Below, piece by piece: positions 1 through 64,000 of a stretch of 64,000 nt of DNA (position 1 is the first letter of the stretch; each line of letters begins with the position of its first letter). Location: assembly GCA_963575745.1 (NCBI GenBank), contig CAUYUJ010000692.1, positions 587,710 through 651,709 of the forward strand, written 5' to 3'. The notes beneath the pieces were generated by a model. It was not told the origin of the DNA and did no database searches. It worked only from the letters and a program-made list of their open reading frames with translations. The translations under genes and the position numbers were made by a program. Source of the stretch: Prorocentrum cordatum (taxonomy: Eukaryota > Sar > Dinophyceae > Prorocentrales > Prorocentraceae).

Positions 1-73
1 GGAGAGGGGAAGGGGGAACGAGGAAGGGAAGGGAAAACGGGGAAGGAGGTGCTTTTTTGTCCAGCCCCCTGAG

Positions 74-2642
74 GAGTGCACGCTTGGGCGATGACTGTGC
101 TCAGGGAGGCGGGCGTGGGGCAGGGCGAGGGCGAGGAACTGGTGTCGCGGGCTCCCCTGGACAACTTCCAGCAAATGTCTGCGCAGGCCGTGAAGAAGTG
201 GGAAGGGCTGATCACTCTCTTCACTGACTTCAATGAAGCGTGGTCCAAGTGGAGCGCAGAGAAGCTCTGGCACAAGGACAAGGAGGACAGCGAGGCCCAG
301 GCGAAGATCGCGAACATCAACCCGTTCATCACAGCGCTGAAACAATGCTTGGGGGCCTTGCCAAGGCCTGAGAAGAACCGGATTGAGCAGCAGGGCGATT
401 CCGCTGTCGTCTCGTTGGTCAAGCTGCTGCTGCAGGTCAAGGCCGAGTTCCACGCTTCCGGTGGCTGTGCGGAGGTGCTGCGCTACGCCTCGCTGCCGGG
501 GCCTGAGCTGCAGGCAGGGGCCGACGTTGAGATTCAGAATGCCACGAAGGCTTTCAGCGAACTCATCAATGATAAGCTTTCCTCTTTGGCTCTGATTCTG
601 AAAGAGCGCTTCGGCCAGAGCGAGAGCATCGAGAGGAACGAGAATTTCAAGGTCGAGCAGCTGATCTCTTGTTGGCACGAGGACTGGGGCTGGCTTGCAA
701 ATGGGGGCGATGGGGCTTTGTTTTGAAGCGCCTGATTTGTGATCTGAAATCTGTCATGTGAAAGTCATTGAAATTGAGCGGTGAGGTTTGGGAGCTATCT
801 TGCCACCTGGGCACCTGGATGGTCTTGGGGCCCTTGACCCAAAGTGCCCCCTCGACCCTGACTGACTATAGGGCGTTGGGCCATTGGGCCGCTCTGTGCC
901 CTGTATTCGTGGTGGCCCTGCCCTCCGCCAATCGATCGATCGCTGATCGGGGCATCGGTGGCCCATCGACGGCGCGAAATGGGCTGCTCGCTGGGCCGCC
1001 AATCGGCGGAAACCTGTCTGGCCAATTTCGGGCGGGGCCTAACCGACCCCTAGCAAACCGTCCCCTTCCGTGACATCATCCTCACCTTGCCATTTTTTCC
1101 CGGATTTCCCTCTGGCCGCGTGCGTCTTGGGGCGAGGGGAGGGGACGTCGCGGAAGGGGATGGTTTGCCAGGGGTCGGTCAGGTCGCCCCTGATAGTTGT
1201 ATAGTTTCTGGCCCCAGGACGGTCAATTCAACCTGTCCTGCAAGCTGGGCCAGGCTCTCTCCAAGATGGACCAGTCAAAGGAGACCACCAACATCGATGT
1301 GCCGTATGGGGCGTGCTCTGCCCTGGCCACGCTGGACCAGGAGAACAGCGAGTGGCAGGAAAAGGCGCTCCAGGGTATGCTCTGAAATCTAGCCCTGGCC
1401 AGCTGGCCCCTCGGACACAGCTGGGACATCGGGCAGGGACACTGGTCAGTGGCCAGTGGGTTGGGGGAGGAGGGTGAATGGGGGGAGCATTCCCTCTCCC
1501 TATTCTTCCCCTCCCCCTCCTCCCACCTGCCTCGAATCTCCTACTTGTCCGTGTCGCCATCAACACCCTCCTCCCATTGGCGCCGGGTGGCGGCGAAACC
1601 GGCTACTGGCTACCCAGGGCCAGGGGGAGGGGGGGATGTCGATGTCTGGGCGCTAGGCTAGGAGCTGGGCAGAGGGAGCGCCCTTTCCCCGCCCCACCAC
1701 CGCCACCAGGCTGAGGCGTTGGAGCAGAGCGCCTCAGCAGTGCCTGCCGTCTTCGCAATCTACGCCTGCCAGACCAAGTACGAGGCCTGGCTCAAGGGCG
1801 ATGCGAAGGGCTCTGCCGCTCGCCTGGATACGTGGTTGACTTCTGCAGCTTACATGGTGAAGGTGCTCAACGGTTCCACTGCCAAGTCAGATCTGGCCAC
1901 GAAGTTCAATGAGTTCCGCAAGTTCATGACCGATGCCATTGCATCCCAGATGGACGCATGTGTCCAGCACCTTACGAGTATCATTCTGAATATCAAGCAA
2001 CATGGCCCTGAACTGGACCTGAAAGATATCCTGGCAAATATTGACGACAAGATCACGATGCTCGAGGACTGGCCGGGCAGACAGGAACTCGTCCAAGATA
2101 TCAAGGGCCTGAACCATTCCGATGATTCCAGTAAGGGGGTTCAGGCATTCGACTTCCTGTCGACCTGCCTGTCTGGTATGGGCATCCAGCGCACGCAGTC
2201 CATGGAGGAGGAGGACACGTTTGCGAAGTTCAAGGATCGATGGCAGGCCACTCGGAGCCAAGGTCGGCTCATGCTGGTCTGCCGCGGGGCTGCTATGTGC
2301 ATCCGGGATGGCCAGACGGACGGAGTGGACAAGCTCAAGATGGACGCGAAAACATTGAAGGTCCAGATCCCGGCCAGGCTGATGGCTAAGTTGATGGCGA
2401 TGCAGGGCGACGAGGGCGAGCCAGCCAAGAAGAAGTCCAAGACGGATGGCAACAGCGTCATCAGCTGCGAGGACGGCAACAGTGTCATCAGTGGCGAGGG
2501 CGGCAGTGTCATGAGTGGCAGGGGCGGTAAGACGACCAATGTGAGCATTGGCGAGAGCCGCGAGGCTGACGACAGCGGCGAGGCTGTCGACGTCGGCGAC
2601 GCGGACTCTGTGATTTTGGAGGGCCCGCCTGCGAGCTCTTGA
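74..2642 (+). CDS. Three-exon protein of unknown function, 5' end probably incomplete
   Basis: Exons are read as 74-651, 1218-1373 and 1710-2642 (TGA), giving about 554 residues in one frame with both introns in phase 0. An in-frame stop at 70-72 and an AG at 72-73 suggest that 74 is a splice acceptor and that upstream exons lie outside the window; an ATG at 91 is the alternative start. I recognise no domain. The first 480 residues are mixed, amphipathic and lysine- and glutamate-rich, with no signal peptide or membrane segment. The tail carries a basic cluster (AKKKSK), a possible nuclear signal, followed by short repeats such as GNSVISGEGG and then an acidic stretch. Codon use and residue balance look genuinely coding, unlike the low-complexity frames elsewhere. 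Exon joins were inferred by frame continuity and AG/G junctions, not from transcripts. Confidence 0.7.
652..1217 (+). other. Intron 1 of the left-end gene
   Basis: The donor reads AAG/GTCGAG and the acceptor CCAG/GAC. AGG occurs at 650-652 and again at 1216-1218, so the exact cut can slide by a base without changing the protein. It contains a short CGATCGATCGATCG run near 930. Confidence 0.65.
1374..1709 (+). other. Intron 2 of the left-end gene
   Basis: The exon ends CAG/GGTATG and the next begins CCAG/GCTGAG. AGG lies at 1372-1374 and 1708-1710, so the intron is GGTATG...CCAG or GTATGC...CAGG with the same spliced product. Confidence 0.65.
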
Positions 2643-3170
2643 GATTTAGATTTATGATTTAGGTGTTTCAGTTTCAGAATTTCGGGGCAGGTCTGGCGGG
2701 CCCGGTTTCGTGGCAACTCATGGGCCATTTCACTCTGCAGACGGGCCATAAGGGATAAGATAAGAGATGGGGGATGGGACGGATGAGGAGGGGGAGGGTG
2801 GAGAAGGGAATGGAAGGGCAAGGAGTGGGGGGATAATGTAAGATGAAGAACGAATGGGAACATCGAAGATGGAATACATATGGAAGAGTAGCGAGACTGG
2901 ATGAGAGTGGAGGAGGTGATGGAAATGCGGAGGGTGGAGGTGGGAGGGGCGATGGATGAGGGATGAGGGATGTGGGATGAGGGACAGGGGATGGGAGGAC
3001 GAGCGAAGAGGGAGGGAGGAGGGGGTCCGAGCATGCAGAGCCCACACGCCTTGCCTGCCCCTGGCCTGCGTTGGGGCGCCATCCAACTGGGTGGGTTCGT
3101 TCCTGACCCCATTCCCGCACCTGCCTCTTGTACGGAGGTACACGTGGCGAGGCGCCCCGTGAAGCTGTAA
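2643..3170. other. Unassigned, purine-rich
   Basis: Downstream of the gene the plus strand is G- and A-rich with loose GGATGAGGGAT-type repetition (about 2740-3020). Open frames here are low-complexity and I see no gene. Confidence 0.5.
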
Positions 3171-3184
3171 AGGAAAGATGTATA

Positions 3185-3360
3185 AGAGGAATCGGAATAA
3201 GGAGGAGGAGAAGGAGGAGGAGGCGGAGGAGGAGGACGAGGCTAAGGAGGAGGAGGAGGAGGAAGTGGAGCAGGAGGAGGAGGGAGGAGGAGGAGGAGGA
3301 GGAGGAGCAGGAGTCCAGGAGGAGGAGGAGGAGAAGAAGGGCAGCAGCAGGCCGCAGGAT
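3185..3360 (+). repeat. (GGA)n microsatellite
   Basis: An imperfect GGA/GAG tract on the plus strand. Apparent Glu- or Ser/Leu-rich proteins across it are translations of the repeat. Confidence 0.9.
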
Positions 3361-3365
3361 CCACA

Positions 3366-4009
3366 CAGAAGATCGCTCGTTCTTAGAATGGAAAAATTGA
3401 AGGAGAGCGCCTCCCTTCGGCCCATCCTCCCCTTCCTTGGGTGCCCGTTCCCTCCCTGGACTCCCGTTTCTGTCCTCTCAGTCCTGTTTGTCCTCTGTCG
3501 CCTTTCGCATTGCGCTCCTCTTTGGCGCGGCGGGGGGGGGAGTTGAGACATCGGCAGTTGGCATTCAGTTTTTGTGGGTGGGGGTCATCGTCGCCAGGGC
3601 AGGACTCAGCTCCGGGACATCTGTGCATCTGGCCACTGGGGGCGGCCCAAGGACCAATTTCGAGAGTTTGAGTTTTGAGCTGCCTCCGTTGTCTCAACAC
3701 GCCCTGCCCCCATCCTCCCTGGCCCTTGGATCGTCAGCCGCTGGCGGGGTGGCGTTGGGCCGAACCTGACCTCCTCTTTCGCCTCTTAATCCTCCAGATC
3801 TGGAGAAGATGAGGAGGAGGAGGCGAGGGGAGGTCAGGTCAAACGTCCTCCCCTGCTGGTGGCTCACCATCCCTCGGCGCCTCTGCGGACCGGCCCGGCC
3901 GGCGGGCTGGCGGGCTGGCGGGCCGGCGGGCTGGCGGCCGGGTGAGCTGTGACGACACAGGGAAGGTTGGGATCCCCAGCGCCGCTCTCCTCCTGCCGTC
4001 CTTCTCCAC
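3366..4009. other. Unassigned GC-rich spacer
   Basis: Mostly unique sequence. A short tandem of GGCGGGCT-like 8-mers lies at about 3890-3945. No credible coding frame. Confidence 0.45.
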
Positions 4010-4290
4010 CTCTCCTCCTCCAATAGGCCCCATCGTGCGGTGCGCCGCCCGCTCCTCTCCCCCCTCCTCATCTCCTCCTCCTCTCCTGTCCTCCTCCTTC
4101 TCTCCTCCTCCTCCTCCTCCTGGAGGTCCTCCTCCTCCTCCTCCTCCTCCTCCTCCTGACTCCTCCTCCTCCTCCTCCTCCTCCTCCTCCTCCTGGCTCC
4201 TCCTTCTCCTCCTCCTCCTCCTCCTCCTCCTCGACTCTCCTCTACCCTCCCTCTCCCTCCTCCTCTCCTCCTCTTCGTTCCTCGTCCTCG
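4010..4290 (-). repeat. (TCC)n microsatellite
   Basis: A TCC/CTC tract on the plus strand, opposite in polarity to the GGA tract 650 bases earlier. Confidence 0.9.
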
Positions 4291-4339
4291 GTCGGAGAAG
4301 TGCCGAAGTGGCTCCCTCGGAGTTGTATTAGCTGTTTAG

Positions 4340-5275
4340 GAATAGCTGAGGACACTGTGCTTGGAAACGCTGTGGTAGCTGGTAGCTTGCTAGCTCAGGC
4401 TCCGATCGAAACTGCGTCAGCTGTGTAGACACGCAGCCAGAGCTGCGGAACTTGTGTGTGTGTGTGTGTGTGGAAACGCTGTGGTCACTGTTAGGCTGCA
4501 AAGAAACCCCATCATAACTGCGGATATGGGTGTGTTTGGGAACGCTGTAGTTGCTGTAGCAACGGTGTAATAACTTAGTTAGCTGCTTAGAAACTCCACT
4601 GGAGCTGTTTTGAACCGCTAGAACCGCTGTTCGGACACATACTAAAAAATAGCAGGAGTTAGCTGCTAGCTGCCAGCAAACTCCAGAAAACTGGTTTAGA
4701 CAGGATAGAGCCTCTGTTTGGAAACACAGAGTTCGCTGCTTAGGACAGCCGCGCTAGCTGTTTAAATTGCAGCCGCAGTTTACGCTAAAACCGCTGTTTG
4801 GAAACGCTGTGGTGGTTGAGTTCGCTGTTTAGAAACGCCATGCTACCTGTTTAGAAACGCTACCGTCACTGTTTGGAAACGCAGCAAACTACGTACTGGC
4901 TGTTTAAACACGCTATCATCGCTATTTGGAAATGCGAGAGTAGCTGAAGTAGCTGTTTAGAAACGCCATGATAGCCGTTTAGAAACGCGATGGCCGCTGT
5001 TTGGAAACGCTGCGTTATCTGAGCTAGCTATTTGGAAATCCATACGATCTGTTTTAAAACGCTATAGTCGCTGCTTAGAAACGCTGTAGACTCCACAATC
5101 GCTGTTTGGAGACGCCGTACCCGCTGTTTGGAAACGCGGAAGTAGCAGAGTTTGGCTGTTTAGAAACGCCGTGAAGGCTGTTTAGAAACGCTATCGTCGC
5201 TGTTTGGAAACGCTGCAGACGACATGTTAGCTGTTTAGAAACGCTACGATCGCTGTTTGGAAACGCCGTTAGTCG
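4340..5275. repeat. Satellite built on GCTGTTTGGAAACGC
   Basis: Dozens of degenerate copies of a 15-base core, GCTGTTT(A/G)GAAACGC, spaced mostly 22 to 35 bases. Cores with TTTAG and TTTGG are interspersed, often as neighbours. Linkers such as TATCGTC and AGCTAGCT recur. No reading frame survives. A (GT)n run interrupts it near 4455-4470. Confidence 0.85.
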
Positions 5276-5359
5276 GCGCCTAGTCGGCGCATCGCTGTTT
5301 CGCCGTTTGGTTTCAGCAGCGAAGCCCCGAACAGGGGGGCACAGTCTTAAAGCTCCACG

Positions 5360-5590
5360 CCCTACTTAAATTATTAGTATTATTATTAGTATTATTATTC
5401 GTATTATTATCAGTATTACTATTACGTATTATTATTATCATTGTTATTATTATTCGTATTGTTATTGCTACATGTTCTTATTGATACCATCACTATTATT
5501 CTTACTACCCATCAATATTACACTACATTGTTGATAGTATTAGCATTGTACTTTTATCCTACCTGTGAATCGTATTCTTATTAACCGATT
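5360..5590. repeat. AT-rich TATTAT-type repeat
   Basis: A strongly AT-rich island in GC-rich DNA, built from TATTATTAGTATTATTA-like units at 5367-5470 and decaying to the right. Confidence 0.75.
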
Positions 5591-6184
5591 CGTATTCGGA
5601 CCGCGCTCTCACCACGCCTAGCAGGGCTTAGCAGTGCTTAGCAAGGCTCAGCAGGCTCAGACTGTCCAGACTCACTCACACTGAGAATCCTTGCGTGCCC
5701 GCTCCTCGGGCTCTCGTATTTCTGGGCCCGCGGGTGCTAAGATAACGCGGGGGTGCGGGGCGGGGGGATACCCTGGGGCGGGCTCCCCCCTTGGAAGGCC
5801 GACGAAAGTCTACTTCTTTACGGGGGGTGTAAAAGGAATCGCATAGGAAGAGAAGGAGCAGGAGGAGGAGGAGGAAGAGCTAGGAAACAAAACGGAAACA
5901 CAGGAAAAGCAGAGTTCTGCCTGAGTTGTGGGTCAGGGACTTGAGAAGTGCCCGGGTTGTGCGTCAGACAATGGAGCAGTGCTTTGGTTGTGGGTCGGAG
6001 ACTGGAGCAGTGCCTGGGTTGTGACTGAATCCTTCTGCTCAGACTCACTCACATTCAGACTCAGTTTGTTCAGAAACATACATTCGAAACTCGTGATCTG
6101 GATTGGCATTGTGGTACTATTCAGTCGTATGACTATTATTTGTATGATCACTCTTGCTTGGCTTATCATTCGTACTGTGCTACT
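5591..6184. other. Unassigned, with first traces of the AGCAGGG repeat
   Basis: 5617-5660 already shows AGCAGGGCTTAGCAGTGCTTAGC. CAGACTCACTCACA-like motifs occur near 5660 and 6040. No gene seen. Confidence 0.45.
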
Positions 6185-7080
6185 CGTGCTCAGCAGGGCT
6201 TAGCAGGGCTTCGCCTCGGACCACGCACGCTCGGACCACTCTTGGCAGGCCATCGCAGGGCGTAGCATGGCTGAGCGTTGCCTGCCTAGCAGGGCTTAAC
6301 TAGCACGGCTTGGCAGGGCCCTGCACAGGCCGTAGCAGGGTTTAGCAGGGACTAGCAGGATTTAGCATGGCTTAGCAGGGCTTCGCAGGGCTTCCCAGAG
6401 CTAAGCAGGGCTTGGCAGGGCCGTGCAGGGCCCAGCAGGGCTTAGCAGGGCTTCGCAGGGCCTAGCAGGGCTTGGCGAGACTTAGCAGGGCACAGCAGCG
6501 CTTATTTGGCATGGCTTAGCAAGGCTTAGCAGGGCCTGGCAAGGCTTAGCAGGGCTTAGCGGTGCTCAACCTCGGACCGCGCTCCGGCCCATGCCTCGCA
6601 CGGCTTAGCAGGGCCTAGCAGAGCTTAGCAGGGCCTAGCTCGGCCAATCAGGGCTGAGCAGGGCTTGACAGGGCTTAGCACGGCTCAGCAGGGCTTAGCA
6701 GGGGTTAGCAAAGTTTAGCACGACCTAGCGGGGCTTAGCAGGGCTTAGCAGTGCTTAGCAGGGGCTAGCAGGGCTTAGCAGGGCTTAGCCTCGGACCGCG
6801 CTCGGGCCAGGGCTTAGCAGGACTTTGCAGGGATTTGCCTCGAACCCAGCTCGGACCACGCCCCGCAGGCCATAGCATATCGTAGCAGCGCTGAGCAGTG
6901 CTGAGCAGGGCCTGCCTAGCAGGGCTTAACTAGCAGGGCTTAGCAGGGCCCTGCGCAGGGCGTAGCGGGGCTTAAAGGGCTTGGCAGGGCTTCGCCCTAG
7001 CAGAGCTTAGCAGGGCTTAGCAAGGCCCGTCGGCCCGCAGGGCTCAGCAGGGCTAGGCGGGGCTTAGCAGGACCTACCAG
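6185..7080. repeat. Decamer array CTTAGCAGGG
   Basis: About 900 bases of tandem, degenerate 10-base units (CTTAGCAGGG, with CTTCGCAGGG and CCTAGCAGGG variants). A longer motif, TCGGACCGCGCTC, returns at about 5598, 6566 and 6793, hinting at a higher-order block. Confidence 0.9.
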
Positions 7081-7814
7081 GGATAGAGGTCCACAGAGGT
7101 CGGGGCTAGATCCTTGACATTCGTTGCAACACCCCATCTTGGCCTTATTGGGGCGGCCACCGATGGATTTTGTTTTCTGTTTGCGGCGGGTGCTAAGTTT
7201 ATCGTTCTGCGAAAACTGCCCGCCTGGAGTATGGGAAAAACCGGGTGCTAAGAATAACCTAGGGGGGTTCTTAATGCCTGGTCAGGGTTATTACCACTAT
7301 CATCACCATCATCACCACCATCATCTTCAGCAGCCGCAGCACCAGCATCAGCGTCATCATCAGCAGCATACCCAGCATCATCATCAGTAGCGCCACCATC
7401 GCCATCCGCACCAACAGCATCAGCCTCAGCACCCGCACCATCGTCCTTGGCAGTGTGCCGCTCCCGCTCCTCCCTCTGCTCCTGCCCTCATCGCCCCCTC
7501 CCTCGTGGGCAGCGCGCCCCGCGCGCGGGCAGGCCCGTGCTGGCCCGCGGCGCTGCGCCTCTTGGGCGAGGCCCGCGAGGCCGCAGCTTCTGCGGGGCCG
7601 GGCCCGCCCTCGTTTGGCGACGAGGTTTTGTGCATCGACTAGACGTAAGTCGGGGGTGGACAGAACCCCCAACAGTGACACGTCGATTACTGATTTGTCC
7701 GTTTTCGGTTCTCGAAATGGCGCCGTGGCCGTTATTTTCCAGGCTTGCGCCCGCTTGGTTTGGGCCTCAGGTCGGTTTCACTAAACCACGTTTTGCTAAA
7801 GGGGGGTCTGTCCA
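7081..7814. other. Unassigned, contains a CAT/CAC tract
   Basis: 7295-7445 is a (CATCAC)n-like tract giving His-rich and Met-rich artefact frames. The remainder is GC-rich with no coding frame I trust. Confidence 0.5.
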
Positions 7815-8158
7815 TCCCCGAGTAAGAGTGACCTTTCGCCGGGGTGATTTTTGGTGCGGGCACAGACAGATGGGTCCCCAGATGGCTGAACACGAAGCAG
7901 CTGCAGCTACTTGCGCGCTCAGGTTTGGTCCCCCCGCGGCCCCCCACAAGTCGCGCACCAAAGGTCACTCTTACCCAGGGTCACTCTTGCGTATAGCCGA
8001 GTGACCTTTGGTGCGAGCTCATCGGGCTCCCCCCGACCGCCGAGCGCGATGCGATGTAAGTGGACCGCGCCCTTGGGTTTGGCTCCCTCGCGCCCCCCAA
8101 AAGCTGCGCACCACAGGTCACTCTTACCGAGGGTCACTCTTACGCCTAGCCGAGTGCA
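7815..8158. mobile_element. GAGTGACC inverted-repeat element, two tandem copies
   Basis: Each copy runs from GAGTGACCTTT...GGTGCG to CGCACCAAAGGTCACTCTT, so the ends are inverted. Junctions fall near 7990, where GGTCACTCTTGCGTATAGCC links the copies. A third copy sits at 29163-29352. No coding capacity; MITE-like. Confidence 0.7.
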
Positions 8159-8235
8159 GAGCACCTGTCCCATGGGCCTGGCCCACCGTGGGCCCAGCAG
8201 CGGTGGGCACGCCCTCCTGGCGTGGCCAGGGAGGC

Positions 8236-8532
8236 GGGTTCCTCCTCCTCCTCCTCCCTCCTCCCTCCTCCCTCCTCCTCCTCCTCCTCCTCCTCCTCCC
8301 CCCTCCTCCTCTCCTCCTCCTCCTCCTCCCCTCCTCCTCCCTCTCCTCCTCCCTCCTCCCTCCTACTCCCCTCCCTCCCTTCCTCCCCCCCTCCTCCTCC
8401 CTCCTCCCCCCCTCCTCCCCTCCTCCTCCTCCTCCCTCCTCCTCCTCTCTCCTCCTCCTCCCCTCCTCCTCCTCCTCCTCCTCCTCCTCCTCCTCCTCCT
8501 CCTCCTCCTCCTCCTCCTCCTCCTCCTCCACG
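8236..8532 (-). repeat. (TCC)n microsatellite, long
   Basis: About 300 bases of TCC/CTC with a near-perfect run at 8465-8530. Pro-, Ser-, Leu- or Glu-rich frames are artefacts. Confidence 0.95.
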
Positions 8533-9121
8533 CCGCTCCTGGCCACAGGGTGTGCCAGGCCTTGGGCAGTAGACATGTGCAGGCTTCGTCGCCCTGCCTC
8601 GCGCCCCCGCCTCCCCGCCGCGAGGAGTCCCGCGGAGGCCGTTGGAGCGCAGGGACCTGGGAGGCGCAGGGATCTCGGTGGGCGCAGCATCGTTCGAAAG
8701 CTTGTCGGAGGTCTGCCAGGGAGCCGTCGGACGGCCTCGGGGGTGCCAGATCGTGCGCGGGGACCATCGCCGGCCGCGCCTCAGAGGCTCCTTCGGGACA
8801 CCGCCGCTCCGCTGTGAGAAGCCTCGAATCGAACGTGGCCAAACAATTAGAATCGTAAACTTAGGGGGTCCCTCCGCAAATTCCAGGGATTCGCACGGAG
8901 CTCCAAGCACTGATGTTCGCGCAGTCATTGTTTCCTCTCTTCGTGCCGCCGCCACCCCGCCACGAAGACTCCTTCTGTAAGGTTCCGTGAGCGCGGGCAT
9001 CCCGAAGGCGCAAGTGTCGGTGCAGGCGTACAGTTAGCATCCTCCGGGAAGTGGCGGGCGGGCTGGCGGGCGCATCAGGAGTGGCGGGAGGAGAGACGAG
9101 GGCTAGGAACGAGGACCAGAG
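8533..9121. other. Unassigned GC-rich spacer
   Basis: No repeat family or credible frame recognised. A short GGCGGGCTGGCGGGCG stretch occurs near 9052. Confidence 0.4.
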
Positions 9122-9292
9122 TCAGGAGGGAAAGAAACACACAGACACAATTAATCGGCGATCCCCCAGAAAATATGGGAAGATATGGGAAGTGGGGGGG
9201 AAGACAAAAACCCAGAAAATATAGGAAAATATGGGGAACCTTTTCATTTGTGTGTATTTATTTGTGTGTCCTGGGGCCCCTTCACAGAGGAG
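9122..9292. mobile_element. ACACACAGACACAAT dispersed repeat, copy 1
   Basis: Shares ACACACAGACACAATTAATCG, GAAAATATGGG and a CCCCTTCA end with 45613-45787, and more loosely with 43700-43885. Noncoding, about 170 bases; mobility class unknown. Confidence 0.65.
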
Positions 9293-9755
9293 GAGGAGGT
9301 ACCCGCCACCGCTGCCTGTCCCTCGCCGCCACGGCCGGCCTCGCCTCGCGAGATCTCGGTCAGGGCGCGCTCTCTGAGAGGTTTGGGAAATGGCGGTATC
9401 GGAGGTCTGTGCGAGAGGGAACCGTTGCATTGGGTCGTGCTGCGACCAGCACCGAGGCCTCGTGGCGCCCGCGCCCTCTCGGCGCGGCGCAGGCTTCGGC
9501 GCACACCCAACGCTGCGGTTGCAGTCGCAACCCAGCTACGGGTGAGCGGGGTGCTCAGCGAATTTGTGCGAGAGGGAGCACGGAGGTCCTCATGTGCGAC
9601 ACGTTGTATCTTTGGTTTTCGGGGAGCCGCAGCACGTGGCGCGCTTTTCGTAGGGCTGTCTTGGGGGATGTTGGCGCAGGGTGCTCGACGCCGGCGCGTG
9701 CGGCAGCTTGGCTGTATTGGAGTTTCGGTGCGCGCTCGAAGTCTTCGAGCCCGTC
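9293..9755. other. Unassigned GC-rich spacer
   Basis: Mixed sequence without a recognised family; open frames overlap on both strands with no preferred one. Confidence 0.4.
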
Positions 9756-10275
9756 AGGGGCGATGGTGGCGATCATGACGATGATGATGACACTGATGAG
9801 GATAATGGTGTTCATGACAGTGGTGGCGTTGGTGTGGACGAGGGCAGTGACAAGGCCAGTGATGGGCTGGTGTTGTCAATGATGATGATGTTGATGTTGA
9901 TGAGGAGGATGCTGATGATGACGACGAGGAGGAGGATACTAATAATACGGATGACTATGATGTTATTGATGATGGTGACAGTGGTGATGATATGTTGAAG
10001 CTGGTGCTGCTTCTGATGGTGTTGTTGTATCTGAAAACGACGATACCATTAACTAATGATGATGGTGATCATGATGATCAGGATCATGATTGTGACGATG
10101 GTTACGATGTTGATGGTGACGGTGGCGATGACGATGATGGTGGTGATCATGAGATGGAGGAGGTGGAGGAAGTCGAAGCGCAGGAGTATGACGAGGATGA
10201 GGATGAGGATGGGGAGGAGGAGGAGGAGGAGGAGGAGGAGGAGCAGGAGGAGGAGTAGGAGGAGGAGAAGGAGGA
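9756..10275 (+). repeat. (GAT)n to (GGA)n microsatellite
   Basis: GATGATGAT-type sequence grades into GGAGGA after 10150. The Asp/Glu-rich or Met-rich frames follow from the repeat. Confidence 0.85.
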
Positions 10276-10309
10276 TCGCCGTCACATGTGACACATTTTG
10301 TAAGAGCCC

Positions 10310-10610
10310 TTATGGACCTCACTTGGGCAGTCTTGGTGCCTCCTTTTTTGGGGGCCTCTCGGGGGCTGCGCATCTGCTGGGTGTCTTGGGGCCTCATGGA
10401 GACCTCTTGGGGCGGAAAGCTCGTCTTCTCGGTTCGTGTTTCCCTGTGGTGCTCGCTTTGGACCCGTCTTTGGGCTTCTCGAGCCTTTTTTGGCGCCAGT
10501 TGGGCTGTCGTGGAGCTCTCTTGGGCCGCCTTGAGGCCTCGCTGCCCGTCCTGCAGCGTCGCAAGCTCGAAAGGACAGGAACCCCAACAGCATTGAACAA
10601 CCTACGGTCA
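10310..10610 (+). repeat. CTTGGGGCCTC dispersed repeat, single copy
   Basis: A degenerate GCCTCTTGGGG / CGTCTTGGGC body ends in GCGTCGCAAGCTCGAAAGG followed by an A-rich tail. The same body and terminus recur at 14530-15470 (three units) and 41270-41960. Confidence 0.65.
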
Positions 10611-10959
10611 TCAATGTGTTTTTACAGCCTGCCTGTCTCCTACCTTCAGTCTGCCGGCCTGCCTGGCTGGGGTTCGCGGTGACGGACGGACGCACGGACC
10701 GCCGCATCAGGCGAGTTTGTCCCATTACGGTGAGGGGTGGACAAGCACCGTGGCCTTGCGTTAGTGCACCCTGCAAAACTCATATTCCTATGTTCGCCAA
10801 GCCGTGGTGTAACGAGCATATTCATACCAGTTCAACGGCGTGGCCGCTATTCCGCGAGAACGCAGAAAATCACACATTTCGTCGCACCATCTCCTCTTAC
10901 GACGGTTCGGTCGCCTGCTCCTCCAGCGCGTGTGGTCTTCAGGATTCCACTTCGCTGCT
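10611..10959. other. Unassigned
   Basis: No family or gene recognised between the CTTGGG repeat and the LINE. Part may be the LINE 3' untranslated region, whose end I cannot fix. Confidence 0.4.
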
Positions 10960-10969
10960 CTGCAAGCTC

Positions 10970-11375
10970 AGCGGTCTAGGGCAGTTGCGAGTTTCCAGGT
11001 TCTGCAGCGCCACGCAGAACACCAGTCGTTGAGACCCAGCTGGAGAATTAGATCGTCCATGTAATGTGTGATTCGCTTTATCCAGTCCACCCACGGTTCG
11101 AGATGTTCGTTCTCGACATTCTCTGAGAAATTGCATTGATCCCCCATGACAGGCGGTGACTAAACCGAAGCGGGCGATGCGGATGTCGATGATACCGATG
11201 AAGAGCACGATGTACTTCCTGCGTCCATTTGCCAGCGCCTCTGGCCAGCCCCAAGTGTCATTCTCAACATCTTCTTCTGGGTCCGTTTCGCTTTGTTCTC
11301 CATCGTCTTCGTCAGCACCCAGCTGGAGGAACCGTGAAGGAGCGTGGACGTGACGACGCTTTCGAACAGTCGCAA
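10970..11375 (-). pseudogene. LINE C-terminal tail
   Basis: Begins RLFESVVTSTLLHGSSSW, typical of the region after the LINE thumb, then MENKAKRTQKKMLRM. It continues after frameshifts to WVDWIKRITHYM and DWCSAWRCRTW. Not functional. Confidence 0.75.
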
Positions 11376-12552
11376 TCAATGTTTCAATGAATATTGTTTG
11401 TTCAACAACTTACCCTGGTGCACCATAAATTGACTTCCAAGCTTGCAGGAATCGATGCTCACCGTCAGTCTCTGTCGGCTCGTTAAACGCTCACAACAGC
11501 CCCAAATACATGACATACTCAACAACATCCACGATCTCAATGTCGAGATCCTCCACAACAGCGATTTTGTTACGGCCACGGCCAGTTCCCACTGTGGCGT
11601 TAGTGAGGATCTTGGTCTTGTCGGGGTGAAGGAGAAGACCGACGCCTGCAGCCGCACGCCGCAAATCACTTAACATCCTTTTAAGCTGTCTGTACCAGCG
11701 TGCCTTCGATCAACAGCACGTCGTCCGCGAAACGAAGACTTGTCAATAGAGAGACCGATGTGTGACCCAATTGCAGTCTATAGCCTCCCTCTCCCGTTCC
11801 GGCTTCACGGTGCGCATCAAGTCTTCTGGCAAGGCATTGAAGAGTATAGATTTAAGAGGGTTTCTCTGTTTTGCGCAACGCGCAATGCCGAATTGTTTGC
11901 TCTCGACATCCATGCGGACGTATGATGATTGCCCAGTGTACAACTTCTGCAAGCAACAAGTATTGACCATCGGTACCCCTTTGGCGAGAGCATTCCAAAC
12001 TCCTTGGCGTTCAACCGAATCGAAAGCCTTCTGGAAGTCCGTGGCTGCGAACCATATGGGGATCTGGTATTCTCCTGTTTTTTCCTTGATCTGCTCTGCA
12101 ACATACAAGTGGTCCTCTGTGGAGAAGCCGCGTCGGAAGCCAGCTAGATCAACGCTGTGTTGAGTCTCCAGAAATTTGACAAGCCGTCTGAATAAAAGAC
12201 GTGAGAACAATTTGTATCATATTGGTACGGTTGTTATCGGCCGGTAGTTTTTCGGAAGGCGCTCGTCCCCGGATTCCAAGATTACCGCAATCACCGCCAG
12301 TTTCCATGAATTTGGAGGTTCGGCATCAATTTTACAAACATCATTACATAATTTGGCCAACGACTCCAGAAGAACGCCCCCACCATGAAAGAGCATCTCT
12401 CTAATTATGCCCTGGGTGTCAGGACATCGATTGGTATTCAATTCTTTCATGCCCTCCTTGAACTCAGCGTTCGTGAAATCTTCAACCTCTGATAACGACG
12501 TGTTTGCTTCCAGCTCCGGCGCCAGCTCTACAGTGCACTTGCTAGCATACAA
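11376..12552 (-). pseudogene. LINE reverse transcriptase, frame-broken
   Basis: 12217-12552 holds the fingers (NSWKLAVIAVI, then NYRPI). 11743-12210 holds the palm with AGFRRGFSTEDHL and TDFQKAFDSVE (aspartate motif A). 11718-11732 encodes FADDV, the catalytic motif. 11491-11676 continues with LLHPDKTKILTN and a YLG-like turn. Frames change between each block. It would copy element RNA at the nicked target. Confidence 0.88.
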
Positions 12553-12786
12553 GTCCCGTAGAAAGACGCAGATGCATTAGCCATCTCCACACGCGAAGTC
12601 ACACCTTGCTTGGGGACAGCCGCTTGTTTACAGGAGATCTCAACTTCGGTGCCTTGTCGAGGCCAGTGAACGTGTTCAAGATGGACGTGATGCGCTCGGT
12701 GGCCTTCAATTTCTTTTGTTTCTTGATCATTGTCTGGATATTCTTGCTTGGAGATCGGTGCGCGGAGGTATGTCAGCTCCTTGTTG

Positions 12787-13238
12787 TCATACTTTGTGGT
12801 CGGGGTAGACTTGATGGTCTCCAGCCGGGCCAGCCTGAGCGGCCACCCCATGTTCCGCACCATGACCAGGCAATGCACGTTCCAGCGAGTCTTGAAAGTT
12901 ATGCTTGTCAATTGTTTTCCAATCAACCAGGCAGTTGCGCAATCCAGAAGAAGGCTGTTCTCCGCCGGAGTGTTCCGCCGAATTCCAAGTGATATTGAAC
13001 ACGATCTTCACAGCCGTGTGATCCGACTTCATGCCGATATCTGGAACTGAACAGCAATCCCGCTCACATTTCCACGACGATCTATCAACAGTACTGAAGT
13101 CAATCTGCCTTTGCTGTCGTTTAGATCCCGTGTGCGTTGCTCGCCCGCTTAATGGCTTGAGGAAGCATGTGTTGCCAATAACCAGATGCTCAGCAGAAAC
13201 CCATTGCTGCAACCATTGCACCCGTGAATTGCCCCTGG
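12787..13238 (-). pseudogene. LINE endonuclease fragment (C-terminal half)
   Basis: Residues resemble the end of exonuclease-endonuclease-phosphatase domains: VIGNTCF, ATHTGSKRQQRQIDF and GMKSDHTAV, where SDH is the usual terminal catalytic histidine motif (about 13010-13030). The N-terminal catalytic half is missing. It would nick target DNA for target-primed reverse transcription; here it is only a remnant. Confidence 0.8.
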
Positions 13239-13835
13239 GGTTCTCGGTGGGGGCTGCGAATTGCAAATTTGCCGCCACTTTCGGTAGATGTTTGGGGGTC
13301 TAGCGGAGACGTTGTATTCAGATCAGATGTGGTCTCGCCGTCGTTGAGGGCTGCAAGCAACCCAACAGTCGCCCTTTTCGAGAGCCGCTGGGGGGCACAG
13401 CGGAGCGATTTATTCAACTCAGACGAGACCTCTCCGTCGCTGGGGGGGTGCGGATTGCGAAGCGGCGCCATTTTCGAGGGTTGCTGGGGGTCCAGCGGAG
13501 TGACGTCTTATCCAGATCAGATAAGACCTCGTCGTCGCTGGGGGGCTGCGACGTAAGAGGATGTCGCCACTTTCGAGGCCTGTTGAGGGTGCCGTGGAAT
13601 GAGATGACACCTTGTTGAGATCATATGAGACCTCGCCGTCATTGGGGGCTGCGAACTGCCAAACTGTCTCCATATTCGAGGGCTGCTGGGTGGTCGAGCG
13701 GAGCGACGTCTTATTCAGATCAGATGGAAGCCTCAGTGTCGTTGGGGGTGCGAACTGCGAAACTGTCGAAATGTCCTTGGGCTGGCAGGAGTGTCGGGCA
13801 GAATGACGTTTTATTCCGATCAGATGAAGCCTCGC
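13238..13835. repeat. ~100-bp minisatellite, locus 1, about six units
   Basis: Anchors GGCTGCGAA-TGC lie at about 13251, 13350, 13447, 13544, 13650 and 13746, a period of 96 to 106. Each unit also carries CCACTTTCGAGG, an AGCGGAG(C/T)GACG block and a CAGATCAGA...CCTCGCCGTC block. The period is not a fixed multiple of three, so long frames are accidental. The same family forms 24039-24425. Confidence 0.88.
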
Positions 13836-14529
13836 CGCTGCTTGGGTACGCGGGCCTCGCTTTCATCGGGCTGCGGACTTCGAGCCCGTTCGACTTCCGC
13901 ACCATTGGGTCGCGCGCGCTGGCTTGGCCACCTCCCACTCCGAAGGCCTGACGTCCACGGTTTGCCGGGGCTGGGCCATGTATTTCTGAGTCATTGTCGA
14001 TGCCGGGTGCAAAGACGCGGAGGACTCGGACGTCCATTGGCCGACGACGACAGTGGAGAACCTGCTGATGATACGCAACCCCGGCGTTAATCTCTCCTGA
14101 TACTTGCCTTCCCGGCGGACCGCTCGCAGACCTGGCAGTGCGCCTGCCGGCGCTTAGATCCTGCGTTCAAAAGGTCAGGAGGGAGGTGGAGAAACCGGCA
14201 GGCGAGCTAGGCTTTATAAGTTTCCCGCGCTAGCTATGAACAGTTGTTCCTCTGGCGTGCCAGAGCGACATGGCGCGGCCGCGCATGTCGCCTCGTTTTG
14301 CATATTTCGCTGTCGCCCCCTTCCTCCTTCCACCGTCTGCCTGCTGCTGCCGCCGCGCTGACCCCCTCCCCCTCGCGTCTCCTGTTCCTGTCCATCGGTC
14401 CGACCCATCCTTTCGTTGTTGTCCTGTGAACCGTGCAGCGCGCGCATCCCATGTACCTTGTATAACGAATGACGGTTCGTTTGTCAGTGTTTCCACCCAT
14501 GACAATGTGGGCTAGTAATCTGGTCACTT
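13836..14529. other. Unassigned
   Basis: GC-rich unique-looking DNA; no family or convincing frame seen. Confidence 0.4.
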
Positions 14530-15470
14530 TAGCAGATGGGTCGGGTCCGTCACAGGTCACAGGGATTTCGCTGTCGGGGCCCTGTTGGGCGCCTCGCTTT
14601 GCCCTCCTGGGGCCTCCTTGGTGCCTCTTTGTGGCGGGAGGCTCGGCTTGTTTGTTCGCGGTCGCTTTCTTGGGCCTTTTCTCGGGGTTGTTATGGGGCC
14701 TTCTCGGTCCGTTTTGGCCACGTCTTGGGGGTCTCGTGCTTCGTTTCGGGGCAAGACTGGGGGCTTCCTTGGATTGTCTTGGAGCGTCGGAAGCTCGAAA
14801 GCGCGATCGTCCCCGAAACAGTGAAAAACTTCAGCGGCATCAGTGGCGTTTGCCTCTCGGGGCCCCCTCGGGGGGGCCCTTCAGGTCATCCGGGGGCCTC
14901 CGGAGCACTTTGTGGGCGGAGCGCTCGAATTGTCGGTTCGTGTTGCCGCTCGTGGGCCCTTTCTGGAGCCATTGTGGTGCTTGTTGGGCCGTCTTGGGCG
15001 CCCTTTGGGCCGTGTTGGGGACCTTTTGGGGGGCCTCTTGGGCAGTATTGGGGGGGCCTTTGGGCTGTCTTGGAACGTCGGAGGTTCGAAACGGCGAGGA
15101 CCCAACAACCACTTAAACATTGCATGGCATGTTTGCCTCGCGGGGACGTCCTGGGGGCCTCTTTTGGCCATCCTGGGGGGTCCTGCCCTCTTGAGGGTGA
15201 AGGCTCGAATCGTCGGTTCATGTTCCACCTCTTGGGCCCTTCTTGGGGTCGTTTTGGCGCCTCTTGGGTGGTCTTGGGCCCCTCTTGGGCATGGCTGGGA
15301 GCCGGGAGCCTCTTGGGCAGTCTGGGAGTCATTTTGGACCGTCTTGGGGCCCTTTCGGAGGCCTTTTGGGCCGTTCGGGGGCGGTCTTAGGGAACTCTTG
15401 GGTTGTCTTGGGGCGTCGCAAGCTCGAAAGGAAACCCGAAAACATTGAAAACCTAAGGGATCGCACTGAT
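14530..15470 (+). repeat. Tandem triplet of the CTTGGGGCCTC repeat
   Basis: Three units end in the same block: GGAGCGTCGGAAGCTCGAAA at about 14780, a GTCGGAGGTTCGAAA variant at 15076 and GGCGTCGCAAGCTCGAAA at 15416, each followed by an A-rich stretch. Spacing is about 295 and 345 bases. Bodies are degenerate CTTGGG(C/G)CCTC. Noncoding. Confidence 0.75.
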
Positions 15471-15591
15471 CCTCCCGGGCCCTCTTGGGAAGGCTCTTTG
15501 GGCGATTTCGCGGCGCCTCGAAGGTCTCGTGGGCCATTTTGAAACCATTTTGGGCCCGCCCTGGAACCTTATTGTGCCGGCATGGAGGCTC

Positions 15592-15752
15592 GGGCCGAAC
15601 GAAAGGGGGGGATAGGGAAAGGGGGGGTCATGAAATCTGCTGCATGCAGCTGGTCTCGGCCCCGCCGCCGGCCCCATTCCTCGATACATGGGCGCCTCCC
15701 GGCGCCAGGAGGCGCCGGGAAAATCAGCTACGTGAGCTGCTTCCCCCCGAGA
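15592..15752. mobile_element. GGGCGAAAGG element (Mutator-like MITE), copy 1, eroded
   Basis: Starts CTCGGGCCGAACGAAAGGGG and shares the interior CATTCCTCGATACATGGGCG and AATCAGCTACGTGAGCTG with 27084-27271 and 58298-58489. Its right inverted end is degraded. Confidence 0.75.
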
Positions 15753-15777
15753 GGCATTTGGACCTCGGCAGCGCGAG

Positions 15778-15944
15778 TACAGTCAACCCAGATGGTCAGC
15801 ATTCCCAAGGGTACCCTTGCATCCTTGCCTCTTCGGTCAATCCTTGGCCACTTTCGTTCGCCGCGCCGCGCTCGACAAGCTTCTACATGGCGTCCAAGGC
15901 CCTTGCATCCTCAGCGCGCATCCTTATGATACGGGCTGGTTCTA
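15778..15944. mobile_element. TACAGTCAACCC MITE, copy 1
   Basis: Left end TACAGTCAACCC; right end TACGGGCTGGTTCTA is a decayed inverse. The interior CCCAAGGGTACCC and CTTGCATCCT matches 34825-35003. About 167 bases, noncoding. TA termini suggest the Tc1/mariner target preference. Confidence 0.7.
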
Positions 15945-16380
15945 TGTCACATGTTTCGGGGAAGTGTAGCCTCCAGCAGAGAGGGCGGCGCATGCGAACG
16001 GGTGCGTACGGGAGTGGGGGCGTGCCCCTCGAAAATTACAGACACCCTACCAGACAGCACCTGGCATTCGAGCACGCCCCAACGTGCCAGGGGGGCCGGG
16101 TGGCAGATTTCTCTTGTTCTTTCTATTTTCCCGTCGCCGCCCGCCCCGCAACCCATCTGCGCCGCATCGGCGACCCACACCGCGCCCACCCAGCGACCCA
16201 GCCCGCGATCGACCCGCGACCCGCACGCGACCCATTTGCATTCCACCCGCGGCCCATCCACGATCCATTCGCGACCCATCCGCGACCAACGCCCGCGACC
16301 CACCTACTGCGTTCCGCGGGAAATGCCACCTGCGGCGGGTTGGCTGTCAACAAAAACTGTAATGGCGTCGGGCGTCTTTT
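15945..16380. other. Unassigned with a GACCCATCCGC repeat
   Basis: 16140-16310 is a degenerate tandem of CGACCCATCCGC-like 10-12-mers. The rest is unassigned. Confidence 0.5.
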
Positions 16381-16574
16381 CGGCCGCGATCGAGGGGGGA
16401 AGTGGGAACGAGGATGCTTTCTCAGGAGGCGGCGGGGCGTCTCAGAAGCCCTTGAGCCGTTTGAGAGGTTTCCTGCGTCTTCTGAGAAGGCTAAGAAAAC
16501 GTCTCAGAGGTCCGTGGGACTGCCGAGCCTTCTGAGAAGCCTTCTCCTCACTTCCTCCCCGGGTCCGCCGCCGA
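16381..16574. mobile_element. CTTCTCAGAAGG element (Mutator-like MITE), copy 1
   Basis: Starts CGGCCGCGATCGAGGGGGG and ends TTCTCCTCACTTCCTC...CCGCCGCCGA. The interior is full of CTTCTGAGAAGG motifs, and the ends are inverted. Six copies lie in the window (16381, 42361, 43071, 46286, 57606, 58605). No coding capacity. Confidence 0.8.
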
Positions 16575-16957
16575 TTTCTACATTGGCTCAACACGTTCGC
16601 GACCCGCCGACGACCCGTCCCGCGATCCAGCCACGCTGTCGTGCAAAAGCATTGGCGCTTGCAGCGTGCAGCCTGCTTCCAAAACAAGCCTGCGTGTCCT
16701 GGCAGCGGGCTGTACACCGGGCCTCGAGCAGCCTGCACGCCTTGCAAGGCAGCCCTGGGGCCCTGTCATTCTGCCACTCTTGCCCGTAATTGCTAACTCC
16801 CAGGGACCTCCCACTTCCCCAGGAGAGGCTCTGGTCCCCGGATGCGTCTGGCGGTGTCGACGTCCATTCGGTGTTTTCCTGATCCTTTTTCTGCGCAAGC
16901 GGCGCACCGTCTGTCATAGTTCGGAAGACGTGCCTCTTTTTTCTCCGACAGTTGCGC
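16575..16957. other. Unassigned
   Basis: Unique-looking sequence between the MITE and a PPR scrap; no gene or repeat recognised. Confidence 0.4.
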
Positions 16958-17050
16958 TACTGCAGGCCGCCGTGGAGCTGGACGCTGTCGCCTGCTGCGC
17001 TGCGATCAGCGCGTGCGAGACGGGCCACCAGTGGGAAGTCGCCCTGGACG
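16958..17050 (+). pseudogene. Pentatricopeptide-repeat (PPR) scrap
   Basis: One repeat-length stretch reads LLQAAVELDAVACCAAISAC then ETGHQWEVAL. The CAAISACE(T/K)G-QWE core is what I expect of dinoflagellate PPR proteins, which bind organelle RNA. Only about 31 residues are present with nothing similar on either side, so it is an isolated exon or broken fragment. Confidence 0.55.
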
Positions 17051-17838
17051 CCGTCCCGCGGCCGACTGGTGGCTAGCTGAGCCAGCTGGTTTTGTTTTGT
17101 TGGTTGACCGGCAGCGGTGTATTCTCAATGTCAGCACGCGCGCAGCCAGTATGCGAATGCTTGAAAGTGAGGGCGGAGACCGTGGTTATGTGCGCACATG
17201 TGTTCGAGGGGGGGGGCTCACGCAAGCTTTAGCACCGCTGGGGCGCGGGGGCGCGAGAAATCGCAGCCCAGAAGAGTGGTTGCTTTGCCTGGTGCATGTG
17301 TGTGCGTGTGTACTAGTTGGATTTTTCTCGACCCTGTGCTGTGAAGGGCTCGCCTCTGGTTTCCGCCTTTTTTCGCGCTTTGACTTTATGTGAGGTCGTT
17401 ACCCTTGACCTGTATACTGGCCTTGCTTGCTACAGCGCGCGCGTGACACATTGGTGCCGCCGAGCCGTGGGTCACGTTAGCTTCAGTGAGTCAGGTTAGC
17501 TTTGGCGCAGTGTCGACAGGGGCTGGGTCAGGTTAGATTCGGGGATTTGCATGCGGGTGTGGGGGGGCTGTATCCATTGAACCAGTAACGTCCGTTACGG
17601 GGAGGCGCCCCCCCCCCCCCCCTGGTAACGGTAATGAGCGTACGGGGGAGGGGTGCCCCGCCCCGAAACGGGCATGGCGCGGTGCTGGCATGCATCGGCA
17701 ACGGGGCCGGGCCTCCACACGCCTGAGACCTCTTTAAGGCCTCCGGCGACACGGCGCCGTGCTCGTGGGCATGGCGTGGTGTCGACAGGCATAGGAGGGC
17801 CGGGCCTCCAGGCGTCTCCAGGGATCGGGAGCCTTGAT
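17051..17838. other. Unassigned
   Basis: No gene seen. A C15 run sits at about 17610-17625 between two stretches related to GTAACG(T/G)... that may form a short hairpin. Confidence 0.4.
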
Positions 17839-18050
17839 CTGGACGCCCGACATGGGCACCGAAGGAATGGGTACAATGCCCAACAGCGGATCTTGTTCAT
17901 TTTGAAACAGGACTCGCAGTCCACGCCGCCGCGCCCTGTGTCCATTCGAGACAGGAGGCCGCCCGCCCAACAGCGGCCGCTGTTGGTTTGGGACAACATT
18001 TGCTGTTGGGCATAGTACCAATTTTTTCGGTACCCATTTCGGGCGTCCAA
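17839..18050. mobile_element. GGACGCCCGA foldback MITE, copy 1
   Basis: 212 bases with inverted ends of about 50 bases: CTGGACGCCCGACATGGG at the left and CCCATTTCGGGCGTCCAA at the right, each next to CCCAACAGC / GCTGTTGGG. Copy 2 (59531-59741) is 211 bases with the same interior, GTCCATTCGAGACAGGAGG. No coding capacity. Confidence 0.85.
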
Positions 18051-18059
18051 ACTTGAGAC

Positions 18060-18275
18060 GGGGGTTCAGTGCAAACGGGGGTCAGCCAGAGCGCCAGGTC
18101 TTGCAGGATCTTACAGGGCCAGGCTGCCATTGACCCGGGATTGGGCGCAGGATCCTGCAGGATTTTGCAGGGTCCTTCGCGTTGACCCGGGCTTGGCTGC
18201 GGGATCCTGCAGGATCTTGCAGGATTCTGCAAGGTCTGGCTGACCCGGGTCTGGAGTGACCCGGGTCAGAACATT
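18060..18275. repeat. Short tandem TGACCCGGG / TCCTGCAGGAT
   Basis: TTGACCCGGG(A/C)TTGG...GGATCCTGCAGGAT(C/T)TTGCAGG recurs three to four times at roughly 60-70-base spacing. Noncoding. Confidence 0.6.
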
Positions 18276-18339
18276 CCCGAAGGGACCTCCTGAGGCCTCA
18301 TGCGACCTCCAGAGACCTCTAGAGTCCTTCGGAGGCGGC

Positions 18340-18449
18340 TCTCATCGTCGTCGTCGTCGCCGCCGCCGCCGTCGTCGCCTCGTCGTTGTCGTCGTCGTCG
18401 TCGTCGTCGTCGTCACCGTCGTCGCCGGCGTCGCCGTCGACGCCGTCGC

Positions 18450-18481
<32 letters not shown>

Positions 18482-18490
18482 CCACCGCCG

Positions 18491-18521
<31 letters not shown>

Positions 18522-18630
18522 CGTCGTCGTCGTCGACGCCGACGCCGCAGCCGTCGCCGTAGCCGTCGCCGCCACAGCCGCCGCCACCGCCGCCGCCGCC
18601 CTCGTCGTCATCGTCTTCGTCGTCGTGAAG
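18340..18630. repeat. (CGT/CGC)n microsatellite
   Basis: About 280 bases of CGTCGT and CGCCGC trinucleotides. Ala-, Arg-, Val- or Thr-only frames result. Confidence 0.95.
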
Positions 18631-18662
18631 GATCCAGCGCGGAGCGAATTATGCGTTCTGTG

Positions 18663-19007
18663 CTAAGGATCTGAATCGTCATCACACGCGATGATCAACC
18701 ATTTACACAAAGCGACGGTCGGCAAAGTGCGAACTTGGCAATATTCGGAAATCTTTACACGCAATCCTAGCCGATCTTCGTCTGCATATGTCCAGTAGTA
18801 TCTCGGGTTGCCCCATATCGGGGCCTGGTCACACGTAAGGTGTGCTATCAGATGGACCTTTGGGGCGCATTTCCAGTTTCGTTCGCCTCGCGCGAAAAAG
18901 ACTCGCCCAAAAACGCGGCTGCCATCTCTCAATCGTCGCGAGTGCCAGAGCCCTGCTTTCTGCGCCCCAAGAAACCGGTCATGACAATGTCCGCGGGTCA
19001 AATGCAA
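18663..19007 (-). pseudogene. Relic ORF with GNPRYYWTYADED motif
   Basis: Residues near the end read KVHLIAHL, then APIWGNPRYYWTYADED, then LPTVALCKWLIIA before a stop. I recall closely similar strings repeated across dinoflagellate genomes, of unknown function and possibly element-borne, but this rests on memory. Upstream minus-strand sequence (19010-19750) has similar composition but broken frames, so the copy is probably partial. Confidence 0.5.
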
Positions 19008-19686
19008 AAATGCATTTCTGATGTCTCATTCGCTTTTGACTCAGTCAAAATACTATGCGAACCATATGTTTATGTTGATTTTCCACGTGCGAACGCCGGC
19101 CTGTCAAACAGACATCATAAGTCGGTCAGACATCAGAAGCGGCACGCGTTTTTGATTTTTTGATTTGCGCGAGCCGTTACTTCAGCGTGCCGGGCGTTCG
19201 TTTCGTCTCTACGGCTTATCTGAAACATGGGATCGGCAATTGTTTCAACCTTGAACGCCGCGTGCGCTTTGGTGCGGAACGAGCGCCAGCTTTCCGGGGT
19301 GATCAGAGTTCCGGGGCTGTTTTTCCGACGGACCGATGGGGTCTGCGCGGCGCGACGTCGGCGCAGCGCTATTATTTCTACAGGTTGGCTCTTGAGCGGG
19401 GCGCTTGATTTGAAAGACCGATCAGACATGGTCAGATTTCTGGTGGTCCTCGCAAAGTTTGCCGATCGCCCGCAGGAGTTGTTCTGCGGGATCTTTGTAG
19501 GTCCGTCGCTGGAAGTATCTTGGGCCAGCACGAAGATTTTTCAAAATAGTTCCTGCGAGAGGTCGGCAGTATTTCCGATGACTTAGGGCGCACCAGAATG
19601 CGCGTCCGTGAAAGGACGCCCACAAAGTCAGGGCAGCAAAACACGCGCGACTTGGGGGGCAAGGGGGGCTAACCCTTGCGAGCAAT
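19008..19686. other. Unassigned, possibly upstream part of the relic ORF
   Basis: Less GC-biased than its surroundings. Several overlapping minus-strand frames with balanced composition suggest decayed coding sequence, but none can be followed without shifts. Confidence 0.35.
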
Positions 19687-20148
19687 TTAGCTGGCGCGCC
19701 CATGCGGGCCCCCCCGATCGGCGCTAGGTTCATCCTCGCGGTGATCTTCGTCACGTCGAAAATCTGTTCCAGGGATGCTCTTCGCGACCAGGCCGACGTC
19801 TTGCGACAGTTCGGCGCCGCGGTCGGCGATGTGGTCTAGGCCCCGCTGCGTGGGTGACGAGTTCGCGCCGATGCCTGAGATAGCGGAAGTAACCTGAACC
19901 AGAAAAACTTCGATCGACACGCGGGCCCCCTCCATGTGCGCGCGATGAGGCAGGACTTCCATCCGCGAGGCCGCGTTGCGTTGCATGTCGTTCAGCATTG
20001 GAACTAGCTCGTCGCCGATGGGCGGGCGCCCAGGCAGGGGGCTGCCGTCTCCGATCGCGATCTGCTCTGCCACGGACAACGGCCGCTCCCCCATTTGGAA
20101 GTTCGGCCCTTGGAGAGGTCGAAACTGCTGATCCCTTGACGGGGGCAT
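19687..20148 (-). CDS. Hypothetical 153-residue ORF
   Basis: An ATG-started frame with balanced composition (for example EQIAIGDGSPLPGRPPIG and SIEVFLVQVTSAISGIG) ends at a stop. No domain, signal peptide or membrane segment recognised. It may be one exon, or the N-terminal part of the decayed coding block that continues to 18663 on the same strand. No homologue known to me. Confidence 0.35.
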   Translation of the reverse strand: MPPSRDQQFRPLQGPNFQMGERPLSVAEQIAIGDGSPLPGRPPIGDELVPMLNDMQRNAASRMEVLPHRAHMEGARVSIEVFLVQVTSAISGIGANSSPTQRGLDHIADRGAELSQDVGLVAKSIPGTDFRRDEDHREDEPSADRGGPHGRAS

Positions 20149-20210
20149 CGTTCGATAGCTAAAATCGGCGAGCCGTTCGGGGCTGAAATGGCTGCGGCCA
20201 GGTTGTCCAA

Positions 20211-20915
20211 TCGCGTGGGTGGGCCGCGCTTCGAAGCCGAGGTAAGTGGGATTCGCTAGAAAAGAATTTTACGCGGGGTTCTCAGTTTCGAAGCAACTCG
20301 CCCCCTCTCGGAACTGATTCGGCTTATGAGGTCGAGTTGGGCTGGTTGAGATTAAGATCCGTTTTTTACCATCGGGACAGATTGGGTTAATGAAGTCGAA
20401 TTGGGCAGTTTGAGCTTGCGTTCGAAATCAGTTCGGCTAAACTTTTGGGTTGGCCGAACTGGGCGATGATAAGGCTGACTGTGGTTGAGGCGATGGTGCG
20501 CGAGTAATTGAGTCCGTGAGTGATTGAGTGAGTGGCTGCGTGGGCACATGGGCGAGGCGCGATGTGCGACGTGATTATGCGCGGGTTGCGCAGTGCAAAG
20601 AACAATCCCAGTTCGGGCACCCCGCCAACCGGGACTTCTAGTCTCTGGGGCTCCTATCCCCTGGGCTAGCGTAGCCTGAAGCTGTTGCTCCCTGGGTCAA
20701 CCAATACTCCCACTCTTACTCTTTTCCTTACTCCTGCCCCTACTCCTGTCATCTGAACCCCCGCTTGCACGTCTTGGTCACATGTTTGGTACTTTTGCAG
20801 TGGCGCCGCAAGACATTGTTTAAAAGTGATCCGATGAGAACTGGATGCGCTGCCACGCAGTGCCAACCGAATTAACCCCTATGCGCAACTACGCGCACGT
20901 CTCAACCTTTGCCGA
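20211..20915. other. Unassigned
   Basis: Lower-GC DNA with words like TTCGGCT(A/T)A and GTCGAATTGGGC repeated loosely at 20300-20480. No gene or clear family. Confidence 0.4.
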
Positions 20916-21452
20916 CTAGAAAAGCTGGGATTTGGGCTCTGCCGCACGAGCGCGTGCTTTGGCTTCATAATCGGGTAATTTGCAGGACTTGGCCCTCGTG
21001 TCAGTATACACAGTCGAATGCGGCCGCTTCCACAGATTTGAGAGCGGCACGCCAGGGTTATTGGGCGGCTTATGCATCGCAAGGAACTCGAACACGCCGT
21101 CTGTCACGCCCCCAAGAAGAAGCGCACTTGTCGGGATCTCTGGCTTGCCTGCTGGCTGCATCGATTTCGTGGCTTTCATTGTTTTCATCGGTTTCTTTGT
21201 TTTCATAGTTTTGAGATTTCTCTCGAGCTTCTGCTTGGCCAGCAGGCCCTTGGACTCGCCCGGCGTCGGGGCCCTCGCTGTGTCGACGAGAGGAGATCCG
21301 AGAGGCTTGCCGAAGGTGGCTTCGGTGCCATTTGAGTCTTCATTCGCAAACGGAATCGCGACGAGTTCGCGGCGCCCGACGCGTCGGGGCTTGCCGCGCC
21401 TGCGAAGAGGACCGCGACGGGCAGCGACCTTGGCGCAAAGCCGCGGCAGCAA
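20916..21452 (-). CDS. Hypothetical basic protein or exon with a Met-Lys-rich segment
   Basis: The frame ends in a stop at 20916 and stays open past 21452, where no ATG marks a start, so this is probably a 3' exon. The middle reads KTMKTKKPMKTMKATKSM, a Met/Lys/Thr-rich basic run like those in some dinoflagellate nuclear proteins; around it are ordinary residues (GGVTDGVFEFLAMHKPP, then a Lys/Arg/Ala-rich tail ending SQLF). The run occurs in DNA that is not a simple repeat, which favours real coding. Function unknown; chromatin or RNA binding would be a guess from charge alone. Confidence 0.45.
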   Translation of the reverse strand: MLPRLCAKVAARRGPLRRRGKPRRVGRRELVAIPFANEDSNGTEATFGKPLGSPLVDTARAPTPGESKGLLAKQKLERNLKTMKTKKPMKTMKATKSMQPAGKPEIPTSALLLGGVTDGVFEFLAMHKPPNNPGVPLSNLWKRPHSTVYTDTRAKSCKLPDYEAKARARAAEPKSQLF

Positions 21453-21639
21453 CCGCGCTGTTTGGCCAGCCAGCCGGATCGGCGGCGGCGAAGGCAGGGG
21501 CCGAGGACGAGGCGACGCGCGCCCGCGCGCCAGGATCGGCCAGCGGGGCGCTGGAGATCCAGCGCCCGCTGACGCTGCCAGGCTCGCTGGAGCCGGCGGC
21601 GCTGACCCTGGGGGGCGGCGGGCGCTGGATGGGGCAAGC

Positions 21640-21870
21640 TACCTCCGCGGGGGGGGGGGGGGGGCGAGCGGCGCGCGGGGCGCCCGCCAGAGTAGCTCTA
21701 CCTCGACGGGCTCGCCCTTCGCCTCGTGCACCTCAACGGCGCGCGGCGCCTCCGCGTTGCTCTGGGCTTCGGGCCTGGCGACGAGGTCACGCGCGTCGTC
21801 TTGCAGGCCGCCGGCTCGATGGCGCGAGCGCCCGGCAAGCCCGGCGCGCGGCCTAGGCCCGAACGGCGGG
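21640..21870 (+). pseudogene. Possible exon fragment beside a G homopolymer
   Basis: After a G run at about 21647-21664, the sequence from 21696 (preceded by TAG, a possible acceptor) reads LYLDGLALRLVHLNGARRLR, then VALGFGPGDEVTRVVLQAAG. The hydrophobic-charged pattern looks like folded protein. The upstream frame across 21380-21640 would need splicing or the G run to join it. No family recognised. Confidence 0.25.
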
Positions 21871-22224
21871 GCCCTCTACTGGGTCGGCCCCCCTGCAGCA
21901 AAGGGAAGGGGCGCGCGCGCGCCCGCGGCGCGGGCCCGAGTGCCCGGGCCCCTCGCGGGGTTGGCCCTTCTGCAGCGCCGTTGGCTCAGCAGGCGCCGGC
22001 GCGCCGTGCCTGGCCCCGGAGGCGCCAGCGCGCCTCGCTTCGGGTCAGGCGGTAGATGCCGGTGCCAGCCCGCGCGGTCTCCCGCTTCAGCGCTTGGCAC
22101 AGCGCTGCCCTGCCTGAGGCCCGGAGCACCGCGCGGCAGGAGACCGAGACGAGACTGCGCGACGCGCCGGAGCTCCACGGCGACTTCAGGGAGAGTGCAG
22201 CGGAGGCCAGTTGCGCTTCGTGGC
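21871..22224. other. Unassigned, extremely GC-rich
   Basis: Ala/Arg/Pro-rich frames on both strands, no basis to prefer one. No repeat family recognised. Confidence 0.4.
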
Positions 22225-22355
22225 GCGCGTGGCACATCGCGAGCCAGGTCATCGTCATCGTCTGACGCCGATGCCGCCCCCTCCCCCACTCGGACCTCCA
22301 CCGTAGGTAGGCCGAGGGCCCGTCAGCCTTCAGTTGCTGCTTCTCTGTAGGCAGA
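22225..22355. repeat. Direct duplication, copy 1
   Basis: ATCGTCATCGTCTGACGCCG...CTTCTCTGTAGGCAGAGA recurs at 22889-23008 with the same order of words, about 660 bases away, on the other side of the CT/TA microsatellite. Confidence 0.7.
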
Positions 22356-22494
22356 GATAGCTTTGTTGTTCGATGCAAGCTCTAGGCTCTCCCGCCCCCA
22401 AGAGATGTGCGAGTTTACCTAGCCTGGCCTCTGTCCTTGCCTCTGCCTTTGCTCTGATTGATATTTGTTGTTTTCTCTTTCTATCTCTATATTT

Positions 22495-22570
22495 CCGCTC
22501 TCTCTCTCTCTCTCCCTCTCTTTTTTCTCCCTCTCTCTCTCTCTTGTTTCCCTCTCTCACTCTCTCTCTT

Positions 22571-22645
<75 letters not shown>

Positions 22646-22740
22646 GTGTGTATCATTTGTTTCCCCCACTCTCTCTCTCTCTCTCTGTTTCTCTCTTTTT
22701 TTTTTTTTTTCTCTCTCTCTCTCTCTCTCTTTGCCGCCAT
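22495..22740. repeat. Composite (CT)n-(TA)n-(CT)n microsatellite
   Basis: CT runs flank a TA run (about 22603-22640) and a T14 stretch near 22698-22711. A similar CT-then-TA composite lies inside the satellite at 53155-53250. Confidence 0.95.
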
Positions 22741-22888
22741 GTGGGGGCTCGAGCCTTGCTGGGCCCAACTGGCGCCCTTCTTGGGGCGCATGCGGGGCCC
22801 CGCCCGCCCTGTGCTTGAATGTCTCCGCCGACGCATTCACAAAGACGCGCGGCGGCGGAGGCCCCTTGCCTTTGGCAGAAGGGCGTTG

Positions 22889-23008
22889 GCGCGCATGACG
22901 CGTCGCATGCCAAATCATCGTCATCGTCTGACGCCGATGCTGCTCCCTCCTTCCCCCGGACCTCCACACTGGCCCGAAGCTTATTCAGTTACTGCTTCTC
23001 TGCAAGCA
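22889..23008. repeat. Direct duplication, copy 2
   Basis: Matches 22225-22355, including ATCGTCATCGTCTGACGCCG and CTGCTTCTCTGCAAGCAGAGA. Confidence 0.7.
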
Positions 23009-23430
23009 GAGACAACGTCAAGTATTTGCATAATTTCGACGATGACTGTTCAGTGGTGCCCAATATTTCTGGCACACCAGCCAATGTTAGGTAGAGTGGC
23101 GGCGCGTTCGTCTCGGGGCTTGGGCTAAGAGTGAGGACCCCTTCTGTCGGTGTTGTCCGCTTCTGGATGACACATTGCCGCTCCTTATCGACGGGATATG
23201 GCCCCAGTGGCTTGTTTCTCATTTTCTGGATCGGCCCTCCGGGTTGATTCGTGCGGATGCCCATGAGAACTTCGCGGCGGTGCCTTGCCAATTCGGCCCT
23301 TGTTCCTCTTCTTGTGGGTTCGGCTGGGGCCGCTGGAGTTGGACCTCCTCCTCCTGTTATACCGTTTCCTGTTTTTCTTATTTGTTTTTCGCTTCTCCTC
23401 TTCTGATCCATCGGAAGAAGAGAAGCGAGG
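23009..23430. other. Unassigned
   Basis: Mixed sequence. Its right edge forms a hairpin with the start of the GGA tract: TTCTCCTCTTC at 23392 against GAAGAAGAGAAG at 23414. Confidence 0.4.
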
Positions 23431-24035
23431 AGGAGGAGGAGGAGGAGGAGGAGGAGGAGGAGGAGGAGGAGGAGGAGGGGGGGGAGGAGGAGGAGGGGGA
23501 GGAGGAGGTGGAGGAGGAAGATGGCCCCAGGGGGGCCCAAGACGGAAAGCCCCCTGCGCGCGCGAAGAGGACTTGCTGGCCGGCTGCCCCGGGGGCCCGG
23601 ACGCGGCGGCGTGCAGCGCGGCGGTGAGCGCGTGCGAGAAGGAGCGGCGGCCCGCAGGGGCCAGCGGGCGTCGGGGGGCCCGTGCGGGGGCAGCGTCGTC
23701 CGCCTCGTGGCGGGTGGGGGGGCGGAAGAGAAGAGGGGTGAGGAGGAGCAGGGCAGGAGGGGGAAAAGAGAGGAGGAGGAGGAGGAGGAGGAGGAGGAGG
23801 AGGAGGAGGAGGAGGAGGAGGAGGAGGAGGAACAAGAGGAGGAAGAGGAGGAGGCGGATTAGGAGGGGGGCGGAGTGGGAAGGTGGACGGGGAGGTGGAG
23901 CGAGGAGGAGGATAAAGGACGAGGAGGAGGAGGAGGAGGAGGAGGAGGAGGAGGACGAGGAGGAGGAGGAAAAGGGGGAGGAACGAGGAATGAGGGGAGG
24001 AGGAGGAACGGGACGGAAAATGAGGAGGAGGAGCA
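23431..24035 (+). repeat. Split (GGA)n tract with a PPR scrap in the middle
   Basis: GGA repeats at 23431-23520 and 23765-24035 enclose about 240 bases of GC-rich sequence containing the PPR-like piece at 23589-23650. Confidence 0.85.
23589..23650 (+). pseudogene. PPR scrap
   Basis: Reads GGPDAAACSAAVSACEKERR, matching the A-helix core SAAVSACEK of a PPR unit. It is embedded between GGA arrays with no adjoining repeat. It shares the AC-AA-SACE signature with 16958-17050. Confidence 0.5.
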
Positions 24036-24038
24036 GGG

Positions 24039-24425
24039 ATGAGGTACGTCCCACGCGGATCACCTCGAGACCTCGCGGTGCCCTGGGGGCTGCGATCTGC
24101 GCAAGTGTCGCTATTGTCGCAGGCTCCTGGGAGCCCCAGCGGAGGTGCGTCCCACGCGGATCACTTCGGGACCTCGCGGTGCCCTGGGGGCTGCGATCTG
24201 CGCAATTGTCGCCATTTTCGCGGGCTCCTGAGAGGCCCAGCGGAGGTACGTCCCATGCGGATTACCTCGAAACCTCGCGGTGCCTTGGGGGCTGCGATCT
24301 GCGCAACTGTCGCTACTTTCGCGGGCTCCTGGGAGGCCCAGCGGAGGTGCGTCCCACGCGGATCACCTCGGGACCTCGCCGCCCCCTGGGGGGTTTGCGA
24401 TCTGCGCAACTGTCGCCACTTTCGT
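24039..24425. repeat. ~103-bp minisatellite, locus 2, four units
   Basis: Units run GAGGT(A/G)CGTCCCACGCGGAT...GGGGGCTGCGATCTGCGCAA...TTCGCGGGCTCCTGGGAGG. Units are more alike than those at 13238-13835, with which they share the GGGGGCTGCGA and CACTTTCG blocks. Confidence 0.9.
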
Positions 24426-24714
24426 GGCATATTCACCGCTGCTGGGCTCAGGATGGACCTTGCCAGGGAAAAGTGGATATGTTTTGATTTCGTCGCCCTG
24501 TTCTTCTTGGGTCCCCTCCCCTCATCCAGAGTATTCTCTTACTCCTTGCCGTTCATCCAGTGGCCTTCGGCATATCCCGCCTCCGCGCCTGGATTCCCTT
24601 TGTCTTTTGGGCCACGCTCGGGGCCCCTCTCGAGTGAGGGCCCCTGGAGCCACCGCCCCCGAGAGCTCGGGGGGCCGTCGTAGAGTCGAAGAGCAAAAAA
24701 AAACGCCATGAGCA

Positions 24715-24895
24715 TACAGTCGGGGCCCTGAAGAAGGAACCCTTTTCGTTGGGGAGGGGCTCGGTGTTCCTTGATTGTTCTGCAGTTTGCCTTCGGTTTT
24801 CCAGAGGTTTCACATGTGGAAATCGAAGTTCAACTTATGTGAGAAAGGGGCCTCGTTCCGTATTTGGAGTTCCTTAGGTCAACGCCCCCATTGTA
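24715..24895. mobile_element. TACAGTCGGGGCC MITE, copy 1
   Basis: 181 bases from TACAGTCGGGGCC to CGCCCCCATTGTA (mutated inverse). Interior AAGAAGGAACCCTTTT and GGGGCCTCGTTCC as in 55339-55518. TA at both edges fits a Tc1/mariner-type target duplication. Confidence 0.82.
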
Positions 24896-24925
24896 AACGT
24901 TTTGCGCCACCCGCTGGGCCCCCCC

Positions 24926-24950
24926 GGGCGGCGCCTTCGGCGCCGCCCAG
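24926..24950. repeat. Perfect GC hairpin
   Basis: GGGCGGCGCC, TTC, GGCGCCGCCC: a 10-bp perfect stem with a 3-base loop, no T tract after it, so not a bacterial terminator. Confidence 0.8.
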
Positions 24951-25673
24951 GCCCAGCGCAGATCCAAGAAATACGTGCGGATCGCCAGAGATGTTCGTGT
25001 TTATGGCGTTTTCTCCTCGGCATGGGGCTTTGAACGCGTGTTCTTTCTGAGACCCACTGTTGAGGGTGGCCGAGCATTTGAGGAAGGTCCGCTCAGTGCT
25101 TCGCGGCGCGGTGGCCGACCCGTGGCCTCCAATATTCTGCTCCCGTTCCTCGCCGGTAGTTTTTGCAGGCGAGCATTCGCCCCCGATTTCCGAGTCCCCC
25201 CAAAAACGAGCTTACCGTTTGAAGACGGAGCTCGGGGATACATTCTTGGAAGGGAGAGAGGCTGTTCGGCCGCACTCCTATCGAGGATGCACCCCCCATC
25301 GCATGCCCCAACATTGCCTGGCCAGTCGGAAGCCATACTAAGTTGGGGATTGGGGTCGACGTGCATCTTGCCAATATCGTTCCCGTGCCTCCTCCTGCTG
25401 ACGTAATCCATGATTTGAGTGGCTTACGCCATCCCGCCGACCCCCAGCGGAGTAGAGACGTCCAGGGTAATCGCAGTCTATGCTGGAACGGGAGTGGTTG
25501 GATTCTCTGCGCGCCCGCAAATTTGAAGGAGGAGGAAGAGGTGGAGGACCCCAACCTTTTCATGGGCCATGCCATCCAACGGGGGTTCCCCACCTGGAGG
25601 CGGACAGGTTGGCGGAGATTTGTGCCCTTTGCAAACCTCACAACCCTGAGCTCCGTAAGTGTCATGTCCCCAT
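24951..25673. other. Unassigned
   Basis: Several medium open frames on both strands; none shows a recognisable motif and they contradict each other. Confidence 0.35.
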
Positions 25674-25795
25674 TACAGTCGGACCGAGGTTTAATATCGA
25701 GGTCAGTTCGGGGAGGGTACCCTAATCATCTTCGTGGTTGTTGGATGCTTTTGTGCACTCTGGGGAGGGTACCCTTGGATGTTCTCTGTGTTTTG
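25674..25795. mobile_element. TACAGTCGGACCGAG MITE, copy 1, truncated
   Basis: Starts TACAGTCGGACCGAGG and follows 32398-32607 through GGGAGGGTACCCTTGGATG, then diverges. Right end missing. Confidence 0.7.
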
Positions 25796-26219
25796 ACCAG
25801 CGGATGCCCTTTCAGGGCCCAAGAGGGGTCCGTTAGGACACGAAAATGGCACCTTTCCCAGACCCCCGGCGTCTTGATCTTTTCACAACGTCGATTCTCA
25901 GAGGTCTGGACCCCTTCCCCGGAAACCGCTTTTCATGCTGAATTGATGTTCAGCGATCCCGAGGCCCAGCAAGGGCCCCTGGAGGCCAAAAATAGCGAAA
26001 CACCTCCAGTCGTGTTTATTTATTTTTTTTGCACAACCGGAATCGGGTCTGGGTTGTTCCCCCTTATTAATCGCCCCCCCACTAATTCGCGCCCGATCCT
26101 TGGCATTCCCCCCTCTTCGCCCCACCCTGTCCTTCTTCCGGCGCCTGGTGCGGCCCATGAGAGCTGGATTGCCGGCCCCTTTTTCTCTTCCCTTCCCTGG
26201 CCGCCCCGGCTGCTGCGCT
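25796..26219. other. Unassigned, includes a repeat shared with 63790-63850
   Basis: 25957-26020 (GAGGCCCAGC...GAGGCCAAAAATAGC) resembles 63790-63850 next to the right-hand ORF. Otherwise nothing recognised. Confidence 0.45.
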
Positions 26220-26348
26220 CCTCCTCCTCCTCCACCTCCTCCTCCTCCTCCTCCTCCTCCTCCTCCTCCTCCTCCTCCTCCCTCCTCCCGCTCCTCCTCC
26301 CCCTCCGCCTCCCGCTCCTCCTCCTCCTCCTCCTCCTCCCCCTCCTCT
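26220..26348 (-). repeat. (TCC)n microsatellite
   Basis: TCC/CTC tract, facing the GGA tract that begins 140 bases later. Confidence 0.9.
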
Positions 26349-26489
26349 AAGGAAGTGTCGGATTTTTACTCGCTGCCCTAGGTGTAAGTAACGCTCTTTA
26401 ATTCAAAGCCCCCCCTGCATCCCCACGGGTCCCATTGGCGAAGGGGGAAGGGGGCCAACTCTGGCGCCCGTGGGTCTTTCCGCCGGGAG

Positions 26490-26860
26490 GAGAGAGGGAG
26501 GAGGAGGAGGAGGAGGAGGAGGAGGAGGAGGAGGAGGAGGAGGAGGAGGAGGAGGAGGGAGAAGAGGGGAGAGGAGGAGAAGAGGAGATGGGAGGGGAGG
26601 AGGGGGGGAGGAGGTGGGAAGGAGGGTGGAGGGAGAGGAGGAGGAGGAAGCGGAGGAGGAAGTGGAAGAGGAGGATGAGGAAGTGAAGGAGGAGGAGGAG
26701 GAGGAGAAGGAGGAGGATGAGGAGGAGGAGGAAGTGAAGGAGGAGGAAGTGAAGGAGGAAGGAGAAGGAGGAGGGAAGGAGGAGGAGGAGGAGGAGGAGG
26801 AGCAGGAGGAGGAGCAGGTGCGAAGGAGGAGGTGCGAAGGAAGAAGGTGGAGGGAGGAAG
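26490..26860 (+). repeat. (GGA)n microsatellite, long
   Basis: 370 bases of GGA/GAG/GAA. With 26220-26348 it forms an inverted polarity pair. Confidence 0.95.
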
Positions 26861-27083
26861 GACATGATCTGTGGGTGCCAGGCGGGCCGTGGGGGTTCGT
26901 CTCGAGCACCTCCCCGGCGGCTGCGCGCCCGAACGCCTCCTCCCGCGCGCCGCCGCCCAGAAGGAGGGGGCGGCGGCCCGCGCGCGGACCGCGCACGGCC
27001 TGGCTGCCGAGGTGGCTTCGCGGGAAGAGCCCACGCTGCCCGCGATCCTCGGGGGCGGCAAAGCGGGGGGTGATGGTCTATTC

Positions 27084-27271
27084 GGGCCGGGCGAAAGGGG
27101 GGCATTGGGAAAGGCTGGGGGTTACGAAATTTGCTGGCAGATATTCGGCCTCACCGAGGGGCCCATTCCTCGATACATAGCCGCCTCCGGCGCCGGGAGG
27201 CGCCGGGAAAATCAGCTACGTGAGCTGATTCTCACCCCCCCCCTTTGCTATCCCCCCCTTTCGCCCGACCC
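27084..27271. mobile_element. GGGCGAAAGG element (Mutator-like MITE), copy 2, with target duplication
   Basis: Starts GGGCCGGGCGAAAGG and ends CCTTTCGCCCGACCC. Flanked by GGTCTATTC (27075-27083) and GGTCTATAG (27272-27280), a 9-base duplication with two late mismatches. The interior CATTCCTCGATACAT and AATCAGCTACGTGAGCTG is shared with the other copies. Confidence 0.85.
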
Positions 27272-27286
27272 GGTCTATAGTCAGCG

Positions 27287-27441
27287 AGCGAAGAACGGTA
27301 TAACATAAACTTCGCTGTCGGGCGGTCTGGGCGGCTGGAAAGTTTCTACCCCTACGGTGCCACCGTAGGGGTATAAACTTTCCCAGCCGCCCTGGGACAG
27401 GCGCCCCCGACAGCGAACAGTTTTTTTTATACCGTTCTTCG
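27287..27441. repeat. Long foldback (near-perfect palindrome)
   Basis: GCGAAGAACGGTATAA...CCCCTACGGTG is mirrored by CACCGTAGGGG...TATACCGTTCTTCGC. Arms are about 70-75 bases with small insertions and almost no loop. The centre is at about 27360. No coding capacity. Confidence 0.9.
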
Positions 27442-27621
27442 CCCGGGGACCCATGCCAAGAAACGCCCTGCCTGCCTCCAGGGTACCCCCCGGGCTTCGT
27501 GGGCTCCGACGGCTTCGCCATCGAAAGAGTGGTGTGCCCACACCCAACATCAAAGTGACGTCCTGGGGTCTCAGGGTTGGGTCTCTTATGGAAGGTCTCT
27601 TGTGGCCGAGCCCCCATTGTG
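27440..27621. mobile_element. CCATGCCAAGAA MITE, copy 1
   Basis: Shares CCCATGCCAAGAAACGCCCT, the central GGCTTCGCCAT block and CTGGGGTCTCAGGGTTGGGT with 54357, 55166 and 56399. Its terminal TACAGT is eroded. Confidence 0.8.
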
Positions 27622-27630
27622 GGCCTCCTA

Positions 27631-27810
27631 GATGGGATCGGGGTAGATGGGGTCAGAGGATCGCGCCGCATCGCCGATGCATCGCCGATGCGGCTCGATG
27701 TGGAGCTCACGTCGACGTCGACGATGCGTCGACGGTGCATCCCCGATGCATTGCCGATATACGAGCGATGCGGCGCGATCTTCCGACCACATCTACTCCG
27801 ACCCCACATA
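27631..27810. mobile_element. GCATCGCCGATGC foldback element, copy 1
   Basis: Outer ends GGGATCGGGGTAGATGGGGTC and CTACTCCGACCCCA are inverted. The interior is made of GCATCGCCGATGC palindromes and GTCGACGTCGAC. Copy 2 is 29481-29690. Confidence 0.75.
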
Positions 27811-27825
27811 GGAGGCCTCTAGGCA

Positions 27826-27925
27826 AAGGGGGGGTGATGACCAGAGGTAGGGGTGGAGACCATGGTGGGGGGCGATGCTATCTCCCCAGATTTCGTGGCG
27901 CCTCTTCTTGTTTTAATGCGACCCA
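27826..27925. mobile_element. Partial copy of the GGAAAAGAGGGGGG element
   Basis: GGGGGTGATGACCAGAG...TCTCCCCAGATTTCGTGGCG matches 47184-47280, where both inverted ends are present. Confidence 0.6.
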
Positions 27926-29160
27926 GCGTCGATTCGCAACAACCAGACAGATGTTTTTGGAGGCTCCCATGAGTTGCCGCAGAAGATGTGCTTTCGAAGC
28001 CTGGGGACGTCAGCCGACGTCAGAGGAGGCAGATGACAGGATCAAACGGGTGATAAAGTATCCTCTTCTTATCTTTTGTATATATTTATCCACGGGATTG
28101 TGGTTTAATTCCTACAGCAGGAAGGAGGCCGAACTTTATGATCTCTTCCAGAGTTCCAATCGTGATTAGCTCTGACCTTCATCTCTGGCATAGCACCATG
28201 ACTAATCCGTATCATCATTATTTGAGGATGCCTCAGGCGAAACGCACAGCTTGGAAGATTTGCCGAATTCGCTATACTCAGTATTATGTGATGTCTCAAG
28301 CAAAGCGGTAGTTGCTGTAAAATGCATTGCCGCGTACATGTCATTGTGTGTAAGGGTGTCTCAGGCGGAACTCACATGTTCATAGATGTGATGAGTTCGC
28401 GACGATCAGTTTTCGACGATGTCTGGAGCAAAACGTTTGTTTTCACAGGAATCTTGATTACACATCATCTCCAAACAGTGTCCCCGAGAGGGAGACATGT
28501 ACCATTTCACACTATTCCAGATGAGTTGTGCCCTTTCCATATCTCCAAAGAGTCCGTCTTGAAGGACCATGGAGGCTCTTGAAGATATATCCAGATATTC
28601 CAACATCGATATCTCTGGGCAACAATTCTCATCCCGCCTGCACCCCGATCTTTATTTTCCCTAGAGGTTTCTTCTCACCAGCATATGGTTATTTAGATAT
28701 CGCTCTCCGTCCCTGAAAGCCATCGTCGCTACGGCCAGATGTTCCTCGACATTCTCGTCGGAACGCACCCTGATAGAGGTCTGGGGAGCAGCGTTGCTGG
28801 TTTCTCTTTGTCAGGGGTTGCTAAAGGTGCCCCTGACCCGAGGTGCCCCTGGCTTTACGATCCATTTTGGAGCCCCTGAGCCCTCAGGGTCTCGTGAGGG
28901 GCCCTCTGGATGACGCGGGGGACTCCTTGGAAATCTTGGGGCACCTTGGGCTTGGGGCACTTTGGCAACACCCGATTACTCGAATAGGGGATCGGCTACA
29001 GAATTGATTTACCCACATTTTTCTTGTTCGTCGAATCCATGAGACATGCGTAGAAGGTTTGTAGGTAGACCTACGAACATTCTACATGCTATACTCTACG
29101 TAGCAATGTGTAGAGCGTTATGAGTTTTGTGTTCCCTGGAGTCTGAAGTCGACTACACGT
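27926..29160. other. Unassigned, lower-GC island
   Basis: The least GC-rich non-repetitive stretch in the window (especially 28050-28720). Words like TCTCAGGCGAAACGCAC, TCTCAAGCAAAGCGG and TCTCAGGCGGAACTCAC at about 28228, 28292 and 28348 hint at a weak repeat. A hairpin occurs at 29049-29092. No coding frame convinces. Confidence 0.45.
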
Positions 29161-29162
29161 CA

Positions 29163-29352
29163 GAGTGACCCTTCTCGTTTCTCGGGAGTGGTGTTTGGTG
29201 CGGGTTCACCGGGCCCCCCCGATCGCTGGGCGCGATGCGATAGTGGTTGCTTGCGCGTGGTTGCTTGCGCGCTTGGCTTTGCCCACCTTTCGCCCACTTC
29301 ATCTGCGCACTAAAGGTCACTCGTGCCTAGGGCCACTCTTGCGTGTAGCTGA
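29163..29352. mobile_element. GAGTGACC inverted-repeat element, copy 3
   Basis: From CAGAGTGACCCTT...TTTGGTGCGGG to GCGCACTAAAGGTCACTC and GCCACTCTTGCGTGTAGC. Also shares GGGCGCGATGCGATAGTGG-type interior with 7993-8158. Confidence 0.7.
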
Positions 29353-29480
29353 TGAAAGCTGCCCCGAACCCGAAATACACTGGAGGGTCCCTGTGGCGCT
29401 TTATTCGGCACCACCCCTCCCTCCTTCCTCGACCTTCATCCTTCTTTTTCCCTCCTTCTTCCTTTTAAGCTTCCTTTATG

Positions 29481-29690
29481 AGGTCGGAGCAGATGGGGTC
29501 GGAGGATTGCGCCGCATCACCGATGCAGCGCCGATGCGTCGCCGATGCGGCTCGATGCGGGGCCTGATTTGCTTCACGGCGACGTCGCCGATGCATCGCC
29601 GGTGCATCGCCGTTGCATCGTCGATGTATCGGCGATGCAGCGCGATTCCTCCTCCGACCCCATCCACTCCGACCCCATCTGGGAGACCTC
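29481..29690. mobile_element. GCATCGCCGATGC foldback element, copy 2
   Basis: Ends AGGTCGGAGCAGATGGGGTC and CCACTCCGACCCCATC are inverted. The interior repeats GCATCGCCG(A/G)TGCATCG. Confidence 0.78.
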
Positions 29691-29821
29691 GACCTTCATC
29701 CTCGGCGGGTGCAGCTCTTGGCATTCGCGGCCCCTGGCCGTGGTGGCGAAAGAAGCTCACGGGAGGCCCCCCCCTTCAAAGGGACTAGTGTACCGCCAGG
29801 GGAGGCCGCCGCCCTGGACAA

Positions 29822-30030
29822 GGGAGGAGGAGGAGGAGGAGGAGAAGGAGGAGGAGGAGGAGGAGGAGGAGGAGGGCGAGGAGGAGGAGGAGGAGGAGGC
29901 GTAGGAGGAGGGCGAGGAGGAGGAGGAGGCGAAGGAGGAGGGCGTGGAGGAGGAGGAGGAGGAGGAGGAGGAGGAGGAGGAGGAGGAGGAGGGGGAGGAG
30001 GAGGGGGAGGAGGAGGGGGAGGAAGCCTCC
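29822..30030 (+). repeat. (GGA)n microsatellite
   Basis: Imperfect GGA tract with GGCGA and GGGGGA variants. Confidence 0.95.
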
Positions 30031-30124
30031 AGGAGGCCCAAAAAGTGGCCGTCGTTGTCTCGACGGAGCCTCCCCCGATCACCCTCCCGTCCTCTCTTCA
30101 CCAACTGCCAACGAATTAACATCC

Positions 30125-30395
30125 ACACCTGTACTCCTCGTGGCCCAAAGGGGGGTCCAGCTGAAAGGGGGTGGTGCAATAGATTTGGGGCAGTCGTATT
30201 GCAAACGTATTGCGCAGATGATTGTAGCGCATTGTATTGCAGCGAAAGTGTTGCACACGAAAATCCAGCAATACGCTTGCGCACCGGAATGGATTGCACA
30301 CCCTAAATCTATTGCAACCCACAACTCTATTGCGCTAAATATATTGCACCACGTCCTTTTGGCTGGCCTCCCTTTTTGGTCAACCAGGTAGACGT
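30125..30395. mobile_element. ATTGC-rich inverted-repeat element
   Basis: Left arm CCAAAGGGGGGTCCAGC...GTGGTGCAATAGATTT mirrors the right arm ATATATTGCACCACGTCC...CCCTTTTTGG. ATTGC or GCAAT is repeated through the interior at uneven spacing. Single copy here. Confidence 0.75.
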
Positions 30396-30799
30396 CCCTC
30401 AGAATTCCTGGATTGGAACTCTGGGTGGGGCTGCATGTATGTGTGTGTGTGTTGTCAAATGGGGGTCCCCGCTCGAACGGAAGCCCCCCTCGGGGTCCGA
30501 TAACTCGCACCCAGATCTATAGCCTCTATGATCCATTCCTCCTCTCTATAGCTCTTACTGTGGGTTGTTCGATGGTCATCTCTCCCTCCCCGGGGTGGGA
30601 GAGTTGGGGGTCCCCAAACGGGTCCCTGACAGACCGTGCGGTGACCACGAAACCCAAAAGACCTCACCACACGGCCCGTCACCGCGCTGCTTCATGGGAC
30701 CCTCGAGGCCCCACCTGCGCCCGAGACGCCCTCGGAGAACGACCCCAAGTCCCAGAACCGTGCGTTCACCCCGGGCCCCCACCGATCAGCATCGTTTCA
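30396..30799. other. Unassigned
   Basis: Contains a small (GT)n run at about 30438 and a GGGGTCC...GGACCCC-type inverted word near 30468-30500. No gene. Confidence 0.4.
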
Positions 30800-30868
30800 C
30801 TGACCCCATCCCTCCTCCTCCTCCTCCTCCTCCTCCTCCTCCTCCTCCTCCTCCTCCTCCTCCTGGCA
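30800..30868 (-). repeat. (TCC)n microsatellite
   Basis: Near-perfect TCC run. Confidence 0.95.
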
Positions 30869-30894
30869 GGAGGATGTCGGGGCCGGGATCGGGG

Positions 30895-30977
30895 CTCCCT
30901 CCAGACCCCATCCCTATCCAGACCCCGACCATCTCAGCACCCCATGGGGACAGGGGTCCGTTCAACGATGCTCAACT
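30895..30977. mobile_element. AGCATCGTTGAAC element, partial copy
   Basis: CCCATCCCTATCCAGACCCC...ACCATCTCAGCACCCCATGG and GTTCAACGATGCTCA match the two halves of 56892-57092 with the middle missing. Confidence 0.6.
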
Positions 30978-31204
30978 GGCTCACCACACGGTGTGGCCAC
31001 CTCACCGTCTTGGGGACCGCCAGGATCAGCCCCGTGGCGCAGCCCCCGCGCCAGGTGGCGCCCGAGGGGCGAGCAGTCCGCCTTCGGCTGGAGCTGGCCG
31101 GGCACGCTAGGAAGCGCGCGGCGACCCCGAGGCCTTCCCACCGCGGGCCTAGGCTTCTTCCTCCAATGCAGTCACGGGGGATAGTTTGGGGATCGCTCCT
31201 TCGC

Positions 31205-31475
31205 CGCCCCCCACCCTCCCCCCCTTCCCCCCCCCTCCCTCCTCCCTCCTCCTCCTCCTCCTCCTCCCTGATCTGCCCCCCCATCCTCTGTCCCCCTCCT
31301 CCTCCCTCTTCCTCCCTTCTCCTCGCTCGTCTCTCCTCTTCCCCCTCCCCTCCCTCCTCCTCCTCCTCCTCCTCCTCCCTCCTCCCTCCTCCTCCTCCTC
31401 CTCCTCCTCCTCCTCCTCCCCCTCCTCCTCCTCCTCCTCCTTCTCCTCCTCCTCCTCCTCCTCCCACCTCCTCTT
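31205..31475 (-). repeat. (TCC)n microsatellite, long
   Basis: 270 bases of TCC/CCT with C-rich breaks. Confidence 0.95.
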
Positions 31476-31945
31476 TCTACCGCGTGGGCCCCCCGACCTC
31501 TCAGGAGCGCTGCAGAATGTCCTGGATCGGTTGGTCCCCTCATCCTACTCGCCCGCTGAGCGCGGGCAGTGTCGGGTCGAGCCTCGATGCCGTACCCTCG
31601 CCCCCGCCGACGCCGCCTGGTGGGGCGAATGGTAGAGTAGCACTTGGGCGGCGTAGTGTACACGTTCGACGACGTCTCCCTCTTCATCTTCTCTTCCTCA
31701 CCGTCCGCGAAACGATGATGACGGGCCCGGCGGAGGAAAGAAGGACGCGGAGGCGGGGACATCGAGTGAGGATTGATCCTTAAGCCAGGGCGATGTGGCT
31801 AGCAGCAGTGGGTGTTCAAAGAACGACGCACTGGCCCAATCCATCCGTACCTGAAGAGAACGAGTTGCCCGAACATACATTAGCGATCGCTTGTAAGGTC
31901 CACGTTGGTTTCATTACTTTTCCGACTAACCTGTTCCACCTCTAC
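31476..31945. other. Unassigned
   Basis: Unique-looking sequence between opposed TCC and GGA tracts; no gene or family recognised. Confidence 0.4.
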
Positions 31946-31949
31946 AGGG

Positions 31950-32160
31950 GGGGAGGGTGACGAGGAGTGGGGGGACGAGGCCTCTCAGGAAGGACGAGGA
32001 GGGGGGGGACGAGGAGGAGGATGACGAGGGTGGTGGACGAGGAGGGGGGGGGGACGAGGAGGAGGAGGAGGAAGAGGACGAGGAGGAGGAAGAGGAAGAG
32101 GAGGAGGAGGAGGAGGAGGAGAAGGAGGAGAAGGAGGAGGAGGAGCAGGAGGGAAGGATG
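31950..32160 (+). repeat. (GGA)n microsatellite
   Basis: GGA/GAC/GAA tract, polarity opposite to 31205-31475. Confidence 0.93.
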
Positions 32161-32397
32161 AAGATGAACAAGATGGGAGATAGGGCCACAGGGCGGAGAC
32201 GAGGAGGGAAGGAGGACGATGACGAGGAGGGGGTGGGGGTTGGGGTCTGGGGCTGTTAGCGCGGGAATTGCCAGTGGAGCTGGCAGCACCAAGAGGGCTG
32301 GCCGCCCTGAGCCGGAACGGTCCAACTGCTCCGGCGGTTGAGGATCTCATTCCCGTCTTCCTGTTTGTTGTTGTATCTTTGTGTCAATACAGTCAGA

Positions 32398-32607
32398 CCG
32401 AGATATAAGATCGAGGTTGGTTCGGGGAGGGTATCCTTGTGCTCTTCGTGTTTGTTGGATGCTCTTGGGCATCCTGGGGAGGGTACCCTTGGATGTTCTG
32501 CTTGTTTTGGCCGACGGAGGGTCTCATGTTCTTGAAGGGGTGTTCTTCTGTCCTAGATTCGATTGTAGTGATCAGCTGAGCTGTCTTCTGGCCTAAATCC
32601 GACTGTA
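32398..32607. mobile_element. TACAGTCAGACCGAG MITE, copy 2, both ends present
   Basis: 210 bases from TACAGTCAGACC to ATCCGACTGTA (inverted). The interior GATCGAGGT(T/C)GGTTCGGGGAGG and GGGTACCCTTGGATGTTCT is shared with 25674. TA lies at each edge. Confidence 0.8.
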
Positions 32608-32744
32608 ATTCCCAACCATCCTGTGGTGCTGGGTCCTCGTTTTGAAGAGAGCACCCCGCGTCTCACCTCCTCCCGCTGCCCCCTCCCTCCTCCCCCTCCT
32701 CCCTCCTCCCATTCCTGCTTCTGCTCGCCGCATGTCCACCATGT

Positions 32745-33290
32745 CGGCACACCCCTTACGAGGATCGTGGCCCCATAGGGAGCCAACGAAGACCCCAGCG
32801 GCAAGGTTTGCATGCGTCCCCCCGCCCAGTTCGGCGCACCCCTCACGAGGATCGTGGCCCCATAGGGAGCTCCACCGAAGGCCCCAGCGGCAGGGTTTGC
32901 ATGCGTCTCCCCGCACATTTCGGCACACGCCTGACGAGGATCGTGGCCGCATAGGGAGCTCCACCGAAGGCCCCAGTGGCAGGGTTCGCATGCGTCCTCC
33001 CGCCCATGTCTGCACACCCATCACACGCCTCGTGGTCCCTGAGGGAGCTCCACCCACGGCCCCCGTGGCAGGGTTCGCACGCGTCCCCCCCGTACATTTC
33101 GGCACACCCCTCACACACTGCGTGGCCCCATAGGGAGCTCCGCCGAAGGCCCCAGTGGCAGGGTTCGTATGCGTCCCCCCACCCAGTTCGGCACACTCGT
33201 CACACGCTTCGTGGCCCCATAGGGAGCTTCACCGCACCCAATTCGGCACCCCTCACACGTTTCGTGGCCCCATAAGGAGGTCCACCGAAA
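32745..33290. repeat. 89-bp minisatellite, about six units
   Basis: GTGGCCCCATAGGGAG anchors lie at 32768, 32857, 32946, 33033, 33122 and 33210, a period of 87-89, then a shortened unit at 33263. Each unit reads CACCGAAGGCCCCAG(C/T)GGCAGGGTT, GCATGCGTCC, TTCGGCACACCCCTCAC. 89 is not divisible by three, so the frames it opens are not genes. Confidence 0.93.
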
Positions 33291-33295
33291 GCGGT

Positions 33296-34824
33296 ACCCA
33301 CAATGCGGTATTCCCATTTGCATATGGTTGGGTCTTTCGTCAGGTTAATGTTGCCAGCCTTGGCTCACCATGAGTGCGTCGCCAGCAGGCACAACGCGCG
33401 CTGGAGTAGAACAAAGAGCAGAAGCATGATGCGAACCGCCCGTCGTGAGCACTAAAAGAAAACGGAACGAAGGAGAGCCGGAGTGAACATTTTTGTTCCG
33501 CCGCGCATTCCGGGCATCCCGAACTCGCCGTGTCTTCCACAAGCCGCGTGTGGATGCCATTGCGAGGCACCTTCCAAGAGTTGAGGAAGGAGGCACGGCA
33601 CGGGCGCGCGCGCGGCGCTCCGCCCGCCCGCGCGCAGGGCCCAAGAGCCACCGACGCGCCTCGAGAGACCTCCGAGACGCCACCAGGAGGAAGAGGAGGA
33701 GAAGGAGGAGGAGGAGCAGAACAACTGCCGATGATCGGAATCTTCGAAAGGCCGCGCGGACTTCGGTGATCGGCGCCTGGTCCCCCCCCCTGGCGCGCGG
33801 ACTGCGGCAGGGGCGGCGGCGGGGGCGCCGCCGCCCGAGGGCCAAGCGCCGGCCCAAGAAATCCCTGACTGGGGAAATCCAAAAAAACAAAACAAAACAA
33901 AAAACAAAAAATAACACGTTGTCTTGGAATCCTTCGTTTTTTTTTGCAATCCTGATTTCACACGGAGCGCGACAATCACTCAACGAGGCGTGTGGAAGCC
34001 GACCTTTGTTCCTCCTTACAGGTGCCCCAACTGACGCCTTCGACGTGGAGCATCGCGAGCAGCTCATTGGCCCGCTTCCCAGGAAGCCCGAGCTCACGGC
34101 GTCCTCCTCGACGATGTCTGCATGCGAATGCGAACGACATTTCAGTGGGCGCCCGATCTCAAGCAGTGGCGAGCTGTCGTGGCTGACCACTATACTCCAG
34201 GCCCACCAAAAACTTGCCTAGCAACTTGGTGTTTGAGCTTTGCGCGAACTGTTCTCAGAACACGTCTGGCTGGGGCCGTCCTGTTGGAGCACATCGGCTC
34301 CGTGTTCTAAGGGCGTCGCCTTGATTATCAGAGCAGTGTGATTGTTATAGGAAGTGATCCTTCTCACATGTTTTGACTTGCCGATCGGCGCGGGCCTTCG
34401 CCCCTCCCCTCCCCCCCACACCGAGTAGATCTTGGCTGTTTGTTGCGGCTGTTTCGAGCAGGTGGAGTCTCCCCCCATAGGACGCACTGCTGCAAACAGT
34501 CGCACTCCGCAGAGGTCCAGAGCCAGACCCCCCCCCTTCCGGCCAATGTCGACATGCTGAATAGAAAGCGTTGACGCACATGTCGTGGTGGGCCTGTGAG
34601 CACCCCTTGGCGGTCGTCCGTTGCTCGGTGGTGGCTGCCACAGCAGTGCCGCACTCGGACCCGCCAGCGCCAGCATCGGAGGGCGGGCCGCACCCCGTGC
34701 TTCGGCGCCTCTGCCTCATGCCCCCGTGCCGCCCCCGCGAGGGCCTCGAGTGGCAGCGGTCGCTTCTCCTGCTAGGCGCGGCCCGCGGTGAGCTTCTTGT
34801 CGGAAGGGACGGGAGAGAAGGATG
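33296..34824. other. Unassigned
   Basis: Contains an A/C-rich AAAACAAAACAAAAAACAAAA run near 33885 and no repeat family beyond a 62-base piece (34240-34310) resembling 58222-58290. Long minus-strand frames cross it but show no motif. 34110-34200 (DDVCMRMRTTFQWAPDLKQW) is coding-like yet isolated. Confidence 0.35.
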
Positions 34825-35003
34825 TATAGCCAATCCGCATAGTAAGGATGGGCGACTTTCCCAAGGGTACCCCATTGCGTCCTTGCCTCCTCGGCCCATC
34901 CTTGGCCGCTTTCGCTGGCCGCGCCCCGCTACAGAAGTCTCGGAATGGGCGCCCAGGGCCCTTGCATCCTTATCGCGCGCCCTTACTATACGGGTTGACT
35001 GTA
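34825..35003. mobile_element. TACAGTCAACCC MITE, copy 2
   Basis: 179 bases. Left TATAGCCAATCCGCATAGTA; the right end is the inverse of TACAGTCAACCCGTATAGTA. The interior CCCAAGGGTACCCC, CATCCTTGGCCGCTTTCG and CTTGCATCCTTA matches 15778-15944. Confidence 0.8.
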
Positions 35004-35007
35004 TACC

Positions 35008-35183
35008 ACTACTTACCAAACAGCCCTCACCCGACCCGAAGGTCCCCGAGCTTTCAACTTTCGGGCTGGGGGGGGGCGCACGAGTGTTCTGTGCAGTCTC
35101 GCTGTTGCAGCATGCGCCCGCCATAAGAAATTGGCAGGCCCAGCGGCGATTTCGGATTGGGTTGGGGTGGCTTGGTAGGTAGT
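35008..35183. mobile_element. ACTACCTACC MITE, copy 1
   Basis: ACTACTTACCAAACAGCCC at the left and GGGGTGGCTTGGTAGGTAGT at the right are inverted. It abuts the preceding MITE. Copies at 45429-45595 and 58571-59206. Confidence 0.75.
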
Positions 35184-35226
35184 CGGATGTTGTACTGCAT
35201 ATGTATAATTGTTTTTCCTCTCTCTC

Positions 35227-35257
<31 letters not shown>

Positions 35258-37269
35258 GTGTATATATATGTATAGATGAGACGTTCCAGAGTGGAGGATC
35301 GGGGAAGCTGGCAGCTTTTCCTCGGTGGAAGGCCGCCGGAAGCCAGGGGACGTAACAAGGTAAAACCATGCCCCACAAGAGACGGCAAGTTTGCGGGTTC
35401 AGGGATTTCTCAGAACAGGAAAAAACAAATAAACACAACGGGTTTTATTGGTTGTACGCCGGAAGGGGGCGTCGTTGAGAGGAGGCCTGACACGGATGCG
35501 GGGATCGGGGTGGCGTCGGTGTTTGGAGCTGGCGGTTTGCGCGGCAAGTGCGTTTAGCTGGTTGCATGTGTTCGGAACGCGTGACGGGTGGAAAGGCCGC
35601 TCGCCAGCAACTGGCAGTCCTCAGCCCGCGGGCCAGAACAAATCGTCGCGCGCTCGCAACGGGGTGTGGGAAAAGGGTCTCGTGCCCAAGGGCACGGTGG
35701 GGGATGTCGATGAATGCATGATGAGATCGTATGTCCAGCGAACCTGATATTCCGAGTGCGCAGAATCCATCTCCAGTAGTGGGCTGCGGGGTCTCTTCGG
35801 ATGAGTGTTTGTCCAGCCGCAAGATGCCGTAGTGGAAGGGTCTTGGGGCCGTCTTGGGCAGATGCCATTTTGGGTTGCAATGTGGGGCCAGTCTCTGATT
35901 GTCATTGGCCGATCCTGGGGCCTGAGTGGCGCCATTCTGGGCGCAGGGCTTGACCACGAAGGACGGTTGAGCGGACGCTGTCAGCAAACAACACGTTCTC
36001 AATTGTTTTCGCCTCCTACAGGTCCTCCTCGTCGTGGGGACATGCTGGAACCCTCGTGCGGGGTCGCGTCGAGCCATGGAAGCTGGGCTCGAATTCATTT
36101 ATGCCGGATTGTGATGATGTCTTCGAGTCGCCTTGGTTCGGGCATGACCCCTCTGTGGGCTGCCTCGTACGCAGCTGGCTATGGTTGTCGTCGGCAGGCT
36201 TTCTTTGGGCCCTGCGGGGCAGGCTTTTCGGAGCCTTGGGGGCCCTTATTATTTTTCTGTTCATCTGCCGCACGGCCAACCGAACGAACGAGCAACCGTC
36301 TCGGCGCGCAGTGTTAGCTTCGTTTGCGCGCATCCTGGTTTCCTTCCGTTGTTTCCTTCGCTTCTTTCTCGCCCTCCGCTTTTTTTTCCTCTTCCCCTGC
36401 TTTGCCTTGTCCCGCCCCCCCTTTTTTTCCAGCTTGGAGCTGTCACCGCGCGCGCAAAGAGCAAGCCAAAGGGCGTTGTTATAATTCCTTTGTGTGCCAC
36501 GAAGTCTCGTGTAATTCCTTGGTGCACGGTCTGGTTACTTTGCCAACGCGGGGTGCACACAAAGGAATTTCATGTGTGTACGATCGTTTTCGCCGCCCCC
36601 ACAAGAGCACGCGCGATTTCTTGTTGTAGAGCTTGCTTTCCCGCCTCGAGCGCGCGGGGCCTGGCGCTACAATCGTAGGGCCGCGGCGCCTGGCAGCGCG
36701 ATGCAGCTGCGCCGGATACCACGCCCAAAACGATCCTACGTGGATTTCGGTTCTTCTGCTGAAGTCGCGCTGGCAGTTTGCCAGCCACATCGCCGGCCGT
36801 GCATGCCCGCGCGCGCTATTGCGTTCTGCTGCCGCGACGCGTGCTGCTGTCAACGGATGAACAAACTGACGCTGCTGGGTGGTTTGGCTGGCTGTGCCAA
36901 ACCACCATGAAATGTTTGTCGGTAGCGGATATTGGGATCTCGTCTCCGCCGGCTGCCTTGCCACGCCGTACATGTCAACTGCATCCTAGAGCACGGCCGT
37001 GCATCAACCCTGGTTCGGACCGTTTGGGTTCCAGTGGCATGTGTGCACATGCGTTGCACCGTTGGTGGTGCCAAAACCTTTTGTGTGAACTTCCTTTGTG
37101 TGTTTTTTTTCTGGTTTCTAATTTTTTGACCCCACCACACATTTACATGGACGTGCTCGCACACGAAAATGAACCTTACAAGCCAGAAATTTCGGCCGTT
37201 CTGATGGTGTGAAGGATGGTGTTCGCTCTCCAACAGCTGTCCCTAGCAACCGTTTGGCTCAAACTCGCT
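35184..37269. other. Unassigned 2-kb stretch
   Basis: 35220-35275 is a TA/GTATA run. 36482-36570 is a small foldback with AATTCCTTTGTGTGC against GCACACAAAGGAATT. Long frames exist on both strands without motifs. I see no gene. Confidence 0.4.
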
Positions 37270-37559
37270 CGGTTTCTAACTTGCCACGCAGGCGTTGGAT
37301 GGTAGACGCCCTCCTGGTGGCCGGCGCTTGGGCGGCGGAGCGTCTCCTGGTCGGGCCCGCGCTGCCCCTCTACAGCTCACGCTGTCCCGAGTCACCAGCG
37401 TGCCCAGCGTGTCCAGAGCGCCGTCAGTGCCCGTAGATCCCTGCGTGCCCAGGGTCCCCACCTTTTCCCGAACACCATCCTGGCGTCCTGGAGGTGCCCG
37501 TCACCTCGTGGTCCCATCTTTGGGCAGTGGCCCTCATCACCGCGGTCGCGACGTAGACG

Positions 37560-38275
37560 GTCTGTCTCTGGGTGATCAGCTTCAGACAGAAATGCCGCCG
37601 AGGGCCGCTCGGCAAGAAAGGAGGTGGGTGTTCGTGTGGTTCGCGACGGCAGAGGCGCTGCGACACCAACGACACGTCGTGGGAGCGGTCGGGTTGTCGG
37701 AGACGGACTTACTTCATCGTCGCCACTTCAGGCGAGGACACGCACGAGGAGTCGTGCGCACAGACCAACCCCGACATCGCGGGAGTGAGGTGGTCAGCTA
37801 CGCGGTGGCCACCCCCCCAGGATTGCCCCGCGGGATGATGCACCGCTTCCGGGCCGCGCCCCGAACGCAGCGCAGATCGCGGCTTGGGGGGCGGCGGCCG
37901 ATCACTAGGCGAGAGCGCTGGGCACGACCGTCGGCGACCCGCCCTTTGAACGTGCTGTTGTTGATGCGGATGCTGGCGCGGGTGCGGCAGCGCCCGTGGT
38001 TCCTGCCGTCGACGCGGCGGGCAAGTTTTGGGTGGCGGTGGACTGCCGCCACGGGGTCTCGCTGGTCGGTCGTGGCCCTCGCGCTGGCGGCTCACGTCGT
38101 CAGGGACAGGGCTGTTCAGGAGCACGCCAGGGGGTCGATGGTGCTAGCGCTGATTTCCGCGGGCACGGAGGTGGAGTTCGCGGTCGCCGAGGCGGCCGCG
38201 GACGCGCGCTTCCTGCCACTGCGGGGGTCGTTGGTGGGCCGAGTCAAGTGGCTCTTCCGAGAGCCGTCGCGAGCG
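37560..38275 (+). pseudogene. Retroelement N-terminal block
   Basis: Coding-like text shifts frame: DAAGKFWVAVDCRHGVS at about 38010-38060, then VALALAAHVVRDRAVQEHA and RGSMVLALISAGTEVEFAVA to 38275. Placement ahead of the capsid-like block is the main reason to assign it to the element. Function unknown. Confidence 0.45.
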
Positions 38276-38280
38276 TGAAG

Positions 38281-38800
38281 GAGATCTGCATCACGCTCGC
38301 AGATTGTCCAGTCCCTGGGCCGAGGATGGCAGCCTGGTGCGTCACTTTCCTCAACAGACGCGGCGGAGGAGCAGTGTACCACCATAAGCCATAAGTGGTG
38401 GATCGTATCGTCTCCAGAGAGATTGGTGGAGAGTGGCGGAGCACGGTTTGATTGTCCAGGCGCTCGAGATTGGATTGTGCTGCGACTCTCTTGGCGCGCT
38501 GAACCTGGGGATCGTGGAGTTACTTTTGCGCCGCGTCCAGCTCATCAAGCACTGCTAGTCGGAGACGGGCCCGGCGGGGGCAGGCAGCTCAAGTGCCGTC
38601 GGGGCCGACGGCGACGCAACGACCGACAAGAACAATGCGGGCGGCGGCCGCGGCAAGGGGCGCGGCGGCCCGGCGCTGCTGCGCGCCAGCGTGCACGACG
38701 AGATCGCCATCTTCCTGGGCGTCCACAGGGAGTTCTTAGCCGTCGCCCGACCTCCTCGACCACGTGTCGAGGGGGGGGAGAGAGCGAGACGTAGATCCGA
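38281..38800 (+). pseudogene. Retroelement capsid-like block and Gly-rich spacer
   Basis: Reads PRMAAWCVTFLNRRGGG, then, after a stop and a frame change near 38395-38435, AEHGLIVQALEIGLCCDSLG and NLGIVELLLRRVQLI, a stop at 38555, then a GGGRGKGRGG spacer and HDEIAIFLGVHRE. The helical AEH...LELLLRR segment followed by a Gly-rich linker is what I recall upstream of the reverse transcriptase in this family. A gag role is inferred only. Confidence 0.6.
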
Positions 38801-39479
38801 AAGGCCCGTGAGGAGCGGTGGCCGCGGCCTCAAGTGGCCTTGCGAGCGCGATGCCCCCTCGCCCTTCAGAGGGGGGGGCGCCCATGGGGGCATGCGGGCT
38901 TCCCAGCGTGATTGATTTCGAGTCTCGTGATGGTCGCCAGCGGGATCTGCATCCTCTGCCCATCTCCACGGGGAACAACGGCGAGATGAGTTGCTCCGAC
39001 TACCCCAGTCGCCTTTTACAGAGTTGCCGAAGGTGTTGTGCGCAACGGTCTCGCATGACCCAGTGGTCCCATGAAGATGGCGTTTGCCTTGAATGAGATG
39101 TCGTTGGGGCCAGGCGGGCCACGTCAAGCTTCGAGCGCGCCGTTTCCGAAAATGGGCCAGCAGAAATGTCCGAGCTTTATTTTTCCTGTCGCCGAGGCGG
39201 CGGGCGAACCGCCCGCCGACTTGGGCGGCCCGGGAAACCTGCGGGAGCTCAGGGCCCGCCGCAGCTTCAATGGTGAATCATGCACCGCGGCCCCCGTGCG
39301 ACGTTAGCCAGTCCGCCATGCCAGAGAGGGGTCGCAGGCCAGCGTCTCTGCATCCTCCGCGCGGGGCTGCTGGCGTTGATGAGCTTGCCAAGGGTTTCGT
39401 TGAAAGAGCTCGGCCACGTCAGGGGGCCGAGCGTCGCCCGGCGGCGACGGGGGCGAAGAGCCCCTTCCACGATCTCCTC

Positions 39480-39830
39480 GGCCGCGGGGTCGCCGAGCCC
39501 ATCGGGCTTTGATTTCGAAGCTGAACGATTTTATCTGGGTCGCTTGAGTTCAGGCGTTCTCGTCGAGGGCGAGTTGGGCGTGTGCTTTGTTTTCAAGGAG
39601 GAGAGGCAGCGCTTGACAGTGGACGCGCGTTGGTCGAACTGTCACTTCTCAAATATTTGCTCATTTCAGTCTTTCCACGAGTCTGTCTTTCTCAGCGGTG
39701 GGAGCTCGTGGAAAGAGGGGTATTGCCAATGCGTCCTACGTTTTAGACTTGCCTGCAGAGTTGCGAAGGTTTTCTGGGTTGAAGTCAGAACGCGCTGTCG
39801 ACCTCGGTGCGACTGCTGCGAGCAGGGCGG
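39480..39830 (+). pseudogene. Reverse-transcriptase finger remnant
   Basis: GFDFEAERFYLGRLSSGVLV followed by FKEERQRLTVDARWSNCHFS resembles the start of a reverse-transcriptase domain, where a basic strand and a VDCR-x-N motif position template and dNTP. The catalytic YADD/FVDD region is not recognisable downstream, so it is deleted or decayed. Confidence 0.55.
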
Positions 39831-39949
39831 CCGGGCCGCCGCGGTGCTCCAGCGCTTCGCGCCCGAGCAGGTGGAGGGGGCCATGCGGGCTCGCGAGCCT
39901 CTTTCCGTGATCCTCCGCAGTGCTTCCCGAAGGTTGCGAGGGGTTGCCC

Positions 39950-40640
39950 AAGAGGCGTTGCTCTGGAGTTGTTCAGTGGATCGGCTGCTTTCTCGTGCTC
40001 CTGGAGGAGCGAGGCCGCTGCTTCTAGCATTCCGATCTTTTAGTGGGACTTCATTCGCGGAGATAAGTCGGATCTACTGAACAAGAAATGCCAAACAGTA
40101 GTTCGAGGATGGGTAATGTCAGGCATTATCGCAGCGCTATGGATTGGATATCCTTGATTTGGGTTGCCTTAAATTCCGGGTCCATGGCGAAGCTGGACAC
40201 GCGGGCTGGCCCGGGCCTTTTTGCGACTGGCTGAAAAAATCATGGGGTCTCGTGGTTTGGGGCCGAATGGCCAACGAAAGTTGGACATCGGGGAACATCC
40301 TGATGAGGTTCGCTGTCTCGCTCATCCTGTTGTGTCGCCGTGTTTCGATCCCAGTGTCTGCCGAGAACCCGCACAATTCGATGGCTTGGAGGACACCCAC
40401 GTCCTGAGTATAGCGAACCCGCCTGGCACCAACATCATGTATTCTGACTTGTGCATGTTCGAAAAAAACCGTGGAGGAAACGTCTCCGTAACTTGTTTGT
40501 CATGTTCAACATCGACATGTTGCCTCACTGTTTTTCGCAGCGTGGCGCGTGCGATCGCACCGGCAAGCCTCATGAAATCCTTGAAGGGCGTCACGATGAA
40601 CAGTTTTTCACACAAGTAGTGGAGCCGTATCCCATGGCTT
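39950..40640 (+). pseudogene. Methyltransferase-like retroelement domain, broken
   Basis: VALELFSGSAAFSCSWR resembles motif I (DLFSG) of cytosine-5 methyltransferases. KSDLLNKKCQTVVRGW and ALWIGYP follow, where the catalytic Pro-Cys of motif IV would be; here a stop replaces it. After a frame change, GNILMRFAVSLILLCRR and SAENPHNSMAW carry an ENP motif VI. The tail KPWRKRLRNL...CDRTGKPHEILEG is in another frame. Retrotransposon-borne cytosine methyltransferases are reported from Symbiodinium. This copy cannot be active. Confidence 0.6.
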
Positions 40641-40690
40641 GTGTCGAATTTTGGTTGGCTCCTTCGTCTCCGTTCTGATCGCTCATAGGT

Positions 40691-41269
40691 TGGCTGGGCG
40701 AGAAAGGTTCGGCCTGGACCACTTGTTCTGAGTTGACGTTGCTGCAGCGTCTTGGGTAAGAGCCGTGACAATGTTTTCAGCATCCTTGTGCCTTTGTGCC
40801 GGCCTCCTGCCTTCAGAGTGGTTCCACCCAGCCACGTTCTCTACACATGTACGTGTTCTACATAGGTGCGGCTCAGCCACGTTCTCTACATTATATAGAT
40901 AACATACCTACAGATGTGTACATATATATATGTATACATATAAATGTGTGCACCTATGCACAATCGAAGGGCTCTGCGGCGAACCACTGCCGCTGCCTTG
41001 GGCCGGAGTTTTGACAGGCAGTTGGAGGAGGAGGAGGAAGAGGAGGAGGTGTATGTGGAGGTGTAGGAGGTGGATATGGAGGTGGAGGGTGAGATTTAGT
41101 TTTTCGAATTTTCCGGCTGGCTGGCGGGTTGGGCAGAATGCCATTTGGGAAAGGTTTGGTATTAACCAAAACAGTTGAAACACTTGGCACGCCAAGCATC
41201 CCTGTGGCGTGGCAAGCCCAGGGGGCGGCGGATCGAAGACGCATACGGCGAATCACCGTGGGTCTCGGG
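40691..41269. other. Unassigned, with a 36-base tandem and TA-rich stretch
   Basis: CAGCCACGTTCTCTACA occurs at about 40837 and 40874; 40915-40945 is TA/GTATA-rich. A short GGAGGT tract lies at 41025-41092. No gene. Confidence 0.5.
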
Positions 41270-41960
41270 ATCGAAGGATGGAGACGGGGTCTCTTGAGGT
41301 CCTCTTGGGGCCTGTGGGCTTCCTGGGAGCTTTTGGAGGGCCGCTGAGGGGCCTCTTAGAGGCCTCTTAGGGGCCTCTGAGGGGTCTATCGGGGGCCTCC
41401 GAGGGGCCACTGGGGCCCTCTAGGAGACCTTGGCCTTCGGAGGCCGTCTTGGGTCCCTCTCGGGGCAGTCGTGGGTCCCTCTTTGGGTACCTTGGAGCCG
41501 TCTCGCAGGTCAAGTGGCCGTCTCCGGGGCCGCTTTGCGGACCTCCTGGGCCGTCTTGCGGGCCTCTTGGGCCGTCTTGGGGCGACTTTGGGGGCCTGTG
41601 GGGTCGCTTTGGAGCGTTGGGAGCCCAAAAAGGCGAGAATGATACAGCCATTTTGAAACCGAAGGGACCTCAATGATGTTGGCCTCCGGGAGTCCTCTTG
41701 GTAGTTACCCTTTTAGGGTGTCTTCGGGGCCTTTGGGGCCGTCTTGGAGGCATCTCGGGGTCATCTTGGGCTCTCTTGGGACCATCTCGGCAGTCTTGGA
41801 GGCGTCTTGGGACCTGGAGGCCATCTAAGCCGTCTTGGAGGTCATCTTGGCCATCTTGGAGCGATAGTTGTGCTTAGGGGCCTCTTGGGGGCCTCTTGGG
41901 GCCGCGGGGGCTTCAATTTCTACCTCTTGGGGGCCTCTTGGGGGCCTCCTGGGGCTTCTT
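41270..41960 (+). repeat. CTTGGGGCCTC dispersed repeat, third locus
   Basis: GGGGCCTCTTGGGGGCCTC-like body with an internal GGAGCGTTGGGAGCCCAAAA terminus at 41610 and an A-rich tail, followed by further body sequence. Confidence 0.65.
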
Positions 41961-42360
41961 GGGGGCCTGCTGGCGGTAATCGTGGGGTCGTGCTGGGCGG
42001 TGTCGACGCTGACGTGACGGGCGGCCACGCAGACGCCTCCTGGCGTGGCGCATGGGGAGGTGACTCAGTGGTCGGTCCCTCCTCCACGGGCCTTGCGTGT
42101 GACCCAACCTGGGGGTGGTGTGACACCCGGGAGCGGTGTCCAGGCGACCCCTTCTCCCTCGACGATACAAGAAGCCCTAAGCTTCATAACGTTGTGAAGA
42201 CGCAGCCCAACTTTCGTCCCCGTCTCTGCGCCAGGCTTACTGCATGCCGGTGGGCCGTGGCCTCTGGGTGGGGCCTCTTAGCTCAGATCCGCTCCCAAAG
42301 GGTTGGTGGCCCCTTGATTGCCAATCACTCCTCTTCGTCCTCCCTCCTCCAGCCCGAGGT
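41961..42360. other. Unassigned
   Basis: No gene or repeat recognised between the CTTGGG repeat and the next MITE. Confidence 0.4.
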
Positions 42361-42566
42361 CGGCGGCGAGCTAGGGGGGGAGTGATGAGAAGGAGAAGGT
42401 TCTCTAACAAGGCGGCGTGGCTTCTCGGAAGCCCGCCGGCCTCCTGCCAAAAAGGTTTCCTCTGTCTTCGGGGAAAAGGCTCAGCAAACCTGCCAGATGG
42501 CCAGGAGACTTCCGAGCCTTCTGAGAAGGCCTGTCCCTTCTCACTTGCCGCCCCGGGCTCGCCGGC
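42361..42566. mobile_element. CTTCTCAGAAGG element (Mutator-like MITE), copy 2
   Basis: Begins CGGCGGCGAGCTAGGGGGGG, ends CCTTCTGAGAAGGCC...CCGGGCTCGCCGG. Confidence 0.75.
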
Positions 42567-42569
42567 CCT

Positions 42570-42738
42570 CCTGTTCTCCTCCTCCTTCTCCTCCTCTTCC
42601 TCCTCCTCCTCCCCCTCCTCCTCCTCCTCCTCCTCCTCGTCCTCCTCCTCCTCCTCCTCCTCCTCCTCCTCCTCCTCTCCTCCTCCTCCTCCTCCTCCTC
42701 CTCCCCTCCTCCTCCTCCTCCTCCCCCTCTCCCCCCTT
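42570..42738 (-). repeat. (TCC)n microsatellite
   Basis: Directly follows a MITE; polarity opposite to 42880-43065. Confidence 0.95.
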
Positions 42739-42879
42739 GTGCAGAGCCGCGGGGAGGCGGCTCGCGAGCCCGCCCCGAGGCCAGATGCCGCAGCTCGCGC
42801 TGAGGCGGGGCCTCGCCTGGGCCGGCCCGGGCGGCGGCGTGCGCGGGGGGACGCCAGGGAGCCACGTGGCGCAGGGAGG

Positions 42880-43065
42880 AGGGAGGAGGGAGGAGGAGAT
42901 CGGGGGGGGGGAGGAGGAGACGGAGGGAGGAGGAGGAGGGAGGAGGGAGGAGTGAGGAGGGAGGAGGGAGGAGGAAAGGGAGGAAGGGGGGGAGATCGGG
43001 GAAGAGAGAGAGAGAGAGGAGGGAGGAGGAGACGGGATCGAAGAGGAGGCGGGATGGACGGGGTG
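42880..43065 (+). repeat. (GGA)n microsatellite
   Basis: GGAGGGAGGA tract ending in GAGAGAGAGAGGAGG, directly before another MITE. Confidence 0.93.
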
Positions 43066-43070
43066 GAGAG

Positions 43071-43258
43071 GAGGTCGAAGGCGAGAGAGGGGCGGGGCGT
43101 CTCAGAAGGCTCGGAAGTCCCCCGGCCTGCTGGGAGGTGTTCTCAGCATTCCCCGAAGGCACAGAAAGTTTCTCGGAAGGCGCGAAGTCTTCTGAGAAGT
43201 CCCGTCGCCTTCTGAGAAAGTATTCTCCTTCTCATTACCCCCCCACGCACGCCGCCGA
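43071..43258. mobile_element. CTTCTCAGAAGG element (Mutator-like MITE), copy 3
   Basis: From GAGGTCGAAGGCGAGAGAGG to CTCCTTCTCATTACCCC...GCACGCCGCCG. Confidence 0.75.
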
Positions 43259-43429
43259 GGGGGAGGATCCGGGAACAACAAGTGGCATGAATCTGAACTC
43301 TTTCGAAGGCCCGCGCAGATTTCTCGGATCGGCGCTAGAGCCCTCCGTCGCGCCACCCCTGGCGCGCTCCGCGCGCCAAGGAGCGGGGATGGAGGAGGAG
43401 CAGGGGATGGGCAGGGAGGGCAGAGAGGA

Positions 43430-43885
43430 GGAGACGAAGGACTCGGAACAGGGACAGCATCAAGAGGGGAAAACAGACACAGACCCACACACGCACACAC
43501 ATGCTGATCTCAGTGAGAATCGAATGAACAAGTCTTTGGTCTTTGGAACGGAGTGGAATACGGACGTCTGGGACATGTGGAACACACACACACACACACC
43601 ACATCGGGCGTCCTGGAATGTGTGTCGATTCGTTGGTGCCTCCCTGGGCCCTTCCATACACGAGGAGGGGCGCGCGCCTCGAGCCCGGGGAGGCTGGGCA
43701 GAGTCAGGAGGGGAAAACACACACAGACACAGACACAATGAATCGACGATTCCCAAGAAAAACGGGAAGGTATGGGAGGGGGGAGGGGGAAGACGAAAAT
43801 TCGGAAACTGTGCAAAGACATTGGCACTTCTGGGATCTGTGTGCTGTGTAACTTGTGTGCCCCTGGGCCCCTTCACAGAGGCCTG
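43430..43885. mobile_element. ACACACAGACACAAT dispersed repeat, two diverged copies
   Basis: GGGGAAAACAGACACAGAC at 43458 and GGGGAAAACACACACAGAC at 43712 start two diverged units; the second reaches GGGCCCCTTCACAGAGG. A (CA)n run lies at 43583-43598. Confidence 0.55.
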
Positions 43886-44879
43886 TGCCTAAAGTGGCCG
43901 CAGGCAGCCGCCCGCGCCCCCGCCGCCCTGGCCAGGGGGGCACCATGCGGGTGCCCTCGGGGGCTGCCCCAGGGACGCCCAGGGAGGCGCTCTTGCGGTC
44001 ACACCTCGAGCAGGAGATCGACTGCAGAGCAGATGCACCCCAGGGATGTGCTTTTTTGCCGTCGAGGCTTCCACACAATACCGCAGAGCGCTCCGCAGAT
44101 CTCCGGAGCACTCTATGCCGTGAGGGGGGCACGATGTGGGTGCCCTTCGGGGCTGCCCAGGGCGGCGCCCCTGCGGCCCCTTGTTTTCGAGTGGGAGGTC
44201 GACTGCAGGCGCGCTCGAGAGGGGGTCGAGGCTCCAAGGAACGCAGCATCAGAGCGGTGGACGCCACTGCAGGATGGGAGAGCTCCGCGGGCACGCCGTG
44301 CACTGGCACGGGAGCCCGTGGGAAGGACCCGGCCCGCAGCGCGGCCCGGGTCGGGGTGGGTTGGCACGACGCCCTCTCTCTTGCAGTGCTGCACCGGGCT
44401 GCGAGAGCACGCGTGGAGCTGAGGCTCCGCCGCTCGCCCCGCTTCGGGCGGCCTCCGGGGCCGGCACGCTCGTGAGGGAGTGGGGGAGTGACAGGGTCAC
44501 CCCCAGGACTGTTTTTTCCCTCGCATCTTCAACATGATACCGTATACTGCTGCGTAGGTCCACGGAGAATCGTGTGCTCTGGTCGACACAGGCGATGGAA
44601 AGATCTCATCAGCGGTAAGCCAATTCTGTGGCCGATCTCCAACTCGAACCTTCGGACGCCTCAGGAGAGAGGCGTCTGCCCAAAGCAGACTGGAATGCGG
44701 GGAACTCGCCAGAGCGTTTCCCGATCTATAAGGGCAGCCCTGCAGGATCTAAGGACGTGGGGCCTCAGTACCCTCAGGATAGGGATATCTGCGAATCGTC
44801 GAGGATCATCTATTAGGTGCGCTGCCCCCAGAAGGAGCCCGTCCATGCCAATAGGGGAGCCTCAGGATGGAAGCATCCC
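43886..44879. other. Unassigned GC-rich, internal similarity
   Basis: GCACCATGCGGGTGCCCTCG (43940) and GCACGATGTGGGTGCCCTTC (44128) begin two related ~190-base stretches. Overlapping frames on both strands; none convinces. Confidence 0.45.
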
Positions 44880-45265
44880 ATCACCGTCGGGCTGCCCAGG
44901 GAATCGCTCCGGTAGGTGCCTTCCAGCTGCGCTGGGAGGCGTGCTCGTCGGTGCCGCCGGGCTGCCCAGGGAAGCGTACCTGCTGGCGTATTCGGGCTGC
45001 GCAGGGCAGTTCCCTGGCAGGTGGTTGGTGCCTTCTGGCTGCGCCGGGAGTGCTTGCAGGTACTGTCGGGCTGCCCAGGGGAGCGTACCTTGGCATCGCT
45101 CGGGCGTGTGCATTTTTGCTCGGCGAGGGCCATCGAGGAGCATCTTCTTGGGCCATCCGTGGCAGAAGAACGCACGCACGGGTCCGAACAGTGCACGAGG
45201 GGTGGACGCCCGAGCGCTGGCAAGGTACTCGCAGGTACCCTCTGGCTGCCGAGACAAGCGTCCCG
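44880..45265. repeat. Irregular minisatellite GGGCTGCCCAGGGAAGCG
   Basis: The motif GGGCTGC(C/G)CAGGG(A/C)A recurs at about 44888, 44957, 44993 and 45066, with related GGCTGCGC(T/C)GGGAG at 44916 and 45031. Spacing is irregular (30-75). Confidence 0.6.
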
Positions 45266-45428
45266 GCGGTGCCTTTGGTTACCACCCCAACATAGTATGG
45301 GAACGATGCTTCGACTATGTATGCCTAATTATGTTTGCATGTATTTTGTCTGTTTTCGTGCTGTCCTCCAAAAGCCACCTACATGGGGGACATGCCCGAC
45401 CTGACTGTAGCTCTTGCAGGGTCACTCT

Positions 45429-45595
45429 TTCACCACCCTCCAAACCACCCCAACCCAACCCGAAGGCTCAGAGTTACCCTCGATTTCCAGTGGGGGGGGT
45501 CGGGAAACATCGGAAAAACACGGGTGGAGCCCTTACCCCCCCCCCAACCCGACATTCGGGTCTTCGGGTCGGGTTGGGGTGGTCTGGTAGGTAGT
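45429..45595. mobile_element. ACTACCTACC MITE, copy 2
   Basis: Left CCAAACCACCCCAACCCAAC against right GGGTTGGGGTGGTCTGGTAG. The interior CCAGTGGGGGGGGTCGG is shared with 58829. Confidence 0.75.
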
Positions 45596-45612
45596 CATTT
45601 GGTGTGCCCGCT

Positions 45613-45787
45613 GGTCAGGAGAGGAAAAAACACACAGACACAATTAATCGTCGATTCCCAGGAAAATATGGGAAAATATGGGAAGTGGGCGGGAAGACAA
45701 AAACCCAGAAAATGTGAGAAGATATGGGGAATCTGTTTATTTATGTGTATTTATTTGTGTGTCCCAGGGCCCCTTCAGCCGGGGCGT
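45613..45787. mobile_element. ACACACAGACACAAT dispersed repeat, copy 4
   Basis: Best match to 9122-9292: ACACACAGACACAATTAATC, GGGAAAATATGGGAAGTGGG and TTATTTGTGTGTCCC. Confidence 0.7.
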
Positions 45788-46006
45788 CCTGGCGGGTACT
45801 TGCGGGCTCGCCCCGGGGAGCGTGATGGCGGGCACCCGGGGCCCAGGGCCGGCCTCTGGCCACGGGGTCGGCGAGGGGCGGCGGGTTGAGGGGGCGCCCT
45901 CCGCCTGAGCGTATAAAACGACACGAAGATCGGGCCAACATCGGATCGGGATAACTCGAAGTCTCTGAGAATCGGCGGGTTGGGAGGATGTATTGGGCGC
46001 CGCGGC

Positions 46007-46059
46007 CGCTCCAGAGCGTTCCGGAACGCTCTGAGAGCGCTCCGGAACGCTCTGGAGCG
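46007..46059. repeat. 53-bp near-perfect palindrome
   Basis: CGCTCCAGAGCGTTCCGGAA at the left, mirrored by TTCCGGAACGCTCTGGAGCG-type sequence at the right, with a CTGAGAG centre. ATCGGGATAA at 45945 and TTGTCCCGAT at 46061 extend the symmetry outward. Confidence 0.9.
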
Positions 46060-46285
46060 ATTTGTCCCGATCCTAGCCCTGTTTTAGCGTAGGGTCGACC
46101 AACCCAACAGGCGACACCACCCCACCCAGCGGCCCTCCATGCTGCGCTACGGCCCACTGGGCGCCGTAGCGTCTACCACGCACAAGCCCACGCCAGATTT
46201 CCCGGTATGCGCCAAGCCCCCTGGGGCCGCAGGTGGAGTGGTGTCATGTGCTTTCTGGTCCATAGGGGTCTCTTGAGACCCCATT

Positions 46286-46485
46286 TGGCGGCGGGCACGG
46301 GGGGAAGTGAGAAGGGGCGGGCCTTCTCAGGAGGCTCGGACGTCCCCCAGCCTTCTGAAAAGTTTCCCCTGCTTTCCCCGCAGACCCAGAAAACAAACCT
46401 CTCAGAAGGCCCGCGGGCTTCTGAGAAGTCCCGCCACCTTCCGAGAGGACCTCTCCTTCTCACTTCTCCCCCTCGCTCGCAGCCG
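46286..46485. mobile_element. CTTCTCAGAAGG element (Mutator-like MITE), copy 4
   Basis: From GGCGGCGGGCACGGGGGG to CTCCTTCTCACTTCTCCCCC followed by TCGCTCGCAGCC. Confidence 0.8.
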
Positions 46486-46594
46486 GCTCTAATTATCCCG
46501 CGCGCCGAACAAGAATTCAGCGTGCAGGAAACGGCTCATCGGATGGAGAGGTGGGTCCCCGGGAGTGGGTAAATGGCTCGGGGGGCAAGCTCGA

Positions 46595-46798
46595 GGAGGA
46601 GGAGGAGGAAGAGGAGGAGGAGGAGGAGGAGGAGGAGGAGGAGGAGGAGGAGGAAGAGGAGGAGGAGGAGGAGGAGGAGGAGGAGGAGGAGGAGGAGCGG
46701 AAGCGAGGTTCGAGGGAGGAGGAGGAGGAGGAGGAGGAGGAGGAGGAGGAAGAGGAGGAGGAGGAGGAGGAGGAGGAGGAGGAGGAGGAGGAGCGGAC
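46595..46798 (+). repeat. (GGA)n microsatellite, two blocks
   Basis: Two GGA blocks are joined and followed by the same word (GGAGCGGA(A/C)GCGAGGTTCGAGG at about 46694 and 46792), so the block itself was duplicated. Confidence 0.95.
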
Positions 46799-47000
46799 GC
46801 GAGGTTCGAGGACCTCGGATCGAGGCGTCGGACGACCGGGGGCCCGTTCCGAGCCTCTGGTGGCCTCTGGGCCTCCGGAGGTCTCCGGGTGGACCTCTGG
46901 AGGCGCCCTCCAAGGAGTGAGGCAGAGCGATAGCTCTATCGGGGGCGGAAAAGAGGGGGGTGACGACTAGGGGGGGGTGGATAGTTTTTTGTTCCTCTAA

Positions 47001-47183
47001 TTTTGGGGTTCTGGGTGGGGCTTCGGTTGGTTGGGCCGCGGCGCAGATCTAGCTCGGGGGACATACGTTCGTGGCCAAGAAGCTCGCCGTGGCTGGAAGC
47101 GCCCCGTCGTTCCGGCTGCGGCCTTCCCTGGTGGCAGCACGGTGGTTGTGCGTGGGCGTTGGTTGCCCAGGAGGCGGGGATCG
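47001..47183. repeat. Uninterrupted copy of a 180-base duplicated segment
   Basis: TTTTGGGGTTCTGGGTGGGG, GATCTAGCTCGGGGGACATA and AGCTCGCCGTGGCTGGAA also occur in that order at 48485-48828, where a TCC tract separates the halves. Confidence 0.85.
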
Positions 47184-47370
47184 GGGGCGGAAAAGAGGGG
47201 GGTGATGACTAGGGGGGGTGGATATCATGGCGGGGGCCATGGTATTTCCCCAGATTTCACGGCGCCTCTTGTTATTTCATGACGTCCCTGGCCCCCCCGC
47301 TGGGCCGCGCACATGCCGCCGGTCATGATTTGCACCCCCCCTCTCTTGGACACCCCCCTCTTGGCCGCTC
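47184..47370. mobile_element. GGAAAAGAGGGGGG inverted-repeat element
   Basis: Left GGGGGCGGAAAAGAGGGGGG and the right inverse (CCCCCCTCTTGGCCGCTCCC) bracket 187 bases. A left-end-only copy sits at 46942-46985 and a partial copy at 27826. Confidence 0.7.
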
Positions 47371-47879
47371 CCGACTCTAAGAAACAATCACGCAAACACA
47401 CACGTTTGGCGCTCCGCGCGGATTTCTTGGGAGGTCCAGCGCAGATCCGAGAACTCCGCGCGGAACGTCGCAAGTTTATGTTTCTGCAGTTGTTTCTTCG
47501 TGTAGCAATGTTTCGGAGGGGGCGGCGGGGGACAGTCGCGTTGATATCTCTCGTGCTTTGCGCATGCCTCCTGACTTGCTGTTGATTATGCTTGCGTTCT
47601 CGCTCTCGCCCTGCTGCGTCCCACACCTCCTACTTTCTTCTGGCGCCCTGCTGCAGCATCTGGGTCGCTGCTCGGCGGCGTGGATTGTGATCTCGGTGTT
47701 CTCCGAGGCATCTGTAAAGTCATTGCTGCAGTCCCTTCTCAATTGTCAATAACGACGGCGCAGTCTATCGCTGTCTGTCTGTCTGCGGGACCCCTCTGGG
47801 TCGTCGGCGTCGGGCCTTTCTGCGTACTCCAGATTTGGATTCCTGGCAAGGTGGGATAGTGACGGCGATGATGGAGGAG
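47371..47879. other. Unassigned
   Basis: A stem (CGCGCGGATTTCTTGGG against CCGAGAACTCCGCGCGG) lies at 47427-47465, and its CCAGCGCAGATCC word also occurs at 24953. No gene. Confidence 0.4.
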
Positions 47880-48035
47880 GTACGGCGGATGAGAGGACGA
47901 GGAGGAGGAGGAGGAGGAGGAGGAGGAGGAGGAGGAGGAGGAGGAGAGCCGCGTTCGACGATCTCTCAGGCCACCAAGAACTAGGAACCAGGAGGAGGGG
48001 GGGGGAGGAGGGGGAGGAGGAAGAGGTGGCGGAGG
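47880..48035 (+). repeat. (GGA)n microsatellite
   Basis: GGA run at 47898-47945, then a degenerate continuation at 47990-48035. Confidence 0.92.
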
Positions 48036-48484
48036 GGAGCATGAAGTAGCATGGGAGCGGAGGGCGGGCAGGAGAGGGCCAGGCTGGGTGAGGAGGATGA
48101 GGGGGAACATTTGCGCGGCCTGGTGCTGCAGCTGCCCTGGGATGCTACCTTAGCGGGGCTCCGTGATGTCAGTGGAGCAAGAGGTCATGAACATGATGCG
48201 TTCCAGAATTTCTCAGGTTTCCGGGGCATTCCATATGTTGTAATATTCCGCACCGGCTGCGCCGCTAGATACTCTGGAACTCCTGGGACGTATTTTGAGC
48301 AAATGTTATGATGAATTCATTCTCGCCATATGGTGGTGACCGGGGTGAAAGGGTGGGTATGAGGTCAGCTTCTGAACTGCGCCACCGTCGCCCGAAAGAG
48401 CGCAGGCGCAGCTGCGCAATCCTGGGCCGAGGTTCGCCGGAAGTTGTCGCCTCGAGCGCGCAGTCGATGCGTTGAGACCGGCCC
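48036..48484. other. Unassigned
   Basis: No repeat or gene recognised. Confidence 0.4.
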
Positions 48485-48828
48485 CATTTTGGGGCTCTGG
48501 GTGGGGCTTCGGTTTGTTGGGCCGCGGCACAGATCTAGCTCGGGGGACTATTCCAACATCGTTGATGATTATTGGGTTTACAATGGTCCTCCTCCTCCTC
48601 CTCCCCCTCGTCCCTCCTCCTTGTCCCCCCTCCTATCCTCCTCCTCCTCCTCCTCCTCCTCCTCCTCCTCCCTCCTCCTCCTCCTCCTCCCTCCTCCTCC
48701 TCCCTGCTCCTCCTCGTCCCTCAGCTCGCCGTGGCTGGAAACGCCCCGTCGTTCCGTCTGCAGCCTTCCCTGTGGCAGCACGATGGTTGTGCGTAGGCGT
48801 TGGTTGCCCAGGAGGCGGGGAGGGGCGA
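48485..48828. repeat. Copy of the 180-base segment split by a (TCC)n tract
   Basis: The left half ends GATCTAGCTCGGGGGACTAT at 48550 and the right half resumes AGCTCGCCGTGGCTGGAA at 48723. Between lie about 40 bases plus a TCC tract (48583-48720). Confidence 0.85.
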
Positions 48829-50890
48829 CGACGTCGGCTGCCGTCCGTGCTTGCGTCTCCCATAATTCAGCAATCCGAAGAGGGCGAAGTAGGGGAAACG
48901 CAACCACGAACGACAGCCCCAAGGGCACACTGCGCGGGAAACGCGTTTCCAATAATTCGGATTCCGATTTAGGGAAACGCAATTTCCTTCGAACAAACGC
49001 ACTCGATGGGGTGGAATTGCGTTTCCCATAATTCGAATTCCGAATTCTGGAAAACGCGATTTCCCAGAATTCGAATTCCGAATTATGGGAGACGCAATGT
49101 CCTTTGAAAAACCGCACTCAATGGGCTGGAATTGCGCTTCCCATAATTCCGAATTGCGGGAAACGCAACTTCCTTTGATAAACCGTACTCGATGGGCTGG
49201 AATTGCGTTTCCCACAATTTGAATTGCGAAGTTCGGGAAACGCGGTTTCCCAGAATTCGAATTCCGAATTGTGGGAAATGCAATTGATTTTTGGACAACC
49301 GCATTCAATGGGCCGGAATTGGGTTTCCCAGAATGCCGAATTATGGGAAACGCAACTTCCGTTGAAAAACGGCACTCAATGGGCTGGAATTGCGTGTCCC
49401 ATAATTTGAATTCCGAATTTTGGGGGAACCCGGTTCACTAGAAATCGAATTCCAAATCATGGGAAACGCAATTTTCATTGAGAAACATTATTCAATTGGC
49501 CGGAATTGCGTTTTACATAATTCGGAATTATGGGAAACGCAATTTCCGTTGAAAAACCGCACCTAATGGGCTGGAATTACGTGTCCCATAATTCGAATTC
49601 CGACTTTCGGGAAACGCGGTTTCCCAGAATTCGAAATCCGTTTATGGGAAAAACGCACATCGCATTCAGTGGGCTGGAATTGCGTTTCTCAAAATGCCGA
49701 GTTATGGGACACGCAATTTCTTTTGACAAAAACGCATCAATGGGCTTGATTTTGTTTCCCAGAATTTGAGTTCCGAATTTCGGGACACGTGGTTTCCCAG
49801 AATTCAAATTCCAAATTATGCGACACGCAATGTCCCTTCCAAAAACCACACTCGATGGGCCGGAATTTCGTTTCCCATACCTTCGAATTATAGGAAACAC
49901 AATTTCTTTTGAAAAATAACGCACTCGATGGGCTGGAATTGCGTTTCCCCTAATTCGGAATTCGAATTCTGGGAAGCGCAGTTTCCCAAAATACGAATTC
50001 CGAATTATGGCAAGCGCAATTTCTTTGAAACGCAGCACTCAATTGGCTGGAATTGCGTTTCGCATAATTCGGAATTATGGGAAACACAATTTCCTGTGGA
50101 AAAAACCGCACTCGATGGGCTGGACCTGCGTTTCCCATGATTTGAATTCAGAATTTCGTGAAGCGCAGTTTCCCAGATCTCAAATTCCGAATTCTTTGAT
50201 ACGCAATTTCTTTTGAAAAACCGCACTCGCTGGGACGGAATTGCGTTTCCCATATTGGGAATTTGAATTTCGAGACGCGCGGTTTCCCAGAATTTGAATT
50301 TCGAATTATAGGACATGCAATGAAAACTGTTTCGTTGGGCTGGAATTGCGTTTCCCATATTTTCGAATTAAGGGAAACGCGATTTCTGTTGACAATCCGC
50401 ACTCGATGGGCTTGAATTGCGTTTCCTCTAGTTGGAATTCAGAGTTTCCGGAAACGCTGTTTCCAAGAATTCAAATTCCGAATTGTGGGAAACGCAATTT
50501 CTTTTGAACAACCACACTCGTTGGAATGGAATTGCGTTTCCCCTGCTTCGGAATTATGGGAAACGCATTTTCCTTTGAAAAACGATACCCAATGGGCCAA
50601 CATTCCGTTTCCCATAATTCGAACTCCGAAATTCGCGAACGCGGTTTCCCAGAAATTGAATTCCGCATTATGGGAAACGCAATTTCTTGTGAAACAACAG
50701 CACTGAATGGGCTGGAATTGCGTTTCCCATAATTCGGAATTTGAATTCTGGAGCACGCGATTTCCCAGAGTTCGAATTCCGAAGTCTGGGATACGCAATT
50801 TCTTTTGAAATTCTGCACTCGATGGGCCGGAATTGCGTTTCCCATAATTCCGAAAAGTTGGAAACGCAATTTCTTTTGAAAAACCGCACT

Positions 50891-51810
50891 GCAGGTCAAG
50901 GTTAAGCCTGCATGCCCGCGAAGGGGCGGCCGCTTAGGGCACAGGCGGGTGAAAACTAGTAGACGCTCATGTGGTGAAGAAAATCCCCTGTCATACAATT
51001 CCAAGAATGTGGGTCTTTGGCTCCTACTCTCCAGTCGCCGATCCTGTACTTGTCGCAGAAACACTGGACATCAGATTCCCACGTCTTCCGCGGCCTCCCT
51101 TGGGACCTGTTCCGGCAGGTGACCATGAAAGAACGCGCGACAGCCATCTGTCGGCAGGCAGGTTGGCGACGTACCCGGCGAAGTTCGAGCATTTGCGAAG
51201 CAATGCTTCCGATCAGAATTTGGCCCGAGTGCCTTGCAACTTGTCCGTGACACGCTCGTGCCACACGTGCAATATCTCATGCCATGGGCGGGTCCAGTCG
51301 ACCCCGCCTGGCGGCCCGACAACGTGTCGAAGAAGCTTGCGACGCGCAGCGTCCAGCTTTTCCCTTTCGGCTGCATAGACCACGCGGTGAGCAGAACCAA
51401 ACATGGCAATCGGGGTGATGACGGCATGGAAGTAGCTCAAGCGCAGCTCAACCGGCACATGCTTCGCTGCGAAGATCCACCGGTTCGCGAAGAAAGCCTT
51501 TGTAGCAGCTTGAGGATGGTATTCCTGGTCCTGGTTCGAAACGTCGGTCGACAGAATGCATCCTAACCATTCGTGAGAGTTCGTACGTTTGATATACACC
51601 GGAGGGGAGCAAGAGTTTGTCCGGCGGTTGCGCCTCGGTCGTCAGGGCTACAGTTTTGTCGGCGTTCAGCATCAGGTCAACTGCGGCGAGCCCCTCAACC
51701 AGCGACGTCAGACGAGTCGCGGCCTCTTTTTGCGATTTCGAGAAAAGTAATATGTCGTCAGGAAATTGTACATCCAATAGTCGCCGTAACACGTCGACGT
51801 TTCAGCCGAG
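50891..51810 (-). mobile_element. 5'-truncated LINE inserted in the satellite
   Basis: About 920 bases. The satellite spacer is cut after CCGCACT (50890) and resumes CTCAATGGGCTGG at 51811, so only about two bases (CT) are shared. The minus strand encodes the reverse-transcriptase catalytic region to the C-terminus in three broken frames. It is not a copy of the LINE at 10960-13238 as far as the protein text shows. Confidence 0.9.
50956..51792 (-). pseudogene. LINE reverse transcriptase 3' half
   Basis: VQFPDDILLFSKS (51743-51775) is the catalytic motif with Ala changed to Pro. LMLNADKTVAL and EWLGCILS follow, then ANRWIF...LRLSYFHAVITP. The tail SQGRPRKTWESDVQCF and DWRVGAKDPHSWN ends at a stop near 50956. 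Frames change near 51590 and 51250. The fingers and endonuclease were never inserted. Inactive. Confidence 0.85.
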
Positions 51811-53154
51811 CTCAATGGGCTGGAATTGCGTTTTGCATAATTCGGAGTTCGAGCTACGGGAAACGCAATTTCCTGCGACAAAAAACCGCGCTCAATGGGC
51901 CAGAATTGCGCTTCCCATAATTCCTAATTAAGGGACACGCAGTTTCTTTCGAAAAGCGGCACTCAACGGGCTGGCATTGCGTTTCCCATAACTCAGAATT
52001 CGAATTTGGGGAATTGCGGTTTCCCAGAATTCGAATTCCGAATTATGGGCAACGCAGCGTCCCTTTGCAAAACCCGCACTCAATAGGCCGGAATTGCGTT
52101 TCCCACACTTCCAAATCATGGGAAACGTTTTTTCTTTTGAAAAACCGCACTCGGTTGGCTGGAATTGCGTTTCCCATACTCCGGAATTTTAATTTTGGGA
52201 AGCGCGGTTTCCCAGAATTCGAATTCTTAATTATGGGAGGCGCAATTTCTTTTGAACAGCCGCGCTCAATGTGCCGGAATTGCGTCTCCGATAATTCCGA
52301 ATTGTTGGAAACGCGATTTCTTTCGAAGAACGGCACTCGATGGGCTCGGAAGTCAAATTCTGGGAAATGCGGTTTCCCATAGTTCGAATTTCGACTTATG
52401 GGGCACGTTATTTCCCGTGGGAAAACCGCACTCGATGGGCCGGAATTGCGTTTCCCATAATTTACATTTTTGGGGGAATTGCAATTTCAGATGACCAAAA
52501 AAGGCGTTCGCTGGGCTGGAGTTGCGTTTCCCGTGGTTCCGAAGTCGAATTATGGGAAACGCTTTTTCCGGGATTTCGAATTCCGAATCATGGGACACGC
52601 AATTTCCATAGAAAAAATTGCTTCAATTTGCCGGAATTGCGTTTCCTATTTTTCCGAATTATGGGAAAGGCAATTTCCGTTGAAAAATCATTCGGGCTAT
52701 AATTGCGTTTCCCAGCATTCAAAATTCGAATTGTGGGAAACGGGGTTTTCCGGAATCTGACATCTGAATTATGGGAAACGGAATGTTCTTTTGAACAACC
52801 GCATTCTATGGGCCAGAATTCGCGTTTCCCATAATTCCGAATTATGGGAAACGCATTTTTCAGCAACGGCACTCAATGGGCTGGAATTGTGTTTCCCATA
52901 TTTCGGAGTTTGAATTTTGGGAAAGGCGGTTTCTTAGAATTCGAAATCTGAATTATGGGACATGCCTTTTTTTCAGAACACGCCGCACTTTATTAGCCCG
53001 AACTGCGTTTCTCGTAATTTCGAATTTTGGGAAGCTCTTTTCCTTTTGAAAAAGCAGCACTCGGTGGGCCGGAATTGCGTTTCCAAGAATTCGAATTCTG
53101 GGAAACGCGGTTTCCCAGAATTTAAATTCCTATAATGCCGAATAGTGGGAAACG

Positions 53155-53250
53155 CATTTTTTCTGTTTCTCTCTCTCTCTCTCCCTTTCTCTCTCTTTCT
53201 CTCTCTCTCTCTGTCTCTGTTTATATATATATATACATATATATATAGAA
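53155..53250. repeat. (CT)n-(TA)n composite inside a satellite unit
   Basis: Replaces the spacer of one long unit, so the spacing from 53071 to 53269 is 198 instead of 115. Confidence 0.9.
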
Positions 53251-54010
53251 AATACATTTAATGGGCTGGAATTGCGTCTCCCATAATTGCGATTTGGAAC
53301 GATGGGAAGCGCAATTTCTTTTTTTTTGAAAGACCGCACCCAATGGGCCGCAATTCGGTTTCCCATGATTCCGAATCATGGGAGACGCATTTTTTCGACA
53401 AGCTGTATTCACTTGGCTAGAATTGCGTTTCCCATCGTTCAGATTTCGAATTCAGAGGAACGCGGTTTCCCAGAATTTGACTTCCGAACTATGGGAAGCG
53501 CAATTGCTTTTGAGAAGCCGCATTCGATTGGCCGGAACTGCGTTTCCCATAATTCCGAAGTCTGGGAAACGCAATTTTCTTTGAACAGCGGCACTCGACG
53601 GGCTGGCATTGCGTTTCCCATATTTCGGAATTTCAATTCTGGGTAACCGCGTTTCCCAGAATTCGAATTCCGAATTATGGGAAACGCAATGTCTTTTGAA
53701 AGACCGCGCTCAATGGGCTAGAATTGCGCTTCCCACACTTCCGAATTATGGGAAGCGCACCCCCCCTCCCAGAAAAAAACATTGCACTCGATGGGCTGGA
53801 ACTGCGTTTTCCACAATTCGGAGTTCGATTTCCGGGAACATGCGTTTCCCGAAATTCGGAATTCGAAAATGCAATTCCAGCCCATCGAGTGCGGTTTTTC
53901 AATGGAAATTGCTTTGCCATAATTCGAAATTCGAATGATGGGAAAACGCGTTTCCAGTGCAATATGTAATTGGAGCAGTCGTCCGGAATTGCGTTTTCTA
54001 TCATTTGTAT

Positions 54011-54356
54011 TTATGGGCAACGAAATCCCGGACGATTGCCGACGACGTCTCCTGAGCACAGCCGCGGGCCAAGCGGGCCTTCCCCGCTTCCGGGGCGAAC
54101 AGGAGCTGCGGCGCCATTCGCGTGCTTCCCTCACCGGCGCCGTTCTGTGCGCCACCCCTGCCGTTACTCTCTTCAGGACGCGCCGGTTTTTTCCATTGTG
54201 TTGGCTTAGCCGCCCCTCCGCGGCCCACCGCCGTCGCCCCGCGGCGCCTCTCGTGGGCAGGGCGCACGTCCATGTCCACGGCCTTGTGGGCGGGGCCCCT
54301 GGGCCGCGAACCCATGGATGCGGGGGCGCTGTTTCGCGGATGCCCTGCGCGGAGCG
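54011..54356. other. Unassigned
   Basis: GC-rich sequence after the satellite edge; no motif in either strand's frames. Confidence 0.4.
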
Positions 54357-54536
54357 TGCAGTGGAAGCCCATGCCAAGAAGCGCCTTGCTTGCCTCCAGG
54401 GTGTCCTCTGGGTGTCTTGGGTTTCTGTTGGTTCTTCTCCGGGACACGTGACACCAAAAATCAGTGGACGTCCCGGGGTCTCAGGGTTGGGTTCCGTGTG
54501 GGAGGTTCCTTGTGGTCAGGCCCCTACTCTACTGTA
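54357..54536. mobile_element. CCATGCCAAGAA MITE, copy 2
   Basis: 180 bases from TGCAGTGGAAGCCCATGCC to GGCCCCTACTCTACTGTA. Confidence 0.82.
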
Positions 54537-54704
54537 TCCTTGCGACCGTACGGGGTCGCGCCCCCTGGAGTCGAGACCGCGATCGGCGCCGATGTGGATC
54601 TGTTGACTCCTGTGCTCGCCGCTCGTGGCTCCGCCTTTGCCGCCCCCCTGCGACCCCCATCTGGGGGATCTCCTTCGTCTGTAGCCTCCTTTTTTTCTTG
54701 GCGT

Positions 54705-55000
54705 GGGCGGAGGAGGTGGGCGAGGAGGCGGAACGAGGAGGAGGAGGAGGATGAGGAGGAGGAATACAAGGAGGAGAATGAGGAATACGAGGAAGAGGAG
54801 GACTACGAGGAGGAGGAGGGGAAGAGAGAGAGGAGGTGGAGGTGGAGGAGGAGGAGGACGAGGAGGAGGGAGGAGGAGGAGGAGGAGAGGAGGAGGAGGG
54901 GGAGGAGGAGGAGGAGGAGGAGGAGGAATACGAGGAGGAGGAATACGAGGAGGAGGAGGAGGAGGAGGAGGAGGAGGAATGCGAGGAGGAGGAGGAGGGA
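54705..55000 (+). repeat. (GGA)n microsatellite, long
   Basis: GGA/GAA with AATACGAGG words recurring at several points, so a 20-30-base sub-repeat is nested in the tract. Confidence 0.93.
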
Positions 55001-55165
55001 GCGCCTGTCCTCATCATCAGGGCAACTGCCCCTTCTATGCCTGCCCCTCTTATGCTCCCCCGCCCCGTTCCGCAGAGGCCCACGGCGATCACCTTCGGGG
55101 CCGGCGTGCTCGCGTGCCGACGCCCTGCGGGGGGGCGCTGGGGGAAGTAGGGGAGGGCTGGGGCC

Positions 55166-55523
55166 TACAGTGAAAACCCATGGCAAGAAGCACCCTGCTC
55201 GCCTCCAGGGTGCCCTGGGTTTCTTGGGTTTCGACGATTTTGCTATGGAAAGCGTGGCGCTCCCACACCAGACATCAGTGACCGTCCTGGGGTCTCAGGA
55301 TTGGGTTTCTTGTGGGAGGTTCCTTGTGGTCGGGCCCCTACAGTCGGGGCCCTGAAGAAGGAACCCTTTTGGTTGGGGAGGGGCTCCGCGTTCCGTAAGT
55401 GTTTCGCAGCTTGCCCCAGTTTTCCCTTATGTTTCCGGTGGGAAATCGCAGTCGAACTTCTGGAAAACAGGGGCCTCGTTCCTTATTTCGGGTTCCTTAG
55501 GTCAAGGCCCCGACTGTACTGTA
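55166..55523. mobile_element. CCATGCCAAGAA MITE, copy 3, split by another MITE
   Basis: Starts TACAGTGAAAACCCATGGC. It runs to GGGCCCCTA at 55340, is interrupted by the element at 55339-55518, and finishes with CTGTA (55519-55523). Removing the insert and one TA leaves 180 bases, the length of the other copies. Confidence 0.88.
55339..55518. mobile_element. TACAGTCGGGGCC MITE, copy 2, nested
   Basis: 180 bases with perfect 13-base inverted ends, TACAGTCGGGGCC and GGCCCCGACTGTA. Target TA duplicated. Inserted in the terminal repeat of the preceding MITE. Confidence 0.92.
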
Positions 55524-55698
55524 TCCCGTGGCATCCGTCGGGGCCGCGCAGCCATGGCTCGGGGCGTGTGGATCAGCGACCGGCCTCGCCTCCAGCGCGG
55601 AATCGGCGCGCTCCGTCGCCAGGTCTGGCGCCCGCCTGCCGGGCCCACGGATGCCAGCGAGCGCCCGAGGATGGGCCCTGTGGCGCGTTAGCGGGTCC

Positions 55699-55966
55699 AC
55701 TGGGCCTTGTGGGCCCTGGAAGCGGCAGGGCCGTTTTTGCACCGTTTCCGAGAAGGTGTCCCTTGAAAGTGGAAACGGCAACAAAAACGGCGACCGGACA
55801 CGGCAAAGAAACGGCTCCTGGATTGGAGCCGGAGCCGGAACCGGTCAGAAAACGGCGACGGAACCGGTAAAACAACGGCGTCGGAATTGGTAAAAAAACG
55901 GTAAAACGGAACCGGTAAAAAAACGGCCTTGTCGTTTCCAGGGCCCACTAAGCCACTGGGTCCCCT
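55699..55966. mobile_element. GGGCCGTTTTT inverted-repeat element with ACCGGTAAAAAAACGG core
   Basis: Left GTGGGCCCTGGAAGCGGCAG then GGCCGTTTTTGC; the right inverse is GGCCTTGTCGTTTCCAGGGC then CCAC. The interior is a small tandem of GGAACCGGTAAAA(A)ACGG. Confidence 0.72.
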
Positions 55967-56398
55967 GACTTCGGGGTGCTGCGAAGCAGCGCCGGCATAA
56001 GTTTTTGTTTACCACTTTCGCTGCCAGGGCCGTTTCTGTGCCGGCCCCTGCGGGCCCGCAGCAGCAACGACTTGCTGCGGAGAGACGGGTTCTTGAGGGA
56101 TGGGGTCGAGAGTTTCGGGGGCCCGCGTCGCGAGAGGCCCATCGTTGGAGGTCTGGGTCTGTGCCCATCGCCGAGGGAAGGCATGGAGCTGCTTCTCCGG
56201 TCCTGATCTCGTGCAGAGTCGTCGTGCGGCCATCGTTCGCACAGGCCCCCGTGTTCGTCTGACAGATCGGTTGGCTTCTGGCCTCGTCAACGTTGCGGTG
56301 GAGTGAGCTCGTTTTGTTCAGCCGCCGTTCGCGCACCATTCAGAGCAACAAAATAATGGGAGCCTAGCCAGACGGCGCAGCGCAGTGCTTCACCCCAC
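55967..56398. other. Unassigned
   Basis: GCCAGGGCCGTTTCTGTGCC at 56023 echoes the element to the left. No gene. Confidence 0.4.
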
Positions 56399-56578
56399 TA
56401 CAGTTGAGACCCATGCCAAGAAACACCCTGCTTGCCTGCAGGGTGCCATGGGTTTCTTGGGTTTCGATGGTTTTGCCATGGAAAGCGTGACGTCCCCACA
56501 CCAAGAATCGATGGACTCCCTGGGATCTCAGGGTTGGGTTTCTTGTGGAAGGTTTCTTGTGGACTGGCCTCCACTGTA
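56399..56578. mobile_element. CCATGCCAAGAA MITE, copy 4
   Basis: 180 bases. TACAGTTGAGACCC at the left and GGCCTCCACTGTA at the right are inverted. Confidence 0.88.
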
Positions 56579-56891
56579 CTTCCGGGCGGATTCGGATTGC
56601 AAGGCCAGTGATTTGATCCTCCAAAGTGATGTTCTGATTGATTTGTCTGCATGCTCCTGCTGAGACATCGTCATGTGCGTGCGTGTTTTTGTGCACTGGC
56701 GTTGCCAGTTCGATGTGCTTGCTCGTGTAGCCTTCGTCATAACCCTATTCGAGTACGCCCCCCCTGGAACGGAAGTGGGACCGCTCCCCCAGTTTGATGC
56801 TGCACTGCGATGGTGCCGTGGTGGGCGGTGCGAAGATAACCGGCAGGCCCAGCGGAGCAGCCGCTAGCAAAGCAGCGCCCGGGAGGCAGGA

Positions 56892-57092
56892 CTCAGCATC
56901 GTTGAACCTACCCGTGTCCCAATCCCCATCCCTACCCAGACCCCCACCATCTCAGCACTCCAGTTGGGGACATGCCCTTCGAAGCCCGAGAGAGACAGCC
57001 CATGTCCCCATCTTGGTGGGGGGGTAAGTCGGCCAGTGAGGCACAGGCCACGCCCAACGCCCATGGGGATAGGAGTCGGTCAGACGATGCTC
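56892..57092. mobile_element. AGCATCGTTGAAC element, complete copy
   Basis: CAGCATCGTTGAACCTACCC and GGAGTCGGTCAGACGATGCT are inverted ends. The interior CCCATCCCTACCCAGACCCC is shared with 30895. Confidence 0.7.
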
Positions 57093-57605
57093 AAAAGGAA
57101 GCGTGTGACCACGGGCGCGGGCGAAATTGTGTTTTGGCGATTTCGTGGACCGCTGTTGCTTTGGTATGGTTTTCAGCAGAGGCGGGACGAGGAGAGCACG
57201 AGGGACGACGATGGCGAGACGAGCACGGGGAGCAGTTTCGGCGCGAGCCCTGCGTGTGATCTGCTGAGAAAGGGACGCGAGCTCGGACGAAACATCAGAT
57301 CGCGGCAGTACGCAGCAACTTACGGGGAGGGATTACGCCGTGGACGGTGCGAGCCGCGCTTCGCGCAGCGCCACACGCGAGCTTGGAAGACCGACGGCAG
57401 CACGGCCAGGACGCAGAAAAGAAGACCACTCTGGGCCCAGGAGGGGCTCTGGGCCCAGGAGGGGCTCTGCAGGGCCCACTTTGGTCCGATCGACCCGCTC
57501 CGATACGATATCGATGCTGGCCGGCCCGACCCGCTTCGATTCCGACGCTGCAGCGATCCGATGCTGCCCGGTGGCGCTGCCGTGCATCCTGGCACAGCCG
57601 ATCCT
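57093..57605. other. Unassigned
   Basis: GGGCCCAGGAGGGGCTCT is tandemly doubled at 57438-57473. Frames show no motif. Confidence 0.45.
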
Positions 57606-57774
57606 CGGCGGCGAGCGAGGGGGGAAGTGAAAAGTAGAAGACCTTCTCAAGAGGCACCGGGACTTATCAGAAGCCCTCGCGCCCACAGAAGTTTGCTTCT
57701 CAGAAGGCTGGGGGACTTCGGAACCTTCGGAGAAGGCCTTCTCCTTCTCACTTCCCCACCTCGCTCGCCGCCGA
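57606..57774. mobile_element. CTTCTCAGAAGG element (Mutator-like MITE), copy 5
   Basis: CGGCGGCGAGCGAGGGGGGA at the left, and TCTCACTTCCCCACCTCGCT followed by CGCCGCCG at the right; the cleanest ends of the family. Confidence 0.88.
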
Positions 57775-58297
57775 GATCCGCTTCGACGTCGATCCCGTGC
57801 CGATGCAGCCCGGTCCGAGGCGCGGCTCGTGTCCGACCCGATGTCTGCCGATGCGATGCTGACTGGTCCTGGACCTGCTGTCGGGGGGCCCGTTCGTGGC
57901 CGGGGCTGGCCGTGGCCGGAGGCGGCCTGGCGCTCCGTCTCTGTGACCACCCTCCAGCAGTGGCGAGGCGTCCTGGCTGGCCCACAGCCCAGACCCCCTC
58001 GAGTAATGAAAAAATCACGACGGGAGGTTTTTCCTAATTTTCGGCCTCCGGGGGCCCTCACCGGGCCTCGGGAGCGTCAAAAAACGACTCAGGATGCAAA
58101 GCCGGTCATAGGGAAAGGGTCGGGACCTCCAGGGGTCGACGTAATGAAAAAATCATGACGTCGGGGGTCTGGGAGGCCCACCGAAGGGTGTTCCGAGGAC
58201 CACTTGTGGTCTGCGCGGCATGTCCTCAGAGCAGGTTTGGCTGGGGCTGTCTTGTTTTGGCACACCGGGATCCCGTTCTGAGAGCACTGCATTGCTC
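57775..58297. other. Unassigned
   Basis: 58010-58160 has AATGAAAAAATCA(C/T)GACG twice, a 140-base-spaced direct repeat. 58222-58290 resembles 34240-34310. No gene. Confidence 0.45.
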
Positions 58298-58489
58298 GGG
58301 CCGGGCGGAAGGTGGGGATTGGGAAAGGGGGGGTTACGAAATCTGCCGCATGCAGCTGGTCTCGGCCCCGCCGCCGGGCCCATTCCTCGATACATGGGCG
58401 CCTCCCAGCGCCGGGAGGCGCCGGGAGAATCAGCTACGGGAGCTGATTCTCAAACCCCCCTTTGCTATCCCCCCCCTTTCGCCCAGCCC
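58298..58489. mobile_element. GGGCGAAAGG element (Mutator-like MITE), copy 3, with target duplication
   Basis: 192 bases, GGGCCGGGCGGAAGG to CCTTTCGCCCAGCCC. Flanks GCATTGCTC (58289-58297) and GAATTGTTC (58490-58498) match at seven of nine. Confidence 0.85.
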
Positions 58490-58604
58490 GAATTGTTCTG
58501 AGAGCACGTGTCGGTTCTAGGACCATTTCGTGGTAGGCCTACGGGAATGCCGGGGCGGGGTCGGTTCCGGCTCAGCACCCACCAAGCTCCCCAATCCGAC
58601 CCGA

Positions 58605-58802
58605 GGCGGCGGCCAGCGAGGGGGGAGATCTGAAGGAGGAGGCCTTCGCAGAAGGCGGCGGTGCTTCTCAGACGCCCTCGCGCCCTCTGGGAAATGCTCT
58701 GCGTCGTCGGGGAAGGCTTCGACCACTGCTCAGAAGGCCGAGGGACCTCCGAGCCATCTGAGAGGGCCCGCCCCTGCTCACCTCCACCCCCGCCGCTCGC
58801 CG
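58605..58802. mobile_element. CTTCTCAGAAGG element, copy 6, nested
   Basis: GGCGGCGGCCAGCGAGGGGG to CCCCGCCGCTCGCCG. The interrupted host word appears as CCGACCCGA (58596-58604) and CCGACCGAA (58803-58811), a near 9-base duplication. Confidence 0.85.
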
Positions 58803-58872
58803 CCGACCGAAGTCCCCAGTTTGCCCTCCATTCCCAGTGGGGGGGGGAGGGGCGTCGGGGAACAGTGAAGGA

Positions 58873-59140
58873 ACACATACCGGAGGGCACCAACTATGCA
58901 CCAACACCGACCCTGGCCCAGGATCACCCCGGGCCCAGGATCGGTGTACATATGCCTTCTTGCGCAGGGCAGGAGGGCGTATGCACCGATCCTGGGCCCG
59001 GGGTTCTCCTGACCAGGACCGGTGTTGGTGCATAGTTGGTGCCTTCCTGACCTGTGGAGCATAGTTGGTGCATAGTTGGTGCCTTCCTAACCTGTGGTGC
59101 CTTCCTAACCTGTGTTGGTGCATAGTTGGTGCATAGTTGT
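58873..59140. repeat. Foldback with tandem tail
   Basis: GGCACCAACTATGCACCAAC...GGCCCAGGATCGGTG is mirrored by CACCGATCCTGGGCC...GTTGGTGCATAGTTGGTGCC around 58965. The right arm end is then repeated as GCATAGTTGGTGCCTTCCT three to four times to 59140. Confidence 0.85.
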
Positions 59141-59206
59141 TGGTGCCCCCACCCCCCATCCGGAATTTGGATCCTCGGACCGGGTCGGGTTGGCTCGGCG
59201 GGTAGT

Positions 59207-59530
59207 CCATTGGGCGCCTCTCGCGACGAAGGGGGCGGGGCCGGAGCCCCGCACCAGGGGTGGCGCGCGCGGGGGGCGGCCTCGCGCGAGGAGGCGGGGG
59301 AGCCTCGCGGAAGGCGGGGGCCTGCTCTGGAGCCCTCCCTACTCCTGCGACGCCCTCTGGGATCTGGACGCCCTCTTGGCGTTCCCTGAACGGCCCTGGG
59401 CCCTGGGTGCATTTACCCCACGCCTGTGCTTGCCTGCTGCCTGGGTGCCTTTTGTGAGGGTGTCGTTTTCTGCTCTCTAGGGGGGGGGGCGGGTGGACAA
59501 AGGCAAGACACCGCGCAGGAGACCTGCTCT
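59207..59530. other. Unassigned, very GC-rich
   Basis: No family or coding frame recognised. Confidence 0.4.
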
Positions 59531-59741
59531 CTGGACGCCCGAGATGGGTACGGAAAGAATGGGTACCATGCCCAACAGCAGTTCCTCTCCCTTTTGAGCA
59601 GGGCTCGCTGTCCACGCCGCGGCGGCTCGTGTCCATTCGAGACAGGAGGCCGCCTGCCCAACAGCGGCCGCTGCTGGTTTGGGACAACATTTGCTGTTGG
59701 GCATGGTACCCATTCTTTCGGTACCCATTTCGGGCGTCCAA
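59531..59741. mobile_element. GGACGCCCGA foldback MITE, copy 2
   Basis: 211 bases. CTGGACGCCCGAGATGGG and CCCATTTCGGGCGTCCA inverted; inner GGGTACCATGCCCAACAGCA and its inverse also pair. Confidence 0.87.
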
Positions 59742-60672
59742 ATGGGAAGCCCCCGCGGCCTGCTGGGAAGGCCCCGGCCTGCTTCGGTGGCACTTCATGG
59801 GGGCCTGGTATACCCTCTGAATTGCGTCTTCAGCGTCCTTTAGCGTCGATCAGCGTCAGGAGTCAATGAGATAGCGCCGAGTGAGCATCGGCTAGCGTCG
59901 ATTAGCGTCGATTTAGCGTCGACCCCCTCCGCCTTCCCGAGGGTCGCCTCTCCCCCCCCCCTGGAGCCGCCCTCCTGTGCGGGCCGCCGGAGAGGAGGGC
60001 GCCCGAGCCGTGTGGGCGGCCGAGGTGCCTGGGCGCCAGCAGCTGGGCGCTGGCCCTGGGGCTCCTCGACGAGGCGGTCCCTCCTTCATCCTCGCCGTAC
60101 CAGTCTCCGTCCTCATCGCCATACCATTCGCCATACCAGTCTCCCTCCTCGCCATGCCAGTCTCCCCCCTGCCTCTCCTTGCCTCTCCCTCCCCTTTTCC
60201 TCCTCCTCGTCCTCCCGGACTCCCCCTCGCCTGCCCAGTCAGTCCCCTCGTCCTCCAAGTCACTCCCTCCTCTTCCCCCCCCGCCTCGTCCTCCTAGTCT
60301 CTCTCTCCTCTCTTCCTCTTTCCTCCACCGCCTCCCTCGTCTCTTCCCCTCTCCTCCCTTCCTGCTCGGCGCCCCGCGCAGATGCCGCGACACGCGGTGG
60401 AGCCAGACTGGAGCACGTCCAGCAGGCGGAAGCGGCGGGGTGGGGGGCAATGGCAGGGGAAGGGGCAATTGGAGGAGGAGGGAAGGTGCCCCGGCGGCCA
60501 AACTCCCCCCCTCCCCCCCTCGAAGGGGACAGAATGCCATGCACATATATTGTCGTAGATCTGTGCGGACTTCTGGGATCTGCGCTGGGGCTGGGCCCCC
60601 CCCCCTGCGACGCCGCCGGAGCGCGCCAGGGAGGGGGTTCCAGCTCGGAGGGCCAAGTCTACCTGTTTCTGG
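59742..60672. other. Unassigned, C/T-rich; target region of the retrogene
   Basis: 59820-59930 repeats AGCGTCGAT(T/C). 60060-60385 is pyrimidine-rich on the plus strand. The long frame that runs into the retrogene from 60179 is the retrogene frame extended by chance through low-complexity DNA. Confidence 0.5.
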
Positions 60673-60691
60673 ACGACCAATCTGCCAATTG
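60673..60691. repeat. Target-site duplication, left copy
   Basis: 19 bases, identical to 62861-62879. Confidence 0.93.
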
Positions 60692-60698
60692 GCTCAAG
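60689..60698 (+). other. Spliced-leader relict
   Basis: TTGGCTCAAG equals the last ten bases of the 22-base dinoflagellate spliced leader. The first 12 bases are missing, as after incomplete reverse transcription. A 56-base 5' untranslated region follows to the ATG. Confidence 0.85.
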
Positions 60699-60754
60699 GG
60701 CCCCTTCAAAGACCCGGGCGCCCGCGTGCGGCCACTCCGCTGCCGGCGCCAGCC

Positions 60755-62593
60755 ATGTCGGACGTGGACGAGCAGACCAGGAAGCTGCTCGAGGAGAGCG
60801 TGCAGGCGATCTCGCGCCTGCCGGCTGGGCACCCCGAGGGAGGCTTGTCCGCGTTCAAGAGCCTGGCGACGGGGATCAACAGGGCGAAGAAGGGCGACAC
60901 GCGGAGGCTCCTGGACCCGCTGGAGCCCAAGGCCCCCGTGCTGGTCTTCCTGGTGGACCTGCAGGAGAAGAAGAGGCTGTACGCCAAGCAAGTGGGCAGC
61001 GTCTTCGAGGCCCTGGTGCACGTGGACTCCTGGCGGCTGGCCGTCCGGCTTAACGAGCCGCTGCTCAACCGCCTCCCCGCGGAGCTCCGAGAGGCCCTGG
61101 ACGCGGTCCCCACCCCGCCGCCGCCGCCGCCCGCGGCCGAGCCGCCCCCGCCCTCGCCTGCGGCCGCGGCCCCGCCCGCGCTGCAGGCGGGTTCGGCGGC
61201 CGCGGCCGCGCCCGCGCTGGCGGCGCCGCCGCGCGGCGCCGCGCCGACGCCGACGTCCCCGGGCGCTGCGCCGGTGCCGACGGCCAGCGCCGTGAACCTT
61301 GCGGTGGCGCACGCGCTGGAGCGCATGGGCGGCAGCGACGGCGGGGTCGACGGCTCGCCCCGCGCGCTGCCGGCCGCCGCGTGCGCCCCGGGCTCGGCGG
61401 CCGTGCAGGGGAGCGCCTCGTACCACCTGACGCTCTTCTCGGAGGCCACCGAGAGGATGGCGGGCCTGGGCTACAGCGCGGCGGCCGACGTCGACGAGGC
61501 GATGGTGGCCTTCGAGAAGCTCTACACGGCCGTGAGCAAGATCACGCGCAGCGCTTCCACGGAGGACGACGAGGCTCTGGATCGGTTCGAGCCGAAGGGC
61601 GAGCTTCTGCGGTTTTTGGACGACTTCGAGGAGCGCAGGCGCCTGCACCGCGCCCGCGTGGAGTCCGTTCGGAGCAAGCTGAGGGAGTTCGAGGGCTGGA
61701 GGGCCCTCATGGTGCCCTCGCCCGCGGCCAGGGCGGCGCCGCCGCCCTCGTCCGCGGAGCTGCTCCGAGCGGCCCTCGCGGAGGCGGCCGCCCAGAGGGC
61801 GGCCGGCGTGCTGCAGGTGCGCGTCATCGCCGCCTACGGCCGGCCCGGGAAGAACAACTACGCCTGCCTCTGCGTGGCGGGCCGGGAGGACCAGACGACG
61901 CACACCGTGAGGGGCAGCAGCGACCCGCGATGGGATGCCGACGCCATGTTCGCGAGCGTCCCGTCGGCGTCGTCCGCCGCGAGCATCGAGATCAGGGACC
62001 CCGACCTCACGGGCCCGCCCGCGAGCGTGCTGCCGCTGGACGTGCGGCAGCTGCCGCTGGGCCCGGGGCGCCAGAAGATGCGCGGCGCGGGCGGCGAGCT
62101 GGAGGTCGAGGTCGCGTTCAAGCCGGTGGAGGGCTTTCGGCCGCCGCCGCGCACCCCGTGGGACGACGGGCCGGCGCCCGCGCCAGTGCCCGCCGCACGG
62201 CCGCCTGCGCCCGTGGCGGCGCGCTGGGTCTGGTGGCTCACGGTGGACCCGCACCACGGGCACCCGAAGCCGTACCCGCTGGAGATTGCCGGGAGACTGG
62301 AGAGAGCCTATCAGCAGAGGGAGGACTCGCTGGACCTCGGGGCGGACTTCTGGGGGGCGGAGGTCCACTTCCGGCCGCGGCTCGTGCAGAAGACCACGAA
62401 GGGCACCCGGGACGTGGGTCGGGTCGAGCTCGGCAGCGCGGACGCGACGGTCGCCGTCTTCGTGGTGAAGCACGCGGACCCGAAGGTCGGGTGGCGCAGC
62501 GCGGAGGAGGGGGCCGAGGGCGCGGAGAGGCGGACGCTGAGGGAGGCGGACGTGATGCCCAACGCGCTGAGCCTGTCTTCCGTGCCCCTGTGA
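60755..62593 (+). CDS. 612-residue protein: duplicated N-terminal module, C2-like and WWE-like domains
   Basis: Start chosen at ATG 60755 because it lies 56 bases after the spliced-leader relict; the frame upstream is low-complexity DNA outside the insertion. Residues 33-97 and 252-320 are a diverged duplication: AF-x2-L, a central EPK-x3-L-x-FL-D motif, then K/R-R-L-x-8-V-x-S-V and a final W-R. A Pro/Ala-rich linker (about 115-190) separates them. Residues 352-457 resemble a C2 domain (LQVRVIAAYG, SSDPRWDADAMF) but few calcium-binding aspartates are visible, so calcium-independent lipid or protein contact is more likely. Residues 489-570 resemble a WWE domain (WVWW, then PYPLEIAGRLERAYQQRE and GTRDVGRVEL), known elsewhere to bind ADP-ribose chains or ubiquitin-system partners. 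No signal peptide or membrane helix. The frame is intact, so the copy is young or selected. Confidence 0.85.
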   Translation: MSDVDEQTRKLLEESVQAISRLPAGHPEGGLSAFKSLATGINRAKKGDTRRLLDPLEPKAPVLVFLVDLQEKKRLYAKQVGSVFEALVHVDSWRLAVRLNEPLLNRLPAELREALDAVPTPPPPPPAAEPPPPSPAAAAPPALQAGSAAAAAPALAAPPRGAAPTPTSPGAAPVPTASAVNLAVAHALERMGGSDGGVDGSPRALPAAACAPGSAAVQGSASYHLTLFSEATERMAGLGYSAAADVDEAMVAFEKLYTAVSKITRSASTEDDEALDRFEPKGELLRFLDDFEERRRLHRARVESVRSKLREFEGWRALMVPSPAARAAPPPSSAELLRAALAEAAAQRAAGVLQVRVIAAYGRPGKNNYACLCVAGREDQTTHTVRGSSDPRWDADAMFASVPSASSAASIEIRDPDLTGPPASVLPLDVRQLPLGPGRQKMRGAGGELEVEVAFKPVEGFRPPPRTPWDDGPAPAPVPAARPPAPVAARWVWWLTVDPHHGHPKPYPLEIAGRLERAYQQREDSLDLGADFWGAEVHFRPRLVQKTTKGTRDVGRVELGSADATVAVFVVKHADPKVGWRSAEEGAEGAERRTLREADVMPNALSLSSVPL

Positions 62594-62861
62594 CCGCCGG
62601 CGGCCTCCCCCAGAGGAGGAGGCTGGCGCGGCGCCTGAGGTGCGAATCGAAGAAGACACGACGGCATGAACAGATGCACTTTCGAAGCCCCGCCTCTGAC
62701 AGTTTACGCTCATGCCTTTCTCTGTGCCTCTAGCACTGACGTCTCCAGTACAGTTGATCAGACGGCGGCGGCCCTGTCTTGAGAGGAGGCGCGTGGCACT
62801 GGTAATTCCACGTCCGTCACAGGTTGGGATTCGCCGTCGGCCAGGTCCAATAAAAAAAAAA
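62594..62861 (+). other. Retrogene 3' untranslated region and A tail
   Basis: 258 bases after the TGA, then A10 at 62852-62861 (the last A overlaps the duplication). No AATAAA signal, usual for dinoflagellates. Confidence 0.8.
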
Positions 62862-62879
62862 CGACCAATCTGCCAATTG
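62861..62879. repeat. Target-site duplication, right copy
   Basis: Directly abuts the A tail. Confidence 0.93.
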
Positions 62880-63493
62880 CCTCTCTCATTGTCTAGCCAC
62901 AAGCGTCTGTAAAAACATTCGGGGTGGATTCGTCTACAGACACGTTCGGGTCCTGTATTTGCGGTGAGCGAGCATAAGCTGCACGACTGTTGCGCTCCCT
63001 CGGGGGAAAGGAAGTACGGTTCAGGTGATGCGGCCAACAACTTATGTTGAGCACAGCAGAAGGAAGGGCTCATCCTGATCCTCCTCTCTCGCTCTCTCAA
63101 AGCCGTGGCGCGGCTATCCCTCTCCACCGCCCGCGGCGCCGCCCCACGCGCGGCCGCGGGACCCATACCGCGGCGGTGCCGCCGCACGCCGGCGAAGGGA
63201 GGTTCCGACGAGGGGAGGAGCAGAGGGAGGACCGCGCACAGTCACAATATCTTAAAACGTGGAGGCAGGGGGGAAGGCACGGGTTGAGCGGCGGGGCCAC
63301 TCAAGGGATGTGTCGTCGCGGTTGCGGATGACGTTGTATTTTACCTGTAGGGATGTGCATGGCGTATTCCGTTGGTGGCGCTGTAGACGAGGTAGCGTAC
63401 TAGAGGTAAGCAGACTGGGTTGAGACAATCACGTAGTTGTACCCGGAGCAGTCTGGCTTAAGGTTGACCGATTTTGTTTTTGTTATCGTGAGG
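62880..63493. other. Unassigned
   Basis: Original host DNA to the right of the insertion, continuing the C/T-rich style at first (CCTCTCTCATTG). No gene recognised. Confidence 0.45.
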
Positions 63494-63865
63494 CTACACA
63501 AGAAGATCACGTGGTAGTTCTTGTAGGGCGGTAAACAAGCCTCTAATACTGATGTAGGGAATGACGATGCGTCTTTCGTATTCGTCGTAGGAGATGCGGG
63601 CCGCCTCGTAGACGGCCTCTATGGTGCGGATCCGCAGTTGGAGTTCTTTGTCCCATTTGTCCCGGTAGTTGGCTGCGATCTCGCGTTGATTGATCACGTA
63701 ATAGGACCTCCTTGGGTGGCCGTCGTAGCTCGGCTGGATGCGTAGCTCAGGTGGCCCTCGGGACCAGCTTCTCGTATCGAGACGTTGTTTGACGGTCCTG
63801 GGGCCCAGCGAGGGTTCCCCAGAGGCCGAAAATAGCAAACAACTGTCCGTCATGATTTTGTTCAT
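63494..63865 (-). CDS. Hypothetical 123-residue ORF
   Basis: ATG-started minus-strand frame with balanced composition and a charged helical middle (RDKWDKELQLRIRTIEAVYE, then ARISYDEYERRIVIPYISIR), ending LPRDLLV and a stop. No domain recognised; no signal peptide. The DNA for the first ~20 residues resembles 25957-26020, so the 5' part is repeat-derived and the ORF may belong to a dispersed element. It could also be a terminal exon. Confidence 0.4.
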   Translation of the reverse strand: MNKIMTDSCLLFSASGEPSLGPRTVKQRLDTRSWSRGPPELRIQPSYDGHPRRSYYVINQREIAANYRDKWDKELQLRIRTIEAVYEAARISYDEYERRIVIPYISIRGLFTALQELPRDLLV

Positions 63866-64000
63866 TGCCCAAGGGTGCTTGGCGGCCTCGGAGGGGAGGG
63901 GGCCGGAGGTGCAGCACGGCCGACGGCGGCGGCCGAAACCGCCGGCGACAGATCCAGGTGCGGAGGGCGCCCGTCGGGCGAGTCCGTCTGCAGCGCTGGC

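Follow-up and report, generated by a model that had tools for sequence, protein, structure and literature searches.

The window analysed here, a 64,000-nucleotide stretch of the Prorocentrum cordatum genome with a G+C content of ~60%, corresponds to positions 587710-651709 of contig C692 in the assembly. It carries a segment, 60692-62860, in which a long open reading frame lies between a remnant of the spliced leader and an A tail, and which is bounded by two copies of a 19-base word (Table 1). Elsewhere in the window there is a broken LINE that matches P0008 and P0010-P0012 and does not match L063, an intact LINE located on another contig (E 1e-4); an endonuclease-like frame upstream of this remnant was seen by eye. 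A large array of a ~187-bp, AT-richer repeat with divergent copies occupies 48939-53759, and shorter tandem repeats were found at 24041-24424 (101 bp unit, 88% matches) and 32739-33287 (89 bp unit, 82% matches).

Table 1. Features of the insert, of the remaining window and of leader-tagged loci on other contigs (window positions unless a contig is named)
Feature	Location	Strand	Remarks
LINE remnant (broken), reverse-transcriptase remnant	11440-13278	-	RVT_1 E 7.4e-6, below curated cut-off
Target-site duplication, 5′ copy	60673..60691	+	last three bases TTG common with leader suffix
5′-truncated spliced-leader remnant TTGGCTCAAG	60689..60698	+	absent from parent gene
5′ untranslated region of copied mRNA	60699..60754	+	matches parent exon 1, C16920:43230-43121 minus
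612-codon open reading frame, ATG 60755 to TGA	60755..62593	+	weak C2 and WWE-like matches
Stretch without match to assembled parent	60807..60973	+	100-N gap C16920:41642-41741 between neighbouring parent exons
18-bp in-frame difference	61154..61155	+	parent longer; in GC-rich repeat
3′ untranslated region	62594..62851	+	parent identical
A10 tail	62852..62861	+	parent only AAAA then G; last A may belong to duplication
Target-site duplication, 3′ copy	62861..62879	+	exact match to 5′ copy; word unique to both junctions
L063, full-length LINE	C1:620900-628900, positions 41-5751		starts with complete 21-nt leader
L068, second clean retrogene (putative)	C3:694100-700200, leader C3:700086-700066	-	full 21-nt leader, A6, duplication
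L069, leader-tagged 1.5-kb insert	C16:28200-34300		497-aa frame, ACAT microsatellite

The word ACGACCAATCTGCCAATTG is present on both sides of the insert with zero mismatches between the copies. Shuffled sequence gave 0 matches to it with up to 3 mismatches permitted, and in the whole assembly (4,128,499,153 bases, 21,875 contigs) it occurs twice only, at the two insert junctions, the backward-read control having 0 occurrences in the same 4.13 Gb. A chance repeat, or the common dispersed word named as an alternative by the original prediction, is therefore ruled out. The leader suffix overlaps the duplication by three bases (TTG) and the tail overlaps it by one A, so that the duplication is 15-19 bp long and the leader remnant 7-10 nt. 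The predicted 19-base repeat is thus exact, but the perfect 19-bp duplication read from it becomes one of 15-19 bp. The flank to the right of the 3′ copy reads CCTCTCTC, and the uninterrupted site would be a single 19-mer followed by CCTCTCTC. Likeness of this empty site to the leader beyond TTG scored at background, with 635 of 1,279 window 50-mers equally high.

A-runs of at least 7 in the window (7 on the forward strand, 10 on the reverse) were also scanned for a following 11-base word with a second occurrence no more than 15 kb upstream. The retrocopy gave the longest repeat (19 nt); the two others, of 14 and 15 nt, map to the 48.9-53.8 kb repeat array or next to it, and no second retrocopy was found among the A-runs scanned in the window.

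When the insert was searched as DNA against the whole assembly, 47 matches were obtained: the insert itself, 16 exon matches of a parent gene and 30 others. The 30 others, at 68-82% identity, fall in the GC-rich part of the frame in 29 cases and elsewhere in one, and were set aside. The exon matches are 91-100% identical, and 97-100% barring two, one of 91% that contains the 18-bp indel and one of 95% that runs into an intron. They are collinear, nine on contig C16920 (minus strand, 43230 to 4217) and seven on C2350 (minus strand, 88156 to 68467). Because the matches on the two contigs are consecutive (window 62129/62125) and the gene exits C16920 near the contig start (4.2 kb) and enters C2350 2.6 kb from its end at 90766, both parts would belong to one gene, pieced from two contigs, of which 167 bases are unassembled. 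The intron-bearing parent, for which the original prediction had proposed a search, is therefore present in the same assembly. The ends of successive exon matches overlap by 2-10 bases in 12 of 14 cases, by 28 in one and by 0 in one. Such overlaps may represent short direct repeats at splice sites, as expected of introner-type intron gain, and in part aligner run-on.

The leader suffix TTGGCTCAAG has its sole exact copy in the window at the 5′ junction, and at least one exact copy arose in 15 of 100 shuffles, so it is weak if taken alone. Comparison with the parent is more informative. The parent reads ...GTGTGTCCC AG/GGCCCC, with TCCC before the AG, where the copy reads ...TTGGCTCAAG/GGCCCC; over the longer interval the parent has ...ATTTGTGTGTCCC AG/GGCCCCTTC and the copy ...CCAATTGGCTCAAG/GGCCCCTTC (slashes mark the junction). 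The parent thus has a plain AG acceptor without the leader suffix, and the leader was spliced on at this AG. At the 3′ end, the parent has AATAAAAG in the place of A10 and the copy AATAAAAAAAAAA; when aligned, the parent continues as ...CCAATAAAAGTGCATC and the copy as ...CCAATAAAAAAAAAA, followed by the duplicated word. Since AAAA then G in the parent corresponds to A10 in the copy, five or six A are untemplated. Both the leader relict and the A10 of the original prediction are therefore borne out, and because the parent has neither the suffix nor an A tail, both ends of the insert were added after transcription.

Over 1,992 compared bases, the copy differs from the parent by 9 substitutions (0.45%) and one 18-bp in-frame indel, the substitution at 61148, beside the indel, depending on the alignment. 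Differences at 61323, 61410, 61458-61478 (four), 61818, 62127, 62225 and 62487 were set aside as aligner run-on into introns, as the words concerned are matched without difference by the neighbouring exon. Two substitutions fall in the 5′ untranslated region, seven in the frame and none in the 3′ untranslated region. Six of the seven coding substitutions are nonsynonymous against 73% expected without selection, a comparison of few changes in which those of copy and parent are indistinguishable. Frozen RNA edits as the source of the differences gave no signal (parent to copy, A to G in 2/9 and T to C in 1/9).

The predicted frame is uninterrupted from ATG to TGA and has a coding signature, G+C being 74% at the first codon position, 56% at the second and 95% at the third. 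A random substitution in it would create a stop in just 2.2-2.5% of cases, and so few changes have occurred that an open frame is expected at the present age. The intact 612 codons make the copy a candidate, and only a candidate, for a functional retrogene. No family or structure above the curated cut-off was found for the 612-aa product. A C2 domain match (E 0.002) and a WWE-like end (E 0.11) lie below cut-off, the structure match was to a C2-containing chain (E 0.11), and three unrelated families scored E 0.06-0.12. There were no protein relatives at E 0.001 among the 8,000 scored candidates that had the largest number of words in common with it, nor among 1,250 candidates for residues 1-118. 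An 842-aa open frame runs antisense to the retrocopy (60659-63187, minus strand) and probably arises from the high G+C of the latter at third codon positions.

The segment at 60692-62860 is almost certainly a processed retrocopy of a multi-exon dinoflagellate nuclear gene, apparently placed by a LINE-type insertion. Its source was a trans-spliced, spliced and polyadenylated mRNA, because the introns are gone, the leader is joined at the parent's AG, the tail includes untemplated A and the 15-19-bp flanking repeat is unique; the shortness of the leader remnant (7-10 nt) and the incomplete parent, pieced from two contigs, count against full certainty. The original prediction of a recent event stands: recency is supported by the 0.45% divergence from the parent, and not by the undecayed 19-bp duplication, which is too weak for dating as it bounds divergence only to less than ~15%.

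That the copy is simply an intronless gene, or a duplicate made at the DNA level, lying between chance repeats is scarcely credible here. Introns occur in 83.7% of P. cordatum gene models and ~16% are without (PMC10666404, as far as the text available goes), but the insert has an intron-bearing parent at 0.45% divergence that lacks the A tail and leader suffix, and the 19-mer pair is unique. As a DNA duplicate would retain introns and flanks, the parent in effect refutes this reading. The insert is 1.1 kb from the end of C692 (651,709 bases), and RNA- or cDNA-derived sequence might have been joined into the contig during assembly. Such an artefact is nevertheless very improbable, as a misassembly is hardly expected to yield a 19-base duplication of the flank, or the 9 substitutions and 18-bp indel that separate the copy from the only parent found. 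The extent of the duplication can also be read differently. An extended word matches at 22 of 23 bases, which would make the duplication 23 bp with one mutated base and reduce the leader remnant to AAG. This requires one specific substitution that recreates the exact 10-nt leader suffix, and A60696 is in neither parent nor target; the exact suffix is the simpler reading, and a 23-bp duplication is considered unlikely.

A duplication, an A tail and 5′ truncation with microhomology are the typical traces that a LINE-type enzyme leaves in target-primed reverse transcription. As the copy combines a duplication and an A tail with a truncated 5′ end that overlaps the target by three bases, target-primed reverse transcription is the most likely route of insertion. 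Transfer of the same retrocopy by an LTR-retrotransposon or another reverse transcriptase fits poorly with the A tail at the 3′ junction, with a duplication of 15-19 bp and not 4-6, and with the 5′ truncation with microhomology, and is quite improbable, even if LTR and non-LTR elements are both reported to be abundant in dinoflagellates (PMC12014239, in the part available).

Under target-primed reverse transcription, a LINE-type reverse transcriptase/endonuclease would nick the bottom strand at the left end of the 19-base word, priming would occur on the poly(A) tail through no more than one complementary base, copying of the mRNA would stop 12 (up to 15) bases short of its 5′ end, and the cDNA would be joined to the second nick via the shared TTG. 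The nick lies in the context TCGT/CCAG and so departs from TTTT/AA, the T-rich consensus of L1, which speaks against an L1-like site. The TTTT/AA nick is a feature of L1, and other LINE clades have other contexts. The LINE-type machinery of the original prediction is upheld in kind, by the duplication, A tail and 5′ truncation and by an intact LINE in the genome, but not as to the particular enzyme: L063 lies in a microsatellite without poly(A), unlike the window insert, and the window's own LINE remnant is broken. The L063 type need not be the kind behind the window insert and looks like another type. As AG/GG is kept at the leader junction, a new leader could be spliced at the same place if the locus were transcribed from the left, and on such re-trans-splicing the relict would vanish from the mRNA.

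Exact full-length copies of the 21-nt leader number 14,218 in the whole assembly (7,201 + 7,017; control 0). Those followed by G (3,686) may include leader-RNA genes, but in 10,532 (5,295 + 5,237) the next base is not G and these are therefore not ordinary leader-RNA genes. The first 30 such places in contig order, a non-random sample, were read for up to 1.5 kb per side (L033 shorter), with one read for 8 kb and six for ~6 kb downstream. A period-3 tract (identity at least 0.6 at lag 3) is present in the 45 bases before the leader in 23/30 loci versus 233/4,264 window positions, and the stricter words CCTCCTCCT or GGAGGAGGA lie within 15 bases in 14/30 versus 1,848/63,985. Genome-wide, CCTCCTCCT precedes 1,843 of the 7,017 minus-strand leaders by 6 bases or fewer, and GGAGGAGGA precedes 670; these counts hold one match per site. 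On the plus strand (3,913 and 1,032), a site can contribute several overlapping matches, and those figures were not used. The base preceding CCGTAG is T in 27 loci, A in 2 and G in 1, in agreement with the D position (U, A or G) of the 22-nt dinoflagellate leader, DCCGUAGCCAUUUUGGCUCAAG (PMC2606063, text available in part). ATG directly follows the leader in 9/30 loci. An exact second relict, CCATTTTGGCTCAAG, follows it in four (L035, L040, L044 and L045), which suggests that these may have passed through two rounds of trans-splicing and retroposition. By a different method, 496 and 244 leader sequences were reported for two Symbiodinium genomes (PMC8045281, in the portion available).

Of the seven loci that lack a period-3 tract, six, all without a TCC/GGA tract, are those read for ~6 kb downstream; the seventh, L037, was omitted as its downstream sequence resembles L047. 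L068 appears to be a second retrogene of anatomy like that of the window copy. It has a 382-codon frame (382 aa, WD40-like by eye), a duplication of 15-17 bp and a parent on contig C13789 with four exon matches (94-99%) over 26 kb. The alignment to the parent ends at the fourth A, so that the untemplated tail is seen for two A of the A6. Control 15-nt words recurred within 6 kb in 124 of 2,215 cases at five of these loci, so that length by itself does not establish the L068 duplication, which is supported by its position where the parent alignment ends. The 3′ flank of L068 lies inside a dispersed repeat of ~70 bp. L069 has an 18-base repeat at both ends, without an A tail. No exact duplication of at least 10 bases was found within ~6 kb at the other four leader loci, where older or longer inserts would escape. 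When 17 loci (277,946 bases counting both strands) were scanned for runs of at least A8 accompanied by a 14-nt repeat upstream, a single repeat word was detected, in L025 and L063, and no leader goes with it.

In L063, a (TCC)n tract precedes the complete leader, which is followed by an uninterrupted frame of 1,869 codons; a short tail then leads into (TCC)n once more, with no poly(A). Residues 432-689 of the frame match Exo_endo_phos (E 1.4e-8) and residues 1030-1236 match RVT_1 (E 1.2e-15). A second open frame, 86-1300, overlaps its first part and is likelier to be ORF1, though it had no Pfam match. Its leader implies that the L063 RNA would have been trans-spliced. Within 1.5 kb downstream of the leader, similarity to LINE-encoded protein was found in 6/30 loci (L036, which is L063 itself, L038, L040, L046, L055 and L059), a 49-residue match in L039 (E 5e-4) being left uncounted, and there are DNA similarity ties in L033, L052 and L056. 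Judged from these sequences, at least some LINEs were reverse-transcribed from RNA that carried the leader; to regard most leader sites as LINEs is an extrapolation. A wider scheme, in which retroposition runs on trans-spliced, leader-starting, TCC/GGA-targeted LINEs and host mRNAs are copied as by-catch, is tentative and is put a little short of an even chance. Under this scheme, thousands of full-length LINEs would begin with a complete leader and gain a new one in each cycle, an APE-type endonuclease would target them to TCC/GGA microsatellites, the first leader bases (TCC) would pair with the target at the 5′ junction, and the terminal AG of the leader would act as the next acceptor. Host mRNAs with the same leader would be copied by the LINE or a sister machinery, as in the window.

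No duplications at dinoflagellate retrogenes or leader-tagged LINEs are described in the available text of PMC6050394, PMC12014239, PMC3229502, PMC11453091, PMC7245778, PMC10235124, PMC8045281, PMC3942190 and PMC10666404; the subscription literature lies mostly outside this set and novelty is unproven. Neither PMC6050394 nor PMC12014239 contains the terms 'target site' or 'direct repeat', and 'target site' is likewise absent from PMC10235124. Topical literature on dinoflagellate target site duplication and retrotransposition, as far as available, includes PMC7789003 (Amoebophrya) and PMC9860276 (introners). The integration step was left open in the available part of PMC12014239 ('retroviruses cannot be ruled out'), and Symbiodiniaceae LINEs are described in that of PMC8045281 as remnants of an ancient expansion. 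The TTT(G) of the leader was proposed as a carried-along promoter (PMC6050394, text available in part). The window copy has no TTTT run and keeps only TTGG, and, if expressed, would be a test case against that model. Dinoflagellate mRNA recycling was inferred previously, in the sources as available, from leader relicts; here a recent event in the lineage is seen. With both junctions, untemplated ends and an interrupted parent in one assembly, the integration scar is directly visible and points to LINE-type priming. The 14,218 leader sequences, with 10,532 not of the leader-RNA-gene type, make the process countable within a single genome. The leader-tagged LINEs, which may be new to the literature, are a larger lead than the window copy.

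Mammalian LINE-1 processed pseudogenes and retrogenes are characterized by intron loss, an A tail, a 7-20-bp duplication and 5′ microhomology. The window copy shares all of these, its duplication falling in the same range, but differs in that its nick is not TTTT/AA and a trans-spliced leader is present at the 5′ end. Dinoflagellate retrogenes carrying spliced-leader relicts were reportedly described by Slamovits and Keeling in 2008, and the window copy is an unusually complete case of this known class. Those retrogenes (as cited in PMC6050394 and PMC3229502) and the DinoRL retrogenes (PMC12014239) are, in the parts available, likewise processed mRNAs reintegrated with the leader at the 5′ end. 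Those cases were identified from the relict, either within transcripts or ahead of gene models, whereas the window copy shows both junctions and the parent. Among Symbiodiniaceae endogenous RNA-virus genes, leader relicts lie within 500 bp of 6/26 RdRp frames, and LINE-mediated retroposition was similarly inferred from these nearby relicts (PMC10235124, portion available). That case involves viral RNA and is old and fragmented, whereas the window insert is a recent copy of a host mRNA with both junctions. L063 resembles target-specific microsatellite LINEs as a non-LTR element in a microsatellite, but those elements have a restriction-like endonuclease (PMC4640811, in the text available) and L063 has Exo_endo_phos and a complete leader at its start. 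LINE-type elements of trypanosomatids give unspliced transcripts, according to the available part of PMC8190864, whereas L063 begins with a complete spliced leader.
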